A stretch of 64,000 nt of DNA from Pseudomonas fluorescens (GTDB lineage Bacteria; Pseudomonadota; Gammaproteobacteria; Pseudomonadales; Pseudomonadaceae). The first letter of the stretch is position 1, and every line of letters begins with the position of its first letter. Location: positions 1 to 64,000 of the forward strand of contig NZ_CABVHQ010000016.1 of assembly GCF_902497895.1 (NCBI RefSeq), written 5' to 3'. The translations under genes were made by a program, and so were the position numbers. The notes under the pieces are model-generated. The model was not told the DNA's origin and made no database searches. It worked only from the letters and a program-made list of their open reading frames with translations. Positions 1-64,000 of the stretch are shown here, piece by piece.

Positions 1-326
1 GCCCGTGGGCCGACAAACTCGCCGGCGCCGCTGGCCAGCGCCCGGCGATGGCCGACGCAAACAGCTACTACGGATTGTTGCGTTCAAGCTGTGCCCGGGT
101 GGATGTGTGGCACACCACCTACCATCACCCCCTTCCAGGCGCCGCTGCGGTGGTGGAGTGGTTCAAGGGCAGTGGCCTGCGGCCCTTTCTTGATCCGCTC
201 GACGAGGCTGAGCGGGAGGAGTACCTGAGGCGCTATACCGCGGCGATCGAACAGGCGTATCCGGTGTTGGCTGATGGCGAGGTGCTGCTGCCATTTCCAC
301 GGATGTTTATTGTGGCGACGCGGTAA
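1..326 (+). CDS. tam: Trans-aconitate 2-methyltransferase, C-terminal part
   Basis: The 3' end of a gene that starts before the window; the reading frame is open from base 3. The visible ~107 residues match the C-terminal part of trans-aconitate 2-methyltransferase, a SAM-dependent enzyme that esterifies trans-aconitate, an inhibitor of aconitase. Recognisable segments are VDVWHTTYHHPLP, AVVEWFKGSGLRPFL and the terminal FPRMFIVATR, which follow the E. coli Tam C-terminus closely. The SAM-binding motifs lie outside the window, so the call rests on this C-terminal similarity as recalled. A terminator follows 25 bases after the stop. Confidence 0.85.
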   Translation, partial: PWADKLAGAAGQRPAMADANSYYGLLRSSCARVDVWHTTYHHPLPGAAAVVEWFKGSGLRPFLDPLDEAEREEYLRRYTAAIEQAYPVLADGEVLLPFPRMFIVATR

Positions 327-350
327 CAGCAGCACTTGAACGGCACCCAC

Positions 351-382
351 AAAAAAACCGGCCACTTGGACCGGTTTTTTGT
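351..382. terminator. Rho-independent terminator after tam
   Basis: An A-run, the inverted repeat AACCGG(CC)..GGACCGGTT and a T-run form a hairpin that should work in both directions. It closes the tam transcript just before the prophage boundary. Confidence 0.85.
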
Positions 383-428
383 TGTCTCTGCATCCCCCGT
401 CAAAACATCACGACGTTGGACTCAATAA

Positions 429-474
429 AGTGGAGCGGGTGAAGGGAATCGAACCCTCGTTATCAGCTTGGGAA
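429..474. repeat. attL: left 46-bp prophage attachment repeat
   Basis: Identical to 35127-35172. It contains the 3' half of tRNA-Gly(CCC), from the anticodon loop to the CCA end, reading on the minus strand. Identity stops at the first anticodon-loop base, so the left junction has lost the 5' half of the tRNA. Any protein read across it is a tRNA artefact. Confidence 0.95.
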
Positions 475-582
475 ACTATGGTGGGTGGAGTATCAGGGAG
501 ACACGTAAGGTATGCTTGTGTGCGTTTAAGTCAGCAGGATCAAGGCTTTGCGCAACGTGGTCAGTTTCATGCTGTTCCACCG

Positions 583-627
583 GTCGCCCCCATATTCCGG
601 CCTAACGGCCCCCAGATACGGCCCCCA
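583..627. promoter_or_regulatory. Candidate integrase arm-type sites, left end
   Basis: Three direct copies of a C5-A motif occur just upstream of int: GTCGCCCCCA (583-592), ACGGCCCCCA (605-614) and ACGGCCCCCA (618-627). The same decamer recurs at the right end (35061-35082) with similar close spacing. Position at both prophage ends next to the att cores suggests binding sites for the integrase arm domain. This is inference from arrangement only. The last copy ends immediately before the int start codon, so binding could also repress int. Confidence 0.5.
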
Positions 628-628
628 A

Positions 629-1834
629 ATGCTTACGGACAAACAGATCAGGGCAATGAAGCCTGAGGAACGGGAATACACGGTTTCGGATGGACGCAGT
701 GCGCGAGGCGAAGGCGTCTTGATGCTGCGAGTGCGACCAACCGGCACCAAGGAGTTTTATTTCCAGCGTCGACTGGATGGAAAGAAGATCAAAACCAAAC
801 TCGGTACGTGGCCAGCGATGAGCCTGACTGGCGCACGAGATCTATGCCGAGTGGAAAAAGAGGTGGTGATTGCCGCCGGGACCTTTCAGAACTTGCTGGA
901 TGCTTACACGAACAAGCTTGAGGGCGAAGGTGCTGCCTCTGCCTCAGACGTGAAGTGGTCGTTGAAGCATTACGTCGCTGACCCGTTTCCCAATCTGGCT
1001 TCACGCCCTGCTGCCTTGATCGGGCCTGGTGAGATCCGCGACATCCTGGCCAAGATGATCAATGCCGGTGTTACCACCTACTGCAATAGGGTCCGATCAC
1101 AGCTGCACGCCGCGTTCCAGGTTGGACTTGAGCAAGAGTTCAACCCCCGCAGCTACCAGAAGACAGCGTTGAAGTTCGGCCTGAACAGCAACCCGGTGAC
1201 CAGCGTGCCGGTTCAGGCCGACTGGGAACGTCCTGGTGATCGGGCACTATCCACCGACGAGTTGGCCAGGCTCTGGCAAATGCTGCCGGAACACTTAACG
1301 TTGGTTACATCTGAGTTGCTTAAGTTTCTGATTGCCTCAGGGGGACAGCGTCCGGAGCAGCTGCTCGCGAGTGAGCGTCGGCACTACTTCAAAGACCACC
1401 TGGTCATTCGGAACAAGAAGGGAAGGGAGGGGGAGCGGTCGCTGCATGCCGTGCCATACAACACGCTGATGCGCCGCAGTTTGAAGGTGATGGACGAGAT
1501 CTCCGAAACCAGCATCTACCCGTTTGAAGGCAAAGTGGAAGGGAAGGCCCTACACACGCAGTCGTTATCCCGAGCTGTCACTAAGTTGTACGGCCGCCAT
1601 ACCGACAAATTCAATGGACCGTTCACTTTGCGTGATATACGGCGAACCTGCAAAACCCTGATGGGTGTTGCTGGGTTGAGTAAGGAGGTTCGCGATCGAA
1701 TTCAGGGCCATGCATTCAGCGATGTCTCGTCGAAGCACTATGACCGTCACGATTACTTCAAGGAAAAGCAGCAGGGACTGCTGCGTTGGTCAGTGTGGCT
1801 GCACAAGAACGTGGTCAACGCCGAGCTGAAATGA
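629..1834 (+). CDS. int: Tyrosine recombinase, prophage integrase
   Basis: A 401-aa tyrosine recombinase that would integrate and excise the prophage at tRNA-Gly. The N-terminus (LTDKQIRAMKPEERE, then GVLMLRVRPTGTKEFYF) is the DUF4102-type arm-binding domain of P4-like integrases. The catalytic domain shows the first Arg in GGQRPEQLL, box II as TLRDIRRTCKT with the usual His replaced by Arg, the His of QGHAF, and the nucleophile Tyr371 in SKHYDRHDY. An upstream in-frame ATG at 548 is possible. The start at 629 was preferred because the protein then begins where the family begins and the extra 27 residues would lie over the repeat motifs. It is transcribed away from attL. Confidence 0.93.
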   Translation: MLTDKQIRAMKPEEREYTVSDGRSARGEGVLMLRVRPTGTKEFYFQRRLDGKKIKTKLGTWPAMSLTGARDLCRVEKEVVIAAGTFQNLLDAYTNKLEGEGAASASDVKWSLKHYVADPFPNLASRPAALIGPGEIRDILAKMINAGVTTYCNRVRSQLHAAFQVGLEQEFNPRSYQKTALKFGLNSNPVTSVPVQADWERPGDRALSTDELARLWQMLPEHLTLVTSELLKFLIASGGQRPEQLLASERRHYFKDHLVIRNKKGREGERSLHAVPYNTLMRRSLKVMDEISETSIYPFEGKVEGKALHTQSLSRAVTKLYGRHTDKFNGPFTLRDIRRTCKTLMGVAGLSKEVRDRIQGHAFSDVSSKHYDRHDYFKEKQQGLLRWSVWLHKNVVNAELK

Positions 1835-1844
1835 GTGAAGCCGC

Positions 1845-2057
1845 TCACGCGGCTTCGACGGGGTCAGAAGATGTCCATTTCTGCGGATCTTGCTGCCAGC
1901 TGGCGATTGAGGATTCACGCCAACCGACCCGCCCTGGTGAGATGGCCACCGCCCTTGGGAATTTCCCCTGTTTGATAACGCGCCAGAGGGTAGTTCTGGA
2001 AAGGGAAGTGACCTCGAGCACATCCCTTTCCCGCATGAAACGATCCAACTTACTCAC
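1845..2057 (-). CDS. AlpA-like DNA-binding protein, excisionase candidate
   Basis: A protein of about 70 aa with a winged-helix/HTH of the AlpA (prophage CP4-57 activator) type: MRERDVLEVTSLSRTTLWR followed by FPRAVAISPGRVGWRESSI. AlpA-family proteins in such elements bind att regions as excisionases or activate int. The GTG at 2057 is preferred: an AAAGGGGG ribosome-binding sequence precedes it and it overlaps the stop of the upstream gene, suggesting coupled translation. An ATG at 2108 would give 87 aa. It lies convergent to int at the end of the leftward early operon. Confidence 0.8.
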   Translation of the reverse strand: MSKLDRFMRERDVLEVTSLSRTTLWRVIKQGKFPRAVAISPGRVGWRESSIASWQQDPQKWTSSDPVEAA

Positions 2058-2313
2058 ACCTTTCCCCCCTTTGCTTCTGAAACCGTGTGGCTTGGCCTCG
2101 CACACCATCGAATCGGCCTGAGAGTGGGCTAGCCCAAAACACCTGATTTTTCTTCAACCCAAGAGCCTTTGCTTTGCCATGTACAGCACTCAGGGGCCGA
2201 TCAAGGCGAGCCGCGACGTCGACGGTGGCGAGATCTGGATAAAGGCGCTCGAGTAGTGCGACTTCGTGGGTGGTCCAAAAACGTCTGGACCGGATTCTTC
2301 TTGTTGCCGACAT
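2050..2313 (-). CDS. Small Myb/SANT-like DNA-binding phage protein
   Basis: An 87-aa protein with an N-terminal basic stretch (RRIRSRRFWT) and a pattern like a SANT/Myb helix set: FWTTHEVALLERLYPDL, DVAARLDRPLSAVHGKAKALGL. This resembles the small homeodomain-like domains common in phage early regions, which suggests DNA binding. No specific role can be assigned. AAGGAAG precedes the ATG. Its stop overlaps the start of the alpA-like gene, and the gene above ends 3 bases before its start, so it is one operon. Confidence 0.6.
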   Translation of the reverse strand: MSATRRIRSRRFWTTHEVALLERLYPDLATVDVAARLDRPLSAVHGKAKALGLKKNQVFWASPLSGRFDGVRGQATRFQKQRGERCE

Positions 2314-2315
2314 GG

Positions 2316-2759
2316 TCAGTCTTCCTTCGCGGCTGGTAATTCAGTCAGTTCGACTTCAAAGAATCCGGGTACGTCGACATCGGCGCCGATGATCCGCATA
2401 CCGCACCAGCCATACGGTTTCTCGTCCGCCTCGCAGCCCCAAAAACCCTCGGTGCTGTGCAGGTCATGGGTCCAACTGGCGCCGGGGTTGTCACCGAACA
2501 TATTCTTAAAGGTCGGGGTAAAACCTGCTCCGCCTTGCTCGAGCATGATCCTGATCATGGTAGAGCCGGCCAGTCGGATCGCGACGCGTATGACATCGCC
2601 ACCTTCATCCATCAGCCTGGTTTGATCGTCGGAAAGATAGTTGTTGATCATGGCTGCCCGTTCAGGCGTCAACACGTCGAGATTGACCTCGAGCAGCACC
2701 TCGTAGTCTTTCCAGGATTCACTCACTTTGAAGCGTTTGATATTAGTTTGCTCAGACAT
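2316..2759 (-). CDS. DUF2528-like phage early protein
   Basis: A 147-aa soluble protein of unknown function. The pattern FKVSESWKDYEVLLEVNLDVLTPE followed by NNYLS and a GGDVIRVAIRLAG segment resembles DUF2528 proteins of Pseudomonas prophages; this match is from memory. The start at 2759 (MSEQTNIK) was chosen because it overlaps the upstream stop by 8 bases and the 24 residues above it look like out-of-frame translation. It has no signal peptide or membrane segment and lies within the leftward early operon. Confidence 0.6.
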   Translation of the reverse strand: MSEQTNIKRFKVSESWKDYEVLLEVNLDVLTPERAAMINNYLSDDQTRLMDEGGDVIRVAIRLAGSTMIRIMLEQGGAGFTPTFKNMFGDNPGASWTHDLHSTEGFWGCEADEKPYGWCGMRIIGADVDVPGFFEVELTELPAAKED

Positions 2760-3033
2760 GATTTCGGCCCTGCAGCTGCTGGATAGATTTGGTGGGAATA
2801 GCGAGCGCTTGGGCGACGACAAGCGCTTCAACGTCGGTCAGGTCGCCTTGGGCTTGAGCCATGGTGACCAGCGACTCGAGGCGGATCCGAGCGTCGGGCG
2901 TCTTCTGTACCTTGTAATCGAATAGCGCGGTACCGACGATGCGGATTGCCATCAGGTGCCGTGCCGCTTGCATGCTCTCTGCTGCCAATGTGGTAGCCTT
3001 TGGGTCGCTGCTGCTTTGGTGCTGTGCTTGCAT
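2752..3033 (-). CDS. Hypothetical phage early protein
   Basis: A 93-aa protein that I do not recognise. It is Ala/Gln-rich with predicted helices (ESMQAARHLMAIRIVGTAL, VEALVVAQALAIPTKS). GAGGG lies 8 bases before the ATG. The stop overlaps the next start, so translation of the two is probably coupled. Confidence 0.55.
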   Translation of the reverse strand: MQAQHQSSSDPKATTLAAESMQAARHLMAIRIVGTALFDYKVQKTPDARIRLESLVTMAQAQGDLTDVEALVVAQALAIPTKSIQQLQGRNHV

Positions 3034-3101
3034 GGTGTTGCCCTCAGTGGTGGTTGGTGTCGGGGAGGTGCGAACTCCTCGACACCGCTCTTCAATTTCG
3101 G

Positions 3102-3395
3102 TTAGTCCTGGCGTGCCAGGTGAATAACCAAGTCGTCAAAATTCGGGTCGCCCTCAGCGCATGACCGCCACTCCAAAACCTTCAGAATTTGCAACCGGCT
3201 GCAGTCGTCCACCAGGATCTCTCGCTGGCCACCTGCTGCTCGAACTTCCAAAATCTGCAGTAGCCCGTCTTCGCCATACGCTCCGGCTTGTATGATCGGG
3301 GTGTTCTTTCCCGCCGCGATCAGCCGGTCTTGGATCTCCTGCAGCTTGCTGGTCTTGCCGTCGCCGGCGTTGCCTATGAACACTTGAACTTGCAT
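3102..3395 (-). CDS. Small P-loop protein
   Basis: A 97-aa protein that opens with a beta strand and a Walker A motif, VQVFIGNAGDGKTSKL (residues 8-15 GNAGDGKT). A later hydrophobic strand ending in acids (REILVDDCSR) could serve as Walker B. It has a near-perfect ribosome-binding site, AAGGAGGAA, before the ATG at 3395, which decides the start over the longer frame. It is transcribed 22 bases after the primase gene. At under 100 residues it is about half of a normal P-loop NTPase core, so it may be a nucleotide-binding accessory to replication. Confidence 0.6.
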   Translation of the reverse strand: MQVQVFIGNAGDGKTSKLQEIQDRLIAAGKNTPIIQAGAYGEDGLLQILEVRAAGGQREILVDDCSRLQILKVLEWRSCAEGDPNFDDLVIHLARQD

Positions 3396-3417
3396 CTGCA
3401 CTTCCTCCTTTGTGGTT

Positions 3418-6111
3418 TCAGGCAGCCTGGAAAATCCAGCACCGCACGGTTTTCGGTTTGTCGGCGGCATCGGTATCCCATGCCGAGCAGACGTTTCTGT
3501 TGGTCTCAACAAACTTGGGGCACTTGCTTGTTTTCAGGTGGCGCTTGAGCTCGGTCAAGTCAGGGACTTTCTGGCGTTTCTCTGCGGCTTCCTTGGCGAA
3601 GTCGTTGAGGTTCACCGCAATCAGGCCGTCATTGCGGGAGTGGTTGAGCCCACCTGCAGCGCTGTTCAAGTACTCGTACAACTCCCAGAACTCGACGACG
3701 ATCGGGTGATCAGCGTTGATCGCCAGCTGGCGTTCCTTGGCCATGCTCTGGATCTCAGCGTGGGCCGCGTCCACCTGGTGCTTTTTCAGTGGGACAACGT
3801 GAACCAGGGCATCGACTAGCGCGTGCAGCTGGGCGTGATTCTTCGCGATCCGGACGGTGCGGATCTCGGGCAGGGCCAGCAGCTGCTGTTCGTATTTGGG
3901 CCCCTTTTCGCGGACGGTCTCCATCACCTTGCTTTCCATCATGGTGGCCTTGACCAGGAAGCCGCTGACGCGGTCGACCGGCATACGCTCAAGCTTTTCC
4001 ACCAGCAATTTGGTTTGCGGCGTCTGCCCGTCCTTTGTCATGGCGATGTGCACCAGGCGTTGCAGAATGGGTTCGGAAGCGTTCACCGCGTGGTTCTGGC
4101 CGATGACCACAGCGCCACGGAAAGGAGGCTCGCGGGTGTCGTTGCCGTTGTTCTTCACACCGGTGGAGCGGACGCTGCGCCCGTTGTAGGCGGTTTTCAG
4201 TTCGTCCCAGTCGTACTGTTTGGTTTGGCTGCCATCGGTCTTTTCCCGCTCCGATTCGATCAGCACCACCGGCAGATTGCCGACCTGGGCGAAGTTACGT
4301 GCTCGAGCAACTGGAGTGCCCTTGGTTGGGTCGAAACCCTCGTAGTCGATACGACCGCAGAGCTTCCATAGGAACTCGATCAGCGTGGACTTACCGGCGC
4401 CTGGCTCACCGATGATTTCCATGAAGGGGTAGCTTTTCTGGTGCTGCCGGATCTGCTCGGCGAATAGCGAGCCGAACCAGAATGCGAGCGCGACCAGGCC
4501 CTTGGCACCGAAGCATTGCCAGATGATGTCCAGCCACTCGGTGTCGAACTTCTCCAGGTCCGTGTTCAGGTTGAGGATCACCGACTGGCTGAGGGTCTTG
4601 ATGCTCAGCCGGTCCATGTCGAAGAAATCCTCCTCGTTCAGCTTGAACACTTTCCCATCGCGCACCGCCACGTCGCCGTAGACGTACGCGCTGTGCTCAC
4701 GGGTGTAGCCGGTGAAGTCAATGGTCTGAACGGTCTTGAGGGCGTCGGTTTGCTCCTCAATGAAGGCGTCCAGCTGCTGGGTGGTACCAGTGAACATCCC
4801 GCCCGGGGCAATGCCGAGAAGGCGCTTCTTGAACTCTGCAGACGAGGCGATCTGCGAGCTGGTGAAGGTGTTCTTAATCGGTGCAGCGTCGTGGGCGAAC
4901 GTGATCCGGAAGTAGTACCAGGACTCGTCGGTGAGTTTGTTTTCCTGGTAGTACAGGGCCTTCGGGTTACAGGTGGCGATGCGCTGCAGCGCGCCGCACT
5001 GCTGCATGGCCTTGGACCGCATCTGCTTGTTGTTCAACTGCTGGTCATCGTGGTGGTCGCTGTCCTCGAGCTCCTGGATTGCCTTGTTGTATTTCTCCAG
5101 GTCGAGCTTGAACCAGTACAGGCGGTTGCCGAACTCCAAGTGGAATTCGCTGCGACGCTTCCAATCGAACATCACCAGGGCTTTCTCGGTGGCGTTCTCA
5201 GCGATCAGCAGGGCACCGTGGTGCCGGGCGGTGGTGATGTCTTTGTCGACCTGAGCATCACGCTTCTCGCCTTCGTCCAGGAATTGCCAACGCTGGTGAA
5301 GATCGTTCCAGTCGGCCTTTCTGTTATCCCGCTGTGGGATCTGGGCTGCTTCGCAGGTGAATCCCAGTTCACGGGCCATACGGACCCAACGTTTGGTGTA
5401 AGCGTGTGCACCAGGTTCGTTATCCAGTGCCCAAACCAGCTTTGGCAGGTTGCCTGGGCGAGCCGCTACCAGCGCGTTCAAAGAGTCGGCCGGGAAGGCG
5501 TTTGAGGACATTGCCGACACGGCGGCGATGTTGTGGTGTACCAAGGCAAGCGCATCGAAGATGCCCTCGACAATCCAGATCTCTTTCGCCTCGAGCACGT
5601 CGACGCACGGCGGACACCACCAAAAGCCTTTGTAGGATTCACCTGGCTTGAAGCGGGCTTTCATCTTGCCGAAGCGCGACGGCTTGTCGATCAGGCGTTC
5701 CCAATAGCCGCCTTTCTCTAGGGCGAAGCGCACCGTCGCACTGCCAGCGTCGTGCTGGGTGGAGTAGTACGTTTCCTGTGTGAACCAACCGCCGATCAAT
5801 GAAATATCGAAGCCGCGGGCAAACTCAAGGTATGCGCGCGCCGTCGCTGTCGGGGCGTTCTCTGTAGCTGGAACGCGCTTGCTCCAGTCTTCAAAGAGGT
5901 CGTCGTAGATCTCCTTCACATGCACCGTGTGGCCGCACTTTTCCTGACGTCCGCAGATGAGCTGCCACGGACTGTCGAAACGGGTGTACAGCTCTTTTTT
6001 GTTGCACTTGGGGCAAATACCACCTCGCATGTAGTTGGTGGGAACACGGTGTTTAAGGCCGAAGTCGGACTCGATGCGCTGCAGAACGTCGTGACGCAGA
6101 TCGTCTCTCAT
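3418..6111 (-). CDS. Prophage DNA primase-helicase (TOPRIM plus P-loop)
   Basis: An 897-aa replication protein. In order it has a zinc ribbon near the N-terminus (C33-P-K-C36, C53, C59-GH), a TOPRIM primase core with WIVEGIFDAL (Glu182) and WALDNEPGA, and a C-terminal helicase-like ATPase with Walker A GEPGAGKST (from residue 568). This layout matches phage primase-helicases that initiate replication alone, as in P4 alpha and related proteins. No P2-type A rolling-circle initiator is found, so this protein probably defines the replication mode. It lies in the leftward early operon below the CII-like gene. Confidence 0.85.
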   Translation of the reverse strand: MRDDLRHDVLQRIESDFGLKHRVPTNYMRGGICPKCNKKELYTRFDSPWQLICGRQEKCGHTVHVKEIYDDLFEDWSKRVPATENAPTATARAYLEFARGFDISLIGGWFTQETYYSTQHDAGSATVRFALEKGGYWERLIDKPSRFGKMKARFKPGESYKGFWWCPPCVDVLEAKEIWIVEGIFDALALVHHNIAAVSAMSSNAFPADSLNALVAARPGNLPKLVWALDNEPGAHAYTKRWVRMARELGFTCEAAQIPQRDNRKADWNDLHQRWQFLDEGEKRDAQVDKDITTARHHGALLIAENATEKALVMFDWKRRSEFHLEFGNRLYWFKLDLEKYNKAIQELEDSDHHDDQQLNNKQMRSKAMQQCGALQRIATCNPKALYYQENKLTDESWYYFRITFAHDAAPIKNTFTSSQIASSAEFKKRLLGIAPGGMFTGTTQQLDAFIEEQTDALKTVQTIDFTGYTREHSAYVYGDVAVRDGKVFKLNEEDFFDMDRLSIKTLSQSVILNLNTDLEKFDTEWLDIIWQCFGAKGLVALAFWFGSLFAEQIRQHQKSYPFMEIIGEPGAGKSTLIEFLWKLCGRIDYEGFDPTKGTPVARARNFAQVGNLPVVLIESEREKTDGSQTKQYDWDELKTAYNGRSVRSTGVKNNGNDTREPPFRGAVVIGQNHAVNASEPILQRLVHIAMTKDGQTPQTKLLVEKLERMPVDRVSGFLVKATMMESKVMETVREKGPKYEQQLLALPEIRTVRIAKNHAQLHALVDALVHVVPLKKHQVDAAHAEIQSMAKERQLAINADHPIVVEFWELYEYLNSAAGGLNHSRNDGLIAVNLNDFAKEAAEKRQKVPDLTELKRHLKTSKCPKFVETNRNVCSAWDTDAADKPKTVRCWIFQAA

Positions 6112-6113
6112 GG

Positions 6114-6359
6114 TTACTTCACTGCTTTGAGGCTAAGGCCAAGGCTTTGGGTGAGGGCGCCGATCAAGTGCTTTTGTGCGGCCATCACAGGGCTATTGGC
6201 GAGAATTGATCCGTGGCGCAGGCCATCAGGAATCAGTCGATATTGGTCTGCGTACCAAAGGTCATTGAGGCTGAGACGGTATTGCTCGCGTAGGTTGGCC
6301 AAGAGCGCTTGGGCCTGACCTGGTGTCAGTTTTGCGTTGATGTTCATGGCGTTTTCCAT
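6114..6359 (-). CDS. Hypothetical phage early protein
   Basis: An 81-aa protein, unrecognised, with helical content (TPGQAQALLANLREQYRL). The ATG at 6359 has GAGG seven bases upstream and was preferred over a TTG two codons earlier. It ends two bases before the primase start, so it belongs to the replication operon. Confidence 0.6.
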   Translation of the reverse strand: MENAMNINAKLTPGQAQALLANLREQYRLSLNDLWYADQYRLIPDGLRHGSILANSPVMAAQKHLIGALTQSLGLSLKAVK

Positions 6360-6431
6360 CGTCAAACCTCAATTTCGGGCGCAGCTCACCCAAACCCACG
6401 GGGGTGGGGCAGGCGATTTATCGGGTGGTTG

Positions 6432-6797
6432 TTACGGAGCTGTTACGCGAAAACGACCGATGTCCGGTGCGTTGATGATGCGTTCGTAAATGAGGCTGAC
6501 AGGTACGGCCCATTGGGCACCGGTGACAGGATCAACAATTACTGTGTGGGTCGGTGTGCTGCTCTGGATGTTCAAACGCTGCCGATCGCGGATAGCGCTC
6601 ACCTCGCTGTTGGCCAGATGAACCATCTTTTCAGCGACCTGAGTGAGTACGTCGTAATCGGTTACCAGGTGATGCACTGCGCGGTCGAACAGTTGCTGAT
6701 CGTCGCCCAGGTGTTCGCACTGGTGGCGCTCAAGGAAGGAGAGGGCGGCGGCTTTGAGCATGTCCTGGTATTCCTTTACAGCAGGCAATGAGTTCAC
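6432..6797 (-). CDS. Hypothetical phage early protein
   Basis: A 121-aa soluble protein that I do not recognise. It begins with GTG, preceded by AGAGG at good spacing, and this GTG overlaps the TGA of the CII-like gene. The N-terminal half is helical (MLKAAALSFLERHQCEHLGDD, DYDVLTQVAEKMVHLANSEV) and the C-terminal half looks beta-rich. Position directly below the CII-like gene suggests an early regulatory or replication accessory role, not shown by any motif. Confidence 0.6.
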   Translation of the reverse strand: MNSLPAVKEYQDMLKAAALSFLERHQCEHLGDDQQLFDRAVHHLVTDYDVLTQVAEKMVHLANSEVSAIRDRQRLNIQSSTPTHTVIVDPVTGAQWAVPVSLIYERIINAPDIGRFRVTAP

Positions 6798-7273
6798 TGG
6801 GTAACCTCTGATTTCGATGCGTGCAACTGGATGACTGCAAGTACTTCCGCATGTCTGGCAGCCATATGCAGGTTGTCAGCTCTGAGGATGGCATCGGCTT
6901 CCGCTTGGTTGATCACGCCGTCTTCAAGAGCTTTGGCAATGATCTGGTCTACCGTCCCGCGTTTGGCTGCTGTCTGTACGCACCTGGTGTACAGCTCAAC
7001 ATTGTCCAGAGAGTCAGGCTCAGCGACCGGTACGAACATGCCGCCGTACATGGCTGCGACATATTCCGGTAAGTGGTTTGTGCCTGTTTCCTGCTCGAGC
7101 TGATAGATCTGAGCATCGGTCAACGGTCGGCTGTTGTTGTTCTCATACGCATGGTTGTCGAACTTCTTAAGCGGCAAACCAATCCGGGCCGCTGCGCATT
7201 CACGCCCACCTGGATAGCTGCAGATAATCGCGCTGACTACTTGTCGACGGGTATTTAGAACTGAGCTTTTCAT
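6794..7273 (-). CDS. CII-like / YmfL-family phage regulator
   Basis: A 159-aa protein. Residues 10-50 read VVSAIICSYPGGRECAAARIGL then FDNHAYENNNSRPLTDAQIYQLE, the pattern of YmfL (e14) and phage CII-like regulators: a divergent HTH that measures a 'PGG' turn and an E-N-R/N-L-Y segment. These proteins follow Cro in lambdoid and P2-like elements and regulate the early operon. The start at 7273 is preferred over 7303 because AGGGA lies upstream and it avoids overlap with the Cro-like stop. Confidence 0.7.
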   Translation of the reverse strand: MKSSVLNTRRQVVSAIICSYPGGRECAAARIGLPLKKFDNHAYENNNSRPLTDAQIYQLEQETGTNHLPEYVAAMYGGMFVPVAEPDSLDNVELYTRCVQTAAKRGTVDQIIAKALEDGVINQAEADAILRADNLHMAARHAEVLAVIQLHASKSEVTQ

Positions 7274-7302
7274 CTTCTGCTTTTCCCTGTGGCCCAGTGC
7301 CA

Positions 7303-7503
7303 TTACTGTTCGATCACGCCGTCTTTGATACCGAGCAGCACCGCGGCGCGATGTGCCTCCCCTCGGCGACCTTTTTTACGTCCGTTCAAAAGGTCGCTGA
7401 CCAAATTCTTGTTCAGTGCATGAATGCGACTGAATTCCGCAATGCTGATCCCTCTGCGATCCAGTTCCGTGCGGGCTTGCTCGGGTGTAAGGGTGGCGGG
7501 CAT
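7303..7503 (-). CDS. Cro-like DNA-binding protein
   Basis: A 66-aa HTH protein: TPEQARTELDRRGISIAEFSRIHALNKNL then VSDLLNGRKKGRRGEAHRAAVLLGIKDGV. The 'NGRKKGRRGEAH' loop and 'LGIKDG' ending are typical of small Cro-type regulators next to phage repressors. It is the first gene of the leftward early operon and divergent from the repressor gene. The 93-bp gap between them carries repeated half-sites. Confidence 0.75.
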   Translation of the reverse strand: MPATLTPEQARTELDRRGISIAEFSRIHALNKNLVSDLLNGRKKGRRGEAHRAAVLLGIKDGVIEQ

Positions 7504-7596
7504 AGTGTTCGCTCGTGTTGTTTCGTGTTCATTAGCGGCGATTATGATCGTTTATTTGGTCTTGTAAAGGGTGCAAGCTTGAAAAATTGTTCTTCT
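7504..7596. promoter_or_regulatory. Candidate repressor/Cro operator region
   Basis: The divergent promoter region of cro-like and cI-like genes. GTGTTC (7505-7510), CGTGTTG (7514-7520) and CGTGTTC (7524-7530) are direct repeats spaced 9-10 bases, one helical turn. They sit right at the Cro-like start codon, where a repressor would block leftward transcription. A TTG with AAAGGG upstream (7579) is an alternative start for the repressor. Operator identity is inferred from position and repetition. Confidence 0.55.
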
Positions 7597-7947
7597 ATGG
7601 AAGAAGTAACGAGCAGCGTAGGTGATCGTCTTCGCGAAGAACGGACCCGGCTCGATTTGAAACAAGAGGATTTGGCTCTCGTCGGCGGTAAAAATCGCAA
7701 CACGCAAGGCAGCTACGAGCGGGGCACCCGGAATCCAGATACCGCGTACCTTGCCGCTGTGGCAGGACTGGGAGTCGACGTTCTTTACGTCGTTACAGGT
7801 ACCCGGACTCCAGTGCCCATTGTTGATCTGAGTGAGGACGATGAGCAGTTGTTGAAGCGATATCACAGCATCACTCCAGATGACCAAAAAGCTGTGCGTC
7901 GCTTTCTGAAAGCCATGGCTGATGACGCTGCCCGAGATCGGAATTAG
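7597..7947 (+). CDS. CI-like prophage repressor without peptidase domain
   Basis: A 116-aa XRE-family regulator. Residues 8-60 form the HTH (VGDRLREERTRLDLKQEDLALV, then NTQGSYERGTRNPDTAYLAAVAGLGVDVLYVVTG). The remaining ~50 residues (SEDDEQLLKRYHSITPDDQKAVRRFL) are a short helical tail. There is no S24/LexA-like domain, no Ala-Gly cleavage site and no Ser-Lys dyad, so RecA-driven self-cleavage is not expected. This resembles the non-cleaved repressors of the P2/186 group in logic. A TTG at 7579 could add six residues. It is divergent from the Cro-like gene. Confidence 0.8.
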   Translation: MEEVTSSVGDRLREERTRLDLKQEDLALVGGKNRNTQGSYERGTRNPDTAYLAAVAGLGVDVLYVVTGTRTPVPIVDLSEDDEQLLKRYHSITPDDQKAVRRFLKAMADDAARDRN

Positions 7948-8047
7948 CCTGTAACAAACCATGTAGGTCATTCGTCGCACCCCCTTACTAAAGCGAGTTT
8001 CCGCCCCGATAACGTCGATTCAGCAATGCATTTATGGAGTAGTAAGC

Positions 8048-8233
8048 ATGTTGGATCGCACGAAAAACGAATTCACCACTGTCGGAATCACAGAGTTCGA
8101 ATGGCTTGGCCTGACCAAAATTGAACGTCGCCTTATTCGCCTCTACCGTCTGTTGAGTGAACAGGAACAAGTTCAGCTCCGCCGACTGTCCGAGGTCCTA
8201 GCCACCAATCCGGAAGAATCGGTCGGCAGCTGA
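8048..8233 (+). CDS. Small helical phage protein downstream of repressor
   Basis: A 61-aa protein preceded by GGAG eight bases before the ATG. Most of it is amphipathic helix: LTKIERRLIRLYRLLSEQE, VQLRRLSEVLATNPEE. Not recognised. It follows the repressor gene by 100 bases in the same direction, so it could be expressed in the lysogen. Confidence 0.5.
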   Translation: MLDRTKNEFTTVGITEFEWLGLTKIERRLIRLYRLLSEQEQVQLRRLSEVLATNPEESVGS

Positions 8234-8286
8234 TATCCCCTTCGATGTATCCGATCGCCGACAAATTTGAGTCGGCGGTTTGCGCC

Positions 8287-8544
8287 TCACGCCACCGCCT
8301 GCGAGCCGAGTCGGTCAAACAACTCCCGCTGTTTTGCCCTGGGCATGTCCTTCAAACTGTCAAACAACATCCTTTCGAATGACTGGGCAGATGGGCTCAG
8401 CGTGTGTGAAAACGTCAGGTTCGCGACCCATGTGTGCCCACACTTTGCGTCCAGGCACTGGCAGTACAGCTTCGCGAAATCCACGGAAAATTCCTCTCTC
8501 GAAGCGATCCGTCCCTTGTGCCCGCATTTGCATACAACTCGCAT
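8287..8544 (-). CDS. ogr: Ogr/Delta-type zinc-finger late-gene activator
   Basis: An 85-aa protein beginning MRVVCKCGHKGRI with a second Cys pair in LYCQCLDAKCGHTW, followed by FSHTLSPSAQSF. This is the Ogr/Delta signature: a zinc-binding activator that recruits RNA polymerase to late promoters of P2-like phages. The start at 8544 is preferred because GGGAGGGA precedes it and it places the first Cys pair at the N-terminus, as in P2 Ogr. It lies downstream of the portal gene in the same direction. Targets would be the divergent late promoters near 11464-11626. Confidence 0.85.
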   Translation of the reverse strand: MRVVCKCGHKGRIASREEFSVDFAKLYCQCLDAKCGHTWVANLTFSHTLSPSAQSFERMLFDSLKDMPRAKQRELFDRLGSQAVA

Positions 8545-8570
8545 TGTGTCCCTCCCCAGGGCAGCCAATA

Positions 8571-8599
8571 GCCACTATATTGCCACAATATGTAGTGGC
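8571..8599. promoter_or_regulatory. Inverted repeat between portal gene and ogr
   Basis: GCCACTATATTG and CAATATGTAGTGGC pair with a two-base bulge around a four-base loop. It lies 26 bases upstream of the ogr start and 10 bases past the portal stop. No T-run follows on the minus strand, so it may be an operator for ogr rather than a terminator. Confidence 0.4.
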
Positions 8600-8609
8600 A
8601 TTCTCTTAG

Positions 8610-9641
8610 CTACGCACTTGATGTAGTGGTATCCACTGCCGTAGACGGCTCTCTCCAGGCAATTCTTCTGTCTTCCCTCAAGGTATCGTTCATCTGGTTG
8701 AAAAGTTGACAGATCGGTCGAATTTCATTGCTGGTGTAGACCCGATCGATCTTTTCGATATCGCCAAAGCCGGCGCTGTTTTCGGGAATGATCCCGGCCA
8801 GCGCGGGGTTCATCCGCCACGCGGCGATCACATCGTTACGAGTGATGTTCTTGACCTTCTCCAGCTCGTCCTTGGCTTGGAAATCCCCCACGGGGATGAT
8901 CTGGATAGCCTTCTCCGCGCCGCCCGGGATGTTCACGAACATCGAGCGGAAGTTGCCCACGCCCTTGCTCGCGCTGATCTGGTCACGGAGATTCTCTTCG
9001 TCCTCCTCGGACAGGTTCGGGTCGTTGGTGTAGAAGATGTAGCCCGCGTGCGCGCCGTTGCTGTAGTAGCGCCGGCGGAAAAGGGTGGCGGCTTCGTTGA
9101 GCAACAGCGCCTGCATGCCGCCCAGGTACTCAGGCACGCCATAGATGTTCTGTTCCACGTCGTAATTCATGACGTGCTCAACCTCTTCCTGGTCGAACTC
9201 CATTTTCTTGCCATCTGGCAGCAGCATCACGAACCCGCCGCCGACTTTGACCCGCATGTTGATTGCCGGCAGGTGGTCCATCTCCAGAACCTGGCCCAAG
9301 GCATTGGGGTTGCGCCGGAAGTAAGCCTCGCCGAACACCATGAAATCCAGCGCCGCGCAGCTCATGGTTTTGATCGAGCAGCCCCTGGACGAGATGAACT
9401 CACGCAGCAACAGGTTGCGCTTGAACCCTGGAATGGCGCCGTGGTGAGCGTTGGCGCGTAGCAGCTTGGCCAGGCCTTGGCGCGACACCGGTGGCGTGTA
9501 GATTCGTCCGTCGTTGCTGGCGAAGACGCCCAGGTAATGCCCGATGTTCTCGGTCAGCACTTGTTCCGGAGCACCGAACGAAAACGCCCGCGTGGGCCCT
9601 GGTGCTGGTTTTTCCTGATGTAAATTTTTTCGCTGAGCCAT
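8610..9641 (-). CDS. Phage portal protein (P2 gpQ family)
   Basis: A 343-aa portal protein that forms the dodecameric head-tail vertex and DNA channel. Family segments include NIGHYLGVFASNDGRIYTPP, RANAHHGAIPGFKRNLLLR, VPEYLGGMQALLLNEAATLF, RRRYYSNGAHAGYIFY and WRMNPALAGIIPENSAGFGD near the C-terminus. The start at 9641 (MAQRKNLHQEKP) fits family length. ATGs at 9704 and 9743 would lengthen it, with no better ribosome-binding site. It lies downstream of the terminase gene on the minus strand, the P2 order. The terminase reading frame continues 242 bases into this gene. Confidence 0.9.
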   Translation of the reverse strand: MAQRKNLHQEKPAPGPTRAFSFGAPEQVLTENIGHYLGVFASNDGRIYTPPVSRQGLAKLLRANAHHGAIPGFKRNLLLREFISSRGCSIKTMSCAALDFMVFGEAYFRRNPNALGQVLEMDHLPAINMRVKVGGGFVMLLPDGKKMEFDQEEVEHVMNYDVEQNIYGVPEYLGGMQALLLNEAATLFRRRYYSNGAHAGYIFYTNDPNLSEEDEENLRDQISASKGVGNFRSMFVNIPGGAEKAIQIIPVGDFQAKDELEKVKNITRNDVIAAWRMNPALAGIIPENSAGFGDIEKIDRVYTSNEIRPICQLFNQMNDTLREDRRIAWREPSTAVDTTTSSA

Positions 9642-11463
9642 TGGTACCTGATCCGCTGAGTGCGTAGCGGCTTCGCCGCTGCTTGTTGGTATTGAGGGGT
9701 TCATGGGCCAGGGCATGCATGATTGCCCATGCCACGTCTGCATGGCCGGTGGCGTCTGTGCGCGACGCGCTGTAGGTCACCTGTCCGCTGGTGGTAGTGC
9801 CGCGCTTGATCGTCAGGAAGGCCTGGGCGACGTCGTTCCAGCCGGCGTCCCATTCGATGCGGCTGCCCTGGATCGTGTCCTGCGCCTTGAGCACCAGGGT
9901 GTTCTTGGTCTCCAGGCTGTAATGGATCGAGGTCGCACGCGGGTAGAAGTCGCGCACCAGGTCGAACACGCCGTAGCCGATGCCGGTGGTGTCGATGCCA
10001 ATGTGCTGCACGTTGAAGCGCTCGGTGAGCTTATTGACCTGGGCGGCCTGGTAGCTGAACGACTGACCACGCCAGCTGTGCTTTTCCAGGATGCGAAACT
10101 TGCCGCCGGGTTCCAGAGGCGGCGCGATGACCACACAGGTGGCATCGTCGCGGGTTCGGCTGGGGTCGTATCCGATCCAGACCGGGCTGTTGCCGAAAGG
10201 GCGCGGGTCGTCGGGGTCGTAGTCAGTCCACAGCGAGAGGTCCGAGTAGCAGCGCTCCAGGTCGGCCAGGGAAAAAGCGCTCTGCGTGCTGTCGATGAAT
10301 TTGCACATGAACAGCTGCTCGAACTTGTCTTCGTCGTACTCCAGCTGCAGCTGCTCGAGGTCGAACAGATCACAGCCGCCGGCGATCGCGTCGAGGATGG
10401 TGATCACCTTGCGCCATTGCCCGTCCGGACAGAGAGCGCCGGCGGCGATCTGTTTCTCACTGGGCCACGGATCCTTGGCGTTTTTGCGCTTGCTGTTGCG
10501 GAATTTCTCACCGGTCCAGAACGGGTAGGCCTGGTGCGACACGGCGCTGGGTGTCGAAAAGTAGGTCTTGCGCCACTTTTTGTGGGTGGCCATGGCGCTG
10601 GCCACGGTGTTCAGTTTTTCGAAGTCGCGGATCCAGAAGTACTCATCCACGTAAACGTGGCCATGGTGACCCTGCGCCGTGCTGCTGTTGGTGCTGAGAA
10701 AACGCAGCTCGGCCCACGGCTTGCCGTCTTTGCTGAGCACGATCGGGTTGCCGGTCAGCTCCAGGCCAAACCACTCTTGGGCGAACGACACGATGTAGCT
10801 ACGGAAAATCTCCGACTGGGCGCGACTGGCCGACAGGAAAATCTGGTTGTCGCCGGTGAGCACGGCGTCCATGAACGCCTCGCCAGCGAAGTAGTAGGTC
10901 AAGCCCACTTGGCGGCTTTTGAGGATGTCGCGGATTCGGCACGTCAGCGGGTTCTGTTTGGCGGCGAACAGCTCTTTCTGGTAGCCGTACATTTTGCTGA
11001 TGAACTTGTCGAGGAAGTCCACCTCGGTCAGCTCACTGACGTCGTTCTTTGCCTTTTTCTCGCGCTTCTTGCCGCCTTTGTCCCCTCGATCGCCCCGGTC
11101 TCGACGCTCACTGCGTTGATCGTCACGGCGCTGGCCACCGTCACCAGGTGCGTCACTGGTCGGTGCCGGCGCTGGCTTTATGCACTGCTTGGCCAAGCGC
11201 TCGCGAATGGTGGTCAGGCGGTCCAGCTCGTCCAGCTCGCCCTTGGTCAGGGTGGTCTGTTTCTCCAGCAGCAGGGTGATTCGCCGGCTTGCCGCTGTCA
11301 GCGGTTCTTCATCCGACAGCATGTCGTCCCAGCCGCCTTTTCCGATCCAGTAGTAAATGATCCGGATGTTGGGCAGGGACAGTTGCGCCTGAATTTCACG
11401 CGGCTTGCAGCGGCGTAAATAAAGGCGTTTTGCGGCTTCTTTAAGTTCGGGGGCGTAGGGCAT
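9400..11463 (-). CDS. Terminase large (ATPase/nuclease) subunit, P2 gpP family
   Basis: Powers DNA packaging and cuts the concatemer. The N-terminus has an HTH (KRLYLRRCKPREIQAQLSL), then a charged linker, the ATPase region beginning ILKSRQVGLTYYFAGEA with GHVYVDEYFWI as Walker B, and the nuclease region with YDPSRTRDDATCV and IDTTGIGYGVFDL. The start at 11463 follows the family N-terminus (MPYAPELKEAAKRLY). The frame gives 687 aa, about 90 more than P2 gpP. The expected end is near HALAHEPLNTN (about 9690). The extra tail is Arg/Thr/Ala-rich and overlaps the portal gene out of frame, suggesting a lost stop codon. Confidence 0.88.
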   Translation of the reverse strand: MPYAPELKEAAKRLYLRRCKPREIQAQLSLPNIRIIYYWIGKGGWDDMLSDEEPLTAASRRITLLLEKQTTLTKGELDELDRLTTIRERLAKQCIKPAPAPTSDAPGDGGQRRDDQRSERRDRGDRGDKGGKKREKKAKNDVSELTEVDFLDKFISKMYGYQKELFAAKQNPLTCRIRDILKSRQVGLTYYFAGEAFMDAVLTGDNQIFLSASRAQSEIFRSYIVSFAQEWFGLELTGNPIVLSKDGKPWAELRFLSTNSSTAQGHHGHVYVDEYFWIRDFEKLNTVASAMATHKKWRKTYFSTPSAVSHQAYPFWTGEKFRNSKRKNAKDPWPSEKQIAAGALCPDGQWRKVITILDAIAGGCDLFDLEQLQLEYDEDKFEQLFMCKFIDSTQSAFSLADLERCYSDLSLWTDYDPDDPRPFGNSPVWIGYDPSRTRDDATCVVIAPPLEPGGKFRILEKHSWRGQSFSYQAAQVNKLTERFNVQHIGIDTTGIGYGVFDLVRDFYPRATSIHYSLETKNTLVLKAQDTIQGSRIEWDAGWNDVAQAFLTIKRGTTTSGQVTYSASRTDATGHADVAWAIMHALAHEPLNTNKQRRSRYALSGSGTNGSAKKFTSGKTSTRAHAGVFVRCSGTSADREHRALPGRLRQQRRTNLHATGVAPRPGQAATRQRSPRRHSRVQAQPVAA

Positions 11464-11626
11464 AGGCCGCAGTCTATGCGGCGAAAACGCAGTAAACGCG
11501 GGGTTAAAATCCGCGTTCATCCTATAACGTGAAAATAGGACCAAAGCAAAAGTAAACCGTTTGTTCGGGCTTCTACTGAACCCTATCGTGGCGGCTCAAA
11601 TCACCGATTGAGCGCAGTTATCGCCC
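11464..11626. promoter_or_regulatory. Divergent late promoter region (terminase / scaffold)
   Basis: A 163-bp gap between divergent late operons. It contains three small palindromes: CCGCA-5-TGCGG (11468-11482), AACGCGG-9-CCGCGTT (11495-11517) and CCTAT-9-ATAGG (11521-11539). In P2-like phages the corresponding gap holds two Ogr-dependent promoters. A strict P2-type TGT-N12-ACA site was not found by eye, so the palindromes are the best local candidates for the activator. Confidence 0.5.
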
Positions 11627-12535
11627 ATGCCCCGTTCCCTTGTTTCGTTCTGGAAACGTGTCGCCACCAGCGGCACCACCGCTGATGGTCGCGAAATCCT
11701 TCCCCAGGAACTGCGCGATATCGCTGAGACCTACAACCCGGCCAAATACACGGCCGTGATCTGGTGCGAGCACGATCGTTGGTTCGGCTCCCACGGGACC
11801 GTCTTTGCGGTGCGTCTGGTTGAAGACGTTGAAGGCCTGGAGCCAGGTCAAGTCGCATTGGAAGCCCAGCTCAAGCCTAACGACAAACTGCTCTGCCTCA
11901 ACGACCAGGGCGAGAAGCTTTTCACCAGCATTGAAATCACCCCGAACTTCGCAAGCAGCGGCAAAGCCTACCTGTCCGGCCTCGCCGTGACCGATTCGCC
12001 GGCCAGCCTGGGCACCCAGGAACTCTACTTTTCCCGCAAAACCGGCGAGCCCGTGCATTACGCCGCTTCTGTCCCTCTCGGCGTGTTTGGTGATGAGGAG
12101 CCAAAGGGCGAAATCGGCAAGTTGAACAGCCTGCTGACCCGCCTGTTCAAGCGCTTCGCTGTTGAAGAATCCACCACCGAAACGACCCAGACCACCCCCA
12201 CCGAGAGCAAACCCCCAATGGATGAAGCTACAGCCAAGGCTTTAAAGGCCTTGATCGAACAACTCGGCCTTGTCGTCACCGGCCTCGCCGCTGTGATCGA
12301 ACCCGTGACTGCTGACGTCGTCGAGCCGGTTGTTACCGAAGTCGATGACGTTGCGACCGCCGTCGACACCATCGTTGCCGAGGCCGAAGCCGATCGCGAA
12401 TTCGCTCGTAAGGGCAGCGACAGCAAGCGTCTCGATCGCATCGAGGCCCTGCTGGAAAAGGCCTTCAACACCACCACCGGTCAGCCACTGCCGAAAACCA
12501 CCGGTTCCACTGACACTAAAAAGCGGGTGCTGTGA
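11627..12535 (+). CDS. Capsid scaffolding protein and maturation protease (P2 gpO)
   Basis: A 302-aa scaffold/protease. The N-terminal ~140 residues are the serine protease domain with Asp20 (TTADGREI), His49 (WCEHDRW) and Ser101 (FTSIEITPNFASSGKAYL), matching the Asp-His-Ser triad reported for P2 gpO; AVTDSPASLGTQ is also conserved. The C-terminal part is acidic and helical, as in scaffolds, ending with a basic tail. It is the first gene of the rightward late operon, and the capsid gene begins one base after its stop codon. Confidence 0.92.
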   Translation: MPRSLVSFWKRVATSGTTADGREILPQELRDIAETYNPAKYTAVIWCEHDRWFGSHGTVFAVRLVEDVEGLEPGQVALEAQLKPNDKLLCLNDQGEKLFTSIEITPNFASSGKAYLSGLAVTDSPASLGTQELYFSRKTGEPVHYAASVPLGVFGDEEPKGEIGKLNSLLTRLFKRFAVEESTTETTQTTPTESKPPMDEATAKALKALIEQLGLVVTGLAAVIEPVTADVVEPVVTEVDDVATAVDTIVAEAEADREFARKGSDSKRLDRIEALLEKAFNTTTGQPLPKTTGSTDTKKRVL

Positions 12536-12536
12536 C

Positions 12537-13553
12537 ATGAGCCAGCAAGGATTGAGCAATCGTGCTCTGAAACAGTACACCGCCCTTCGCGAAGCGATCG
12601 CCGACACCTACAGCGTCGACGTGACGCGTCAGTTCAACGTCGAGCCGAGCATCGCCCAGGAACTGAACGACAAGATCACCGAGCGTGCGGACTTTCTCGA
12701 GCGCATCAACGTTGTACCGGTGACCGAGATCAAGGGCGAAAAGGTCATGTTCGGAGTGAATGGTCCCCTGACCGGTCGCATCAACACCAAGACCACCGAC
12801 CGCGAAGCCAAGGACGTGTCGGACCTCAACGGGTTGGGCTACGAGCTTTTCGACACACAATCCGATGTGGGCTTGCCGTTCGCCAAGATCGACAGCTGGT
12901 CCAAGTTCCCGGACTTTGCCGATCGCTACTCGGCGGCGGTGCAAAAGCAAATCGCCCTGGACCGCATCATGATCGGTTGGCACGGCGTGACCGCCGCCCT
13001 CCAAACCAATCTGGCCACCAACCCGATGCTGCAGGACGTGAACAAGGGCTGGCTGCAGATCGCTCGTGAGCAGATTCCTGAGCAGGTTATCGAGGAAGGC
13101 GCGACCGCAGGGAAAATCACCCTGGGGGCTGGCGGCGACTACGAAAACCTCGATGCCCTGGTGCACGATGTCAAGCAGATGATCAGCTCCGAGTTCCGTG
13201 ATGGCGGCGACCTGATTGCCATCGTCGGCAGCGATCTGCTGGCTAGCGACAAGGCCAAGCTGTATTCCAGCCAGGCCGGTAAACCAACCGAGAAAGAACG
13301 CATCGAAAGCGCCCAAGTCATTGCGACCTATGGCGGTCTGCCGACCTTCACCGTGCCGCACTTCCCGGTCGACACCGTCGTCGTCACCAGCTGGGACAAC
13401 CTGTCGATCTATTTCCAGGACAGCAGCTGGCGTCGTCACTTGCTCGAGAACCCGAAGCGCTCCCGCGTTGAGGATTACAACGCCCGTAACGAAGGCTACG
13501 TGATCGAGCAGCTGGAAAAATTCGCCGCGGCTGAAAAAGTGGAATTGGTCTGA
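12537..13553 (+). CDS. Major capsid protein (P2 gpN family)
   Basis: A 338-aa capsid protein. P2 N-family features include LEQ-like N-terminus with FNVEPSIAQELNDKITERADFL, INVVPVTEIKGEKV, the IALDRIMIGWHG segment, LLASDKAKLYSS and the C-terminal WRRHLLENPKRSRVEDYNARNEGY. The first ~30 residues are probably removed by the gpO protease. The TGA overlaps the next ATG. Confidence 0.93.
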   Translation: MSQQGLSNRALKQYTALREAIADTYSVDVTRQFNVEPSIAQELNDKITERADFLERINVVPVTEIKGEKVMFGVNGPLTGRINTKTTDREAKDVSDLNGLGYELFDTQSDVGLPFAKIDSWSKFPDFADRYSAAVQKQIALDRIMIGWHGVTAALQTNLATNPMLQDVNKGWLQIAREQIPEQVIEEGATAGKITLGAGGDYENLDALVHDVKQMISSEFRDGGDLIAIVGSDLLASDKAKLYSSQAGKPTEKERIESAQVIATYGGLPTFTVPHFPVDTVVVTSWDNLSIYFQDSSWRRHLLENPKRSRVEDYNARNEGYVIEQLEKFAAAEKVELV

Positions 13554-14266
13554 TGAGCCTGGCATTGGCGCATAAACGCCGGGTTCAGGCCCAAGGTCCA
13601 GCGGTTGCCAGCGCCAGTGCCCAAACGGTGGCGTATTCCTCCGCTACCGCGCTGTCCAGCCCTGCCAATGGCAAGAAGCACTTGAAGCTAATGGAAGACG
13701 CACTGGCTCAGGATCTGGAGCGCATCAGTGCGATCGACAGCCGCGAGTTGCGTCAGCAGCTCAAGCGTGACGAGCTGCTGCCCAAGTACCTGGACTATGT
13801 GCAGCGCTACCGCGATTCCGGATTGAATTTCCCGAACTCGGTGGTGATGCAGGTTCTGGTCTGGCTGTTCGATACCGCCCAGTTCGAAGCGGGCCTGGAG
13901 CTGGCTGATTTCGCCATGACCCAAGGTCAGGAAATGCCGGAGCGCTTCAAGCGCAACGTGCAGACCTTCGTGGCTGATGAGGTGATCGACTGGGCTGAGG
14001 CTGAGTACAAGGCCAAGCGCAGCCCCGAACCTTACCTCTCCGACTTGCTGCCTTTGGTGGACGGCGAATGGAAGCTCTTTGAGCGCATTCCTGCTCGCTA
14101 TCACAAGCAGCTGGGGATTCTGGCCCTGGATCAGCGCGACTTTGCGAAAGCCATCACCCACTTCGAACGAGCGGAAGCACTGTACGAAGGCATCGGTGTG
14201 GGCACGCGTCTGGAAGGGGCTCGCAAGGCACTGGCAAAAGAACTGGCTGAGAAAGCCCCCGAGTAA
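13553..14266 (+). CDS. Terminase small (endonuclease) subunit, P2 gpM family
   Basis: A 237-aa gpM homologue that recognises and helps cut cos DNA. Key segments: MSLALAHKRRVQA, the LMEDALAQDLERISAIDSR helix, YLDYVQRYRDSGLNFPN, VWLFDTAQFEAGLELADFAM and the C-terminal helix pair YHKQLGILALDQRDFAKAI. It is in the expected O-N-M-L order. A 64-base imperfect hairpin follows before gpL. Confidence 0.9.
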   Translation: MSLALAHKRRVQAQGPAVASASAQTVAYSSATALSSPANGKKHLKLMEDALAQDLERISAIDSRELRQQLKRDELLPKYLDYVQRYRDSGLNFPNSVVMQVLVWLFDTAQFEAGLELADFAMTQGQEMPERFKRNVQTFVADEVIDWAEAEYKAKRSPEPYLSDLLPLVDGEWKLFERIPARYHKQLGILALDQRDFAKAITHFERAEALYEGIGVGTRLEGARKALAKELAEKAPE

Positions 14267-14281
14267 CCGACTACCCCCCCA

Positions 14282-14345
14282 GCGGGAAACTGTCGAAGTG
14301 AGTCAGCCATTTATGGCCGTCGACTCACTGCAAACAGTTTCCCGC
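14282..14345. repeat. Long interrupted hairpin between gpM and gpL genes
   Basis: Three nested inverted repeats fold into one stem: GCGGGAAACTGT (14282-14293) with ACAGTTTCCCGC (14334-14345), GTGAGTC (14298-14304) with GACTCAC (14322-14328), and GCCAT with ATGGC around a short loop. It occupies most of the only large gap inside the head operon. No T-run follows, so it is more likely an RNA processing or stability element, or a transferred palindrome, than a terminator. Confidence 0.7.
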
Positions 14346-14364
14346 CCTATTCGAGCGGCCAGCG

Positions 14365-14826
14365 ATGAGCTTTTCAGGTAACCCCACCAAGTTTGTGGAA
14401 CGGCAGATAGAGAACGACGGCTTTTGGCCGGACTTTTCGCTGGCTCAGTTCCAGGAGGCGTATCGCCTTCCAGGGGAATACCTGGTCGAGACGCTGGCCG
14501 ATGGTTTGACCACGGCGATGATCGAGGTCAACAGGGATCTGGCCAAACTCAAAGCCAAATGGCAGGCCGCAGGTGTCTCCAGCGTTGAATCTGCTGACCC
14601 TATGGTGCTGCCGGAGCGCACATTTCAAGCAGCGACGTACAAGCGCGCCGTGTACTGCCGCGCCAAAGCCTTCCTGTTGACCCAGTTCGCCACGGTGACC
14701 CGCCGCGAAAGTGCGGAAAACATCGGCAAGGAACTGCCAGAGCGTGGCGAAACCTTCCTTGAGTTCAGTCAGCAGGCCGTCCGGTCGCTGCAGGGCCGTG
14801 GCCGCATCACGGCGGTGCTGCTGTGA
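14365..14826 (+). CDS. Head completion/stabilisation protein (P2 gpL)
   Basis: A 153-aa gpL homologue, thought to bridge portal and tail connector. Family features include FWPDFSLAQFQEAYRLPGEY, TTAMIEVNRDLAKLKAKW and YKRAVYCRAKAFLL with the C-terminal helix SAENIGKELPERGETFLE. Its stop overlaps the gpR-like start. P2 has its lysis genes here; in this phage gpR follows directly. Confidence 0.88.
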   Translation: MSFSGNPTKFVERQIENDGFWPDFSLAQFQEAYRLPGEYLVETLADGLTTAMIEVNRDLAKLKAKWQAAGVSSVESADPMVLPERTFQAATYKRAVYCRAKAFLLTQFATVTRRESAENIGKELPERGETFLEFSQQAVRSLQGRGRITAVLL

Positions 14827-15272
14827 TCAAACTCCGCGCCTTGACTACCTACCTGCTCACGCGCCGCCTGGTGCTGCCGGAACAGCTCGACAGCTGGACC
14901 GACCAGGTGAACCTGGAGCTGATCTGGAAACCTGACGTCGACGGCATGCGCATGGGTGACATGCGTTACAGCGCAACGATCGCGCTCGAGCGTTTCGCCG
15001 ATCACCCCGGGCGCCTGATGGCGTTGGTTGGCAGTTGGCTCGAGGGCAATGACCAGGGCCGCGACCGCGACGAGCTGCCAATGCCCAAGTTCGATATCAC
15101 GATGCTCGACAACGACCTGGCCGACGTGGACATCACCCTGGAGTTCAACGAGCCGCAGTACCTGGCTGAGGATCCCACCGGCGAGATCGTGGCCTTCGGC
15201 AAGACCTGGGCGTTTGTGCCGTTCGATCTTTGGATTGCCGAGCACGGCGAGGTGGGCAGCCATGGGGCGTAG
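14823..15272 (+). CDS. Tail completion protein (P2 gpR family)
   Basis: A 149-aa gpR-like tail completion protein that caps the tail at the head-proximal end. Features: MIKLRALTTYLL, DGMRMGDMRYSATIALERF, and the paired acidic strand LADVDITLEFNEPQYLAED. The ATG lies within the gpL stop, and its own stop overlaps the gpS-like gene by 11 bases. Confidence 0.85.
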   Translation: MIKLRALTTYLLTRRLVLPEQLDSWTDQVNLELIWKPDVDGMRMGDMRYSATIALERFADHPGRLMALVGSWLEGNDQGRDRDELPMPKFDITMLDNDLADVDITLEFNEPQYLAEDPTGEIVAFGKTWAFVPFDLWIAEHGEVGSHGA

Positions 15273-15942
15273 CACCTTCGAGCTCGATGCCCGCGGTTAC
15301 CTGGGCATACGTGAGCAGCTGGCGTTGCTCAGCCTTCCGCCGCAACTGCGCCGGCGGCTGCTCAACAACGTCACCAAGCGCGTGCGGACAATGAGTCGCA
15401 AGCGGGCCCGTGATCAGCAGAACCTGGACGGCTCGCCTTTCGAGGCGCGCAAGGGGCCGGCCAAGGGCAAGAAGAAGATGGAAGCCGGTCTGGCCAAGCT
15501 GATGATCGTCACCCGCGTGAGCGCTGACGAAGCCGAGCTGGGCTGGCGTAACGCCCTGACCAGCTGGGTCGCTTCGCAACAACACAACGGTGTCTCCGAA
15601 CGTCGCACTGCCGCCCAGATGCGCAAGTGGAACACCGTTCCTGTGGTCCTGGCCGCGACTGAGAAGCAGGCCAAACGTCTGCGTCGTCTCGGCTTCAAGG
15701 TCCGTCAACAAGGCAAAAAGAGTCTCACGCGCCCATCAGTGGCGTGGATTCAAGAGCATGTGAACTACGCCAAGGCCGGTCTGCTGATCCGCATCCTGAG
15801 CGATGAAAAAGCCGAGAGCACCGGCGCCCAGAGCTGGGAAATCACCCTGCCCAAGCGCCAGTTCATCGGCGTCAGCACCGAGCGCGACACCGGCTTGCTG
15901 CTGAACCAGGTGCTCCAACAAATCCTTAATTCTCCCCGCTAG
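15262..15942 (+). CDS. Phage virion morphogenesis protein (P2 gpS family)
   Basis: A 226-aa protein of the gpS tail completion family, expected in tail terminator assembly. The middle is very basic (RRRLLNNVTKRVRTMSRKRAR, KKGPAKGKKK-like stretch), followed by a TERRTAAQ-type segment and TAEQAKRLRRLGF-like helix as in other virion morphogenesis proteins. The long upstream frame is a shadow of gpR; the ATG at 15262 fits the family N-terminus. It precedes the sheath gene by 11 bases. Confidence 0.82.
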   Translation: MGRSTFELDARGYLGIREQLALLSLPPQLRRRLLNNVTKRVRTMSRKRARDQQNLDGSPFEARKGPAKGKKKMEAGLAKLMIVTRVSADEAELGWRNALTSWVASQQHNGVSERRTAAQMRKWNTVPVVLAATEKQAKRLRRLGFKVRQQGKKSLTRPSVAWIQEHVNYAKAGLLIRILSDEKAESTGAQSWEITLPKRQFIGVSTERDTGLLLNQVLQQILNSPR

Positions 15943-15953
15943 CGAGGCACTGC

Positions 15954-17069
15954 ATGGCACTCGGCAAAGTCAGCGTAAACAATCTCAATCTGGGCCAGGG
16001 TGCCGTGACTGAGATCGAACGCTATTTCCTTTTCATCGGCCCCGGCGCAAAGAGCATCGGCCAGCTGATCCCTTTGAACACCGACAGCGACCTCGACAGC
16101 GCACTGGGTATTCCCGCCAGTGACCTGAAAACCCAAGTCACTGCAGCGCGTCTGAACGGCGGCGATCGCTGGTCCTGCCTTGCCGCTCCGATCGCTGCAG
16201 ATGGCGATTGGTCCGAAGCGCTCGAAATGGCCCAGCAGCAAGGCTTTTCGGTCGAGGCGGTGGTCATCACCAAACCGGTGACGACTGGCCAACAGCTGTC
16301 GGCCATGCATGACGCAGCCATCGAGCTGAACAACGTCTACGGCCGCCGGGCTTTCGTGATGGCGGCGAGTGCCGGCATCACCGTGCTGCAGGCCTGGAAT
16401 CAATACCTGCTCGAGCAGCGGGCTATCACCACCGGCCTAGCAGCGCCTCGCGTTCTGGTCGTGCCTCAGTTGCACGGTAATGACCAGGGCGTATTGGCCG
16501 GCCGTCTGGCGAACGCCGCTGTGAGCATTGCCGACAGCCCCATGCGCGTGGCTTCTGGCGCCTTGTTAGGCCTGGGCCCCATTCCCGTCGACATTGACGG
16601 TGTGCCGCTGCCGTCCGCGATCCGTGCCGAGCTGGATATGGCGCGATTCTCGGTTTCACAGACCTATCCGGATTACCCGGGCGTGTACTGGGGTGACGGC
16701 AACATGCTCGATGCCCCAGCCAGCGACTTCCAGATGGTGGAGTACTTGCGCCTGGCTGACAAAGCAGCCCGCCAGGTGCGGCCGCTGCTGATTCGTCGTG
16801 TTGGCGATCGCCGGCTCAACAACACCCCCAACAGCATGGCTGCCGCGATCAGTGCATTCATGAAGCCGCTGCGTCAGATGGCCAAGTCCGTTTCGTTCGC
16901 TGGCCAGGTGTTCCCTGGTGAGATCGAGGCGCCCAAGGATGGCGACATCGTCCTGGAGTGGTTCAGCAAAACCAAGGTCGAGCTCTACATCAAGATCCGG
17001 CCGCTCAACTGCCCGAAAGACCTGACGGCCAACATTGCCCTCGACCTTTCCAACGACGATTCGGAGTAA
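15954..17069 (+). CDS. Tail sheath protein, DUF2586 type
   Basis: A 371-aa sheath protein of the K139/HP1 group. It starts MALGKVSVNNLNLGQGAVTE and has the DUF2586 landmarks ERYFLFIGPG, PLNTDSDLDSALG, ITVLQAWNQYLLEQ and the C-terminal WFSKTKVELYIKIRPLNCPK. It would form the contractile sheath; the tube gene follows directly. It is not closely similar to P2 FI, one reason to place the phage with HP1/K139. Confidence 0.85.
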   Translation: MALGKVSVNNLNLGQGAVTEIERYFLFIGPGAKSIGQLIPLNTDSDLDSALGIPASDLKTQVTAARLNGGDRWSCLAAPIAADGDWSEALEMAQQQGFSVEAVVITKPVTTGQQLSAMHDAAIELNNVYGRRAFVMAASAGITVLQAWNQYLLEQRAITTGLAAPRVLVVPQLHGNDQGVLAGRLANAAVSIADSPMRVASGALLGLGPIPVDIDGVPLPSAIRAELDMARFSVSQTYPDYPGVYWGDGNMLDAPASDFQMVEYLRLADKAARQVRPLLIRRVGDRRLNNTPNSMAAAISAFMKPLRQMAKSVSFAGQVFPGEIEAPKDGDIVLEWFSKTKVELYIKIRPLNCPKDLTANIALDLSNDDSE

Positions 17070-17075
17070 GCCCCT

Positions 17076-17525
17076 ATGTCACGTATTGGCGGCAAGAACT
17101 TCGACGTGAACCTGGGCGATCTGCTGGTTCACGTCCAAAACTGCACCCTCGACATCACGGACAACACCGCCGTGGCACAGAGCAAGGGCGTACCCAACGG
17201 GCACGTCGATGGCGACGTCTCGGCCAGCGGCGAGTTTGAGTTCGACACCAGCAACTTCAACTTGCTGATCGAAGCCGCACGCACCGCCGGCAGCTTTCGC
17301 AAGCTCGAGCCTTTCGACATCGTGTTCTTCGCCAAGGCCGGCGATGAGGAGCTGCGTGTTGAGGCCTTCGCCTGCAAATTGAAGGTTTCCAGCCTGCTTG
17401 GGATCGATCAGAAGGGCGGTGAAACGTCCAAGCACAAGGTGCCGTTTGACGTCACCAGCCCCGACTTCGTCCGTATCAACGGCGTGCCGTACCTGGACGC
17501 CAGCGAAATTGAGGGGCTGCGCTGA
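17076..17525 (+). CDS. Tail tube protein, DUF2597 type
   Basis: A 149-aa protein starting MSRIGGKNFDVNLGDLLVHV with VQNCTLDITDNTAVAQSKGV and a beta-rich remainder, the DUF2597 family. In K139/HP1-type phages it takes the tail tube position after the sheath. Its TGA overlaps the following ATG. Confidence 0.83.
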   Translation: MSRIGGKNFDVNLGDLLVHVQNCTLDITDNTAVAQSKGVPNGHVDGDVSASGEFEFDTSNFNLLIEAARTAGSFRKLEPFDIVFFAKAGDEELRVEAFACKLKVSSLLGIDQKGGETSKHKVPFDVTSPDFVRINGVPYLDASEIEGLR

Positions 17526-17737
17526 TGGTGGATTGGTTCGATCGGGCTCAGGCGCTCGAGCAGCGCGAGCGTGAATTCGTCATCGCCGCTCAACTCGCTC
17601 GCCCGCGACCAACCGGACCGAGCCTAACCCACTGCAAGGAGTGTGACGGTGAGATCCCAGTAGCGCGCCAAGCCCTAGGTGGAATCATCCGCTGCACGCC
17701 CTGTGAATCCCTTTTCGAACAAGGACCACGCCGATGA
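17525..17737 (+). CDS. TraR/DksA-type C4 zinc-finger protein
   Basis: A 70-aa protein with a four-Cys finger CKECDGEIPVARQAL..IIRCTPC, the TraR/DksA C-terminal motif. The N-terminus is a short helix. TraR proteins bind the RNA polymerase secondary channel and mimic DksA plus ppGpp, so this could tune host transcription late in infection. It sits between tube and endolysin genes, as in many P2-like phages. Confidence 0.85.
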   Translation: MVDWFDRAQALEQREREFVIAAQLARPRPTGPSLTHCKECDGEIPVARQALGGIIRCTPCESLFEQGPRR

Positions 17738-18126
17738 CTAGCACTACCTGGCCGAACTTCGCGGCGGCTGAACTGCGCTGCAAATGTGGCAAGTGCAACA
17801 GCACCGGCGCCGAGATGGACCCGGGATTCATGGCCGAGCTGGTGATCCTGCGTCAGCGATTCGGCCGCCCGATGGCGTTGAGCAGCGCCTATCGCTGCCC
17901 CAAGCACCCGGTGGAAGTGAACAAGCCCGCATCAGGTGAGCACTGCACCGGCTTGGCCGTTGACGTGCGCTGCCGTGGCGAGGAGGCCGTGGAGATTCTG
18001 CGCCTGGCCCTGAATCTGAAATTCACCCGGTTCGGGATCAGTCAACGGGGCAACGCTCGCTTTCTGCACCTGGGCATGGCGCCAGTCGGCGGCCGATTCC
18101 CCAGCCCTGCGATCTGGAGCTACTGA
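17734..18126 (+). CDS. M15-family peptidase, putative endolysin
   Basis: A 130-aa metallopeptidase. Zinc ligands fit His70 and Asp77 (GEHCTGLAVD) and His112 (FLHLGM), with the substrate Arg in SSAYRCPKHP. Members are D-Ala-D-Ala carboxypeptidases or L-Ala-D-Glu endopeptidases used by phages for host lysis. There is no signal peptide, so export would need a holin. It is followed by DUF1353 and a small membrane protein, the likely lysis cassette. Confidence 0.85.
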   Translation: MTSTTWPNFAAAELRCKCGKCNSTGAEMDPGFMAELVILRQRFGRPMALSSAYRCPKHPVEVNKPASGEHCTGLAVDVRCRGEEAVEILRLALNLKFTRFGISQRGNARFLHLGMAPVGGRFPSPAIWSY

Positions 18127-18489
18127 ATGGCTTTTAGAAGCTCCCTGGTCGTCAAGGCCGTGAAGGGCACCAAGCAATGGCAGTTGATCAGACCGCTGTT
18201 CTACCTGACGGCCAGCAACAAGTTGGTGACGGTGCCGAAGTGCTACTGCACCGACTTGGCCAGTGTGCCCCGGCCGGTCTGGTGGCTGATCCCGCGTGAC
18301 GATGAGTTCGCCCGACGACCGTCCGTGGTGCATGACTACATCTACACCCACGGCACCGTGGCCTTTACCAAGGCCGAGGCTGACCAGGTCTTTTATGAAG
18401 CCCTCCTCGAGGAGGGCATGCCCAAGCCTCTGGCCTGGCTGATGTATGCGGCCGTGCGTATCGGCGGCCGTGGCAACTGGAGGCGCTAA
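18127..18489 (+). CDS. DUF1353 family phage protein
   Basis: A 120-aa protein with the DUF1353 pattern: CYCTDLASVPRPVWWLIP, RRPSVVHDYIYTHG and WLMYAAVRIGGRGNWRR. Such proteins are common in lysis or tail regions of phages; their activity is unknown. The conserved His-Asp pair (VVHDYIY) suggests metal or nucleophile chemistry, but this is inference. The next gene starts within its stop. Confidence 0.8.
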   Translation: MAFRSSLVVKAVKGTKQWQLIRPLFYLTASNKLVTVPKCYCTDLASVPRPVWWLIPRDDEFARRPSVVHDYIYTHGTVAFTKAEADQVFYEALLEEGMPKPLAWLMYAAVRIGGRGNWRR

Positions 18490-18746
18490 TGGAGCTTTCA
18501 GCGATGTCCGTGAGCGTACTGCTGATGCTGACCGAGCTGGTTCTGACCGGCGTGGTCGGCTTCCAGGTGTACCTCTTCAAGCAGGTCAGCGCCGCACGCC
18601 GCGAACACCTCGAGTTCCGCATCGAGGTCGCCGAGCGCTACGTGCGCGCCGAACACATTGATAAGGCCATGGAAAAGCTGGAAGACCGGCTGGAACAGCG
18701 CCTGCAGCACCTTTTTAACCAACCACCACAACGGAAAAGAACATGA
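18489..18746 (+). CDS. Single-pass membrane coiled-coil protein, possible holin/antiholin
   Basis: An 85-aa protein with one N-terminal membrane segment (VLLMLTELVLTGVVGFQVYLF) and a charged helical C-terminal part (EHIDKAMEKLEDRLEQRLQHL) likely to form a coiled coil. Its place in the lysis cassette suggests a holin, antiholin or i-spanin-like role, but it matches no family that I can name. Confidence 0.6.
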   Translation: MELSAMSVSVLLMLTELVLTGVVGFQVYLFKQVSAARREHLEFRIEVAERYVRAEHIDKAMEKLEDRLEQRLQHLFNQPPQRKRT

Positions 18747-19030
18747 GCCAGAAACGCGATATCACCCTGGAAATCGGCGACAAAGAATTCACGTTCACCC
18801 TGGCCCCCCAGGACGTGACCAAGTACTTCAACGCCATGACCGCGAACAACAAGGTGTCGCCGTCGCACAACCTCCTGGTCAACACCGTGTTGCCTGCTCA
18901 GCGTGACGATCTACGCAAGCTGCTGGAAAACCCGGTGATGACCATGCAGGTCGCCGGTGCGCTGCTCGAGGATTACGCGCCGGACGTTGAAATCATCGTA
19001 AAAAAGCACTCGAGCACGCTGAGCGCCTGA
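18743..19030 (+). CDS. Tail assembly chaperone, short form
   Basis: A 95-aa protein (MSQKRDITLEIGDKEFTFTL; FNAMTANNKVSPSHNLLV) of the putative tail assembly chaperone family, located directly before the tape measure gene as in all long-tailed phages. It corresponds to P2 gpE or lambda gpG. The heptamer A AAA AAG at 19000-19006 lies near the 3' end in the correct frame for -1 slippage. Confidence 0.82.
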   Translation: MSQKRDITLEIGDKEFTFTLAPQDVTKYFNAMTANNKVSPSHNLLVNTVLPAQRDDLRKLLENPVMTMQVAGALLEDYAPDVEIIVKKHSSTLSA

Positions 19031-19194
19031 GTGATGACGGACTAGGCCAACTGATGGCCTTGGCCGGTCGCTGGCTACCTGGTGCAGAGCCCACACCCGA
19101 GGTGATGGGCACGGCCAAGTGGCTGGAGGACGAACACTGGAAACGCATGGAAATCGCCGTGGCTAACGGCATCGCACATGCTCTGAACGGATAA
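18743..19194 (+). CDS. Tail assembly chaperone, -1 frameshifted long form
   Basis: If ribosomes slip -1 at A AAA AAG (19000-19006), translation continues in the second frame to TAA at 19192-19194, giving about 150 aa. The extension reads ALEHAERLSDDGLGQLMALA, then GRWLPGAEP, MGTAKWLEDEHWKRMEIAVA and a short end: well-composed, helical and ending just before the tape measure start. This second frame has no suitable start of its own beyond internal ATGs. P2 (E+E') and lambda (G/GT) use the same arrangement. The frameshift is inferred from sequence. Confidence 0.8.
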
Positions 19195-19200
19195 ACACAC

Positions 19201-21510
19201 ATGGCTGACCGCGCTGCCCGCCTGGCCTTCATCTTGAGTCTGACCGACAAGGTCACCGCGCCCCTGGGGAAGGTGAAAATGGGTTTTTCCGACCTTGCCG
19301 AACAGAGCGAGAAAAACATCAAGACGATGGGCCTGGGCCTGGGCGGCATGATCGGCGCCGGCGTAGCCATTACCGAATCTTTGGCGCCTGCCCTCGAGAT
19401 GAACCGCGCCCTGGGCGAGGTCAAATCGCTGGGCGTGGCCGAGGATGCGTTGAACGCGCTGAATCGCAAGTCCCTGGAGTTCTCCGTAGCCTACGGTGAA
19501 AACGCCCGGGATTTTGTTGCGTCCGCGTACGCCATTGATGGCGCAATCAAAGGACTGACCGGCGACCAGTTGGCCACGTTCACCAACACCAGCAACTTGC
19601 TGGCCAAGGCGACCAAGTCCGACGCAGACACGATGACCGCCTACGTGGGCACCATGTACAACCTGTTCAAGGACCAGGCTGATGCCATGGGCAAAGGCGA
19701 GTGGGTTGAAAAACTCGGCGGCCAGACCGCGTTGGCGGTGCAGCTGTTCCGCACTGACGGCGCCCAGTTGAAGGATGCCTTCAAGGAAGTCGGCTCGATC
19801 GCGAACATGGCAGGTGTCGACCTGGCCGAACAGTTCGCCGTGATCGGCTCTCTCAGCAGCACCATGGAAGGCGGCGACGCCGGCGGGATCTACAAAGCGT
19901 TTTTCGAGAACATCGGCGGCGCGTCGGAAAAGCTGGGCCTGAAGTTCGTTGACCAGAACGGCAAGTTGCTGCCGATGCTGGACATCCTCGGCAAGTTGGA
20001 AGGCAAGTTTGGCGATCTGAACAGCGCATCTACGGGCGCCAAGCTGATCGAAGCGTTCGGCGGGGAGGGCGCCCGCGTAATTACCGCGCTGACTAAGGAC
20101 ACCGAACGCCTGCGCAACGGGATGGATCAGTTGGGCAAAGTCCGGGGGCTGGAGAATGCGGAGAATATGGCCAAGGCCATGGTCGACCCGTGGCAGCAGT
20201 TCGCTGCTGCAGTCGAAGCGCTGCGCATTACCTTCGGCCAAGTGCTGATCCCGATCCTGGCACCGCTGATGGACAAACTGGTGGCGATCGGGGGCACGCT
20301 GAGCCGCTGGACGCAGTTGTTTCCGAACATCGCCCGCGTGATCGGCATCACGGTGCTGACCATCTTCGGGATCATCGCCGCTATGTCGTTACTGACCCTC
20401 GTGATCGGCATAAGCAAAATGACCTGGCTGGGGTTGGTGACGGTCTGGAAGGTGGTGCAACTGGTGAACTTGCGCACCCTTGCGGTCTTCGTGTTGCAGA
20501 AACTCGCCATGCTGGCCTATATCTCCGTAATCACGCTGCTGAGCGCTGGCCTGGCACTCGTTCGCGGCGCCATGCTGATGTGGCAGGGCGCGATCTGGCT
20601 GGTCAACGCGGCATTGCTGGCCAATCCGGTAGTGCTAATTGTGGTGGGCGTGCTCGCGTTGGTCGCGGCCGTTATTGCCGCCGTGTACTACTGGGACGAA
20701 TGGACCTCTGCGCTGCTCAATAGTGACGCGTTCAAGTGGGTCAGTGACCAGCTCACCGCGCTGTCGGATTGGTTTAGCTCCATGGGCGGCTGGTCCACTA
20801 TGGCTAAAGACGCGTGGGACGGCATCGTCAGGATCTTTCATGAGGCCACCAACGGCCTGATCCTACTGGGCAGCTGGATGGGCTTGGTGACGGGCGGAAT
20901 GCTGACCTGGCAAGCCGCCATCTGGCTGGTGAACGGTGCGCTACTGGCCAACCCGATCACCTGGATCATCATCGGGATTGTGGCTTTGGTCGCCGCGGTG
21001 GTGGCTGCCGTCTATTACTGGGACGAATGGACCTCTGCGCTGCTCAACAGTGACGCGTTCAGGTGGGTCAGTGACCAACTCACTGCGCTGTCGGACTGGT
21101 TCAACTCCATGGGCGGCTGGTCCGCGATGGCTAAAAGCGCGTGGGATGGCATCGTCAGGATCTTTCATGCGGCCATCAACGGCCTGATCGAAATGATGAA
21201 CAAGATCCCCGGCGTGAACATCGAAACCCGTTTCGGTGACCTGCCGCAGATCCCTGGTACCGAGGCCGCCATTAATGCGGCGGACACCGCCAGCGCAGCG
21301 CAGAAAGCCCAGCAGACCATCAATTCGGCAATCCCCAGCCTTTCGCCTTCCCGGCCTTCGGCAGTGCCCCCGGGTGGGTTGCTGACCAGCATCCAGAACA
21401 CCAGTAGCCAGAACAAGGGCACGCACGTTGAAAACGTGAACATCCATACCGCCAAGCCAATGAGTCCTCTGGAGCTGGAAAACATGATGTCCATGGCGGT
21501 GGGCGGATGA
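19201..21510 (+). CDS. Tail tape measure protein, TP901-like
   Basis: A 769-aa tape measure that sets tail length. The N-terminal third carries the TP901 core domain (ALGEVKSLGVAEDALNAL, DFVASAYAIDGAIKGLT, AMVDPWQQFAAAVEALR). The centre is strongly hydrophobic with several membrane-like segments (VIGITVLTIFGIIAAMSLL, VVLIVVGVLALVAAVIAAV). A 109-residue unit is duplicated in tandem (DNA 20572-20869 and 20899-21192). The C-terminus is Ser/Pro-rich. The TGA overlaps the DUF2590 start. Confidence 0.9.
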   Translation: MADRAARLAFILSLTDKVTAPLGKVKMGFSDLAEQSEKNIKTMGLGLGGMIGAGVAITESLAPALEMNRALGEVKSLGVAEDALNALNRKSLEFSVAYGENARDFVASAYAIDGAIKGLTGDQLATFTNTSNLLAKATKSDADTMTAYVGTMYNLFKDQADAMGKGEWVEKLGGQTALAVQLFRTDGAQLKDAFKEVGSIANMAGVDLAEQFAVIGSLSSTMEGGDAGGIYKAFFENIGGASEKLGLKFVDQNGKLLPMLDILGKLEGKFGDLNSASTGAKLIEAFGGEGARVITALTKDTERLRNGMDQLGKVRGLENAENMAKAMVDPWQQFAAAVEALRITFGQVLIPILAPLMDKLVAIGGTLSRWTQLFPNIARVIGITVLTIFGIIAAMSLLTLVIGISKMTWLGLVTVWKVVQLVNLRTLAVFVLQKLAMLAYISVITLLSAGLALVRGAMLMWQGAIWLVNAALLANPVVLIVVGVLALVAAVIAAVYYWDEWTSALLNSDAFKWVSDQLTALSDWFSSMGGWSTMAKDAWDGIVRIFHEATNGLILLGSWMGLVTGGMLTWQAAIWLVNGALLANPITWIIIGIVALVAAVVAAVYYWDEWTSALLNSDAFRWVSDQLTALSDWFNSMGGWSAMAKSAWDGIVRIFHAAINGLIEMMNKIPGVNIETRFGDLPQIPGTEAAINAADTASAAQKAQQTINSAIPSLSPSRPSAVPPGGLLTSIQNTSSQNKGTHVENVNIHTAKPMSPLELENMMSMAVGG
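20572..21192 (+). repeat. Tandem 327-bp duplication inside tape measure gene
   Basis: Copy 1 (from 20572) and copy 2 (from 20899) are offset by exactly 327 bp, 109 codons. Each encodes W-Q-x-AIWLVN-x-ALLANP, a membrane-like helix, VYYWDEWTSALLNSDAF, WVSDQLTALSDWF and SMGGWS-x-MAK. Coding identity is highest over the central part, suggesting fairly recent duplication. Confidence 0.85.
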
Positions 21511-21824
21511 GCCTCTATATCGATCTGATGATCACCAATAACGACCTGACCCTGGACCCGTCGAACCAGCCTCTGTTGGTGGAGGATCGGGCCAGCATCG
21601 CCCAGGACATCGGTCACATGATCCGCGAAAGCGGGCTGCTGGTGACGCTGGTGGCCGAGCGCGATCGCTACCGTCAAGCCGACTGCATCCAACAACTGGA
21701 ACTGTTGGTGGAGGCTGACGTGCGCCTGGTACCGGGCACCGCCCGGATCTTCGAAGAGGGCAAGGGAAAGTACCTGGTCACGGCCAAAACCGTTGAATTC
21801 GGATCTGTCGAGGTAGTGCTGTGA
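21507..21824 (+). CDS. DUF2590 family baseplate protein
   Basis: A 105-aa protein starting MSLYIDLMITNNDLTLDPSN with DIGHMIRESGLLVTLVAE, the DUF2590 family of K139/HP1-type phages. It occupies the position of the gp25/gpW-like baseplate wedge protein before gpJ. It overlaps genes on both sides by 4 bases. Confidence 0.78.
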   Translation: MSLYIDLMITNNDLTLDPSNQPLLVEDRASIAQDIGHMIRESGLLVTLVAERDRYRQADCIQQLELLVEADVRLVPGTARIFEEGKGKYLVTAKTVEFGSVEVVL

Positions 21825-22996
21825 GTGACGTAGATTTCAAGCAGGCGTTGAGTGACGCCGGCATTCCGACCACCGAGGCAAAGCTGCGCGCTGCCTGGGA
21901 ACTTGAAGTAATCGCCCAGGGCAGCAAGCTCAGCAACACCAACGCCTGGTCACCGTTCTGGCGGGTGATCACCGCGTTGGTGACCAAGCCGGTTTTATGG
22001 CTGATCGAGTTTGTCGCCGGCACTGTCCTGCCGAACTTCTTTGTGAAGACCGCCACCGGTGCCTGGCTGGACATGCTGGCCTGGGCGGTCGACGTCACCC
22101 GCAAGCCTGCGACCAAGGCCGAGGGCTATTTGCTGTTCACCAGGAGCGCACTGGCCGGCCTGCTGGAAGTACCGGCCGGTACCCGCGTGCAGTCGATTGC
22201 GATCAACGGCAACGTCTACGAGCTGGTGACGGTGGCGGCGGCCAGCTTTGTCGATGGGGAATCCCAGATCAGGGTGTTGGCCCGGGCAAAGCAGGCGGGC
22301 AGCGGATTCAATCTGGCACCTGGTTATTTTTCCATTCTGCCGGAGCCCGTGCCCGGGGTGGTCCAGGTCGTGAACGCTGACAGCTGGTTGACCCAGCCAG
22401 GCGCCGATACCGAACCCGACGACGAGCTGCGTTTGCGTGTGCGTAACCAGTTCTCAGCGGTCAACCAGTGGCACACCGACTCGGTATATCGCGCCATGAT
22501 CGCCGCATTCCCTGGTGTCCAGCCCGATGGCGTCTACTTCGAACACAACGCGCCCCGGGGCCCCGGCAGTGCCAACGCCTTCATTTTGTTCGAAGCCAAT
22601 TCGCCGGCGGACACCTTCCTGGCTGAAATCAACAGCTACATCCGTGACCAGGGCAACCATGGCCACGGGGATGACCTGTTGGTGCTGGAAATGCCCGCGA
22701 CGTTTCATGCCATCAGCTTGACGGTCTGGCCCAAGGCCGAAGTCGGTGCTGAGCGCCATCCGGCGTTGAAGGCCGATATCGAGCTGTACATCCGTGCCGC
22801 GTTCCGCGAGAGCACGGACAGTGACTACCAGCCGACGCTGACATACCCACAGTCTCGTTTTTCCTTCAGCCGCTTGGGCGAGGAGCTGCACCAGCAGTTC
22901 CCGGGGATCGATTCGCTGCACTTCAACAACGCGGACATCATTTCCGAGCTGACCATCCCGCGCCTGTCCGGGGTTGAGGTGGGGCTGAATGCTTAA
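21821..22996 (+). CDS. Baseplate J-like (gp47) protein
   Basis: A 391-aa baseplate wedge protein. The Baseplate_J pattern is seen in VTRKPATKAEGYLLFTR, VPAGTRVQS, LARAKQAGSGFNLAPGYF, DTEPDDELRLRVRNQFS and the C-terminal SFSRLGEELHQQFPGIDSL. It uses a GTG start that overlaps the DUF2590 TGA. The gpI-like gene follows with an 8-base overlap. Confidence 0.88.
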   Translation: MSDVDFKQALSDAGIPTTEAKLRAAWELEVIAQGSKLSNTNAWSPFWRVITALVTKPVLWLIEFVAGTVLPNFFVKTATGAWLDMLAWAVDVTRKPATKAEGYLLFTRSALAGLLEVPAGTRVQSIAINGNVYELVTVAAASFVDGESQIRVLARAKQAGSGFNLAPGYFSILPEPVPGVVQVVNADSWLTQPGADTEPDDELRLRVRNQFSAVNQWHTDSVYRAMIAAFPGVQPDGVYFEHNAPRGPGSANAFILFEANSPADTFLAEINSYIRDQGNHGHGDDLLVLEMPATFHAISLTVWPKAEVGAERHPALKADIELYIRAAFRESTDSDYQPTLTYPQSRFSFSRLGEELHQQFPGIDSLHFNNADIISELTIPRLSGVEVGLNA

Positions 22997-23600
22997 GCTC
23001 AGTCTGCCTTTTTGGCTCGATGGGCCGGAGCTGGCCAAGCTCAAAGCGGCCGCGCAAGCCTGGTGGGGCAAGGTCGAAAACTGGCTGCACTGGCCGTTGC
23101 TGCAGATGGATGCCGAGACCTGCCACCTGAACGTGCTCGATCTACTGGCCTGGCAGCGCGACATCCAGCGCTTCCACGGCGAGCCCGAAAGGCTGTACCG
23201 CCTGCGGGTGAAATACGCCTTCATCAATGCTGTGGACGCCGGCAGCACTGCCGGCATGGCCCGCATTTTTGAACGCCTGGGCGTGGGCTATGTGGAGATC
23301 CAGGAGCGGCTGCCGGATCTCGATTGGGACGTGATCCTGCTGCACCTGTCCGACACGCAGCTCAGCGAAAACCCGGTGTTGCTGCGCGTCTTGATGCAGC
23401 AATACGGCCGCACCTGCCGGCGGTATGACTTCGTCACGATCACCCCCGTGAAACTGAACATCGGTGTGGCCGACTTCAACGACGACCAACAGACCCTGAT
23501 TGCCACGCTGGACGACAGCGCAAGCCGCCTAGTCGTGATCAACGAGCTGGCACTGCTCACCCTTTTGACCGACCCATTTAGGAGCACCCATGGGAGCTAG
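22989..23600 (+). CDS. Baseplate/tail protein I (P2 gpI-like)
   Basis: A 203-aa protein placed directly after gpJ. The segments NVLDLLAWQRDIQRFHGEPE, YRLRVKYAFINAVDAGS and GMARIFERLGVG match the P2 gpI pattern (LP.LAW...W). It links wedges to tail fibres. It overlaps the fibre gene by 11 bases. Confidence 0.82.
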   Translation: MLKLSLPFWLDGPELAKLKAAAQAWWGKVENWLHWPLLQMDAETCHLNVLDLLAWQRDIQRFHGEPERLYRLRVKYAFINAVDAGSTAGMARIFERLGVGYVEIQERLPDLDWDVILLHLSDTQLSENPVLLRVLMQQYGRTCRRYDFVTITPVKLNIGVADFNDDQQTLIATLDDSASRLVVINELALLTLLTDPFRSTHGS

Positions 23601-25413
23601 CATTACCCTCGCCGGCGAGAGTCTTATTGCCCAGAAGCAAGGCGCTCAGGAGAAGCTTGAGGTTGCTCGCTTCATTCTGGCCCTCGTACCTGGTCTCGAT
23701 CCGAATACCCCGATCGACCGCGCAGCTGGAATGCCGCCGGCGAATCAGATCGTCTACTCCAAAGCATACGACCGTAAGGGCTACGTGAATCCTAATCAGG
23801 TGATCTACAGCCTGATGATCAACTCCGGCGTGGGGGATTGGGATTTCAACTGGATCGGTTTGGAAGCCGCCGGCGGTGTGCTGCTGGCAGTTGCAACCGT
23901 GCCGGTGCAGCAAAAGCGCAAGAACATTCCGCCCCTGCAGATCGGCAATAACGTCACCCGCAACTTCCTGGTGGAGTTCACCGGCGCCCAGGCATTGACC
24001 GGGATTACGGTCGATGCCAGCACCTGGCAGCACGACTTCACGGTGCGCTTGAACGGCATCGATCAGCGCGAACGCATGAGCAATCGGGACGTGTTCGGCC
24101 GTGTCTGCTTTCTGGCCGACAGCCTGCAGATGGAACGCAGCTTTGGGCTTTACCAGGTCAAAGCGGGCATTGCCTACGTTGAGGGGATCCGCATCGAGCT
24201 GGCTGAACCTGTCCAGGTGCAATTGCCGGCGTTGCCGGCCAAAGCCTGGCTCGACGTTGCATTGGACCGAGCTTCCAGTGATGCCGTCGCCACCTGGAAA
24301 GTGGTATTCGGCGCGGCGAAGGCTGACTACACCGACAGCAACGGGACCGTCCATTACGTGGTGGAGCTGGCCAGCGTGGCCACGTCGGGGGACATCACCG
24401 ATTTACGTGTGAGCGAAGCGATCACCGGCGCCCTGGTGAACCAATTTGCATTGCGCAATGGGGACTACGAGAACCTGCGCGCTCGAGCCACCACCAAGGA
24501 AGACGTCGGCCTGGGCCAACTGCCCAATGCGAAAAGCGACGATCCAGCGAGCGACAGCAGCGAGGTTCTGGCAACGACTAAGGCACTGCATAAGGCAGTG
24601 CAGAACCTCAGGGAAGCGGTGGATGAGGAGCTGGAGACGAATTTTGCTTTGAAAATTGGGGACTACGAGAGCCTACGCGCCCGGTCCACCACCAAGGAAG
24701 ACGTTGGTCTGGGCGAACTGCCTAACGCCAAAAGCGACGACCCGGGTACGGACAGCAGCCTAGTCCTGGCGACCACCAAGGCGCTCAACGCGCTGCGCAA
24801 GGTCATTGAGGACTCAGAGGTTGGCCGGATCGGCACGTTTGCGATGGCCACGCCGCCGGCCGGATGGTTCCGGGCCAACGGTGCAGCGGTCTCGCGCACG
24901 GTTTACTCGGCGTTGTTCGCCAAGATCGGCACCACCTACGGCGCCGGCGACGGCGTGAGCACCTTCAATCTGCCCGACCCACGCGGCAAGTTCATTCGTG
25001 TTCTGGATGACGGTCGCGGCATCGATGTCGGGCGGGTCCTGGGCAGCCTGCAAGCGGACGAAATCCGCAGTCACAACCACAGCGGCAGTGCGGCCAACGG
25101 CGGCGCCCATGTCCACACGGCCACCGCCACCGCCACCGCCAGTTCTGATGATCAGGGCGAGCACACCCACACCGTAAGCGGTAGCACCACGAACTCCCCG
25201 AACAGCGGGTTTGCCGGCGAGATCGGCAACACGACTGACGGATCGAGCTTCACCACCAACGCTGCCGGCGCCCATGCCCACAACATCTCCGTCGCAGTAG
25301 GGGTGACCGTCGCAGCCGCTCCTGATCACAGCCACGCCATCACCGTTGGTTACACCGGCGGCGCCGAAACGCGCCCGCAAAACATCGCTTTCCTTGCCTG
25401 CATTAAGTACTGA
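23590..25413 (+). CDS. Tail fibre with collar domain (P2 gpH-like)
   Basis: A 607-aa fibre. The N-terminal ~160 residues match the DUF3751 virion attachment domain (LTLAGES-like start, PPANQIVYSKAYDRKGYVNP, YSLMINSGVGDWDFNWIGL). The middle contains two ~66-residue repeats (NGDYENLRARATTKEDVGLG and GDYESLRARSTTKEDVGLG). The C-terminus is a phage collar domain (VGRIGTFAMATPPAGWFRAN, TFNLPDPRGKFIRVLDDGRG) followed by His-x-His repeats (HVHTATA, HTHTVSG, HAHNI) that may bind metal along the fibre axis. A short (GCCACC)n run lies in the coding region near 25120. Confidence 0.87.
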   Translation: MGASITLAGESLIAQKQGAQEKLEVARFILALVPGLDPNTPIDRAAGMPPANQIVYSKAYDRKGYVNPNQVIYSLMINSGVGDWDFNWIGLEAAGGVLLAVATVPVQQKRKNIPPLQIGNNVTRNFLVEFTGAQALTGITVDASTWQHDFTVRLNGIDQRERMSNRDVFGRVCFLADSLQMERSFGLYQVKAGIAYVEGIRIELAEPVQVQLPALPAKAWLDVALDRASSDAVATWKVVFGAAKADYTDSNGTVHYVVELASVATSGDITDLRVSEAITGALVNQFALRNGDYENLRARATTKEDVGLGQLPNAKSDDPASDSSEVLATTKALHKAVQNLREAVDEELETNFALKIGDYESLRARSTTKEDVGLGELPNAKSDDPGTDSSLVLATTKALNALRKVIEDSEVGRIGTFAMATPPAGWFRANGAAVSRTVYSALFAKIGTTYGAGDGVSTFNLPDPRGKFIRVLDDGRGIDVGRVLGSLQADEIRSHNHSGSAANGGAHVHTATATATASSDDQGEHTHTVSGSTTNSPNSGFAGEIGNTTDGSSFTTNAAGAHAHNISVAVGVTVAAAPDHSHAITVGYTGGAETRPQNIAFLACIKY

Positions 25414-25421
25414 GACCCGCC

Positions 25422-26132
25422 ATGGATACCAAAATCGTCTATCAAACCGATCATCTGGGCATATTCACCGGAGAAACCGTGGCTGATCCTTCGCCACTGG
25501 AACCGGGTGTGTGGTTGATCCCAGGCGGGTGTGTGGAAATCGCGCCACCGGCGGTACCGAAAAATAAGGCCGCGTTTTGGAATGGTCGCCGCTGGCAGCT
25601 GGTTGACTCCTATCAGGGGCTGACGGCCTACAACATCGAGACACGCGCTGCGCTGGTGATCGAGCGTGCGGGCTCGCTGCCGACTGGTTACACGTTGGAA
25701 GTGCCAGGCCCAGGCCAGATCTGGGGCAATGGCCACTGGGTCGATGACATCCCGGCCGTGATCGAGCTGCGCTACAGCGCCCAGCTTTCGGCGGTAAACA
25801 TGGCCTGTCTGCAGGAGATCACTGGCGGATTTTGGTCGGTAGCGTTGGGCGATCGCTTTTTTTACGAAACCCAGCTCGAGGACCAGCTGAACCTCACCGG
25901 AATGATTCTGCGAGGCCTCGACGGCGTCTTCGCCTGCCACGACGAATCCGGGGTGAAAGCCTTCCTGGATCACTCCAGCGATCAGCTTCGACAGATTGGC
26001 GACGAATTCAGCGACTTCAAGCTGCAGCGCCTGCGTAAGGCCAACGACCTCAAGCAAGCCCTGGCAGCGGCGCGATTGGCGTCGGACTTGAACGCGCTCA
26101 ACGCAGTGGCATGGGAGTCCGCGCCGGTATGA
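25422..26132 (+). CDS. Tail fibre assembly-type protein
   Basis: A 236-aa protein following the fibre gene, the usual place for a fibre chaperone. The segment PPAVPKNKAAFWNGRRWQLV is of the tail fibre assembly kind, and LEDQLNLTGMILRGLDGVF with LRQIGDEFSDFKLQRLRKAN resembles the DUF4376 domain. It is not certain whether it stays on the virion. It overlaps the next ATG (ATGA). Confidence 0.75.
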   Translation: MDTKIVYQTDHLGIFTGETVADPSPLEPGVWLIPGGCVEIAPPAVPKNKAAFWNGRRWQLVDSYQGLTAYNIETRAALVIERAGSLPTGYTLEVPGPGQIWGNGHWVDDIPAVIELRYSAQLSAVNMACLQEITGGFWSVALGDRFFYETQLEDQLNLTGMILRGLDGVFACHDESGVKAFLDHSSDQLRQIGDEFSDFKLQRLRKANDLKQALAAARLASDLNALNAVAWESAPV

Positions 26133-27049
26133 CTTGGGCACCCATCACCATGCGCTGGCCGGAGCAGTCCACCCAGTGGCTCGGCGACCTCGATGTCGCC
26201 AAGGCGTTGGCCAGCAGCGAGCTGGCCAGCACCGGGCAACGCCTGGAAGGTCTGGCTGGCCTGGCCACTACCTCACCAGGTCCGGTCGGTGCTGCCGCCC
26301 AAGCCGCTGTAGCCGCTGGCCGTGCAGCACTTACCGACGCCCTGGGCGAAGTGCCGGCGTGCCTGGTGGTGACGCCGTTCCAAAGTGGTGTGGGGCAGGG
26401 CCGCGGCTATCAGCGTTACCTGTCCGCGCCCAACTTGCTGCAGCAGCTGGGGGAGAAGCTGGTGGATACCGGCGATGACCGTCGTCCAGCGGGCTCGCAA
26501 TACGCACTGGTGGTGATGTTCCTGGGTACCCGCTACGACAAGTTCGCCGCGACCTTGTCCCGATTCAACGCCGTGCTGCCAATGCCGGACCTGCAGCGGG
26601 CTGAGCGCCGTGCGAAAAACCTGTTCGCGCTGGACGCCGAAAAGTGGGAATTGCCCACCGCCGGCACGCTGCCGCGCTGGGGGGCATTGCCCCTGGAGCG
26701 CTGCACGGTGACCAAGGCCGCGACTCAGGCCCTGAACAGTCAGCTGTCGGCATTGGAGAGCTACGCGGACAGTTCGCCTATGGCAGATCTGGGTCGGATG
26801 GCTGCGCGCAAAGCCAGCCAGGCGCAGGGACAGGCCCAGAAACTGGCGGTCCTCAAGTCGCAATTCGTTGGTGGTACTGCCGACGACACCATGCGCGCGC
26901 GTCTGATTGGTCCTGGTAATGCCGCCGAGTTGCGCCACCAGCTGCTCCAGGGCGAAGCACCCGGTCACGAATGGGGGCTGTCCGCTGGATTGCTCCTGGT
27001 CGGCTCCCTGAACGGGTTGGGTTTTGTTCGGGAACTGGTGGGCCTATGA
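26129..27049 (+). CDS. Phage baseplate-region protein, unknown
   Basis: A 306-aa Ala-rich protein that I do not recognise beyond its position. The start at 26129 (MTWAPITMRWP) overlaps the preceding TGA as ATGA and its own TGA overlaps the next ATG, so it is tightly coupled in the tail operon. Several long helices are likely (ARKASQAQGQAQKLAVLKSQ). Similar genes stand at this place in HP1/K139-type Pseudomonas prophages, as I recall. A baseplate or tail-tip role is inferred. Confidence 0.6.
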   Translation: MTWAPITMRWPEQSTQWLGDLDVAKALASSELASTGQRLEGLAGLATTSPGPVGAAAQAAVAAGRAALTDALGEVPACLVVTPFQSGVGQGRGYQRYLSAPNLLQQLGEKLVDTGDDRRPAGSQYALVVMFLGTRYDKFAATLSRFNAVLPMPDLQRAERRAKNLFALDAEKWELPTAGTLPRWGALPLERCTVTKAATQALNSQLSALESYADSSPMADLGRMAARKASQAQGQAQKLAVLKSQFVGGTADDTMRARLIGPGNAAELRHQLLQGEAPGHEWGLSAGLLLVGSLNGLGFVRELVGL

Positions 27050-27594
27050 CCTTACTCCTCGATGGCGAACAGGTGCGCGGCAAGAACCTAAAGGTCACGG
27101 CCAACCTCCGCATCGAAAGCGATGACCTTTCCGGACAGACCAGCAACACCGATTCGGCCCACAAAGGGTTCAAGCCCAAGACACTGGCGGTCACCTTGCA
27201 GATCCCGTTCGTCGATGACACGCATTTGCGCAACCTTATGCGCCTGGCCGAAGCGACCGGCACCGGTGGCCAACTCAAGACCTACCGCGTCGTCAACGAC
27301 ACCGCGTCAGCGTTCGGCGTGCGTCAGGTGCAGTTCTCCGATGGCGTCAGCGCCCGGGAAGACGATTCGCTCAGGGCCTGGCTCGTTCAATTCACCCTGT
27401 CGGAAAAGCTCTCCAATCCCGAGCGGGTCGAGACGCGCCGAGCGGGCAAGGGTGTGACGCAGCAAGGCGCCCCTGGGCAGCCTGTGACTGCACCAGGTGC
27501 AGGTGCAGGTGAAGCCGGCGCGGCAGGTCAGGAGCTGACCGGCTTCGAAGCCACCCTGAAAAAGCTGGATAACTACCTGGGCGGTGGCTCATGA
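27046..27594 (+). CDS. Baseplate complex protein (HP1/K139 type)
   Basis: A 182-aa protein starting MTLLLDGEQVRGKNLKVTAN with GFKPKTLAVTLQIPFVDD and VNDTASAFGVRQVQFSDGVS. This recalls proteins annotated as baseplate complex proteins in related prophages. The C-terminal third has a Gly/Ala/Pro linker (APGAGAGEAGAAG). The ATG overlaps the preceding stop as ATGA. Confidence 0.65.
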   Translation: MTLLLDGEQVRGKNLKVTANLRIESDDLSGQTSNTDSAHKGFKPKTLAVTLQIPFVDDTHLRNLMRLAEATGTGGQLKTYRVVNDTASAFGVRQVQFSDGVSAREDDSLRAWLVQFTLSEKLSNPERVETRRAGKGVTQQGAPGQPVTAPGAGAGEAGAAGQELTGFEATLKKLDNYLGGGS

Positions 27595-28301
27595 GCATGA
27601 AACTACACAAGGTGCTGACCATCGGCGGTGTGGTGTACCCCCTGGTCAGCGATGACGTTCGCCTCGAAATGCGAACCCCCGGCCGGGCGACGCTGACGAT
27701 TAAGGCAGCGGCGCCGGTGAAGGGCTTGGTGACGCTAGATATTGGTTACAACGACAGCCCGCTGCAGCGCCACTTCATTGGCTATGTCGAGCGCTGTACT
27801 TCGTCCAACGCGATCGAGCAGGTGCTGTTATGTCGTGAGCTCGCCGCAATCCTGGCCAACCCTTTGCCGCTCAACCTGCGCCATGCGGATCTGAGCACGG
27901 TACTGGGTGAAATCAACCAGAAAACCGGGCTGAGCTTTCGAGTACCTGACAAGGCCTACGCCAAGGTAAAAGCCCCGTTCTTCTACAACCTGGCCGCTGG
28001 ATACCAGGCCATGGACAGCTTGGCCCGGGTGTTTGGCATCGCCGACTTCATGTGGCAACAGCAGGGTGATGGCGAGCTGTTCGTCGGCAGTTGGGCCGAC
28101 AGCTTTTTCGGTACCCGATCGCCGCTGCAGCTGCCGACCGAACTGTTCAACGACTACCAAGGCAACCAGAGCGCAATGATCGCGGCCCTTCCCGGGCTGC
28201 GACCAGGTGCATCCATCAACCAAGGCGAGCGGATCACCAACGTGACGCTCACCGGCAACCAAATGGCGATCCGATGGAAGACGCAATCCGCCGCAGCGTA
28301 G
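27591..28301 (+). CDS. Baseplate hub-like protein (gpD/gp27-like candidate)
   Basis: A 236-aa protein, beta-rich in its first half (GVVYPLVSDDVRLEMRTPGR, DIGYNDSPLQRHFIGYVE) followed by LREINQKTG-like segment LGEINQKTGLSFRVPDKAYA. This is the pattern of late-control D/gp27-type hub proteins, although shorter than P2 gpD. Position before the spike gene supports a hub role. Overlap with the spike gene is 28 bases. Confidence 0.62.
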   Translation: MSMKLHKVLTIGGVVYPLVSDDVRLEMRTPGRATLTIKAAAPVKGLVTLDIGYNDSPLQRHFIGYVERCTSSNAIEQVLLCRELAAILANPLPLNLRHADLSTVLGEINQKTGLSFRVPDKAYAKVKAPFFYNLAAGYQAMDSLARVFGIADFMWQQQGDGELFVGSWADSFFGTRSPLQLPTELFNDYQGNQSAMIAALPGLRPGASINQGERITNVTLTGNQMAIRWKTQSAAA

Positions 28302-29224
28302 AGCGGCAATTTCCCGAACTCACCGGCGGCTACCACCTGCCGCGCTTTGCCCGCGTCGTGGGTGTGGCTGATGCCCCGGCCGGCGCCGGGATCTGCGACG
28401 ACTTCCGGCCGCGCTTTGCGGTGGATATCGAACTGCTGGGCCCAGATGGCGAGCCAGATCCGGAGTTGCCGGTGCTGGCCGGCGTGCCGCTGCCCATGCC
28501 CATGGGCGGCGACGAGATGGGGTTTTTCGCCTTCCCGGAGGAAGGCACCCAGGTTGTTGTGTGCTTTGCCTACGGCCTGCCGAACAAGCCCTACATCCAG
28601 ACGATCCTGCCGCATGGCTTGAGTCTACCCAAGGTGCCCAAGGGGGACCAGGTGTGGCAGCACAGCGAGACCACCCAGCAGCGGGTCGAGGCGGGCGGTA
28701 ACTGGTTGCGCAAGACCGATGGCCGGATCCGCGACCAGTCGATCGAGCGGGAGGTTGAGAGCCTGACCAACTCCGAACGTCACCAGAGCAGCACGGTGGA
28801 GGTGGACGACCATTCGAGTGAGTCGGTCGGTGGCACCAAGACGATCGAGGCGCTCGGCGCGCTCAAGCTGCTGTCGGGCGGATCCGCAAGCTTGGCCGCA
28901 GTGGATGACCTGCACCTGGCCAGCGGCCGAGACCTCAACCAGGTCATAGGCCAGAAATTGAACCTGACAGTGGGTGGCGAGCTGCTCGAGCGAATCGAAG
29001 GCGTCCGCCGCAGCATCGCCACCCAGACCTGGCTGGGTTCCGAGTCGGTGAACGTGCTGCAGGTGCTGTGCGACCTGATCGACCTGGTCACCGAGATGAA
29101 CGTCCAGATCGCCAGCCATATCCACGGGTCCGGCCCCGTCCCTACCACCGCCGCGAACTTCACCACCAACGCCGGTACCGGCCTACAGCTTACTGGGCAG
29201 CTCAAGCCCATCACCGGAGCGTAA
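28274..29224 (+). CDS. Baseplate spike protein (gpV/gp5-like)
   Basis: A 316-aa protein. The N-terminal ~110 residues form an OB-fold like gp5/VgrG (FARVVGVADAP, GVPLPMPMGGDEMGFFAFPE, VVVCFAYGLPNKPYIQTILP). The following polar stretch with GVD/GSASLAA-type repeats is expected to be the beta-helical spike. A terminal IASHIHGSGPVP element contains an HxH like the metal-binding apex of P2 gpV. This is the membrane-piercing tip of the contractile tail. Confidence 0.8.
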   Translation: MEDAIRRSVERQFPELTGGYHLPRFARVVGVADAPAGAGICDDFRPRFAVDIELLGPDGEPDPELPVLAGVPLPMPMGGDEMGFFAFPEEGTQVVVCFAYGLPNKPYIQTILPHGLSLPKVPKGDQVWQHSETTQQRVEAGGNWLRKTDGRIRDQSIEREVESLTNSERHQSSTVEVDDHSSESVGGTKTIEALGALKLLSGGSASLAAVDDLHLASGRDLNQVIGQKLNLTVGGELLERIEGVRRSIATQTWLGSESVNVLQVLCDLIDLVTEMNVQIASHIHGSGPVPTTAANFTTNAGTGLQLTGQLKPITGA

Positions 29225-29225
29225 T

Positions 29226-31286
29226 TTGGAACTCAAGAATTTTGTTGCACAGGATGAACAAGGTAATGCGCTCCCAGGAGCTACCTGTTTCCTCTATGCA
29301 CGCGGAACAGAGACCCTTGCCAGTGGCATAGTCAAAGCCAATGGCATCGTTCTGGCGAACCCATTCACAGCGGACGGTGATGGCCTGATTCAGCTTGCGG
29401 CGCCCAACGGCCTGTACGATCTGCGCGTTGTTTTGGGGATGCGCGACTATCGGTTGCCGGTGCAATTCAACGATGTGACTGAGTCGGTGGCCGCAGCTGA
29501 GGCCTCGGCAAATCGCGCTGAAACGGCACGGGATGTAGCAGAGATGTCGGCAGGGGTGTTCCCGACGATTGCTGCGGGCTTAGCAGCGACGGCGTTAAAC
29601 CATTACTTCAGCGTGCCCTCGGCAGAGTCCAATGAATACCTGATCCTTTACCAAAACGTTGCTGGCGGCGAGATCGAGATCAAGCGTTTCCCATCGACTA
29701 AAGCTGTTTCAGATATTCGGAAGCTTATCGACGTCGTTGCGTTGAATAGTGATGGGGCTGCGCACTCGTTTGTCGACCAACTGGGGTTTGTGATTGCCAA
29801 GCTGATGAGCAACGGCGATTTCAATGCGCGAGGCCTGGGTACGTTTGGTCGCGGCGATGGTATGGAGATCAACGACAAGCAGGGATTCACCGTGGCTCGC
29901 ATCGGAGCAGATGAATCGATGATTTCGGGTCTACGAATGAGGCCAAGTCTGAACCCGGGCGTAGAAATTCAAGACCAACATGGTTTTATTCTTGCCAGGT
30001 TCGACGCCACTTCTATCATGACTAAGGCGGCTGCTGCGAACGAAGAGTTGGCTGAGTCTCTAGAACTTGATCAACAGCAAAATACCGACGTCAAGCAAGT
30101 ACTTTGCTACGGGCAATCCCTTGAACGAGGGGTTCAATCCCTACCGGCTATTTCCACCACCCAACCCTATTTCAATCTGATGATCGCCAGTGGCGTCAAA
30201 ATCCGTTCAGGTGAGGCGGGTTACGATGCCAGCGGATTTGTTCCCCTGGTCGAATCGACCTCGGGCTCTGAGGGTGAATCCCCAGTAGCAGGGCTGTGTA
30301 ACGGCGTTGTTCGCCGAGCTGTGGCCGATGGAGAGCATGCCACGGACTGGGTTTTCCTTGGCTCTGCACCAGGTCGGAGCGGTAAATCGGTCGAAAGTTT
30401 GTCTCCTGGTGGTGAAGGCGATTTTGAGCGCATGGTCCAAAACATAAAGGACTGTAATGCTCTTTGTAGTTCGCAAGGGAAAAGCCATTCGGTTTGGGCC
30501 TTCACCTGGGCCCAGGGCGAGACCAACTACATTGGCAACTGGACTCACTCCTCAAATCGATATATGCAATTGCAATTGGAGGTGTTCGATAAGTTGTCTC
30601 GAGAAGTCCAGTTGATTACCGGGCAGAAGTTTCGGCCCTACCTGTTCACCTATCAAGTGGGTGGCCATAGAAAGTACTCAGTGGATCACATGGACATCGC
30701 ACTGGCCCAATGGCGTGCAAGTCGTCATCGACCAGATGTAGTAATGGCAACCCCGGTCTACATTTTTCCTGTGGCCTCCGACAAGCTACACCTGACCAAC
30801 GAAGGCAGTTGGTTGATGGGGGAGTACCGCAGTCGAGCGATGTACCACACAATGATTCGCCGTGCAGGTAAATGGCGACCATTAGAGCCAATGGCAGTTG
30901 ATTGGAAACCTGCATACATCGATATCAAGTTCCACGTTCCTTGCGGAGAACTTGTTTTGGATGACGCGCTTTGTGCAATCACCGCAAATAAAGGTTTTGA
31001 TGTGAGGGAAGCATCAGTATTAGCTGATATTATTCAGAGCGTAACAGTGACTTCTTGGGATACTGTTAGGGTTAGTCTGACTCGACCAGCGGCAGCAGAT
31101 TCGGTCTTAAGTTATGGGCGCGGCCGAAATGATGATCCTGTTGCTTCTGGCCCAGTCGAAGGGGCTCGAGGTAATCTACGTGATACACACGGTCTTTATG
31201 ATACTGCTACTTCCCCACTAAACAACACATTCGCGCTGCACAACGCTTGCGTAATGTTCGAGTTCTCACGCCGTTACGGCTTCTAA
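29226..31286 (+). CDS. Tail spike with SGNH/SASA-type esterase domain
   Basis: A 686-aa receptor-binding candidate. Residues 1-90 resemble a fibre anchoring domain (VAQDEQGNALPGATCFLYA). Residues ~290-560 carry SGNH hydrolase blocks: CYGQSLERG with Ser298, FTWAQGETNY (Gln430-Gly-Glu), and SDKLHLT with Asp519 and His522, as in sialate/carbohydrate acetylesterases. It probably deacetylates surface polysaccharide during adsorption. The start is TTG with GGAGCG upstream. GC content and codon use are lower than in the upstream tail genes, indicating a recent module exchange. Confidence 0.78.
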   Translation: MELKNFVAQDEQGNALPGATCFLYARGTETLASGIVKANGIVLANPFTADGDGLIQLAAPNGLYDLRVVLGMRDYRLPVQFNDVTESVAAAEASANRAETARDVAEMSAGVFPTIAAGLAATALNHYFSVPSAESNEYLILYQNVAGGEIEIKRFPSTKAVSDIRKLIDVVALNSDGAAHSFVDQLGFVIAKLMSNGDFNARGLGTFGRGDGMEINDKQGFTVARIGADESMISGLRMRPSLNPGVEIQDQHGFILARFDATSIMTKAAAANEELAESLELDQQQNTDVKQVLCYGQSLERGVQSLPAISTTQPYFNLMIASGVKIRSGEAGYDASGFVPLVESTSGSEGESPVAGLCNGVVRRAVADGEHATDWVFLGSAPGRSGKSVESLSPGGEGDFERMVQNIKDCNALCSSQGKSHSVWAFTWAQGETNYIGNWTHSSNRYMQLQLEVFDKLSREVQLITGQKFRPYLFTYQVGGHRKYSVDHMDIALAQWRASRHRPDVVMATPVYIFPVASDKLHLTNEGSWLMGEYRSRAMYHTMIRRAGKWRPLEPMAVDWKPAYIDIKFHVPCGELVLDDALCAITANKGFDVREASVLADIIQSVTVTSWDTVRVSLTRPAAADSVLSYGRGRNDDPVASGPVEGARGNLRDTHGLYDTATSPLNNTFALHNACVMFEFSRRYGF

Positions 31287-31304
31287 TTTTGTAGAGGAAA
31301 TACC

Positions 31305-32042
31305 ATGGCTGTTCAGATTGTCGCTTCAGATGTGAATGCTGAAGATTTTGCCGTTGAATATAGCCCACCCGTTCGCCGCGGGCTGATTGGTGTGAGCTTT
31401 ATGAATACCAGTCTTTCCAAGCTGGCCCACAACTATGCTCCTGGAGGAGTTTCCGGAAGTGTGGTTGGAGCCCCGATTGTAACGAATATGGACGCGCTCA
31501 CTAGCGGTAGTGCATATGTCCAGACGAATCTATCTGAGTCTGATTCGATGACGGTGATCTCGGTTGCCCGTTTTCCAGATACTGGTGCGGATGCAGCTAC
31601 GCGAGGATGTGTCTATGGGAACTATTCTTCGCCCTCGGTTGCTGACCCGGCTAAAATTTCCAACGGTTTATCCCTGTGGCAAGACGCAGGCGTCAAGTGC
31701 AATGCTTGTTGGATAGATGCATCAGGCAATCCAATTAACATCATGAAAACTCTCGCTGTGGCAAATCCTGAGAAGTGGGCCATCTATGTGCATGTAGTGA
31801 CTCCGACAACACTTGATCTTCGGGATGCAACGAACGGTACAAAATCAGCGGGTACCACTCCACTCTCCCGCCTGCGAGGATCGGCAAAGTTTAGAATTGG
31901 CCGAACAACATATGACAACTTCCTGGGTAAGACGAATATTGCGGCAATACAGTTCCACAATGTGGCACTGTCAGAAGCAGAAATTTCAGCAACGGTTGAA
32001 AACCTACGGACGTACGTCGCTCGGAAGGGAATAATTGCGTAG
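31305..32042 (+). CDS. LamG/ConA-like receptor-binding or accessory tail protein
   Basis: A 245-aa protein, GAGG-led. The C-terminal part (AKFRIGRTTYDNFLGKTNIA, AIQFHNVALSEAEISATVE) is the ending typical of concanavalin A-like/LamG jelly rolls, where the last helix follows 'alS.aEI'. It follows the esterase spike and shares its lower GC, so both probably moved together. A glycan-binding role is inferred. A terminator follows. Confidence 0.62.
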   Translation: MAVQIVASDVNAEDFAVEYSPPVRRGLIGVSFMNTSLSKLAHNYAPGGVSGSVVGAPIVTNMDALTSGSAYVQTNLSESDSMTVISVARFPDTGADAATRGCVYGNYSSPSVADPAKISNGLSLWQDAGVKCNACWIDASGNPINIMKTLAVANPEKWAIYVHVVTPTTLDLRDATNGTKSAGTTPLSRLRGSAKFRIGRTTYDNFLGKTNIAAIQFHNVALSEAEISATVENLRTYVARKGIIA

Positions 32043-32092
32043 GCAGTCTTCGAAAATCCAGAGTGTTAGTTGTACTCGGGGCTCGAATTAAA

Positions 32093-32121
32093 TAAAAACC
32101 GCTATTGCTGCGGTTTTTTTT
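32093..32121. terminator. Late operon terminator
   Basis: AAAAACCGC-loop-GCGGTTTTTTTT. It ends the rightward tail operon, and the same bases contain the last codons of the minus-strand 49-codon ORF. Confidence 0.85.
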
Positions 32122-32251
32122 CGCTAATCATTTCTTTGAATATTTCCTGAATCCTCTTCTCTTGCTCAAACGAGAAAATCTCAGGTGCTTCTTCTGCCAT
32201 GTAATCAATTTCCTCTAGTTCTGAATCTGGTTGTGAGTTCTTCTCATTCAT
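32102..32251 (-). CDS. Small acidic protein, unknown
   Basis: A 49-codon ORF from ATG 32251 to TAG 32102. AAGGA stands 8 bases before the ATG. It starts MNEKNSQPDSELEEIDYMAE and ends EMISEKKPQQ, with 14 acidic and 6 basic residues and probably one amphipathic helix (FEQEKRIQEIFKEMISEKK). It occupies the accessory region beyond the late genes. Function unknown. Small acidic phage proteins in such places include DNA mimics and inhibitors of host defence, but nothing specific is seen here. Confidence 0.6.
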   Translation of the reverse strand: MNEKNSQPDSELEEIDYMAEEAPEIFSFEQEKRIQEIFKEMISEKKPQQ

Positions 32252-32357
32252 AATGCATTCCTTGATTGTTTTATGTTCTCTTCCGACTGGCAGGGAAGCA
32301 TGATAACCCGGAGTCCTAAGGTGTGCATGCCCTCACTTTTTCGTGGCTTATAGAGAG

Positions 32358-32654
32358 CTACTCCAAGCGGCACCACCAAGACTGCGCGTAAGCGCAACCA
32401 TCTATGTATTCAATCCCACTCAACACAAAACCAGTCGGAGCCATGCCCGCCAGCGTTGCATCCAGCAGCCGGGGCAGGGCTTCTGGTGCCAGAGGCATGC
32501 TCGGAGCCACACGCGCAACATTGGAGCTGCGCCCGAGTTCGGTGCTTACTTCCGCCGCCACCAGGACGTCACCCCTGATCGACTGAAAACGCCGCCGCTC
32601 CTGCTTGTCCAGGGCGACGCCGAACCGGCGCATTGGGGTGACCAGTACAAGCAT
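32358..32654 (-). CDS. LexA-operon second gene, unknown
   Basis: A 98-aa protein starting MLVLVTPMRRFGVALDKQER and ending VLSGIEYIDGCAYAQSWWC plus four residues. GGAG lies 7 bases before the ATG. It is 13 bases downstream of the 84-aa gene, hence under the same LexA box. The pattern occurs in other Pseudomonas prophages as far as I recall, without known function. There is no membrane segment. Confidence 0.65.
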   Translation of the reverse strand: MLVLVTPMRRFGVALDKQERRRFQSIRGDVLVAAEVSTELGRSSNVARVAPSMPLAPEALPRLLDATLAGMAPTGFVLSGIEYIDGCAYAQSWWCRLE

Positions 32655-32667
32655 AAAGTTGCTCCGA

Positions 32668-32922
32668 TCAACCGTGGTTCAACGGGTTCTGCGACAGCGC
32701 TTCCACTGCGTATTCATAAGCCGCGTCGGCCTGCTCCAACAGGTCGCTCAAATCATGGCGATCGATCAGCTGCAGCCGGTGCAGCTCGTTGGCCTGCTCG
32801 AGCAGCGCGGCATGGTGCGCGTCGGGTTGCTCAAGCAGAGAGGCCTCGTCGTCCAGCAACGCTTGCCACTGCGCCAGAGCCTGCGCCTTGCGGTTGGCCT
32901 GTTCGTCGTTCTCGTTGTTCAT
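32668..32922 (-). CDS. LexA-operon first gene, helical protein (antirepressor candidate)
   Basis: An 84-aa, almost wholly helical, acidic protein (AQALAQWQALLDDEASLLEQ, HHAALLEQANELHRLQ, HDLSDLLEQADAAYEYAVEA). The start at 32922 is supported by AAAAAGAGG nine bases upstream. A perfect LexA box (32953-32968) overlaps its likely promoter. Not recognised by family. Its position, strand and SOS control match the tum gene of coliphage 186, an antirepressor, so it or the next gene may inactivate the repressor. Confidence 0.65.
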   Translation of the reverse strand: MNNENDEQANRKAQALAQWQALLDDEASLLEQPDAHHAALLEQANELHRLQLIDRHDLSDLLEQADAAYEYAVEALSQNPLNHG

Positions 32923-32952
32923 AGCTCGCATCCTCTTTTTGGCTGCTGATAA

Positions 32953-32968
32953 CTGTATACGCATACAG
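32953..32968. promoter_or_regulatory. LexA (SOS) box
   Basis: CTGTATACGCATACAG is a palindrome with the CTG-N10-CAG ends and TATA/ATA core of gammaproteobacterial LexA sites. It lies 30 bases before the start of the leftward operon at 32922. It would keep the operon off until DNA damage. Confidence 0.85.
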
Positions 32969-33224
32969 TATAGCGACAGAAAATCATGGCCCGGCGGCTT
33001 GACGACGAAATGCTGGCCGCGCCGCCCCGAACCCCAGCGACGGAAAAAACTGCCGCGACAACAAAAAAACTTATGAAAACGCACTTATCCCCCTCCCGCC
33101 GACGGGCTTTGCATCCGTTTTTTGTGCAATTCAGGATGTAGTGCAAACGAACCTGCAGCCTAGGCGGGCCGTGGGGCTCTGCAGGCGATCGGCCATTTCA
33201 CAGAGTGCAAAGTTTTGAAAGGAA

Positions 33225-33641
33225 ATGCAGCGTGGTTGCACAGTGGCAAGCGGGGCGGTCACGGAAGGGGCGGCGCTGGAGCCCCTGATTTCATTGAGTG
33301 AAAAACGCGAAAGCGCGGGGTTTGGGCTGTTTTCAGATTTTGAATGGGTCACAACAGTTGAGATTTTCGGCTCAACGATAGAGCGCTTCAAGCAGTTGCA
33401 AGCCATGGCAGCAGGGCTTCTCCGTGATTTCAGTCGTTTTCACAACCTAGCCAAACACTCTGCACTACGTGGCTCGCCCGTTGTATTGATGCCACAGGAG
33501 ATGAAAATGAGGATGTGGAAGAGCATTTCACCGGCCGCAGTTGAGTGCGGCCAGTGGCTGTGCGGTACCAATCAGGTGAAAGGAAGCATCATCGTGATCG
33601 GGGAAATTTGCGGGCAGCGAAGAAATCCGGCCTTCTCGTAA
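33225..33641 (+). CDS. Doubtful ORF upstream of and antisense to the toxin end
   Basis: An open frame of 138 codons whose 3' end overlaps the toxin gene on the other strand by 70 bases. Composition is not absurd (SEKRESAGFGLFSDFEWVTT, VEIFGSTIERFKQLQAMAA), but there is no well-spaced ribosome-binding site and no family that I recognise. If it is not real, 33000-33570 is a gene-free stretch. Confidence 0.3.
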   Translation: MQRGCTVASGAVTEGAALEPLISLSEKRESAGFGLFSDFEWVTTVEIFGSTIERFKQLQAMAAGLLRDFSRFHNLAKHSALRGSPVVLMPQEMKMRMWKSISPAAVECGQWLCGTNQVKGSIIVIGEICGQRRNPAFS

Positions 33642-34090
33642 AGCCCCACCAACCGATCGTTAAGCGGATGGACTACGAGTGCTGTTGATGCAACTTCTTC
33701 AGCGGCGGCAAGCGCACGAAGAACGGCATCCTGGATCAGATCTAGCGACAGTCCGGTACCCTGGAGCGTCTTACACACCCCCATGCGACCCAGGACCGTG
33801 ATCGGGTGCTGTTGGGGCGAGTTGCGCTGCGCTTTCTTAGGTACGACATCTGCCCGCATTATCGTCCCGTTCGACAATGTGTAATAGCCGACGACGGTAT
33901 TAGTGCCTTTGATGCAAGTGACAAGCACGGTGGCGGTCTTAGACGCCTGGGCTTTGATAGCCTTTTTCTTCAAGTACTCGTTGATCGACTCCTCACCACA
34001 ATCGAAGGGATCCAGATTGTGGGTCTCATTCAGCTTTACCGGTGCACTCAGCTCCAGCGAGAGGGTCTGTTCAGCAGCTTCCGGACGCAT
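33572..34090 (-). CDS. GNAT-family toxin (TacT-like)
   Basis: A 172-aa N-acetyltransferase. Toxin-type features: NLDPFDCGEESINEYLKKKA near the start, the TVVGYYTLSNG strand, the acetyl-CoA loop GRMGVCKTLQGTGLSLDLIQ and the C-terminal LYEKAGF tyrosine. TacT/AtaT-like toxins acetylate aminoacyl-tRNA and stop translation. AAGGAG precedes the ATG. It overlaps the antitoxin gene by 43 bases, as is usual for the pair. Confidence 0.88.
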   Translation of the reverse strand: MRPEAAEQTLSLELSAPVKLNETHNLDPFDCGEESINEYLKKKAIKAQASKTATVLVTCIKGTNTVVGYYTLSNGTIMRADVVPKKAQRNSPQQHPITVLGRMGVCKTLQGTGLSLDLIQDAVLRALAAAEEVASTALVVHPLNDRLVGLYEKAGFLRCPQISPITMMLPFT

Positions 34091-34356
34091 GTGTTACTCC
34101 TTACGGGATTATTCTGTAAGGCTTGCTCGAAAGCGTCGAAGGCATCGTCAGCAAGGACGAACAGGCGTTGATCCAGAATGACTTCCTCTGCTTTTTTACA
34201 AGCAGCATCCAGGATGAAGCTGGTTCGATCACTCCCCGAAATAGCTGCGGCCACATCGATCAAGTCTCGTTTCTTAAAATCGACCCGCATGTTGAGCGGG
34301 ACGGATTTGGTTTTTTCTGTTGCAGCGGACTCCGCACGCAATAGATAACTAGTCAT
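34048..34356 (-). CDS. DUF1778 ribbon-helix-helix antitoxin
   Basis: A 102-aa antitoxin. VPLNMRVDFKKRDLIDVAAA forms the RHH DNA-binding unit, followed by SDRTSFILDAACKKAEEV and a C-terminal toxin-binding tail LADDAFDAFEQALQNNP. It would neutralise the GNAT toxin and repress the shared promoter upstream. A module of this kind in a prophage stabilises the lysogen. Confidence 0.88.
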   Translation of the reverse strand: MTSYLLRAESAATEKTKSVPLNMRVDFKKRDLIDVAAAISGSDRTSFILDAACKKAEEVILDQRLFVLADDAFDAFEQALQNNPVRSNTCVRKLLNRPSRWS

Positions 34357-35126
34357 GGTCTTTTCCTTGGTCTTCGTGGTGGTTGGTGGCTTACCTCCTT
34401 AGCTTCATGTCGTTGTCGCTCGGCTGATTTGAAGATTCATGGTGCTTACCTCTGGCGGTGGGAGTTCTTTTAGTGTTTTGCGTATTTTTGCTTTCTGGGT
34501 AGGGGGAGCTTTTCCCCGAAACAGATCATCCCACGGCGTGTATCAGTTGTCTACACGTAACGCAGATGACTGTACGTTTGGCGATAGTCGGCCATCCACG
34601 ACGGGGTTGATTCCTTCGCCCGACAGGGTGCCTCATGAAAAACTCTTTTTAATTGAGATTCATTCTTAAGGATAGGGAGGACGTTTCAAAAAGAGCGATA
34701 TCAGCGATACGGGGTCGGTAATGGGGCTGGAGGCCCCGGTTTTACTGGGATTCCGGTATTACAAGGGAAGGTAATACGAAGCGATATGAAAGGTAATATT
34801 TCCGCCAAACCCCCGGATTCATTGGGTTTTAAAGAATGGAAATATAGCTTTATAGAAAGGTAATAATATCGCCTTCCTATCGCTCAAATATCGCCTTTTC
34901 ATAAAACGGCTGAACGCCTTGATCTACGCGGGCTGTAGCTGATTTTCGGAGGGGATATTACTAATATTACTTTTTTTTCGAACCCCCACGGATTTTAGGA
35001 TTGGCACCTATGCGGGGGGTGGGGTCAGGCTTTGCGGCTGTTTGCGACTGATTTCATCAAACGTCCCCCAATACGGCCCCCAGTGGGATGCGGTAAAGGC
35101 TGAACACAGCTACAGGCCTTGAAAAT
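34357..35126. other. Gene-free, repeat-rich segment before attR
   Basis: About 770 bases with no credible gene. Repeated short motifs: AGGTAATA-type at 34769, 34791 and 34858; GGTAAT at 34717; inverted forms TATTAC at 34757, 34957 and 34965; AGCGATA at 34694, 34703 and 34780, with inverted TATCGC at 34868, 34879 and 34889. The segment is AT-richer than the phage. It may hold binding sites for excisionase or integrase, or an origin-like element. Confidence 0.5.
35061..35082. promoter_or_regulatory. Candidate integrase arm-type sites, right end
   Basis: ACGTCCCCCA (35061-35070) and ACGGCCCCCA (35073-35082) repeat the decamer found before int at the left end, with a 12-base spacing against 13 on the left. 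They lie 45 bases from the attR core. Confidence 0.5.
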
Positions 35127-35172
35127 AGTGGAGCGGGTGAAGGGAATCGAACCCTCGTTATCAGCTTGGGAA
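35127..35172. repeat. attR: right 46-bp prophage attachment repeat
   Basis: Identical to 429-474. It covers the 3' half of the intact tRNA-Gly from anticodon loop to CCA end plus two bases. Confidence 0.95.
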
Positions 35173-35202
35173 GCTGGAGTAATACCATTATACGACACCC
35201 GC
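35129..35202 (-). tRNA. tRNA-Gly (CCC)
   Basis: Reading the minus strand from 35202, GCGGGTGTCGTATAATGG starts the acceptor and D arm. The anticodon loop is TTCCCAA (anticodon CCC), the T arm contains GGTTCGATTCC, and the end is CCCGCTCCA with encoded CCA. It is 74 bases. The acceptor stem GCGGGTG pairs with CACCCGC. Sequence resembles E. coli glyU. It is functional despite integration, because the phage supplies or restores the 3' half. Confidence 0.96.
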
Positions 35203-35453
35203 TCAGAGCGGCTGACTTTGTACCAGATGTGGGCGGGGATTTGAAGTTTTTCTTTGAGGAATCTGTGTTTTGCGCGGTTTTTTTGCGGATGACGGCGTGC
35301 GGCCTTCAGTCGTCGACGGCGGCTGGGGTCAGCGCTGACGATTGGGGCGCAGGTGAAATGAGCGACCGGGTTGCGGTCTTTCGCGGGCAAGCCACGCTTC
35401 CACAGGTATTGCGTGATCCTTAGGGGCGCTGGCTGACCCGCGATGACGCTGTT

Positions 35454-36338
35454 TCAAATGGCCAAAGCATGGTGGTCCTTGACGTACTGATAACGCGGTC
35501 GGTTTTCATGTTGGGCCGGCTTCAAAAATCCCAGCAAGGCGTTGCGGCTGTCTCGGCAGGCGGATTTGTGTTCCATGTCGAGAAAGTGTCCGGTGGCCTG
35601 GAGGGTGCTGAAGGTGCTGTGCCGCAAGTGGTTGCCAAAGATTCGCGCGTCGGCGGCGGCGGTGTATTCGTCCCATTCACCGTTCATGAACAGCACCGGG
35701 ATGTCGATTTTCTTCGCCGCGTTGATATAGCACAGGCGATCGCTGTTGAGCACGTTGCTGATGTGGAAGTGCATCTGCCCATACTCGTGCTCGGCCAGGG
35801 TGCTGACGTGGCGATAGTTGAAGCGCTTGAACAACGACGGCAGGTGTTTGCCGATGGTGCTGTTCACCAGGTTGCCGACCCGGTGGCCATCCCGGCTGCC
35901 GAGGTAGTCGACACCGCGTTCGAGGTAGTCGCGCATCGGTTCATTGATCACTGGGGAGAACGAACTGATCACGGCTTTTTCGATGCGCCGTGGCCGGTGC
36001 GCCAGGGCGACCAGGGTCGCGGCGCCACCCCAGGAGAACGACAGCACATGTTCGGCGGCGAAGTGGTCGATCAGCTCCAGGAGGATCTGCCCTTCGACTT
36101 CCTTGGTAAGCATTTTCTCATGCAGGTTGTGGGCTTTGGACTTGCCCGCGTAGGGCTGATCGTAAAGCACGACGTTGAACTGCGGGTGCAGGTTCTTCAC
36201 GGTCTGGGCAAACGATGCAGTAGTGGCCATTGAGCCGTTGACCAGAATGATGGTCTTTTCTGCGGCGTCTGCGCGATAGAACTCCGTGTAAACCCGGTAC
36301 TGACCCTGTATATCCAGCACAGCGATTTCTGGCCTCAT
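35454..36338 (-). CDS. phaG: (R)-3-hydroxyacyl-ACP:CoA transacylase / RhlA-like hydrolase
   Basis: A 294-aa alpha/beta hydrolase-fold protein, nearly collinear with P. putida PhaG: MRPEIAVLDIQGQYRVYTEF, GSMATTASFAQTVKNLHPQF, the nucleophile region SFSWGGAATL (Ser102), FSPVINEPMRDYLERG, INGEWDEYT-type acid and TGHFLDME with the catalytic His. PhaG diverts 3-hydroxydecanoyl-ACP from fatty acid synthesis to PHA monomers; RhlA is its relative. AGGAG precedes the ATG. The gene stands beside the tRNA-Gly prophage site. No phaC is in the window. Confidence 0.88.
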   Translation of the reverse strand: MRPEIAVLDIQGQYRVYTEFYRADAAEKTIILVNGSMATTASFAQTVKNLHPQFNVVLYDQPYAGKSKAHNLHEKMLTKEVEGQILLELIDHFAAEHVLSFSWGGAATLVALAHRPRRIEKAVISSFSPVINEPMRDYLERGVDYLGSRDGHRVGNLVNSTIGKHLPSLFKRFNYRHVSTLAEHEYGQMHFHISNVLNSDRLCYINAAKKIDIPVLFMNGEWDEYTAAADARIFGNHLRHSTFSTLQATGHFLDMEHKSACRDSRNALLGFLKPAQHENRPRYQYVKDHHALAI

Positions 36339-36661
36339 GTCGTAAGACTCCTGGCAAGCGGGTATGCGCGCAATGAGATTGCACGAGCTTTATGACAGGT
36401 AGGCATACGCCTGGAATTTAGAGGCCCATGTCGATCCGTTACAGCCTGGTCGACGGGTATTGTTATTGGCGGGCAGTCTGTCGGTGGGTGGAGCCTTGGG
36501 AACTCTCTGCCGACAAAAAGTTTCTTGCAAGTATGTGGGTGACTCATCGGTCACAATTCGGCCGACGGCTTGATTCAAGCAGGGTGCAACTCATCCTGCA
36601 AGTGCCGTTGGTGAGTTGATCGGCAACTTTCTGCTGAATGGTAGTGACCTGGCAGCGGGTT
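36339..36661. other. Intergenic region upstream of phaG
   Basis: About 320 bases with no gene. It holds the phaG leader and the downstream side of the rsuA gene. No clear hairpin or known operator was seen. Confidence 0.5.
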
Positions 36662-37354
36662 TTAGATGTGCTGGATTTCTTCGGCCGTCAGCGGGCGGTA
36701 TTCGCCGGGGGCGAGGGCGGCGTCGAGCACCAGCGGCCCCATGCGTTCGCGATGCAGGCGCAGGACCTTATTGTTGAAGTGGCCGAACATCCGTTTCACC
36801 TGATGATAGCGGCCCTCGACGATGCTCAGGCGCGCGGATTTTGCCCCCAGTACGAGCAGCTCGGCCGGCTGGGTGGTGAGGTCTTCGAATGCAAAGTACA
36901 GGCCTTGGGCGAAAGTTTGCGCGTATTCGGGACCGATCTGCTGTTCGGTTTCGACGTAGTAGATCTTTGCCAGTTTGGTCTGCGGCTGGGTCAGGCGCCG
37001 CGACCAGCTGCCGTCGTTGGTGATCAGCATCAGGCCGGTAGTATTGAAGTCCAGCCGCCCGGCGATGTGCAGGTCGTGCTTGTCGGGTTCATCCATCAGG
37101 TCGAGCACGGTCGGGTGTTGCGGATCGCGGGTGGCGCTGACGCAGCCCGGTGGCTTGTGCAGCATGAAGTAGCGCGGCGGCTTGCCGGCCTGCAGCACTT
37201 CATCGTCATACTCCACGCGGCTGAACTCGCGCACCTCGAAGTGCGGGTCGCTGACGACCTGGCCGTCGACCTTGATCCGCCGTTCCACCAGCAGCAAGCG
37301 CACTTGTTTGCGGTTGAAGCGGGGCAGGTTGCTGAGGAAACGGTCAACGCGCAT
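36662..37354 (-). CDS. rsuA: 16S rRNA pseudouridine synthase RsuA-type
   Basis: A 230-aa enzyme. The N-terminal S4 domain (MRVDRFLSNLPRFNRKQVRL to KVDGQVV) is followed by the RsuA/RluB catalytic domain with GRLDFNTTGLML; Asp102 is the catalytic residue at the same number as in E. coli RsuA. The C-terminal EGRYHQVKRMFGHFNNKV is typical of the 16S U516 enzyme. Related RluE is also about this size, so RsuA is likely but not proven. Confidence 0.85.
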   Translation of the reverse strand: MRVDRFLSNLPRFNRKQVRLLLVERRIKVDGQVVSDPHFEVREFSRVEYDDEVLQAGKPPRYFMLHKPPGCVSATRDPQHPTVLDLMDEPDKHDLHIAGRLDFNTTGLMLITNDGSWSRRLTQPQTKLAKIYYVETEQQIGPEYAQTFAQGLYFAFEDLTTQPAELLVLGAKSARLSIVEGRYHQVKRMFGHFNNKVLRLHRERMGPLVLDAALAPGEYRPLTAEEIQHI

Positions 37355-37387
37355 GACTATCGGCAGATCGGAAAAGGGCCGTGCATC

Positions 37388-37606
37388 TTACGCGATTGAC
37401 CAGGCGCCTGCTTGCAACTGCACCTCGACCTGGGCGCAGCCCGGGCATAGGCAGGACTTGTCGCGCAGTTCGGCGGGCAGCGCCTGGAGCACCGCCGGGT
37501 CGATGCTGACGGCGTAGCACCAGCAGGCCTGGTCGGCGGTTCGCGGATCGGCCAGGCTGCAGTCGTTGCGGGCGCCGCAGGCTGGGCAAAGGTCAGGTTT
37601 GTTCAT
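37388..37606 (-). CDS. Cysteine-rich CWC family protein
   Basis: A 72-aa protein with CPACGARNDCSLADP, ACWCYAVS and CLCPGCAQ: nine Cys arranged as in the CWC family, likely metal-binding. The ATG at 37606 overlaps the diguanylate cyclase stop by 14 bases, suggesting coupled expression. Its role is unknown. Confidence 0.82.
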   Translation of the reverse strand: MNKPDLCPACGARNDCSLADPRTADQACWCYAVSIDPAVLQALPAELRDKSCLCPGCAQVEVQLQAGAWSIA

Positions 37607-39086
37607 AAATGAAGTGGGGCGTTTCCACGCAGGTTCGGTTACGGCCAGATTGTTTTGCACGGTACATTGCCTGGTCGGCACGCGATAGCAGGTTGTGCAG
37701 GGTGTCATCGGCTTGCAGGGTGGTGAGGCCGATGCTGACGGTGACCTGCAGCGATTGCCCCTCGTAGGTATAACGCTGTTGCTCGATCTGTCGACGGATC
37801 TTCTCGGCAATCATCAGGCCTTTGCTGCTGTCGGTGTCCTTGAGCAGCACGATGAATTCTTCTCCGCCCCAGCGGCAGACGATATCGGACTGGCGCAGGC
37901 AGCTTTCCAGGTCGCGGGCGAAACCGGTCAGCACCAGATCACCGGCAAGGTGGCCGTAGGTGTCGTTCAAGCGCTTGAAATGGTCCAGGTCCAGCAGCAA
38001 CGCGGTCAGTGGTTTCGGTTCGCGCTGGGCTTCGTGCATGGCCTGGATCGCCAGCAGGTCGAAGCCGCGGCGGTTCGGCAGGTCGGTGAGGCTGTCGAGG
38101 GTGGCATAAGCTTCCAGTTTGCGCTGGTAGCGATTGACCACGCGGTTGAGCAGGGCCAGTACGGCCAGCGTGACGACCAGACAGATCAGCAGGTTGAGGT
38201 ACAGCGACTGGCGAATCTCGCTCAGCGCACTGTCTTCGCGTTTGTCGACAAACAGGTACCAGTTCAGCTCGGGGATGAATCGCACGTTGAGAAAGTGTCC
38301 CTGGCCCTGGGCCGAATACTCATAGCTGCCGCTGTGGGGTTTGGGCAATTTGCTCAGCAGGTCTTTCATGCTGTCGAGTTCGCTGAGGGACTGGCCGACC
38401 CGCGCGCCTTGCGGTCCACTCTCGGCACCGGTGAGGACGATGCGCCCGACAGTGTCGACGAAGTACACGCTGCGCTGGTAACGCTGCTGGTACTTGTCAA
38501 TCAGTTTGATCACCGCGTCGACGGTCAGGCCGACACCGGCGGTGCCGATGAACTGGTCCTTGTAGTCGTAGACTTTATAGTTGATGAAGAAGGTCAGGCT
38601 GTCGTGGTTGGCCAGGTCCGGATCGACGTTGATCTCATATGGCTCGGTCATGTCGCGCACGCGGAAGTACCAGATGTCACGGGGTTCGTCGGCGCTGACT
38701 TTCTTCAGCACACCCTTGGCGTGGTAGTAGGTCAGGCTGCTGTTGGAGACGAAGAATGCGGTGTAGGCGTTGTAGTGGGTCATGACCTCGTTGAGGTAAC
38801 GGGTCATTTGCTCGGGGTCGCGTTCGCCGGCTACGACCCAATCGCGCATGAAGGTGTCGCGGGCCATCATCGAGGAAATCAGGATCGGTCGGACCAGGTC
38901 TTTCTGGATCTCCGAGTAGACCGTGTCGGAAGTCAGCGGTAGCTCGGTATTGACGATGCTGTCGCGAATCGATGCCCTCGAGGCGTAGTAGCTGAGCAAG
39001 GAGGTGGCGAGGAAGCCACAGCCCAGCAACGCGATCAGCGTGAGCACCAGCGAGCGTTGCGAATACAGGGCGGAGCGAAGCAGCAT
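37593..39086 (-). CDS. Membrane sensor diguanylate cyclase (dCACHE-GGDEF)
   Basis: A 497-aa enzyme that makes cyclic di-GMP. An N-terminal membrane helix (LVLTLIALLGCGFLATSLLS) leads to a ~250-residue periplasmic sensor of the dCACHE kind (ARDTFMRDWVVAGERDPEQM, FFVSNSSLTYYH, FIGTAGVGLTVDAVI). A second helix (LNLLICLVVTLAVLALLNRV) is followed by the GGDEF domain with DSLTDLPNRRGFD, DLDHFKRLNDTYGH and WGGEEFIVLL as active loop. No RxxD inhibitory site is seen four residues before GGEEF. The start at 39086 avoids 15 unlikely residues. Confidence 0.9.
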   Translation of the reverse strand: MLLRSALYSQRSLVLTLIALLGCGFLATSLLSYYASRASIRDSIVNTELPLTSDTVYSEIQKDLVRPILISSMMARDTFMRDWVVAGERDPEQMTRYLNEVMTHYNAYTAFFVSNSSLTYYHAKGVLKKVSADEPRDIWYFRVRDMTEPYEINVDPDLANHDSLTFFINYKVYDYKDQFIGTAGVGLTVDAVIKLIDKYQQRYQRSVYFVDTVGRIVLTGAESGPQGARVGQSLSELDSMKDLLSKLPKPHSGSYEYSAQGQGHFLNVRFIPELNWYLFVDKREDSALSEIRQSLYLNLLICLVVTLAVLALLNRVVNRYQRKLEAYATLDSLTDLPNRRGFDLLAIQAMHEAQREPKPLTALLLDLDHFKRLNDTYGHLAGDLVLTGFARDLESCLRQSDIVCRWGGEEFIVLLKDTDSSKGLMIAEKIRRQIEQQRYTYEGQSLQVTVSIGLTTLQADDTLHNLLSRADQAMYRAKQSGRNRTCVETPHFIYEQT

Positions 39087-39131
39087 AGCGATTCCGTTGG
39101 CAGAGACCGGGTGCAGGCATTCTAATGGCAC

Positions 39132-39503
39132 GGGCCGGAAATAACTGCTTCATTTGCAGGGGTATTCGGACGGATACCGGTCGGAATCTCTATTGACCGC
39201 AAGGCCGTCTTCACGCCCTGAGCCTCTCCGTCAACAAGGTTTGCGCAAAACCTTGTGGAAGCGGCGGTACGGCGATCCGACTTGCCCGTCTTTTTTGCCT
39301 AGTGATAGTGCGTTCTTGCACCGCAATGGAATACGGTCTGAAAAGGCGGTTTGTTATTTTCTGATGCTTTTATCAGATAAGGCCTACAGGCTTTCATGTT
39401 GTGAAATATCCACCACCAGATAACCTCAGTAAGTGCCCGTTTTAACGTTGTCTGTGAGGCAAGCAGTGAGGCGGACTTATTAAATAATTTTGAGGTGCTG
39501 TTT
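39132..39503. other. Intergenic region with one hairpin
   Basis: About 370 bases without a credible gene. CAAGGTTT-tgcgc-AAAACCTTG (39234-39255) is a strong short hairpin, and the bases just after it resemble decayed REP-type sequence. The 3' part is AT-rich and probably holds the promoter of the DUF3757 genes. Confidence 0.5.
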
Positions 39504-39947
39504 ATGATGTTTAAAATTATCGCCGCTGTTTTACCTTTGGCTTTTTCTGCCAGTTCATGGGCAGTAAATTTCGAAAGTTGCCCGGGCCCACGCGATATCC
39601 AGGGGGTTAACGGCATTTACACGGCTCCGACCGCCAGCGGCAAAGGCGAATGGCTTGGCGTCATGAGTCGCGGGCCCGCGTCGGCCATCAGCTCGTTCGA
39701 GAGCGGTGTATTTTATCCCAGTGGCAACCAGAGCGGGAAAGTTGGAACTGTGGGCTATTGTGAATATAAAACCCAAGACGGTGTATCAATGAATATGCGT
39801 TATCGCCCGGGCGAAACTCCGGACGTCGCGGTTAAACTCAGGAATGCCAAGAACTGGAAAGAAATAACGACCGAGTTGGGTCTTGTATTGTATGAATGCA
39901 CGAACAAGGCCCCAGGCGTTTGTGCTTTTTCTGAAGTGGAAGGATGA
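39504..39947 (+). CDS. DUF3757 secreted protein, copy 1
   Basis: A 147-aa protein with a signal peptide (MMFKIIAAVLPLAFSASSWA). The mature part has four Cys and the family landmarks FESCPGPRDIQGVNGIYTAP, GEWLGVMSRGPASAISSFES, GTVGYCEYKTQDG and WKEITTELGLVLYECTNKAP. GAGG stands before the ATG at 39504, which is preferred over an upstream GTG. Function unknown. It is paralogous to the next gene (about 75 bases apart). Confidence 0.8.
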   Translation: MMFKIIAAVLPLAFSASSWAVNFESCPGPRDIQGVNGIYTAPTASGKGEWLGVMSRGPASAISSFESGVFYPSGNQSGKVGTVGYCEYKTQDGVSMNMRYRPGETPDVAVKLRNAKNWKEITTELGLVLYECTNKAPGVCAFSEVEG

Positions 39948-40022
39948 CGAAAGAGAGTCACCAGCAGAGGAAGAGCGGCGAGTTCTTCCTCGCCGTGATT
40001 TTTTGATGAGAGGGAACTCTTG

Positions 40023-40460
40023 ATGCTCAGATTTGTGTTTTATCCGTTGTTTTTCGCGCTGCCGGTAAGTGGTTGGGCGCTGGATATTGATCACTGTCCA
40101 ACACCAGAAAGAATCAAAAATAAACAGGGCATATACACCGCTCCAACAGTAAGTCACCAAGGACAATGGATCGGTGCGCTGTCTTCGGATGCCCCTGCAG
40201 CCACAACGCGGTTCATCAGGGCGGTCTATTTTTCGAACCCGACCGAGGGTATGGAGAGGGGAATACTGCGTCGATGCATGTACCGCACAGCGTCCAATGA
40301 AATAGTCGACCTGAATTTCCGTGCCAACGAAGATCTTCAGCTCTCGGTGCGTCTGCTGGATCGAGAGAACTGGAAGAAAAGAAAGTCACCTACCGGGTTA
40401 CACATGTACGTATGCACCAGCAAAGAAGAAGGTGGTTGTGTGTTTTCGGTTCTTGAGTGA
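40023..40460 (+). CDS. DUF3757 secreted protein, copy 2
   Basis: A 145-aa paralogue of the preceding gene, with signal peptide MLRFVFYPLFFALPVSGWA and matching landmarks (IDHCPTPERIKNKQGIYTAP, GQWIGALSSDAPAATTRFIR, RCMYRTASNEIVDLNFR, YVCTSKEEGGCVFS). AGAGGGAA precedes the ATG. The four Cys are at equivalent places. The two probably arose by tandem duplication and have diverged widely. Confidence 0.78.
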   Translation: MLRFVFYPLFFALPVSGWALDIDHCPTPERIKNKQGIYTAPTVSHQGQWIGALSSDAPAATTRFIRAVYFSNPTEGMERGILRRCMYRTASNEIVDLNFRANEDLQLSVRLLDRENWKKRKSPTGLHMYVCTSKEEGGCVFSVLE

Positions 40461-40707
40461 CGGGTGTCGCCACGGGTCAGAAGATTTGCATTCAGGCCGT
40501 CGGCGCTTCAAATCCGTGGACTGTATTGGCTGACGCCGACCAGCTTCCTGGTGCTCGAATCACGCGGTGCCTCCCTTTGAAGGACGCGCCGTTTCTTATG
40601 CCCGGGATTCGGCCATCGGAGAAGCTGTCTCGGGCCACTTGTATCAACGTATTGCGGAGGCGCACCAGATCCCGATTCTGCTGTCAGATGTTTCGACAGC
40701 CGGCTAA
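40457..40707 (+). pseudogene. Frameshifted remnant of an unidentified gene
   Basis: From a GTG at 40457 one frame reads TGVATGQKICIQAVGASNPW, TVLADADQLPGARIT. Near 40560 good coding character moves to another frame: HAVPPFEGRAVSYARDSAIG, EAVSGHLYQRIAEAHQIPIL, LSDVSTAG then TAA at 40705. A one-base loss near 40560 would join them. Both parts look like real protein, but the ancestral family is not recognised. Confidence 0.5.
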
Positions 40708-40768
40708 TTGTTGACTGTCGCCGCCCAGCGTCGCTGGTGTGTGCTCATTCGCGGTCCAGGAGGCCGCC

Positions 40769-41209
40769 ATGTATCGACGACTTCTTCTGATTGTTGTACT
40801 GGGTTTGTCTCTTTCGGCGTGTGCGCCCTACGATGGAGGATCGAGCTACTACCGTTCTGATGTCTATACCTCGCCGTCTCCGTATTACAATGGTGGCGGG
40901 TCTTACTACCAGGACCGGAGCCGCTATTATGCTCCGCCAGCGCGATACTACTCGGCGCCCCGGCATTACCAGCCTTCTCCCAGGTATTACCAGTCGTCTC
41001 CACGCCATTACCAGTCTTCACGGCACTATCAGTCTCCACGGCATTACCAGCAGGCTCCACGCTCGGTACACCGGTCTCATCCGAACCGAGGCTGGGATTC
41101 CCATCACCGCCAGAGCGACAACCGCCGTGGCGATCGCCACAATCGAGGTGAGCGCAACGGACGCGGCGATCATGGCGACAGAAGTAACAGGGGAAGCCAT
41201 AACCGCTAA
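40769..41209 (+). CDS. Tyr/His/Arg-rich lipoprotein
   Basis: A 146-aa protein starting MYRRLLLIVVLGLSLSACAP: a lipoprotein signal with lipobox LSAC (Cys18). The mature part is low complexity: repeats of RHYQSS/PRYYQSS with Tyr-Tyr pairs, then an Arg/Asn/Gly/Asp-rich tail (RRGDRHNRGERNGRGD). GGAGG precedes the ATG. Such proteins are seen in Pseudomonas envelopes with unknown function. A terminator follows. Confidence 0.75.
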   Translation: MYRRLLLIVVLGLSLSACAPYDGGSSYYRSDVYTSPSPYYNGGGSYYQDRSRYYAPPARYYSAPRHYQPSPRYYQSSPRHYQSSRHYQSPRHYQQAPRSVHRSHPNRGWDSHHRQSDNRRGDRHNRGERNGRGDHGDRSNRGSHNR

Positions 41210-41276
41210 GCCTTCCAACGAAAAGCGGCGCATCACGCGCCGCTTTTTTATGCCCGCAAGTTTAATAGTCGGATAA
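41196..41276. repeat. Terminator-containing repeat, copy 1
   Basis: About 80 bases matching 42465-42538: GCCATAACCGCTAAGCC, a shared terminator hairpin, then TAGTCGGAxAAA. On the minus strand it still reads LSDY-stop, the end of the hydrolase gene at 42524. The pair brackets the mscS gene. Confidence 0.8.
41221..41249. terminator. Bidirectional terminator after lipoprotein gene
   Basis: AAAAGCGGCGC-ATCAC-GCGCCGCTTTTTT, a GC-rich hairpin with A and T tracts. Confidence 0.9.
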
Positions 41277-41565
41277 AAGCTATTGCGCACAAGGTTTTTT
41301 CAATAGTAGGAAATCGCTAGAGAATGGTGGGCGGCTGTTACCAAAAACGAGAGGATTGTGTTGTATTTATTGATGAAATTGCACTGATATCATCGTGCGA
41401 GTCCGCATTATCTATCAAGAATATGTTCAACGGATAAGGCATGTGACCTGTAAAATATGACAGTAGACAAGCAGTCATTTTTCCGTGAATCTGCATGCGA
41501 GGATGGTGTGAAAGTAGTGGGTCGAACGAAAGTCGAGTGCATGTAATGAGTGTGGAGCAGCCGCC
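41277..41565. other. AT-rich leader before mscS gene
   Basis: About 290 bases with no gene. It is AT-richer than the surroundings and likely contains the channel gene's promoter. No known operator seen. Confidence 0.5.
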
Positions 41566-42471
41566 ATGGATGAGATCAGTAATGTAGCGAATGCCAGTGT
41601 CGATAAAATGGGCGCTTTTGCCAACATGGTGGTCGAATACGGATATGCTTTTGGTCTCAAGATTATTTCCGCCGTCGTGTTCTGGATTGTGGGGCGGTGG
41701 ATAATAAATTTAGTGGTCGAGTTTGTGCGCCAGTCCATGACGCGGCAGAAACTGGACCCTACGGTCCTGCGCTATGTCGGGTCTTTTGTGACCGTGACTT
41801 TGAATATTATTTTAGTCATTGCCATTCTGGGTTATTGCGGCATTGAAACCACCAGCTTTGCGGCGATACTGGCGGCAGTTGGCTTGGCTATCGGGATGGC
41901 GTGGTCGGGTTTGCTGGCGAATCTGGCGGCTGGCGGCTTCATTATTGTGCTGCGCCCGTTCAAGGTGGGAGACGAGATCAGTGCGGGCGGCGTCATTGGT
42001 ACGGTAGCTGAGATCGGACTTTTCGCGACCACCATTATTACGGCAGATAATGTCGTGACGTTGGTCGGCAATAATAAAGTTTTTTCCGACAACATTCAGA
42101 ATTTTTCCAGCAATTCTTTTCGTCGCGTTGAATTGAACGTTGCGCTGCCTATCGAGCAGGATGATCAACTTGTTATTGCTTTGCTCAGGCGACGGTTAAG
42201 TGCAGTGCCTGATGTGTTGGTTGAACCGGGTATTGATATCAGGGTCTCCGAGATTACCGCAGATATATTAATGTTGGTGGTACGCTCATATTGTCATAAT
42301 GACCATTATTGGTCGGTTTATTTTGCCGCGAACGAAGTTATTCGGGATGTGCTGAAAAATAGGGCTGGCGGCGAGCCTCTGATTGAAGGAAAGTTGAGTG
42401 ACGGGGTGGTTATTGCGGATGCTGCAACTAATAGGGACGGCCGCGAACTGAGGTCAGACAGGACGCCATAA
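41566..42471 (+). CDS. MscS-family small-conductance mechanosensitive channel
   Basis: A 301-aa channel protein that releases solutes on hypo-osmotic shock. Three membrane helices (AFGLKIISAVVFWIVGRWII, YVGSFVTVTLNIILVIAILG and the pore helix AAVGLAIGMAWSGLLANLAA), then the gate-adjacent FIIVLRPFKVGDEIS and the beta domain with VTLVGNNKVFSDNIQNFSS match MscS. GGAG precedes the ATG. Codons are AT-richer than in neighbours, and an 80-base repeat brackets the gene, suggesting late insertion. Confidence 0.9.
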   Translation: MDEISNVANASVDKMGAFANMVVEYGYAFGLKIISAVVFWIVGRWIINLVVEFVRQSMTRQKLDPTVLRYVGSFVTVTLNIILVIAILGYCGIETTSFAAILAAVGLAIGMAWSGLLANLAAGGFIIVLRPFKVGDEISAGGVIGTVAEIGLFATTIITADNVVTLVGNNKVFSDNIQNFSSNSFRRVELNVALPIEQDDQLVIALLRRRLSAVPDVLVEPGIDIRVSEITADILMLVVRSYCHNDHYWSVYFAANEVIRDVLKNRAGGEPLIEGKLSDGVVIADAATNRDGRELRSDRTP

Positions 42472-42538
42472 CCGCTAAGCCTACCCATGAAAAAGCGGCG
42501 CATCACGCGCCGCTTTTTCATGTTCAGTAGTCGGACAA
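42465..42538. repeat. Terminator-containing repeat, copy 2
   Basis: Matches 41196-41276 apart from about ten differences and a short gap. It spans the mscS stop, a terminator and the last codons of the hydrolase gene on the other strand. Confidence 0.8.
42490..42518. terminator. Bidirectional terminator between mscS and hydrolase gene
   Basis: Same hairpin as 41221-41249, serving convergent genes. Confidence 0.9.
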
Positions 42539-43636
42539 ATCTGCCAGCGGATGCCGGCCTTCCCACACCTTGTGGAAATGCGCCTCGATCACCGCATCCG
42601 GGATCGTATTGATATCCGGCCAATGCCAATGGGGCTTCTGATCCTTGTCGATCAGTCGGGCGCGCACCCCTTCGCTGAACTCCGGATGGCGGCAGCAATT
42701 CAGGCTCATGGTGTATTCCATCTGAAATACTTCGGCCAGGGACAAATGTCGGGCGCGGATAATTTGCTCCCAGACCAGATGCGCGGTCAGCGGGCAACCC
42801 CCGATCAGAGTCTTGGCCGCCCGGCTGAACAGCAGGTCGTTGTGATCGCGCAGCAGGCTGATGGCGCGCCAGGCGCAGCGCACATCACTGACATCCAGCA
42901 GCTCGTCGATCTGCGGGCGCCGCGGCAACCATTGCGGCTCGGGCAGCTGCCCGATGGCCTCCTGCTGCAGCGCCTTGAGCAGGCTGTTGAGTTGCATGGC
43001 GGTCTGTTCCTGCCAGTTCAATTGCAGCAGGCCTTCGATCAGTTCTTCCTGCTGTTCATCCAGCAGAAAACGGTCGGCCAGATCCAGATCGATCGCATCC
43101 CGACCATTCATATGGGCCCCGGTCAGACCGAGGAACAATCCGAGCTTGCCCGGCAGACGCGAAAGGAACCAACTGGCGCCAACATCCGGGTACAGGCCTA
43201 TGCTGATTTCTGGCATGGCCAGGCGGCTGCTCGGCGTGACAATGCGGATACTGGCACCCTGCAACAAGCCCATGCCGCCGCCAAGCACGTAGCCATGCCC
43301 CCAGCAGATCAATGGTTTGGGATAGGTGTGCAGGCTGTAGTCGAGGCGGTATTCCGCCGCAAAAAAATGTCCGGCCAAGGGTGGGACTTCACCGGGATGA
43401 GCACGGCAGGCTTCAACCAGGCTGCGGACCTCGCCGCCTGCGCAAAACGCTTTGGCGCCATTGCCGCGTAACAGTACGCAAACGATCTCCGGGTCTTTTG
43501 CCCAGGCGTTCAGACGCTCGCTCAAGACATGGATCATCGGCAAGGAAAGGGCGTTCAGGGACTTTTCGGCATCCAGGCTGGCGATGCCGATTCGCGCGCC
43601 GTCGGTACCGGTCAGTTCTTCGAAGTGCAGATTCAT
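42524..43636 (-). CDS. Enoyl-CoA hydratase family, 3-hydroxyisobutyryl-CoA hydrolase type
   Basis: A 370-aa crotonase-fold protein. Family marks: NALSLPMIHVLSERLNAW, KAFCAGGEVRSLVE (oxyanion hole), ICWGHGYVLGGGMGLLQGAS, RLAMPEISIGLYPDVGASWF with the catalytic Glu/Asp pair, and a long C-terminal helical part (SLAEVFQMEYTMSLNC) found in 3-hydroxyisobutyryl-CoA hydrolases of valine catabolism. Length favours the hydrolase over simple hydratases (about 260 aa). It stands alone, convergent to mscS. Confidence 0.82.
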   Translation of the reverse strand: MNLHFEELTGTDGARIGIASLDAEKSLNALSLPMIHVLSERLNAWAKDPEIVCVLLRGNGAKAFCAGGEVRSLVEACRAHPGEVPPLAGHFFAAEYRLDYSLHTYPKPLICWGHGYVLGGGMGLLQGASIRIVTPSSRLAMPEISIGLYPDVGASWFLSRLPGKLGLFLGLTGAHMNGRDAIDLDLADRFLLDEQQEELIEGLLQLNWQEQTAMQLNSLLKALQQEAIGQLPEPQWLPRRPQIDELLDVSDVRCAWRAISLLRDHNDLLFSRAAKTLIGGCPLTAHLVWEQIIRARHLSLAEVFQMEYTMSLNCCRHPEFSEGVRARLIDKDQKPHWHWPDINTIPDAVIEAHFHKVWEGRHPLADLSDY

Positions 43637-43766
43637 CGTGACCTCGATTTGGAATTTAAGCGTTCAGTATGATCGCAATGTGGGAAAGTGCCGGTTCTGC
43701 GTCAGATCAATTGACAAGCGTGGCGGGCTTTCTTAGGGTGCGCCCATTGTTTTTTTGGACCTTGTA

Positions 43767-44459
43767 ATGACTTCCGACGACCGTATCAAACTCGAACCGA
43801 GCTGGAAGGAGGCCTTGCGCGGCGAATTCGACCAGCCTTACATGGCAGAGTTGCGCACTTTTCTGCAACAGGAGCGCGCTGCGGGTAAGGAGATCTATCC
43901 GCCGGGACCGATGATTTTCAACGCGCTCAACTCCACGCCGCTGGACAAGGTCAAGGTGGTCATTCTCGGCCAGGATCCGTACCACGGCCCGGGTCAGGCC
44001 CACGGGTTGTGCTTCTCGGTGCAGCCGGGCGTGCCGGCGCCACCGTCGCTGGTGAACATCTATAAAGAGTTGAAACGCGACCTGAACATCGACATCCCCG
44101 CCCATGGTTGCCTGCAAAGCTGGGCCGACCAGGGCGTGCTGATGATCAACACCACCATGACGGTGGAGCGGGCCAATGCCAACGCCCACGCGGGCAAGGG
44201 CTGGCAGCACTTTACCAATCGGGTGATCGAGATCGTCAGCGAACGCCAGCCGCACCTGGTATTTCTGCTGTGGGGCGCCCACGCACAGAGCAAGCAGAAA
44301 CTGATCGACGCGACCAAGCACCTGGTACTGACCTCGGTGCATCCGTCGCCGCTGTCCGCTTATCGCGGTTTCCTCGGCTGCGGGCACTTCAGCCGGGCCA
44401 ACAAGTTTCTCGAGCAGAACGGCGAGACGCCGATCGAGTGGCGATTGCCGCCGGTTTGA
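43767..44459 (+). CDS. ung: Uracil-DNA glycosylase
   Basis: A 230-aa family 1 UDG that removes uracil from DNA. Water-activating loop [14 protein letters not shown] has catalytic Asp70. The [23 protein letters not shown] and [18 protein letters not shown] segments (His192) complete the active site. The start at 43767 (MTSDDRIKL) is preferred to an ATG four codons before. REPIN sequence follows. Confidence 0.97.
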
Positions 44460-44494
44460 TGTAAGCGCAATACCCCTGTGGCAACACAAACCCT

Positions 44495-44625
44495 GTGGCG
44501 AGGGGGCTTGCCCCCGCTCGGCTGCGCAGCAGTCGTAAAATCGGTGAATGCGGTGTGCCTGATACAACGCCTTTGCAGGTTTTTGGGCCGCTGCGCGCCC
44601 CAGCGGGGGCAAGCCCCCTCGCCAC
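44495..44625. repeat. REPIN (paired inverted REP elements)
   Basis: GTGGCGAGGGGGCTTGCCCC at 44495 and its reverse complement ending at 44625 flank a ~55-base spacer. Homologous to 62951-63096. It lies between the ung gene and the convergent AbrB-like gene. Confidence 0.88.
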
Positions 44626-44636
44626 AGGAGTTTGCC

Positions 44637-45674
44637 TCAGACTTTCTCCGGCGATCTGTCCCAGTACCGAAACAACGGCTCCGCCAGAAACAGCACAAAC
44701 AACAACCGCATCACCTGCATCGCCGTCACCAGCGGCACCGACAGTTGCAGGGTTTCGGCGGTCAGGCTCATTTCGGCGATGCCGCCGGGCATCATGCCCA
44801 GGGTCAACGAGCGTAGATCCAGCTGAGTCAGGGCACTCAGGCCGAGTGCCGCGAGGGTAGCGATCAGCATGGTCAATACCGTGCCGATCAAGGTCCGGCC
44901 CATGAACGATGGTGCGCGGCGGAAAAATTCCCGATTGAAGTGACAACCCAGCCCGCTGCCGATCAGCCATTGGCCGATCTGGCTGCCACCATTGGGCAAC
45001 CCGACATGCAAATCCCAGCCGACGCTCACCGCCGCACTCACCAGCAGCGGCCCGAATAGCCAGGGATTGGGTTGCCGAAGACGTTCCCAGAGCCAGGCAG
45101 CCAGGGCACCCGCAGGGAGTAGCATAGCCAGCCACCACCAGTCGACGGCTGCCGGATGCAAAGCCGGCGCACCGTCGCCCAGCAAGTACTTGAAGGCTGC
45201 TGGTACACAGAGCACTACCACCAGCACCCGCAAGCTCTGCCCCGCAGCAACCCGGCTGAGCACCGCGCCATTGCGTGCGCCGAGGTTGACCATCTCCCCC
45301 GATCCGCCGGGCATGCTGGAAAAGAACGCGGTGGCGCGATCCTCCCCGGTACGCCGCAGCAACCAGACCCCGACTACAGCGGACAGGCTGGTGACTAACG
45401 CACCGAAGAAGATCAGGCCGAAGTGGCTCATGACCTGTTCGATCACCACTGGGGTGAAGTGCAGGCCGATGCCGATGCCGACGATCCACTGGCCGCATTT
45501 ACGCCCACCAGGGATTTCCGCCAGTTGCCAGGGCGTCAGGCAGCGCACCAGGATGATCGCCAGCAACGAGCCGACCATCCAGGGCAGCGGCCAGTCGATC
45601 TGGCTGGCGAGGTAACCACCCAGCAGACCGACCAGCGGAGTTCCCCACCAGTTTTTAAAGGAGATCTCAAGCAT
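44637..45674 (-). CDS. AbrB-family membrane permease
   Basis: A 345-aa integral membrane protein with about ten helices. Two internally similar halves each carry the AbrB signature: SSMPGGSGEMVNLGARNGAV in the first and TLGMMPGGIAEMSLTAETLQ in the second. The start at 45674 (MLEISFKNWWG) overlaps the tctA stop. It belongs to the tct operon. Substrate unknown; a link to tricarboxylates is suggested only by position. Confidence 0.85.
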   Translation of the reverse strand: MLEISFKNWWGTPLVGLLGGYLASQIDWPLPWMVGSLLAIILVRCLTPWQLAEIPGGRKCGQWIVGIGIGLHFTPVVIEQVMSHFGLIFFGALVTSLSAVVGVWLLRRTGEDRATAFFSSMPGGSGEMVNLGARNGAVLSRVAAGQSLRVLVVVLCVPAAFKYLLGDGAPALHPAAVDWWWLAMLLPAGALAAWLWERLRQPNPWLFGPLLVSAAVSVGWDLHVGLPNGGSQIGQWLIGSGLGCHFNREFFRRAPSFMGRTLIGTVLTMLIATLAALGLSALTQLDLRSLTLGMMPGGIAEMSLTAETLQLSVPLVTAMQVMRLLFVLFLAEPLFRYWDRSPEKV

Positions 45675-47181
45675 TGGCCAAGGCACGACGCTGCGCGGAA
45701 CGCTTGCGCCAGATCCGCAGGATTGGCATCAGCAGCATGATTGCGGTCAGCACCCAGACGCCGAAAGTGATCGGACTCGACCAGAGGATCTCCAGCGCGC
45801 CATTGGAAATCGACAGCGCCCGACGCAGGTTCTGCTCCATCAGACCGCCGAGGATAAAGCCCAGCAGGACTGGCGACAGCGGGAAGTCGAGCTTGCGCAG
45901 GATGTAGCCGAAGATGCCGATGCCGATCATCAGGAACAGATCGAAAGTGGTGGCATGCACCGCGTAGACACCGATCCCGGTGATGATGGCGATCACCGGC
46001 ACCAGTGCCCAGTTCGGCACGGCGAGGATGCGGGTGAAAATGCGGATCATCGGAATGTTGAGGATCACCAGCATGACGTTGGCGACGAACAACGAAGCGA
46101 TCAGACCCCAGACAATGTCCGGTTGCTGTTGGAACAGCAGCGGGCCCGGGGTGATGTTGTACAGCGACAGCGCGCCGATCATCACAGCAGTGGTGCCGGA
46201 GCCTGGAACGCCGAGGGTCAGCATGGGCACCAATGCGCCGCAGGCAGCACCGCCGATGGCGGTTTCAGGTGCCGCGAGGCCACGCTTGTCGCCCTGGCCG
46301 AACTTGCCGCTGGCGCCGGCGATACGTTTCTCGGTCATGTAGGCCACGGCACTGGCCAGGGTCGCACCGGCACCCGGCAACACGCCCATGATGAAACCCA
46401 GCAAGCCGCAACGGATATTCACCGTGAATACCGACGCTGCTTCCTTGAAGTTGAACATCATCCGCCCGGTGGCTTTCACCGCTTCCTGGCCGCGATGGGT
46501 TTTTTCCAGCAGCAGAAGAATTTCGCTGATGGAGAACAGGCCCAGTACCAGCACCACGAACTGAATGCCGTCGGTGAGATGGATGTTGTCCCCGGTGAAA
46601 CGGTACACACCGCTGTTGGCATCGATCCCTACGCTCGACAGAAACAGGCCGATCAGCGCCGCAATAAACGTCTTCAGCGGACGATCACCGGCCATGCCGC
46701 CAAGGCAGACAATGGCGAAAACCATCAGCACGAAGTATTCCGCCGGGCCGAAGGCGATCGCCCATTTCGCCAGTATCGGCGCGAACAACACCATGCCGCA
46801 GGTGGCAATAAAGGCGCCGATGAACGAGCTCCAGGCCGACAGCGACAGAGCAACGCCGGCAAGACCCTGGCGAGCCATTGGATAGCCGTCCAGAGTGGTC
46901 ATCACGGTGGAGGCTTCGCCCGGGATGTTCAGCAGAATCGAGCTGATGCGGCCGCCGTATTCGCAGCCCAGATACACCGCCGCCAACAGAATCAGCGCCG
47001 ACTCCGGCGGCAGACCGAGAGCGAAGGCAATCGGGATCAATAGTGCCACGCCGTTGATCGGACCCAAGCCCGGCAGCAGGCCTACCACGGTGCCGATCAA
47101 GGTGCCGCACAGCGCCGTTACCAGGTTGTAAGGTGTCAATGCAACGCCGAAGCCCTGGCCGAGATAATTCAGGGTATCCAT
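45667..47181 (-). CDS. tctA: Tripartite tricarboxylate transporter, large permease
   Basis: A 504-aa membrane protein of the TctA family: starts MDTLNYLGQGFGVALTPYNL; has GTVVGLLPGLGPINGVALLI, YGGRISSILLNIPGEASTVM, GVLPGAGATLASAVAYM and LGVPGSGTTAVMIGALSLYN. About 11-12 membrane segments. With TctB and periplasmic TctC it takes up citrate or other tricarboxylates using the ion gradient. One base separates it from tctB. Confidence 0.95.
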   Translation of the reverse strand: MDTLNYLGQGFGVALTPYNLVTALCGTLIGTVVGLLPGLGPINGVALLIPIAFALGLPPESALILLAAVYLGCEYGGRISSILLNIPGEASTVMTTLDGYPMARQGLAGVALSLSAWSSFIGAFIATCGMVLFAPILAKWAIAFGPAEYFVLMVFAIVCLGGMAGDRPLKTFIAALIGLFLSSVGIDANSGVYRFTGDNIHLTDGIQFVVLVLGLFSISEILLLLEKTHRGQEAVKATGRMMFNFKEAASVFTVNIRCGLLGFIMGVLPGAGATLASAVAYMTEKRIAGASGKFGQGDKRGLAAPETAIGGAACGALVPMLTLGVPGSGTTAVMIGALSLYNITPGPLLFQQQPDIVWGLIASLFVANVMLVILNIPMIRIFTRILAVPNWALVPVIAIITGIGVYAVHATTFDLFLMIGIGIFGYILRKLDFPLSPVLLGFILGGLMEQNLRRALSISNGALEILWSSPITFGVWVLTAIMLLMPILRIWRKRSAQRRALANA

Positions 47182-47182
47182 A

Positions 47183-47641
47183 TCAATTCTCCAGAACGTC
47201 GAGCAGGCCCAAAGGCAGTGGAACGTCCATTACCCGGTCGAACAGCAGATACAGACCGATACTCATCAGACTGATGATCACCACGCTGGGCAACCAGCGA
47301 CCGCCATACAGACGCGCCATCGGAATGCCGATCAGGATGCTGGAAACAATGAACCCGAGGGGTTCGAAGGTTCCGGCGAACACCAGCAACAGCACCACAC
47401 AGATGCCGATCTTGATCAGAGTTTCGCGGTCCAGTTGCGGATCGTCTTCGCTGTGCACAATGGGGGCCGGGCGAAAGATCATGTAAAGCAGACCCATCCC
47501 CATCAGGCCGAGCATCAGCAGGGGAAAGGCCCGGGGCCCGACCGGTTCGTAGGAAAAGGCGGCCTGGTACGGCCATGCCATCAGTGCCAGGCCAATACAG
47601 ACCAATAGCAGCACCGAAGCGAAAATGCGTTGTAAGAGCAT
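47183..47641 (-). CDS. tctB: Tripartite tricarboxylate transporter, small permease
   Basis: A 152-aa membrane protein with four segments (IFASVLLLVCIGLALMAW, PLLMLGLMGMGLLYMIF, IGICVVLLLVFAGTFEPLGF, SVVIISLMSIGLYLLFDRVM), as in TctB. The start at 47641 follows CAGGAG; an ATG six codons before is less likely. Confidence 0.92.
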   Translation of the reverse strand: MLLQRIFASVLLLVCIGLALMAWPYQAAFSYEPVGPRAFPLLMLGLMGMGLLYMIFRPAPIVHSEDDPQLDRETLIKIGICVVLLLVFAGTFEPLGFIVSSILIGIPMARLYGGRWLPSVVIISLMSIGLYLLFDRVMDVPLPLGLLDVLEN

Positions 47642-47699
47642 GGGGAACTCCTGGGTCACGCCCCTGATGAGCCGGGGCGCAACCGCTAGACAGAGGCGA

Positions 47700-48677
47700 T
47701 CACTGGATCAGGCCGAACTCTTTGGCCAGTACTTTGTAGTCGGCGACCTGTTTCTTCACGTAGGTGTCCAGCTCCGGGCCGGTCATGGCGAAGGGGAACA
47801 GTTCGCGCTGATCGCGCAGCTTGGCGAAGTCTTCCGAGGCCAGCAGTTTGTCGAAGGCGGCTTTCCACCAGGCGTAGTCTTCGCCGCTGACCTTTGGCCC
47901 GAGGTAGAAACCGCGCACCACTGGCCAGACAATGTCGTAGCCCTGTTCCTTGGCGGTCGGAATGTCTTTCATTTCCGGCTCGTCCAGACGCTTGTCGGAG
48001 AACACCGCGAGCAGGCGCATGTCACCGCTCTGGATGTGCGGCATGGAGTCGGAGATGTCGGTACTGCCGACCTGGATGTGGCCGCCGAGCAGGGCGGTGG
48101 CGATTTCACCGCCGCCTTCGAGGGCGACATAACGCAGGTCGCGCGGGTTGATCCCGGCGGCCTTGGCGATCAGTGCCGTCTGCATCCAGTCCTGGCTGCC
48201 GACGGTGCCGCCGGAGCCGATCACCACTTTGCTCGGATCTTTCTTCAGCGCCTGGACCAGATCGTCGAGGTTCTTGTAGGGCGAATCGTTTTTCACGGCG
48301 ATGGCGCCATAGCTGGTGCCGACCGCCGCCAGCCAGCGCACGGCGCTTTCATCGAAGCGGCCGAACTTGCCTTGGGCCAGGTTCAGCAACGAACCACTGG
48401 ACCAGGCCACCAGGGTACCGGCATCGGCCGGACGCTGAGCGACCACCGCGTTGTAGGCCACCGCGCCGACTCCGCCGGGCATGTAGGTCACACGCATCGG
48501 TTTGCTCAGCAGTTTTTCGTTGACCAGCGCGCTTTGCGCCAGTTTGCAGGTCAGGTCGAAACCACCGCCCGGTGAGGCCGGGGCGATGCATTCCGGGCGT
48601 TTCGGCTCGGCGAGCAATTGGCCGGCAAACAGCATGCAGCTGGCGGCTAGAGCAACTTTACGCAGTGATAAATTCAT
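47700..48677 (-). CDS. tctC: Tricarboxylate-binding periplasmic protein
   Basis: A 325-aa TctC-family (Bug-like) solute receptor. Signal peptide MNLSLRKVALAASCMLFAGQ ends near LLAEP. The mature part has IAPASPGGGFDLTCKLAQSA, the ligand loop, VIGSGGTVGSQDWMQTALIA and PVVRGFYLGPKVSGEDYAWW. GGAGA precedes the ATG at 48677. It is the first gene of the transport operon. Confidence 0.95.
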   Translation of the reverse strand: MNLSLRKVALAASCMLFAGQLLAEPKRPECIAPASPGGGFDLTCKLAQSALVNEKLLSKPMRVTYMPGGVGAVAYNAVVAQRPADAGTLVAWSSGSLLNLAQGKFGRFDESAVRWLAAVGTSYGAIAVKNDSPYKNLDDLVQALKKDPSKVVIGSGGTVGSQDWMQTALIAKAAGINPRDLRYVALEGGGEIATALLGGHIQVGSTDISDSMPHIQSGDMRLLAVFSDKRLDEPEMKDIPTAKEQGYDIVWPVVRGFYLGPKVSGEDYAWWKAAFDKLLASEDFAKLRDQRELFPFAMTGPELDTYVKKQVADYKVLAKEFGLIQ

Positions 48678-48711
48678 TGTTGTCTCCACAGAAATTATTG
48701 TTTTGGGTGTA

Positions 48712-48733
48712 GGAGCTGCCGCAGGCTGCGATC
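48712..48733. repeat. Single REP element
   Basis: GGAGCTGCCGCAGGCTGCGATC, the same half-palindrome that is paired at 59816-59908. It lies between tctC and the opdH remnant. Confidence 0.8.
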
Positions 48734-48757
48734 TTTGGCCCTTGGCGGTTGAATCAA

Positions 48758-49044
48758 TTACCAAAGGGCAACGCTATAGCTCCCCAGCAAACGCATTTCA
48801 TCCGCGTCGCGGGGCGAGTAATTGGAACGGTAGGTGGCATTGCGCAGGCGCACGGACGGGTGCCATCGCGAAAGTCGCGGTTGAAATACATGTTGCGGGT
48901 TTCCAGCGTGGCGCTACTGTCTTCGAAGACGGCGGCGTGGCTGAACGGCGAAAAGCTCGCGAGGGCGGTGGCGCTGGCAAGGGCGGTCTGGCAACGGCTG
49001 AAAAAACGAACAGGCGGGCGAGCCTGTGGCTGCGTGGACAGCAT
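48758..49044 (-). pseudogene. opdH: opdH (OprD-family tricarboxylate porin) with large internal deletion
   Basis: From ATG 49044 the frame encodes a porin-type signal (TALASATALASFSPFSHAAV) and the OprD-family N-terminus FEDSSATLETRNMYFNRDFR. Then, near 48862, another frame continues with SVRLRNATYRSNYSPRDADE and MRLLGSYSVALW-stop at 48758, the normal end of an OprD porin. About 330 internal codons are missing and the two ends are out of frame. OpdH is the tricarboxylate porin of the opdH-tctCBA operon in P. aeruginosa, so the remnant lies exactly where an intact gene is expected. Confidence 0.85.
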
Positions 49045-49279
49045 GGTGAAGTACTCCGTTATTGTTCTTATTGGCGAAAACGCTTCGAGGCGTTTTTCGG
49101 TCACTACCCTTCAAGCAGTCACGGCAGTCGAAACTGTCCGTAGCGGGACTCTAACCGGCCAACCTTTCGCTAACCTTTCAACAGACTTTCAATGTTTCCA
49201 GGCTTCACAGCGGCGGATGCGGCTGTAAACTCCGCGCCAAAGAATGGAGTCGACCTATCCCTGAACGAGGTACAAATCC
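49045..49279. promoter_or_regulatory. Divergent promoter region opdH remnant / tctD
   Basis: A 235-base gap expected to hold the TctD-controlled promoter of the transport operon and the tctDE promoter. No repeat clear enough to name as the TctD site was seen. Confidence 0.45.
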
Positions 49280-49951
49280 ATGCGTGTTCTTCTCGTCGAA
49301 GACCATCTGCAGTTGGCCGAAAGTGTCGCCCAGGCGCTGAAAAGCACCGGCCTGACCGTCGATGTGCTGCACGATGGAGTGGCCGCCGACCTGGCCCTGA
49401 GCAGCGAGGAATACGCGGTGGTGATCCTCGACGTCGGCCTGCCGCGCATGGATGGTTTCGAGGTGCTGGCGCGATTGCGCGGGCGCGGGAAAAATCTGCC
49501 GGTATTGATGTTGACCGCCCGCAGCGATGTCAAGGATCGGGTTCATGGGCTCAACCTGGGTGCCGACGATTACCTGGCCAAACCCTTTGAACTCACCGAG
49601 CTGGAAGCGCGGGTCAAGGCCCTGCTGCGTCGCAGCGTGCTCGGCGGCGAGCGGCAGCAGCGTTGCGGGGGCCTGGTGTATGACCTGGATACCCGACGCT
49701 TCACCCTCGGCGATGACTTGCTCACGCTGACCTCTCGCGAACAGGCGGTGCTCGAAGCCTTGATCGCCAGGCCGGGGCGGGTGATGAGCAAAGAGCAGCT
49801 GGCTTCCCAGGTATTTGGCCTCGATGAAGAGGCCAGTCCCGACGCGATCGAAATCTACGTCCACCGTCTGCGCAAGAAACTCGATGGCCAGTCAGTGGCA
49901 ATCGTCACCTTCAGGGGGCTTGGTTACCTGCTGGAAACCCGTGATGCATAA
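49280..49951 (+). CDS. tctD: Response regulator for tricarboxylate transport
   Basis: A 223-aa OmpR-family regulator. Receiver domain with phospho-acceptor Asp51 (VVILDVGLPRMDGF), acidic pair E7-D8 and Lys of YLAKPFEL; then a winged-helix effector (LTSREQAVLEALIARPGRVM, AIEIYVHRLRKKLDG, FRGLGYLLE). It activates the tct/opdH operon in response to its kinase. Overlaps tctE by 8 bases. Confidence 0.93.
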   Translation: MRVLLVEDHLQLAESVAQALKSTGLTVDVLHDGVAADLALSSEEYAVVILDVGLPRMDGFEVLARLRGRGKNLPVLMLTARSDVKDRVHGLNLGADDYLAKPFELTELEARVKALLRRSVLGGERQQRCGGLVYDLDTRRFTLGDDLLTLTSREQAVLEALIARPGRVMSKEQLASQVFGLDEEASPDAIEIYVHRLRKKLDGQSVAIVTFRGLGYLLETRDA

Positions 49952-51335
49952 GCCCAGCAGTCTGCGTTGGCGGTTGCTGTGGAACCTCGCGCTGCTGCTG
50001 GTGGTGTTGATGCTGGCCAGTGGCCTGAGTGCTTACTGGAATGGCCGGGAAGCCGCCGACACCGCCTATGACCGGACCTTGCTGGCTTCGGCGCGGACCA
50101 TCGCCGCAGGGCTGTCCCAGCGCGACGGCAGTCTCAGTGCCGATGTGCCCTATGTCGCCCTCGACACGTTCGCCTACGACAGCGCCGGGCGGATTTATTA
50201 CCAGGTCAACGACATTAACCAGAAGCTGATTTCCGGCTACGAAAACCTGCCCGGGCCGCCACCCGGTACGCCGCGCACAGACGATTATCCGGCGCTGGCG
50301 CGCTTCTATAACGCCCAATACCAGGGGCAGAACGTGCGGGTGGTGAGCCTGCTCAAGGCCGTCAGCGAGCCGAATATGAACGGCATGGCAGAGATCCGCG
50401 TGGCGGAAACCGATGAGGCGCGGGTCAGTATGGCGCGCAGTCTGGCGGCCGATACCTTGCTGCGTCTGGGCATGCTAGCGATGGGCGCGCTGATGCTGGT
50501 GTGGTTTGCGGTCAGCGCGGCCTTGCGGCCGCTGGAGCGCTTGCGCACGGCGGTGGAAGAGCGCCAGCCGGATGACTTGCGGCCCTTGCCGCTGGTGGAG
50601 GTGCAACACGAGTTGTGGCCGCTGGTGCGCGCGCTCAACCACTTTACCGAGCGCTTGCGCGGGCAGTTCGAGCGTCAAGCGCAGTTCATTGCCGATGCCG
50701 CCCATGAATTACGCACACCACTGGCGGCGCTCAAGGCGCGGCTGGAGTTGGGGCTGCGCGCGAAGGAGCCCGAGATCTGGCGCACCACGCTGGAAAGCGC
50801 CGCTCAGGGCACCGACCGGCTGACTCACCTGGCCAACCAATTGCTCTCGCTGGCCCGTATCGAAAACGGCGCCCGGGCAATTGCCGAAGGTGGCGCGCAG
50901 TTGCTCGATCTCAGTCAGTTGGCCCGTGAGCTGGGCATGGCCATGGCGCCGCTGGCGCACGCGCGGGGCGTCGCCTTGGCGCTGGAGGCGGATGAGCCGG
51001 TGTGGTTGCGGGGCGAGCCGACTTTGCTCAATGAACTCTTGAGCAACCTGGTGGATAACGCATTGGCCCATACCCCGCCGGGCGGCAATGTGATCCTGCG
51101 GGTGACAGCCCCGGCGGTGCTCGAGGTCGAAGATGACGGGCCGGGCATTCCCCAGGGGGAGCGTGATCGGGTGTTCGAGCGGTTTTACCGAAGCAGTCAG
51201 CAGGGTGCGGGTTCAGGACTGGGCCTGGCGATTGTCGGTGAAATCTGCCGCGCCCATCTGGCGCAGATCAGCCTGCACGATGGCGCGCAGGCGGGGTTGA
51301 AGGTTCGGGTGAGTTTTGTTGCGAGGGAGGGCTGA
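49944..51335 (+). CDS. tctE: Sensor histidine kinase for tricarboxylate transport
   Basis: A 463-aa kinase. Two membrane helices (LLWNLALLLVVLMLASGLSA and LLRLGMLAMGALMLVWFAVS) border a ~145-residue periplasmic sensor. Then HAMP-like segment, H-box AAHELRTPLAAL with His254, N-box LLSNLVDNALAHT, and G-boxes VEDDGPGIP and GAGSGLGLAI. It sits with tctD as in PAO1 PA0756-0757. Confidence 0.93.
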   Translation: MHKPSSLRWRLLWNLALLLVVLMLASGLSAYWNGREAADTAYDRTLLASARTIAAGLSQRDGSLSADVPYVALDTFAYDSAGRIYYQVNDINQKLISGYENLPGPPPGTPRTDDYPALARFYNAQYQGQNVRVVSLLKAVSEPNMNGMAEIRVAETDEARVSMARSLAADTLLRLGMLAMGALMLVWFAVSAALRPLERLRTAVEERQPDDLRPLPLVEVQHELWPLVRALNHFTERLRGQFERQAQFIADAAHELRTPLAALKARLELGLRAKEPEIWRTTLESAAQGTDRLTHLANQLLSLARIENGARAIAEGGAQLLDLSQLARELGMAMAPLAHARGVALALEADEPVWLRGEPTLLNELLSNLVDNALAHTPPGGNVILRVTAPAVLEVEDDGPGIPQGERDRVFERFYRSSQQGAGSGLGLAIVGEICRAHLAQISLHDGAQAGLKVRVSFVAREG

Positions 51336-51912
51336 GATCTTGCGAGTGGAACACAAAGCCTGTGGCGAGGGAGCTGGCCCCAATGCCAGTCAGTCAAGGA
51401 AGTTCAGCGTTGTCTCCCGTAGCAGCTGCCGAAGGCTGCGTTCGGCTGCGAAGCAGTCGTGAATCCTGCTTGCACGGTTTGTCTGGAACACCGCAGTGCC
51501 TGATTTTACGACCGCTTCGCGGCCGAATGCAGGCTCCGCCAGCTGCTACGGATAGCGTTGCGACTTAAGCCCCCTCGCCACTAAGGAGTTTCAGGTTCAG
51601 CGTTGTCTCCCGTAGCAGCTGCCGAAGGCTGCGTTCGGCTGCGAAGCAGTCGTGAATCCTGCTTGCACGGTTTGTCTGGAACACCGCAGTGCCTGATTTT
51701 ACGACCGCTTCGCGGCCGAACGCAGGCTCCGCCAGCTGCTACGGATAGCGTTGCGACTTAAGCCCCCTCGCCACAATTGGCCCGTATCGCAATCGTGATC
51801 AATAAAACATCGACCGCGCCTGTTCCAGATTGCTGCACATCACTTTGTTATCGGGATCAATACCCGGCTTTTTGCATTTCTGTTCTCCAGGGTGCTACAA
51901 AAGGCCCCGCAA
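51336..51912. repeat. Gene-free region with a 193-bp tandem REP-derived repeat
   Basis: Copy 1 (51402-51581) and copy 2 (51595-51774) are 180-base near-identical units, offset 193, with one visible base difference. Each holds inverted arms GTAGCAGCTGCCGAAGGCTG and CCAGCTGCTAC, that is a REPIN-like hairpin, and ends CCCCCTCGCCAC. It lies between convergent tctE and ygfZ. Confidence 0.85.
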
Positions 51913-52854
51913 TTAACGCTGGATCTCGCGATCACGGTCCAGTTGGTACGGCAAGTCGAGCAGTTGCAGGGCAGGGCCTTCGAGCGCGCCCAGATGGATG
52001 ATGCCACCTTCAGCCGCTTCGGCCTGCAGCACGGCCAGCAATTCAATGCCTGGCCCGGCTTTGGCGGCAATCACCACTTCGCCGATGGAACTGCTGTGGG
52101 TCGGGGAAAACAACTGCGCGCCGGGTTCAGGCAGTTCGCTGGCGTCCAGTTGCAGTCGATACAGGCGACGCTTGAGTTTGCCCAGATACTGCATGCGCGC
52201 GACGATTTCCTGGCCGGTGTAGCAGCCTTTCTTGAAGCTCACGCCGCCGACGGCTTGCAGATTGAGCATTTGCGGAATGAACAGTTCGCGGGTAGTTGGC
52301 ATGACCTGGCCAATGCCAGCGCGAACCTGCCCTAGCAACCACTGATTCAGATCGCCCTCGACCAATACCGCGGACAATTGATCGCGCAGGGTTTTGGCCT
52401 GATCCGCTGCCGCCCAGAGTTCGGCTCTGTCAGGGGACACGCGAATCGCGATCAGGCCATTGGCGCGTACTACCGCATCGGTTTTTGGCGGCAGATCAAG
52501 ACCCAGCGCGGCCAGCGCGGCATCCGCCTGGCTGAGGCCGAAGCGAACCCAGGCGGCGCTTTCGTCCGTCAGTTTCGATTTGGAGAATACCGCGTACTTT
52601 TTCAGGTCCGCCAGTTGCGGCTCCAGCAGTTCGGTGGCCATCGCCAACAGGTAGCCATCACCTTGCGGCAGGATGCGAAAGCTCGATTGCATGCGACCTT
52701 TCTGAGTACAGCGCGCACCGAGGCTGGCCTGGGTATCGCTCAGGTAATTGAGGTTGCAGGTCAGTTGCCCCTGAAGGAACTTACTGGCGTCCGGGCCACG
52801 AACGGCGAGAACGCCCTCGTGAGACAAGGTGCAGAAAAAAGCAGAATCAGCCAT
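51913..52854 (-). CDS. ygfZ: Folate-binding protein YgfZ
   Basis: A 313-aa folate-dependent iron-sulfur repair protein. The N-terminal glycine-cleavage-T-like part has VLAVRGPDASKFLQGQLTCN; the diagnostic motif is KKGCYTGQEIVARMQYLGK with Cys211. The ATG is at 52854. It is divergent from sdhE, a common arrangement. Confidence 0.93.
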   Translation of the reverse strand: MADSAFFCTLSHEGVLAVRGPDASKFLQGQLTCNLNYLSDTQASLGARCTQKGRMQSSFRILPQGDGYLLAMATELLEPQLADLKKYAVFSKSKLTDESAAWVRFGLSQADAALAALGLDLPPKTDAVVRANGLIAIRVSPDRAELWAAADQAKTLRDQLSAVLVEGDLNQWLLGQVRAGIGQVMPTTRELFIPQMLNLQAVGGVSFKKGCYTGQEIVARMQYLGKLKRRLYRLQLDASELPEPGAQLFSPTHSSSIGEVVIAAKAGPGIELLAVLQAEAAEGGIIHLGALEGPALQLLDLPYQLDRDREIQR

Positions 52855-53003
52855 GGGTCATCGCAGGTTAAAAAGTCTGGAGGACATCATAAGGGCGTGC
52901 CCTTGAAATGGGTAGTTTCCAAAGGATAGCGGATGGCCGACCAAAGCCGAGTGTTCGTCGCCGCCTCGGGCTGTATACTTGCGCTCTATTTGAGGAGCGC
53001 TCC

Positions 53004-53258
53004 ATGGTCGAAGATGTTGAACTGAATCGCCTCTACTGGCACAGCCGCCGCGGCATGCTTGAGCTGGACGTCTTGCTGGTGCCATTCGTGAAAGAGGTCT
53101 ATCCGCACCTGAATGCCAAAGACCGCGAATGCTACACCCGGCTGCTCGAGTGTGAAGATCAGGACATGTTCGGCTGGTTCATGGAACGCGCCGAATCGGA
53201 GGATCCCGAGTTGCAGCGCATGGTCCGAATGATTCTGGATCGTGTCCAGCCCAAGTAA
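53004..53258 (+). CDS. sdhE: Succinate dehydrogenase assembly factor SdhE
   Basis: An 84-aa protein that promotes FAD attachment to SdhA. It has the RGxxE motif ([15 protein letters not shown]) at residues 16-20 and [19 protein letters not shown]. The ATG at 53004 follows TTGAGGAG. The following gene, ygfX, starts within its last codons. Confidence 0.93.
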
Positions 53259-53694
53259 TCATTTCGAATGCCGCTGGCATGCCTCGCGGCAATTGCTGGC
53301 GGCTTATCTTCTGGCCCAACTGTTCGCGCTGGGTTCGCTGTTTCTGCTATCCATACCGATCTGGGCGAGCCTGCCCGGGGCTGCCCTGTGCCTGGCCCAT
53401 GGCCTGTGGGCACTGCCGCGGCAGATTCTGTTGACTCATCCTTCGTCGTTCCGCGGATTGCGCCGGGATGCCGACGGCTGGCAACTGTGGAGTGCCGCCC
53501 ATGGCTGGCAACCGGTGCAGTTGCGACCTGACAGCCTGGCGCTGCCGCTGATCGTCGTGTTGCGGTTTCGTCTGCGTGGTGAGCGGCGGGTGCGGGCGAT
53601 CTGCGTGCCCCATGACTCGCAGGCGGCGGATCTGCACCGACGCCTGCGGGTTCGACTCAAATTCAGTCGACGTAGGTGGGCGGCACCAGAATAG
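53242..53694 (+). CDS. ygfX: YgfX-family inner membrane protein
   Basis: A 150-aa protein with paired membrane helices ([37 protein letters not shown]) then a basic cytoplasmic domain ([12 protein letters not shown]). It starts with GTG and overlaps sdhE by 17 bases. In E. coli sdhE-ygfX was described as a toxin-antitoxin-like pair (CptBA) acting on the cytoskeleton, but SdhE has its own enzyme role. It overlaps nadB convergently by 32 bases. Confidence 0.83.
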
Positions 53695-55279
53695 TGTCGA
53701 GAGCGACCGGCAGCATATCCGGGTAATCTAGGGTGTAATGCAGGCCGCGGCTTTCCTTGCGCTCCATGGCTGAGCGGATCATCAGTTCGGCCACCTGGGC
53801 CAGGTTGCGCAGCTCGATCAAATCACGGCTGACTTTATAGTTGCTGTAGAACTCATCGATCTCATCCAGCAGCAGGCGCACACGATGCTCGGCCCGTTGC
53901 AGGCGCTTGTTGGTGCGCACGATACCGACGTAGTCCCACATGAAGCGCCGTAATTCATCCCAGTTGTGCGCAATGATCACGTCTTCATCGGAATCGGTAA
54001 CCTGGCTGGCATCCCAGGCGGGCAGGGCGAGGGAGTCCGGAATATGCGGCAGCTGCTCAAGAATGTCTGCCGCCGCCGAGCGGGCGTAGACGAAACACTC
54101 GAGCAGCGAGTTGCTGGCCATGCGGTTGGCCCCGTGCAGGCCGGTGAAGCTTGTTTCGCCGATGGCGTACAGGCCCGGCACATCGGTACGCCCCTGTTGA
54201 TCGACCATTACCCCGCCGCAGGTGTAGTGCGCCGCGGGGACGACCGGGATCGGCTGCTTGGTAATATCGATGGAGAATTCCAGGCAACGCTCATACACGG
54301 TCGGGAAGTGGCTCTTGATGAACGCTTCCGGCTTGTGGCTGATGTCCAGGTACACGCAATCGACGCCCAGGCGTTTCATTTCATGGTCGATGGCGCGGGC
54401 GACGATGTCCCGCGGCGCCAGTTCGGCTCGAGGATCGAAGCGCGGCATGAAGCGTTCACCGTTGGGCAGCTTCAGGTGTGCACCTTCGCCGCGCAGGGCT
54501 TCGGTGATCAGGAAGCTCTTGGCGAGCGGGTGGTACAGGCAGGTCGGGTGGAACTGGTTGAATTCCAGGTTCGCCACCCGGCAACCCGCGCGCCAGGCCA
54601 TGGCTATGCCGTCACCGCAGGCGCCGTCGGGGTTGCTGGTGTAGAGATAGACTTTGGCTGCACCGCCGGAGGCGAGGATGGTGAAGCGCGCACCATAGGT
54701 GTCGACTTCGCCGCTGCTGCGGTTGAGCACGTAGGCGCCAATACAGCGCTCGCCGTCCAGGCCCAGGCGTTTTTCGGTAATCAGATCAACGGCGACCCGC
54801 TGTTCCAGGAGTTCGATATTCGGCCGTTGTTTTACCTGGTCCAGCAAGGTTTTGAAAATCGCCGCGCCGGTGGCATCGGCGGCATGAATGATGCGCCGGT
54901 GGCTGTGGCCGCCTTCACGAGTCAGGTGGAACTCGAATCCGCCGTCTTCGGTGCCGGATTGTTCATCGCGGGTGAAGGGCACGCCTTGGTCGATCAACCA
55001 TTGGATGGCTTCACGGCTATGTTCGACGGTAAAGCGCACTGCGTCTTCATGGCATAGACCGCCACCGGCATTGAGCGTGTCTTCGACATGGGACTCAATG
55101 GTGTCGGTGTCATCCAGCACGGCGGCAACACCGCCCTGGGCCCGGAAGGTCGAGCCATTGGCGAGGTCGCCCTTGCTCAATACGGCAATGCGCAGATAAC
55201 CGGGCAAGGTCAGCGCAAGGCTCAAGCCGGCAGCGCCGCTGCCAATCACCAATACATCGTGTTGAAACTGTTGGCTCAT
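53663..55279 (-). CDS. nadB: L-aspartate oxidase
   Basis: A 538-aa FAD enzyme for the first step of NAD synthesis (L-aspartate to iminoaspartate). FAD site [15 protein letters not shown] near the N-terminus, substrate region [27 protein letters not shown]-type segment, RYHPTC-like [13 protein letters not shown] and [20 protein letters not shown]. The start at 55279 (MSQQFQHDV) is family-like and removes 37 dubious residues. Confidence 0.96.
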
Positions 55280-55848
55280 TTCAGGATTCCGCTCAATGCG
55301 ATCCGGGTTGGGGTGGGCGCAAGACACCTGGATCGGCGAGTCAAGGCAGCCACACAGCCCACTAGTATATAGAGGGGTGGATCGGCACAATAGCCAGGCA
55401 GTCGTGGCATTGTGAGACTACTGTGGCTGAAGGTTGTTCTCAGCTTGAGCAGGCGCCGGTTGATTTACCAGTTAAATCGACGATCCGATGACTGTATCGA
55501 GGATTAACCAGGCTTTTCCTCGTCCTGGTTGCACAATGTCCGGATCGCAAGGCTATAAATATCGGGAACTTTTGCTGAACCGCCAGGCTCAATAGAAGGT
55601 TGCCCGATGGAAGGTGGCAACGTCGAAATCATGCAGGACCGGTATACCAGTCCTTGCAGCTGAATTCGACGACAAGATTATTCGCGCAGCCGGCTTTGAG
55701 TCCGCGCTGCGCTTTTCGTGCGTGCCAAATCAGAGCGTGCAGGAAACTTGCTTGGAGGGGGAGAACTTTTGCGAAAAACCCGAGTCTATGTTTGCAAGCT
55801 TGATCGATTGGGAATGCAAGCCTCCTGCGAGTTTAACGAGGAGTGTTC
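55280..55848. promoter_or_regulatory. algU control region with sigma-22-type promoter
   Basis: A 570-base gap without a credible gene. GAACTT (55763-55768) and TCTAT (55785-55789) are separated by 16 bases, the AlgU/RpoE promoter pattern, and lie 60 bases before algU: positive autoregulation is expected. A second GAACTT at 55566 has a weaker partner near 55589. The nadB promoter points the other way. Confidence 0.8.
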
Positions 55849-56427
55849 ATGCTAACCCAGGAAGAGGATCAGCAACTTGTAGAGCGCGTTCAGCGTGGCG
55901 ACAAGCGAGCTTTCGATCTGTTGGTGCTGAAATATCAGCACAAAATTCTCGGGTTGATCGTGCGTTTCGTGCACGACACCCATGAAGCTCAGGATGTCGC
56001 ACAGGAAGCCTTTATCAAGGCTTATCGTGCACTTGGTAATTTTCGCGGCGACAGTGCGTTTTATACGTGGCTGTACCGCATCGCCATCAACACGGCGAAA
56101 AACTATCTGGTTTCACGCGGCCGTCGGCCGCCGGATAGCGATGTCAGTTCTGAAGATGCGGAGTTCTACGATGGCGATCATGGCCTCAAGGATCTCGAGT
56201 CGCCAGAGCGTGCATTGCTGCGGGATGAGATCGAAGGCACCGTCCATCGAACCATTCAGCAATTACCAGAAGATTTACGTACGGCCTTAACTTTACGTGA
56301 ATTCGATGGTCTGAGTTACGAGGACATTGCGAGCGTCATGCAGTGTCCGGTGGGTACCGTGCGCTCCCGGATTTTCCGCGCTCGGGAAGCCATCGATAAA
56401 GCCCTGCAGCCGTTGTTGCAGGATTAA
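55849..56427 (+). CDS. algU: ECF sigma factor AlgU (sigma-22/RpoE)
   Basis: A 192-aa ECF sigma factor that controls envelope stress genes and alginate synthesis. Region 2: LVLKYQHKILGLIVRFVHD, AQDVAQEAFIKAYRAL, FRGDSAFYTWLYRIAIN; region 4: LPEDLRTALTLREFDGLSYE and CPVGTVRSRIFRAREAI. The ATG at 55849 follows GAGGAG. mucA starts 35 bases after its stop. Confidence 0.97.
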   Translation: MLTQEEDQQLVERVQRGDKRAFDLLVLKYQHKILGLIVRFVHDTHEAQDVAQEAFIKAYRALGNFRGDSAFYTWLYRIAINTAKNYLVSRGRRPPDSDVSSEDAEFYDGDHGLKDLESPERALLRDEIEGTVHRTIQQLPEDLRTALTLREFDGLSYEDIASVMQCPVGTVRSRIFRAREAIDKALQPLLQD

Positions 56428-56462
56428 CTGAGACAGCGGCGACAGCCAAGAGAGGAACCGCC

Positions 56463-57050
56463 ATGAGTCGTGAAGCCCTGCAGGAATCGCTGTCCGCGGT
56501 GATGGATAACGAAGCGGACGAACTGGAATTGCGTCGGGTGTTGAATGCCTTCGGCGATGTTGAAACCCGTGATACCTGGGCTCGCTACCAAGTCGCTCGT
56601 GCGGTCATGCACAAAGATTTGTTGCTCCCTCGTCTGGATATCGCTGCGGCAGTTTCTGCTGCTCTGGCTGAAGAAGCCGTGCCGGCCAAGGCCACGCGTG
56701 GTCCATGGCGTAACCTCGGGCGTCTGGCGGTTGCCGCTTCGGTGACTGTTGCAGTGCTGGCGGGTGTGCGTCTGTACAACCAGGATGAGATCGCTGGGGT
56801 CGAACTGGCTCAGCAATCGGCTCAACCAGGCCTGGCTGTCCCACAAGTTAAAGGCCCTGCGGTGTTGGCAGGCTATAGTGAGAGTTCGGAAACCACTGGT
56901 CCTATGGCCAACGGTGTACTGCAAGCTCAGCCAGGCTGGCACAATCAGCGTTTGCCAGGCTACTTGCGCCAACATGCCCAACAAGCTGCACTCAAAGGCA
57001 CTGAAAGCGCTCTGCCTTACGCCCGTGCGGCAAGCCTGGAAAATCGCTAA
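56463..57050 (+). CDS. mucA: Anti-sigma factor MucA
   Basis: A 195-aa single-pass inner membrane anti-sigma factor, apparently full length and so not of the truncated mucoid type. Cytoplasmic AlgU-binding part (REALQESLSAVMDNEADELE, WARYQVARAVMHKDLLLP), membrane helix LAVAASVTVAVLAGVRLY at about 90-107, then a periplasmic domain cleaved by AlgW under stress and bound by MucB. Confidence 0.96.
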   Translation: MSREALQESLSAVMDNEADELELRRVLNAFGDVETRDTWARYQVARAVMHKDLLLPRLDIAAAVSAALAEEAVPAKATRGPWRNLGRLAVAASVTVAVLAGVRLYNQDEIAGVELAQQSAQPGLAVPQVKGPAVLAGYSESSETTGPMANGVLQAQPGWHNQRLPGYLRQHAQQAALKGTESALPYARAASLENR

Positions 57051-57062
57051 TTAAGGAGGATC

Positions 57063-58022
57063 ATGCGCGCCATACCTCTACTTACGCTTCTGCTCGGTGG
57101 CTGGTTCATTGTTCCAGCCCATGCCGACGAAGCCCAGGACTGGTTGACCCGCCTGGGTCAAGCTGAGCAACAGCAAAGCTTCCACGGTACTTTCGTCTAC
57201 GAGCGTAACGGTAGCTTTTCTACCCATAACATCTGGCATCGCGTCCAGGATGGCCAGGTCCGCGAGCGTTTGCTTCAGCTCGACGGCTCGGCTCAGGAAG
57301 TCGTGCGCATTGATGGGCATACTCAATGCGTCAGCGGCACCCTGATAGCAGGGCTTGGGGATGCACCCGACTCCTCCGCTCGAACACTGGATCCTCAAAA
57401 GCTCAAGAATTGGTACGACCTTGCCGTTATCGGCAAGTCGCGTGTGGCCGGTCGATCGGCGGTCATTGTCTCAGTGACGCCTCGCGATCAGCATCGGTAC
57501 GGGTTCGAACTGCACCTGGACCGTGAAACGGGTCTGCCTTTGAAGTCATTGCTGTTGAATGACAAAGGACGGTTGCTCGAACGCTTCCAGTTTACCCGTC
57601 TCGATACCACTGACGTGCCCCGTGACAGCGAGCTGCAGGCGAGTGCCGAGTGCAAGCCTGTGGCCCTGGACAGGGACAAGGCTTCGGTGGTGAAGGCTTC
57701 CCAGGCCTGGCATTCCGACTGGCTACCGCCAGGGTTTGAACTGACCAGCAGTTCTGCGCACAGGGATGCGGACACCAAGATCCTGGTCAATAGTCTGATG
57801 TATGACGATGGCCTGGCGCGGTTCTCGGTGTTTCTCGAGCCTTTGAACGGTGAGGTGGTCACCGACACTCGAACCCAGCTGGGCCCGACGGCTGCGGTTT
57901 CGCGGCGCCTGACCACCTCGCAAGGTGCCGTTATGGTGACCGTGGTCGGTGAAATTCCGATTGGCACTGCTGAACGGATCGCGCTTTCGATGCGCAACGA
58001 TGCCACTGCGTCCAAGCAGTGA
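57063..58022 (+). CDS. mucB: Periplasmic regulator MucB (RseB-like)
   Basis: A 319-aa protein with signal peptide MRAIPLLTLLLGGWFIVPAH-A. LolA-like lipid-sensing domain (FHGTFVYERNGSFSTHNIWH, HRVQDGQVRERLLQLDG) and C-terminal domain (WHSDWLPPGFELTSSSAHRD, VFLEPLNGEVV). It shields MucA from AlgW. AAGGAGG precedes the ATG, 12 bases after mucA. Confidence 0.95.
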   Translation: MRAIPLLTLLLGGWFIVPAHADEAQDWLTRLGQAEQQQSFHGTFVYERNGSFSTHNIWHRVQDGQVRERLLQLDGSAQEVVRIDGHTQCVSGTLIAGLGDAPDSSARTLDPQKLKNWYDLAVIGKSRVAGRSAVIVSVTPRDQHRYGFELHLDRETGLPLKSLLLNDKGRLLERFQFTRLDTTDVPRDSELQASAECKPVALDRDKASVVKASQAWHSDWLPPGFELTSSSAHRDADTKILVNSLMYDDGLARFSVFLEPLNGEVVTDTRTQLGPTAAVSRRLTTSQGAVMVTVVGEIPIGTAERIALSMRNDATASKQ

Positions 58023-58281
58023 GCTGCTGAATCGATGCTCATCAAAACGCTTGTTGGTTGTGTAAGAGGTCGCCAATGCGCGCTTTACAATTGAACGCTC
58101 GATTGAGTTCTCGAAATGTTTGGTGAGCATTTCAATTTGCAAAAATACCGGATTTTTTTTATAGGTCAGAGCTCCTCGGCTCTGGCCTTGTTTGTTGTTC
58201 CCGGAACAAAACTACCGGCGTATATTTCCTCGGTGTTCTTGCTCCATATCGCTTAACCATGCTCGTCGTAACGGGAGCCGT
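58023..58281. other. mucB-mucD gap with hairpin; mucC absent
   Basis: 259 bases with no mucC-like reading frame. GGTCAGAGC (58164-58172) pairs with GCTCTGGCC (58179-58187), followed by TTGTTTGTTG: a weak terminator or attenuator. mucD may therefore have its own promoter or be expressed at reduced read-through. Confidence 0.6.
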
Positions 58282-59712
58282 ATGTCGATTCCATGCTTGA
58301 AGTTTTATCTATCCATTGTCGCCACCGTGTTGTTGCTCGGTCAGACGGTCGCCGCCCAAGCGGCCGAGCTGCCGGACTTCACGCAACTGGTCGAGCAGGC
58401 CTCGCCCGCGGTAGTCAATATCAGTACCACGCAAAAACTGCCGGATCGCAAGGTCTCAGGCTCTCAAATGCCTGATCTGGAAGGCCTGCCGCCAATGTTG
58501 CGGGAGTTTTTCGAGCGCGGTATGCCCCAGCAGCCACGTTCGCCCCGTGGTGATCGTCAGCGCGAAGCTCAATCCCTGGGCTCGGGTTTCATTATCTCGA
58601 ATGACGGCTACATCCTGACCAACAACCATGTGATCGCCGATGCCGATGAAATCATCGTGCGTCTTGCCGATCGCAGTGAATTGAAGGCCAAGCTGATCGG
58701 CACTGACCCACGTTCCGACGTGGCGCTGCTGAAAATCGAAGGCAAGGACCTGCCGGTTCTGAAGCTGGGTAAATCCCAGGATTTGAAAGCCGGGCAGTGG
58801 GTAGTGGCAATCGGCTCGCCGTTTGGTTTCGACCATACCGTGACCCAGGGCATCATCAGCGCCATCGGCCGTAGCCTGCCGAATGAAAACTATGTGCCGT
58901 TCATCCAGACCGACGTGCCGATCAACCCGGGCAACTCCGGCGGTCCGCTGTTCAACCTGGCCGGTGAAGTGGTCGGCATCAACTCGCAGATCTACACCCG
59001 TTCCGGCGGGTTCATGGGCGTATCGTTCGCCATCCCGATCGATGTGGCGATGGACGTTTCCAATCAGCTGAAGAGCGGTGGCAAAGTCAGCCGCGGCTGG
59101 CTGGGTGTGGTGATCCAGGAAGTGAGCAAAGACCTGGCCGAGTCCTTCGGTCTGGATAAACCGGCCGGTGCGCTGGTGGCGCAGATTCAGGATGACGGCC
59201 CGGCAGCCAAGGGCGGCCTGCAGGTAGGTGACGTGATCCTGAGCATGAATGATCAGCCGATCGTCATGTCTGCCGATTTGCCACACCTGGTGGGCGCGCT
59301 CAAGGCCGGCTCCAAGGCCAATCTTGAGGTCATCCGTGAAGGTCAGCGTAAAAACGTCATGCTGACCGTCGGCGCTATTCCGGAAGAAGGTAAGGAACTG
59401 GACTCCCTGCCTAAATCCGGCGTCGAGCGCAGCAGCAACCGTCTGGGTGTTGCGGTGGCTGAACTGACCGAAGAAGAGAAGAAGGCCAACGATCTCAAGG
59501 GTGGCGTGGTCATCAAGGAAATTCAGGACGGTCCTGCTTCCTTGATCGGCCTGCAGCCGGGCGATGTGATCACTCACCTGAACAATCAGGCGATCACCTC
59601 GACCAAGAACTTCACCGAGATCGCCAAGGCACTGCCGAAGAATCGTTCGGTATCGATGCGGGTTCTGCGTCAGGGCCGTGCCAGTTTCATCACCTTCAAA
59701 CTGGCTGAATAA
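58282..59712 (+). CDS. mucD: Periplasmic serine protease MucD (DegP-like)
   Basis: A 476-aa HtrA protease/chaperone. Signal peptide to about AAQAAEL, catalytic triad His116 (NNHVIADADEI), Asp146 (RSDVALLKI) and Ser219 (NPGNSGGPLFNLAGE), then two PDZ domains (GWLGVVIQEVSKDLAESFGL; RLGVAVAELTEEEKKANDLK). It removes misfolded envelope proteins and dampens AlgU activation. The start at 58282 follows GGGAG. Confidence 0.95.
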   Translation: MSIPCLKFYLSIVATVLLLGQTVAAQAAELPDFTQLVEQASPAVVNISTTQKLPDRKVSGSQMPDLEGLPPMLREFFERGMPQQPRSPRGDRQREAQSLGSGFIISNDGYILTNNHVIADADEIIVRLADRSELKAKLIGTDPRSDVALLKIEGKDLPVLKLGKSQDLKAGQWVVAIGSPFGFDHTVTQGIISAIGRSLPNENYVPFIQTDVPINPGNSGGPLFNLAGEVVGINSQIYTRSGGFMGVSFAIPIDVAMDVSNQLKSGGKVSRGWLGVVIQEVSKDLAESFGLDKPAGALVAQIQDDGPAAKGGLQVGDVILSMNDQPIVMSADLPHLVGALKAGSKANLEVIREGQRKNVMLTVGAIPEEGKELDSLPKSGVERSSNRLGVAVAELTEEEKKANDLKGGVVIKEIQDGPASLIGLQPGDVITHLNNQAITSTKNFTEIAKALPKNRSVSMRVLRQGRASFITFKLAE

Positions 59713-59738
59713 CCGGGTAACCGTTTATCTGCGGCATT

Positions 59739-59771
59739 AAAAAGCCCGTCTCGAAAGAGGCGGGCTTTTTT
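59739..59771. terminator. Terminator of algU-mucD operon
   Basis: AAAAAGCCCGTCTC-GAAA-GAGGCGGGCTTTTTT, a GNRA-looped hairpin with T-run. Confidence 0.92.
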
Positions 59772-59815
59772 GTGGGCTTTGACGCCAGTCAGTCAACTAT
59801 CGGATGGCCCGAAAA

Positions 59816-59908
59816 GATCGCAGCCTGCGGCAGCTCCAGCGGGTTGGCGTACACCCGCGAAATGGCGGATGGACACGATCGGCGTAGGAGCTGCCGCAGG
59901 CTGCGATC
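59816..59908. repeat. Inverted pair of REP elements (REPIN)
   Basis: GATCGCAGCCTGCGGCAGCT at 59816 has its reverse complement ending at 59908. It lies between convergent mucD and bepA-like genes. One more copy of the arm is at 48712. Confidence 0.88.
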
Positions 59909-60007
59909 TTGGCGATATCCCGTTCGCCGAAAGCCTTTGGCTTATGTCGAAGTACTGTGGATTTCTCTTGACTTCCAGGTACCAGGCAGGCCGCGCTCCC
60001 ACAACAA

Positions 60008-61441
60008 TCAGCGCATCATGTCTTTGACTATCTGCTCCTGTTCCATCAACTCCCGCTGCCGCGCGTCGATCCTTGAAGACAGCGGGAAGTTGGTGCCCGC
60101 CCGGCGCTTGGCGAAGTCGAGTTGCTGGAGGGCCTGACTATAGTCGCCAACCAGTGCGAAGTATTCGGCCCGGGCCTGATGCAGGCCGATGATGTTGCCG
60201 GACAGCCCTCGGGTTTCTGCCACCATGTACCAGACATCCGGATCGTCCGGGCGACTCTTGAGCAGGTTATCGAGCGCTTTCTCGGCATCGGCGGGGCGGT
60301 TCTGCTTGAGCAGCAGGTCGACGCGCACATCGTTCAGCGGGTAGTTGCCTGGGTATTGGGTCAGCATGCGATCCACCCGCGACTGGGCATCCGGCAGGCG
60401 GTTGTTGGTGATGTCCAGATCGACCTGCGCCAGGTTATAGGTGATGTCATTCGGTGACTTGGCCAGCAGCTGCTTGAGGTTCTCTCGAGCCTCATTCAAC
60501 TGTCCGCCTTTGATCTGGGCGATCGCCAGGCCGTAGCGGGCCACGTCGTTCTGCGGATTTTCATCGAGCTGGGCGCGAAAGCGTTTGGCGCCCAGGCCGG
60601 GGGTTTCTTCATAGACCAGCTGGACTCGGGCGCGGATCAGCTGATAGCGCAGGGTATCTTCGGTGCCGCCCGCCGGGGCCTGTTCGGCGCGGTTGCGCGT
60701 GTCGGCGATCCGCGATTCGGTGACCGGGTGAGTCAGCAGGAATTCCGGTGGCTTGGCGTCGAAGCGGTACTGACGGGACAGTCGTTCGAACATGGTCGGC
60801 ATGGAGCGCGGGTCGTAGCCGGCCTTTTCCAGGTTGAGAATGCCGATACGGTCGGCTTCCTGCTCGTTCTGGCGCGAGAAGCGCCGTTGTTCCTGAATCG
60901 CTGCGGCCTGGGTGCCGGCGATCGCGGCAATCCCGGCGTCCCCGGCACCCGCAGCGGCAATGACAATCCCGGCCAGCAGCGCGGCCATCATTGGCACTTG
61001 CATGCGTTGCTGAGCTTCTACGCCACGAGCAAAGTGGCGTTGCGACAAGTGAGCCAATTCGTGAGCCAGTACCGAGGCATATTCACCTTCGGTCTGTGCA
61101 TTGAGGAACAGCCCGCCGTTGACCCCGACAATCCCGCCCGGCGCCGCAAAGGCGTTGAGTTGCGGGCTGTTGATCAGGATGAACTCCAGGCGCCGATCGT
61201 TGAGCTGGCTGGTCTCTACCAGCTTATAGACGCTGGTCTCGACGTAATCCTTGAGTTGCGGGTCATTGAGCGCAGACACCTGGCTGCGCAACAGTGCCAG
61301 CCAGGCACGGCCCAGTTGGTGTTCCTGTTGCGGCGAGACGATGGCAGAACTGGCGTCGCCGAGTGACGGCAGGTCGTCGGCGAAGCCCGGTGAGGCGAGC
61401 AGGCAAGCGAGCGTCAGCAGGGTAGGGCGCAAAAAAGTCAT
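60008..61441 (-). CDS. bepA: Periplasmic M48 metalloprotease/chaperone BepA
   Basis: A 477-aa protein that assembles or degrades LptD and other outer membrane proteins. Signal peptide MTFLRPTLLTLACLLASPGF-ADD. Zinc site HELAHLSQRHFARG (His127-131) and the third ligand in RRFSRQNEQEADRIGILNL. The C-terminal half has TPR repeats (NPQNDVARYGLAIAQIKGG, YPLNDVRVDLLLKQNRPADA). The start at 61441 begins the signal peptide. Confidence 0.92.
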   Translation of the reverse strand: MTFLRPTLLTLACLLASPGFADDLPSLGDASSAIVSPQQEHQLGRAWLALLRSQVSALNDPQLKDYVETSVYKLVETSQLNDRRLEFILINSPQLNAFAAPGGIVGVNGGLFLNAQTEGEYASVLAHELAHLSQRHFARGVEAQQRMQVPMMAALLAGIVIAAAGAGDAGIAAIAGTQAAAIQEQRRFSRQNEQEADRIGILNLEKAGYDPRSMPTMFERLSRQYRFDAKPPEFLLTHPVTESRIADTRNRAEQAPAGGTEDTLRYQLIRARVQLVYEETPGLGAKRFRAQLDENPQNDVARYGLAIAQIKGGQLNEARENLKQLLAKSPNDITYNLAQVDLDITNNRLPDAQSRVDRMLTQYPGNYPLNDVRVDLLLKQNRPADAEKALDNLLKSRPDDPDVWYMVAETRGLSGNIIGLHQARAEYFALVGDYSQALQQLDFAKRRAGTNFPLSSRIDARQRELMEQEQIVKDMMR

Positions 61442-61540
61442 GCACAAAGCCTTAGTCGACAAAGAGCTTACTGTAGCCGGACACTTGGCCCGGGACCAGA
61501 TATTCTAGGCAGCTCCCTAATACCCGCCCGGAGTGAATCG

Positions 61541-61780
61541 ATGACCGAAGCTGTAGAGTACGACGCCGAACTGGACGCCAGTGGTTTGAACTGTCCGCTG
61601 CCATTGCTCAAGGCCAAGCTGGAGCTCAATCGCCTGCCCAGCGGTGCGGTGCTCAAGGTCATCGCCACGGACGCCGGTTCTCAACGGGATTTTCGCACCT
61701 TTGCCCGTTTGGCCGGTCATACGCTGCTTCGTGAGGAAGATGAAGCCGGTGTTTATCGCTACTGGTTACGTAAAGCCTGA
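61541..61780 (+). CDS. TusA-family sulfurtransfer protein (PA1006-like)
   Basis: A 79-aa protein with the SirA/TusA fold and CPLPLLKAK motif (Cys18 is the persulfide site). In PAO1 the syntenic protein PA1006 affects molybdenum cofactor function and nitrate respiration. Divergent from bepA. The perM-like gene follows by 31 bases. Confidence 0.88.
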   Translation: MTEAVEYDAELDASGLNCPLPLLKAKLELNRLPSGAVLKVIATDAGSQRDFRTFARLAGHTLLREEDEAGVYRYWLRKA

Positions 61781-61811
61781 GTTCTGCCTCGCCCATTTTT
61801 AAGGATTATTG

Positions 61812-62882
61812 ATGTTCAAGGTGTTACGCGACTGGATTCAGCGCTATTTCTCCGATGAAGAGGCTGTGGTGCTGGCCGTTCTCCTGATCCTGGCCTTTAC
61901 CGCGGTGTTGACCCTGGGTGGGATGCTGGCGCCGGTCCTGGCGGGTATGGTCCTGGCCTACCTGATGCAAGGCCTGGTGAGCACCCTGGAACGCCTGCGC
62001 TTGCCCGGCGGGGCTGCGGTTGGCCTGGTGTTCGCCTTGTTCATGGGCGTGCTGCTGGTGTTCATCGTAGTGGTGGTGCCGCTGCTCTGGCATCAGTTGA
62101 TCACCTTGTTCAACGAATTGCCGGGCATGCTCGCCAAGTGGCAATCCTTGCTGTTGTTGCTGCCGGAGCGTTATCCGCATCTGGTGTCCGATGAGCAGGT
62201 ATTGCGGGCCATCGAAGTGGCCCGCGGCGAAATCGGCAAGTTCGGCCAATGGGCGCTGACGTTCTCGCTGTCCAGCCTGCCGTTGCTGGTCAACATCATG
62301 ATCTACCTGGTGCTGGTGCCGATCCTGGTGTTTTTCTTCCTCAAGGACCGGGAAATGATCGGACAATGGGTTCGTGGCTACCTGCCCCGCGAGCGCACAT
62401 TGATTACCCGGGTTGCTCAGGAAATGAACCGCCAGATCGCCAACTACATTCGCGGCAAGGTGATCGAGATCTTCATTTGCGGTGGGGTGACCTACATTGC
62501 CTTTGTTGCCTTGGGCCTGAATTACTCGGCATTGCTCGCGCTGTTGGTCGGGGTTTCGGTGGTGGTGCCGTATGTCGGGGCGGTGGTGGTCACAGTGCCA
62601 GTGTTGCTGATTGCGCTGTTCCAGTGGGGCTGGAGCGATCAGTTCATCTATCTGATGGCGGTCTACGGAATCATCCAGACGCTGGACGGCAACGTGCTGG
62701 TGCCGTTGCTGTTCTCCGAAGCGGTCAATCTGCACCCGGTGGCGATCATCTGTGCGGTGCTGTTGTTTGGCGGGTTGTGGGGCTTCTGGGGGATCTTCTT
62801 CGCGATTCCGCTGGCAACCCTGTTCAAGGCCGTACTGGATGCCTGGCCGCGCAAGGAGCCGATTGTGGCGCCGTTGTTGTAG
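61812..62882 (+). CDS. AI-2E/PerM-family membrane transporter
   Basis: A 356-aa membrane protein with about eight helices in the AI-2E family arrangement: LILAFTAVLTLGGMLAPVLA at the start, LVNIMIYLVLVPILVFFFLK, GKVIEIFICGGVTYIAFVAL, GVSVVVPYVGAVVVTVPV and the C-terminal DGNVLVPLLFSEAVNLHPVA. Substrate unknown. The start at 61812 (ATG) is preferred over the TTG one codon before. Confidence 0.88.
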   Translation: MFKVLRDWIQRYFSDEEAVVLAVLLILAFTAVLTLGGMLAPVLAGMVLAYLMQGLVSTLERLRLPGGAAVGLVFALFMGVLLVFIVVVVPLLWHQLITLFNELPGMLAKWQSLLLLLPERYPHLVSDEQVLRAIEVARGEIGKFGQWALTFSLSSLPLLVNIMIYLVLVPILVFFFLKDREMIGQWVRGYLPRERTLITRVAQEMNRQIANYIRGKVIEIFICGGVTYIAFVALGLNYSALLALLVGVSVVVPYVGAVVVTVPVLLIALFQWGWSDQFIYLMAVYGIIQTLDGNVLVPLLFSEAVNLHPVAIICAVLLFGGLWGFWGIFFAIPLATLFKAVLDAWPRKEPIVAPLL

Positions 62883-62950
62883 ATTTGTCGGGATGTGAGG
62901 CCTTTGTGGGAGCGGGCTTGCCACAATGCCAGTCAGCCGAACGTAAATCT

Positions 62951-63096
62951 GTGGCGAGGGGGCTTGTCGGAACGCCGCACCGCCCCGCTCGGGTGCGCAG
63001 CAGCCGCAAAACCTGTGAATGCGGTCTGCCTGCCAAAATGTGATTGCAGGTTTTAGGGCCGCTGCGCGACCCAGCGGGGGCAAGCCCCCTCGCCAC
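62951..63096. repeat. REPIN (paired inverted REP elements)
   Basis: GTGGCGAGGGGGCTTG at 62951 and its inverse CAAGCCCCCTCGCCAC ending at 63096 flank a spacer like that of 44495-44625 (TGAATGCGGT.TGCCTG, GCAGGTTTT.GGGCCGCTGCG). It lies between convergent genes. Confidence 0.88.
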
Positions 63097-63112
63097 AAGT
63101 GCCCGTCAACTA

Positions 63113-63586
63113 TCAGGCCTTGTTCAGGGCCTGAGCCGCAGCCAGCACCGCATCCACATGACCCGGTACTTTCACGCCGCGCCATTCCTGGCGCAGGACG
63201 CCATCCTTATCGATCAGGAAGGTGCTGCGGTCGACGCCCATGTACTCCTTGCCGTAGAGCTTCTTCAGCTTGATCACATCGAACAGCTGGCAGATGGCTT
63301 CATCCTTGTCGCTGATCAGCTCGAATGGAAACTCCTGTTTGCACTTGAAGTTCTCGTGGGACTTCAAGCTGTCGCGCGATAGGCCGAACACTTCGGTGTT
63401 GGCTGCCGTGAACCCGGCGTACTGATCGCGAAAGCCCTGGCCTTCGGTGGTGCAGCCAGGGGTGCTGTCCTTCGGATAGAAGTAGATCACCACTTGCTTG
63501 CCCTTGAGCCCGGCAAGGCTGATGGTTTGCCCGCTGGTGGCAGGCGCTTCGAAGTCGGCGACCGGTTGGTCGATGGCAACGGCCAT
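63113..63586 (-). CDS. bcp: Thioredoxin-dependent peroxiredoxin Bcp
   Basis: A 157-aa BCP-type peroxiredoxin. YPKDSTPGCTTEGQGFRDQ carries peroxidatic Cys45. Position 50 is Gln, whereas E. coli Bcp has a resolving Cys there; Cys80 (FKCKQEF region) is another possible partner. Reduces hydroperoxides. The gene order gcvR-bcp is conserved in Pseudomonas. Confidence 0.94.
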   Translation of the reverse strand: MAVAIDQPVADFEAPATSGQTISLAGLKGKQVVIYFYPKDSTPGCTTEGQGFRDQYAGFTAANTEVFGLSRDSLKSHENFKCKQEFPFELISDKDEAICQLFDVIKLKKLYGKEYMGVDRSTFLIDKDGVLRQEWRGVKVPGHVDAVLAAAQALNKA

Positions 63587-63596
63587 GAAAGCTTCC

Positions 63597-64000
63597 TTAC
63601 ATTGGGTTCTGTGGGCGCCATGGTTCGATCAGCGCGTCGAGGTTCAGCGCGTCGGCGAAATCCAGGAACTGGTCACGCAGCCAACTGATCTGCACGCCGG
63701 CCGGCAAGGTCACGGTGAAGGTCGCATTGAGCATGGTGCCGCCGGTCTGCGGTGCCTGGTAGGTGTCGCAGGTGAGGTTTTCCAGCTCGACGTTGTGGTC
63801 GATGAAAAACTGGCACAGCTCGTTGACGATGTCCGAGCGATAGGCCGAACTGACATACGCCACATAAGGCAGCGCCTCGGGGCGATTTTCCAGCGCCGCG
63901 CTACGCACCACGTTGACCGTAAAGGCATGTTTCTTGGCCAGGGACGGCAAGCCTGCTTCCAGGCGCGCCAGCGCGTCCCAGGTGCCGGAAATCTGCAGGA
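63597..64000 (-). CDS. gcvR: Glycine cleavage system regulator GcvR, C-terminal part
   Basis: An ACT-domain protein entering from the right edge; the frame is open to base 64000. Visible part: LQISGTWDALARLEAGLPSL, then the second ACT domain with VVRSAALENRPEALPYVAYV, SDIVNELCQFFIDHNVELEN and TLNATFTV-like strand. It probably represses the glycine cleavage activator GcvA. About 135 residues are seen. The N-terminus and dapA, expected beyond, are outside. Confidence 0.85.
   Translation of the reverse strand, partial: LQISGTWDALARLEAGLPSLAKKHAFTVNVVRSAALENRPEALPYVAYVSSAYRSDIVNELCQFFIDHNVELENLTCDTYQAPQTGGTMLNATFTVTLPAGVQISWLRDQFLDFADALNLDALIEPWRPQNPM

Follow-up and report, generated by a model that had tools for sequence, protein, structure and literature searches.

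The described systems that come closest to the present locus are LexA-controlled antirepressor operons of prophages and SOS neighborhoods containing SRAP genes. According to the available passages of PMC3121763, the Gifsy repressors, with which DicA is grouped, are inactivated by small LexA-controlled antirepressors able to act on heteroimmune phages as well; antirepressor and DinI genes are paired, in one order or the other depending on the phage, and in both coliphage 186 and Gifsy a DinI-like protein accompanies the antirepressor in the LexA operon. For Pseudomonas, the accessible part of PMC4595014, citing Abella et al. 2007, describes PP3901, a LexA-controlled P. putida prophage gene needed for the induction of several prophages by DNA damage; other papers on Pseudomonas prophages are PMC2647930 and PMC12894663. 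Concerning SRAP, the available portions of PMC3765255 place its genes next to umuCD, imuAB-dnaE2 and dinB, and report them also in temperate phages. The gene pair considered below was not found described in the titles and first abstract lines of open-access papers on SRAP with LexA and prophages, or on YedK with plasmids or umuD, a coverage outside which most of the older phage work lies.

Prophage layout and LexA box of the operon

The DNA analyzed (the window) is a stretch of 64,000 nucleotides from Pseudomonas fluorescens, which holds a prophage that we take to be P2-like from its gene order. An exact repeat search set its bounds at two copies of a 46-bp att repeat (429–35172; Table 1). The operon of interest reads leftward, with 13 nt separating the ORF of the 84-aa protein from the downstream ORF of the 98-aa protein. 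A preliminary description, made from the sequence, had located it at the right end of the prophage. Given the position of the right att copy, the operon is indeed near that end, but it lies 2.2 kb inside attR and is not terminal. Genes for a GNAT acetyltransferase-like protein and a TacA-type antitoxin, probably a toxin-antitoxin pair, occupy positions 33572–34356 (minus strand), between the operon and attR.

Table 1. Coordinates of the prophage features in the window
Feature	Position	Strand	Basis or remark
Left copy of the 46-bp att repeat	429-474		Exact repeat
Phage integrase, left end of the prophage	548-1834	+	Pfam Arm-DNA-bind_3, 4.8e-11
CII/YmfL-like regulator, immunity region	6794-7303	-	Family matches
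Small HTH protein (BcepMu gp16 family), divergent, immunity region	7303-7503	-	Family matches
Short CI-like repressor, 116 aa	7597-7947	+	HTH_3, without S24; 24 kb from the operon
98-aa mostly beta protein, operon gene 2	32358-32654	-	PHROG phrog_5560, function unassigned
84-aa helical protein, operon gene 1	32668-32922	-	PHROG phrog_6137, function unassigned
LexA box CTGTATACGCATACAG	32953-32968		Pattern; kept in relatives
Right copy of the 46-bp att repeat	35127-35172		Exact repeat; overlaps tRNA-Gly(ccc)
tRNA-Gly(ccc)	35129-35202	-	Prophage integration site

The perfect LexA box that the preliminary description had placed before this leftward two-gene operon was confirmed at the coordinates of Table 1. 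It stops 30 nt 5′ of the ATG of the 84-aa ORF and matches 13 of the 16 positions of CTGTATATATATACAG, a Pseudomonas LexA-box consensus. The perfect pattern CTGTN8ACAG occurred three times in the window, and 68 times in the whole genome versus 36 for a reversed control pattern. Taken by itself, the pattern is weak evidence, and the box could be a chance or relict sequence standing before two ordinary, unregulated hypothetical genes. In line with this, boxes with at most one mismatch were no commoner in the window than in shuffles (21 found versus 21.6 expected). It is the conservation in relatives that leads us to judge the box as more than chance. The relatives were 80 loci of a genus sample, chosen from the upper part of the list of matches of the 98-aa protein over 398 Pseudomonas genomes, a choice that left out the weak tail of the list and some partial or second copies (e.g., G135 and the second place in G107). 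A perfect CTGTN8ACAG was present within 500 nt upstream in 63 of these 80 loci, while about 0.5 were expected from the background (once their upstream regions are set aside, the same loci hold 19 perfect boxes in 1.456 Mb); when one mismatch was also accepted, the count rose to 74. Besides, both ORFs belong to conserved families. A fortuitous box is thus very improbable, and we rejected it on account of the perfect boxes found before the operon in most of the relatives examined.

Two other sets of loci, obtained by other searches and partly from the same genomes as the genus sample, were considered within 150 nt upstream. Among the best 80 loci of the genome_contigs set, three had no recognised 98-aa ORF, and the other 77 comprised 55 with a perfect box, 6 with one mismatch and 16 with none. 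Among the best 80 viral-contig loci, the corresponding counts were 65, 5 and 5, the upstream region being too near the contig edge in the remaining 5. The claim that LexA controls the operon is therefore strongly supported by the conservation of the box, and DNA damage very probably induces the pair.

The two protein families and their genomic company

Homologues of the 98-aa protein were found in 100 of the 398 Pseudomonas genomes (E ≤0.001, partial copies counted). The C-terminal motif QSWWCR is conserved in the family, and 15 positions, including W93, W94 and C95, are invariant over 78 aligned members. The AlphaFold2 models consist of six strands plus one short helix for the 98-aa protein (mean pLDDT 93.6), and of four helices for the 84-aa protein (mean pLDDT 90.0). 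Neither window protein matched any Pfam family at E ≤1; in NCBIfam the 98-aa protein gave no match, and the 84-aa protein gave one far below the cut-off. Pfam searches with aligned relatives yielded scattered weak matches, the best of them at 0.0015 for 3 of 76 relatives, with DinI absent among the matches listed, and a PDB sequence search with both family profiles gave best E-values of 0.1 and 0.34, which are not meaningful. Fold searches with both predicted models, among which the viral fold library was queried with the 98-aa model alone, returned weak, non-significant matches within a common arrangement: the 98-aa model appeared closest to a PH domain (Z 6.1, rmsd 2.6, 74 aligned), together with RanBD domains, and the 84-aa model to a ribosomal chain (Z 8.8, rmsd 2.7, 79 aligned), presumably S20. 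The family libraries searched describe no function for the 98-aa family, and a LexA box precedes the gene in most of the copies examined.

The two genes recur together in either order. In the genus sample, an 84aa-type ORF was near the 98-aa gene in 53 of 80 loci, before it in 20 (the window order) and after it in 33. The order 84-98 was found in 28, the order 98-84 in 23 and the 98-aa gene alone in 26 of the 77 genome_contigs loci (from the best 80), while the best 80 viral loci comprised 78 with the order 84-98 and 2 with the 98-aa gene alone. Among phage records, a 98-aa homologue was accompanied by a box in the tailed phage Medea1 and the filamentous phage PfAC02b, and was without a box in the tailed phages PG1 and pAN; no tblastn match of the 84-aa protein was obtained in these records. 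The 98-aa family is also represented on three conjugative plasmids of P. syringae and P. cerasi. In PfAC02b (L017, 7955–8270) the homologue is diverged, lies directly after the LexA-type box and is close to the annotated repressor and Gabija genes of the phage. In one Pseudomonas contig (L155) the 98-aa gene occurs twice, at 6332 and 10001 (a distance of 3.7 kb), and a perfect LexA-type box lies 254 nt upstream of the first copy and another 32 nt upstream of the second; one of the copies is beside a divergent SRAP gene.

SRAP proteins covalently shield abasic sites in single-stranded DNA. Their genes, identified by Pfam PF02586 in the three ORFs tested, are recurrent neighbors of the 98-aa family. 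Nine of the 80 genus-sample loci have SRAP and the 98-aa gene transcribed away from each other, and the 104–116 nt that separate the two contain a single perfect LexA box. Of the 12 SRAP ORFs seen in 1.51 Mb, ten are no more than 2.5 kb from a 98-aa gene, with P ~6e-5 if the cases were independent, a value that overstates their independence because the nine divergent cases are partly related by descent. In four other cases (PG1, pAN, L159 and L164), SRAP is on the same strand and 2 nt upstream of the 98-aa gene, and no perfect box was found in the 500 nt before SRAP. The linkage depended on gene order: within 2.5 kb, SRAP was found in 8/23 loci of order 98-84 and 7/26 with 98 alone, but in 1/28 of order 84-98 (L195, at 2.1 kb), all from the best 80 genome_contigs loci, and in 0/78 of the 84-98 loci among the best 80 viral ones. 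No SRAP ORF was seen in the window.

Other genes related to DNA damage were also met. In two inspected plasmids of the three, the arrangement next to parAB is SRAP, a perfect LexA box and, reading away from it on the other side, the genes of the 98-aa protein, of a UmuD-like protein (S24, 116 aa) and of an 84aa-family member (81 aa), with PHROGs families assigned for one plasmid. The 84aa domain forms the N-terminal part of a protein of about 242 aa (phrog_19595, L355–L368) with a zinc-finger-like CxxC region at its C-terminus; a perfect LexA-type box stands at the 5′ end of this gene in 10 of 14 loci, and SRAP follows it in 7 of 14. In four Pseudomonas genomes (L379–L382), the chromosome encodes an 84aa paralogue whose gene overlaps that of an exonuclease III-like protein (Pfam Exo_endo_phos for the one tested) at the start of the latter. 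These four belong to 12 other 84aa-domain places in which no box was found within 700 nt. Finally, three relatives of the window phage devoid of the module (G472, G473 and G477) have a strict box about 72 nt before an S24 match that is outside the repressor; the frames of these second S24 proteins measure 164, 150 and 239 aa, respectively, and at least the first two would be UmuD-like by frame size.

Distribution of the pair with respect to the phage repressor

The CI-like repressor of the window had been described as an HTH with a short tail and no S24 domain, and this proved correct: Pfam gave HTH matches only, followed by the short tail, and an S24 profile built in-house from 7 sequences found no match in the window at E ≤1. 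Below the respective cut-offs, the protein resembles RstR and DicA (DicA 9.5e-6). Repressors of this type, compared in far-end loci L388–L429, are highly divergent in their DNA-binding part. The C-terminal CI tails look alike in six window-type examples.

If the operon encoded an antirepressor for an uncleavable CI, the module should go with such repressors, but no clear association was seen. S24 matches were present in 4 of 42 long module-bearing viral contigs (those of at least 26.8 kb among the best 80 viral loci, to which four phage records were added), and in three of these four (G435, G439 and G441) the protein was an HTH-S24 in one frame. In phages Medea1, pAN and PG1, repressor-sized frames likewise encode S24 proteins. 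The module is carried by 17 of 39 contigs whose portal protein relates them to the window phage (those longer than 26 kb among the best 80 loci). It was found in 2 of the 5 with an S24 frame of at least 246 aa, in which the HTH was checked for G441 only, versus 15 of the 34 without it (Fisher P 1.0); with only five S24 repressors, this test is weak. A strict box accompanied the module in 14 of the 17 contigs, which means that the strict pattern misses some sites, and no strict box was found in 16 of the 19 contigs that lack both the module and a repressor-sized S24, although some of these contigs may be cut.

The sequences were also compared pairwise. Contigs L227 and L210 have 98-aa proteins 99% identical and 84-aa proteins 74% identical beside CIs that are 40% identical; in L227 and L213, the two operon proteins are 95% and 96% identical and the CIs 48%. 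Over the 22 of 40 far-end contigs with a window-type CI, the other 18 being left out, the rank correlation with CI identity was 0.43 (98-aa protein) and 0.47 (84-aa protein), and that between the two operon proteins was 0.72 (231 non-independent pairs in each case). The correlation with CI is moderate, and the operon proteins track the repressor sequence only loosely.

Interpretation and comparison with known systems

The reading that we favor, with a probability of roughly 0.5, is that Pseudomonas mobile elements carry the pair as cargo, in the form of an undescribed DNA-damage cassette under SOS induction. LexA would silence the operon during lysogeny and DNA damage would induce it. The two proteins, one with a beta domain (98 aa) and one helical (84 aa), would then work together on damaged or single-stranded DNA, or in SOS tuning, to the benefit of the element or the host rather than as a repressor-specific induction key. 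As far as sequence comparison goes, what is observed is a conserved box, a pair conserved in both gene orders, its presence in unrelated phages and in plasmids, and neighbors related to DNA damage; this neighborhood is company, not function. Several observations count against the cargo cassette: the SRAP linkage is confined mostly to other gene orders, the identity of the operon proteins correlates moderately with that of CI, the fold matches are weak, and neither a perfect box in the 500 nt before the co-directional SRAP genes nor any box within 700 nt of the 12 other 84aa-domain places was found. More tentatively, the two proteins could be undescribed parts of a mobile, LexA-controlled lesion-tolerance system together with SRAP, the UmuD-like protein and, in the chromosomal branch, exonuclease III, although we give this narrower proposal less credit. 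The reason for phages and conjugative plasmids to carry such a system would be that their DNA is at times damaged or single-stranded. An SOS effector common to phages and plasmids would extend the Pseudomonas DNA-damage response by a new component.

Two other roles for the pair were weighed against the cargo cassette, and both seem rather unlikely. One is the switch of the 186 and Gifsy kind, in which the 84-aa or the 98-aa protein would bind the short CI, perhaps through its C-terminal tail, and free the lytic promoter; this would account for the induction by damage of prophages with uncleavable repressors. The box lies outside the immunity region and the short repressor is weakly DicA-like, which agrees with such a switch, as do the swapped gene order that the window families share with the pairs of antirepressor and DinI and the action of small LexA-controlled antirepressors on the DicA-related Gifsy repressors (PMC3121763, available passages), the need of PP3901 for prophage induction in P. 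putida (PMC4595014, accessible part), the six similar CI tails and the correlations with CI identity. Set against it are the coexistence of the module with HTH-S24 repressors (G435, G439 and G441, and Medea1), its indifference to repressor type among the 39 relatives of the window phage, the scarcity of strict boxes in the relatives lacking both module and repressor-sized S24, the nearly identical 98-aa proteins (99% and 95%) beside very different CIs, the conjugative plasmids, and the failure of both families to resemble Tum or the Gifsy-2 gene after dinI. The preliminary description had proposed a Tum-like antirepressor of an uncleavable CI among the two operon proteins, and this is not supported by the distribution of the module over HTH-S24 phages and plasmids, nor by the repressor-type test. 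Its likelihood is lowered rather than annulled, since the CI tails are similar and Gifsy antirepressors act on heteroimmune repressors.

The other role, of about the same low likelihood, is that of a modulator of the SOS response or of host takeover, analogous to DinI/PsiB or to a cell-division inhibitor, which would tune RecA/LexA or hold the cell during induction. LexA control, small size and spread over unrelated elements, conjugative plasmids and a filamentous phage among them, are what would be expected from it, and the partner in the LexA operons of 186 and Gifsy is DinI-like according to the passages available of PMC3121763. The protein comparisons point away from it, with no Pfam match at E ≤1, no DinI among the matches listed for the relatives and no structural match of weight, and the SRAP, UmuD-like and exonuclease III-like neighbors suggest DNA processing rather than SOS modulation.

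Compared to the Tum operon of coliphage 186 (p95), the window operon is alike in being a LexA-controlled unit at one end of the prophage and outside the immunity region, with a phage repressor that lacks S24, and it differs in that the module is also found with S24 repressors and on plasmids. At the protein level, the second half of Tum is DinI-like (Pfam PF06183, 1.8e-17), while neither window protein matches DinI; no sequence similarity to Tum was detected, with an hhalign probability of 0.1 for both families, and their membership in the Tum family was rejected. The likeness to the dinI-antirepressor operon of the Gifsy prophages of Salmonella, taken from the available text of PMC3121763, consists of small LexA-controlled genes, a variable gene order and a DicA-related short repressor. 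Both families were dissimilar (probability 0.1–0.2) to the one Gifsy candidate compared, the Gifsy-2 gene after dinI, which was taken as the antirepressor from the gene order given in the same passages.

PP3901 of P. putida KT2440 is, like the window operon, a LexA-controlled prophage gene, and of the same genus; from what the accessible part of PMC4595014 states, it is a possible Pseudomonas precedent for the logic of an antirepressor role. The comparison with it was made by primers alone: none of the four published PP3901 primers matched with fewer than four mismatches in 285 loci, and one of them matched only two unrelated places in the 398 genomes. As to the SOS neighborhoods linked to SRAP (YedK/HMCES), the window copy differs from them in having no adjoining SRAP, and the portions available of PMC3765255 mention neither a 98-aa nor an 84-aa partner. 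The resemblance to them lies in the families to which the window pair belongs, whose members have SRAP and UmuD-like genes as neighbors and LexA boxes in many of these places.
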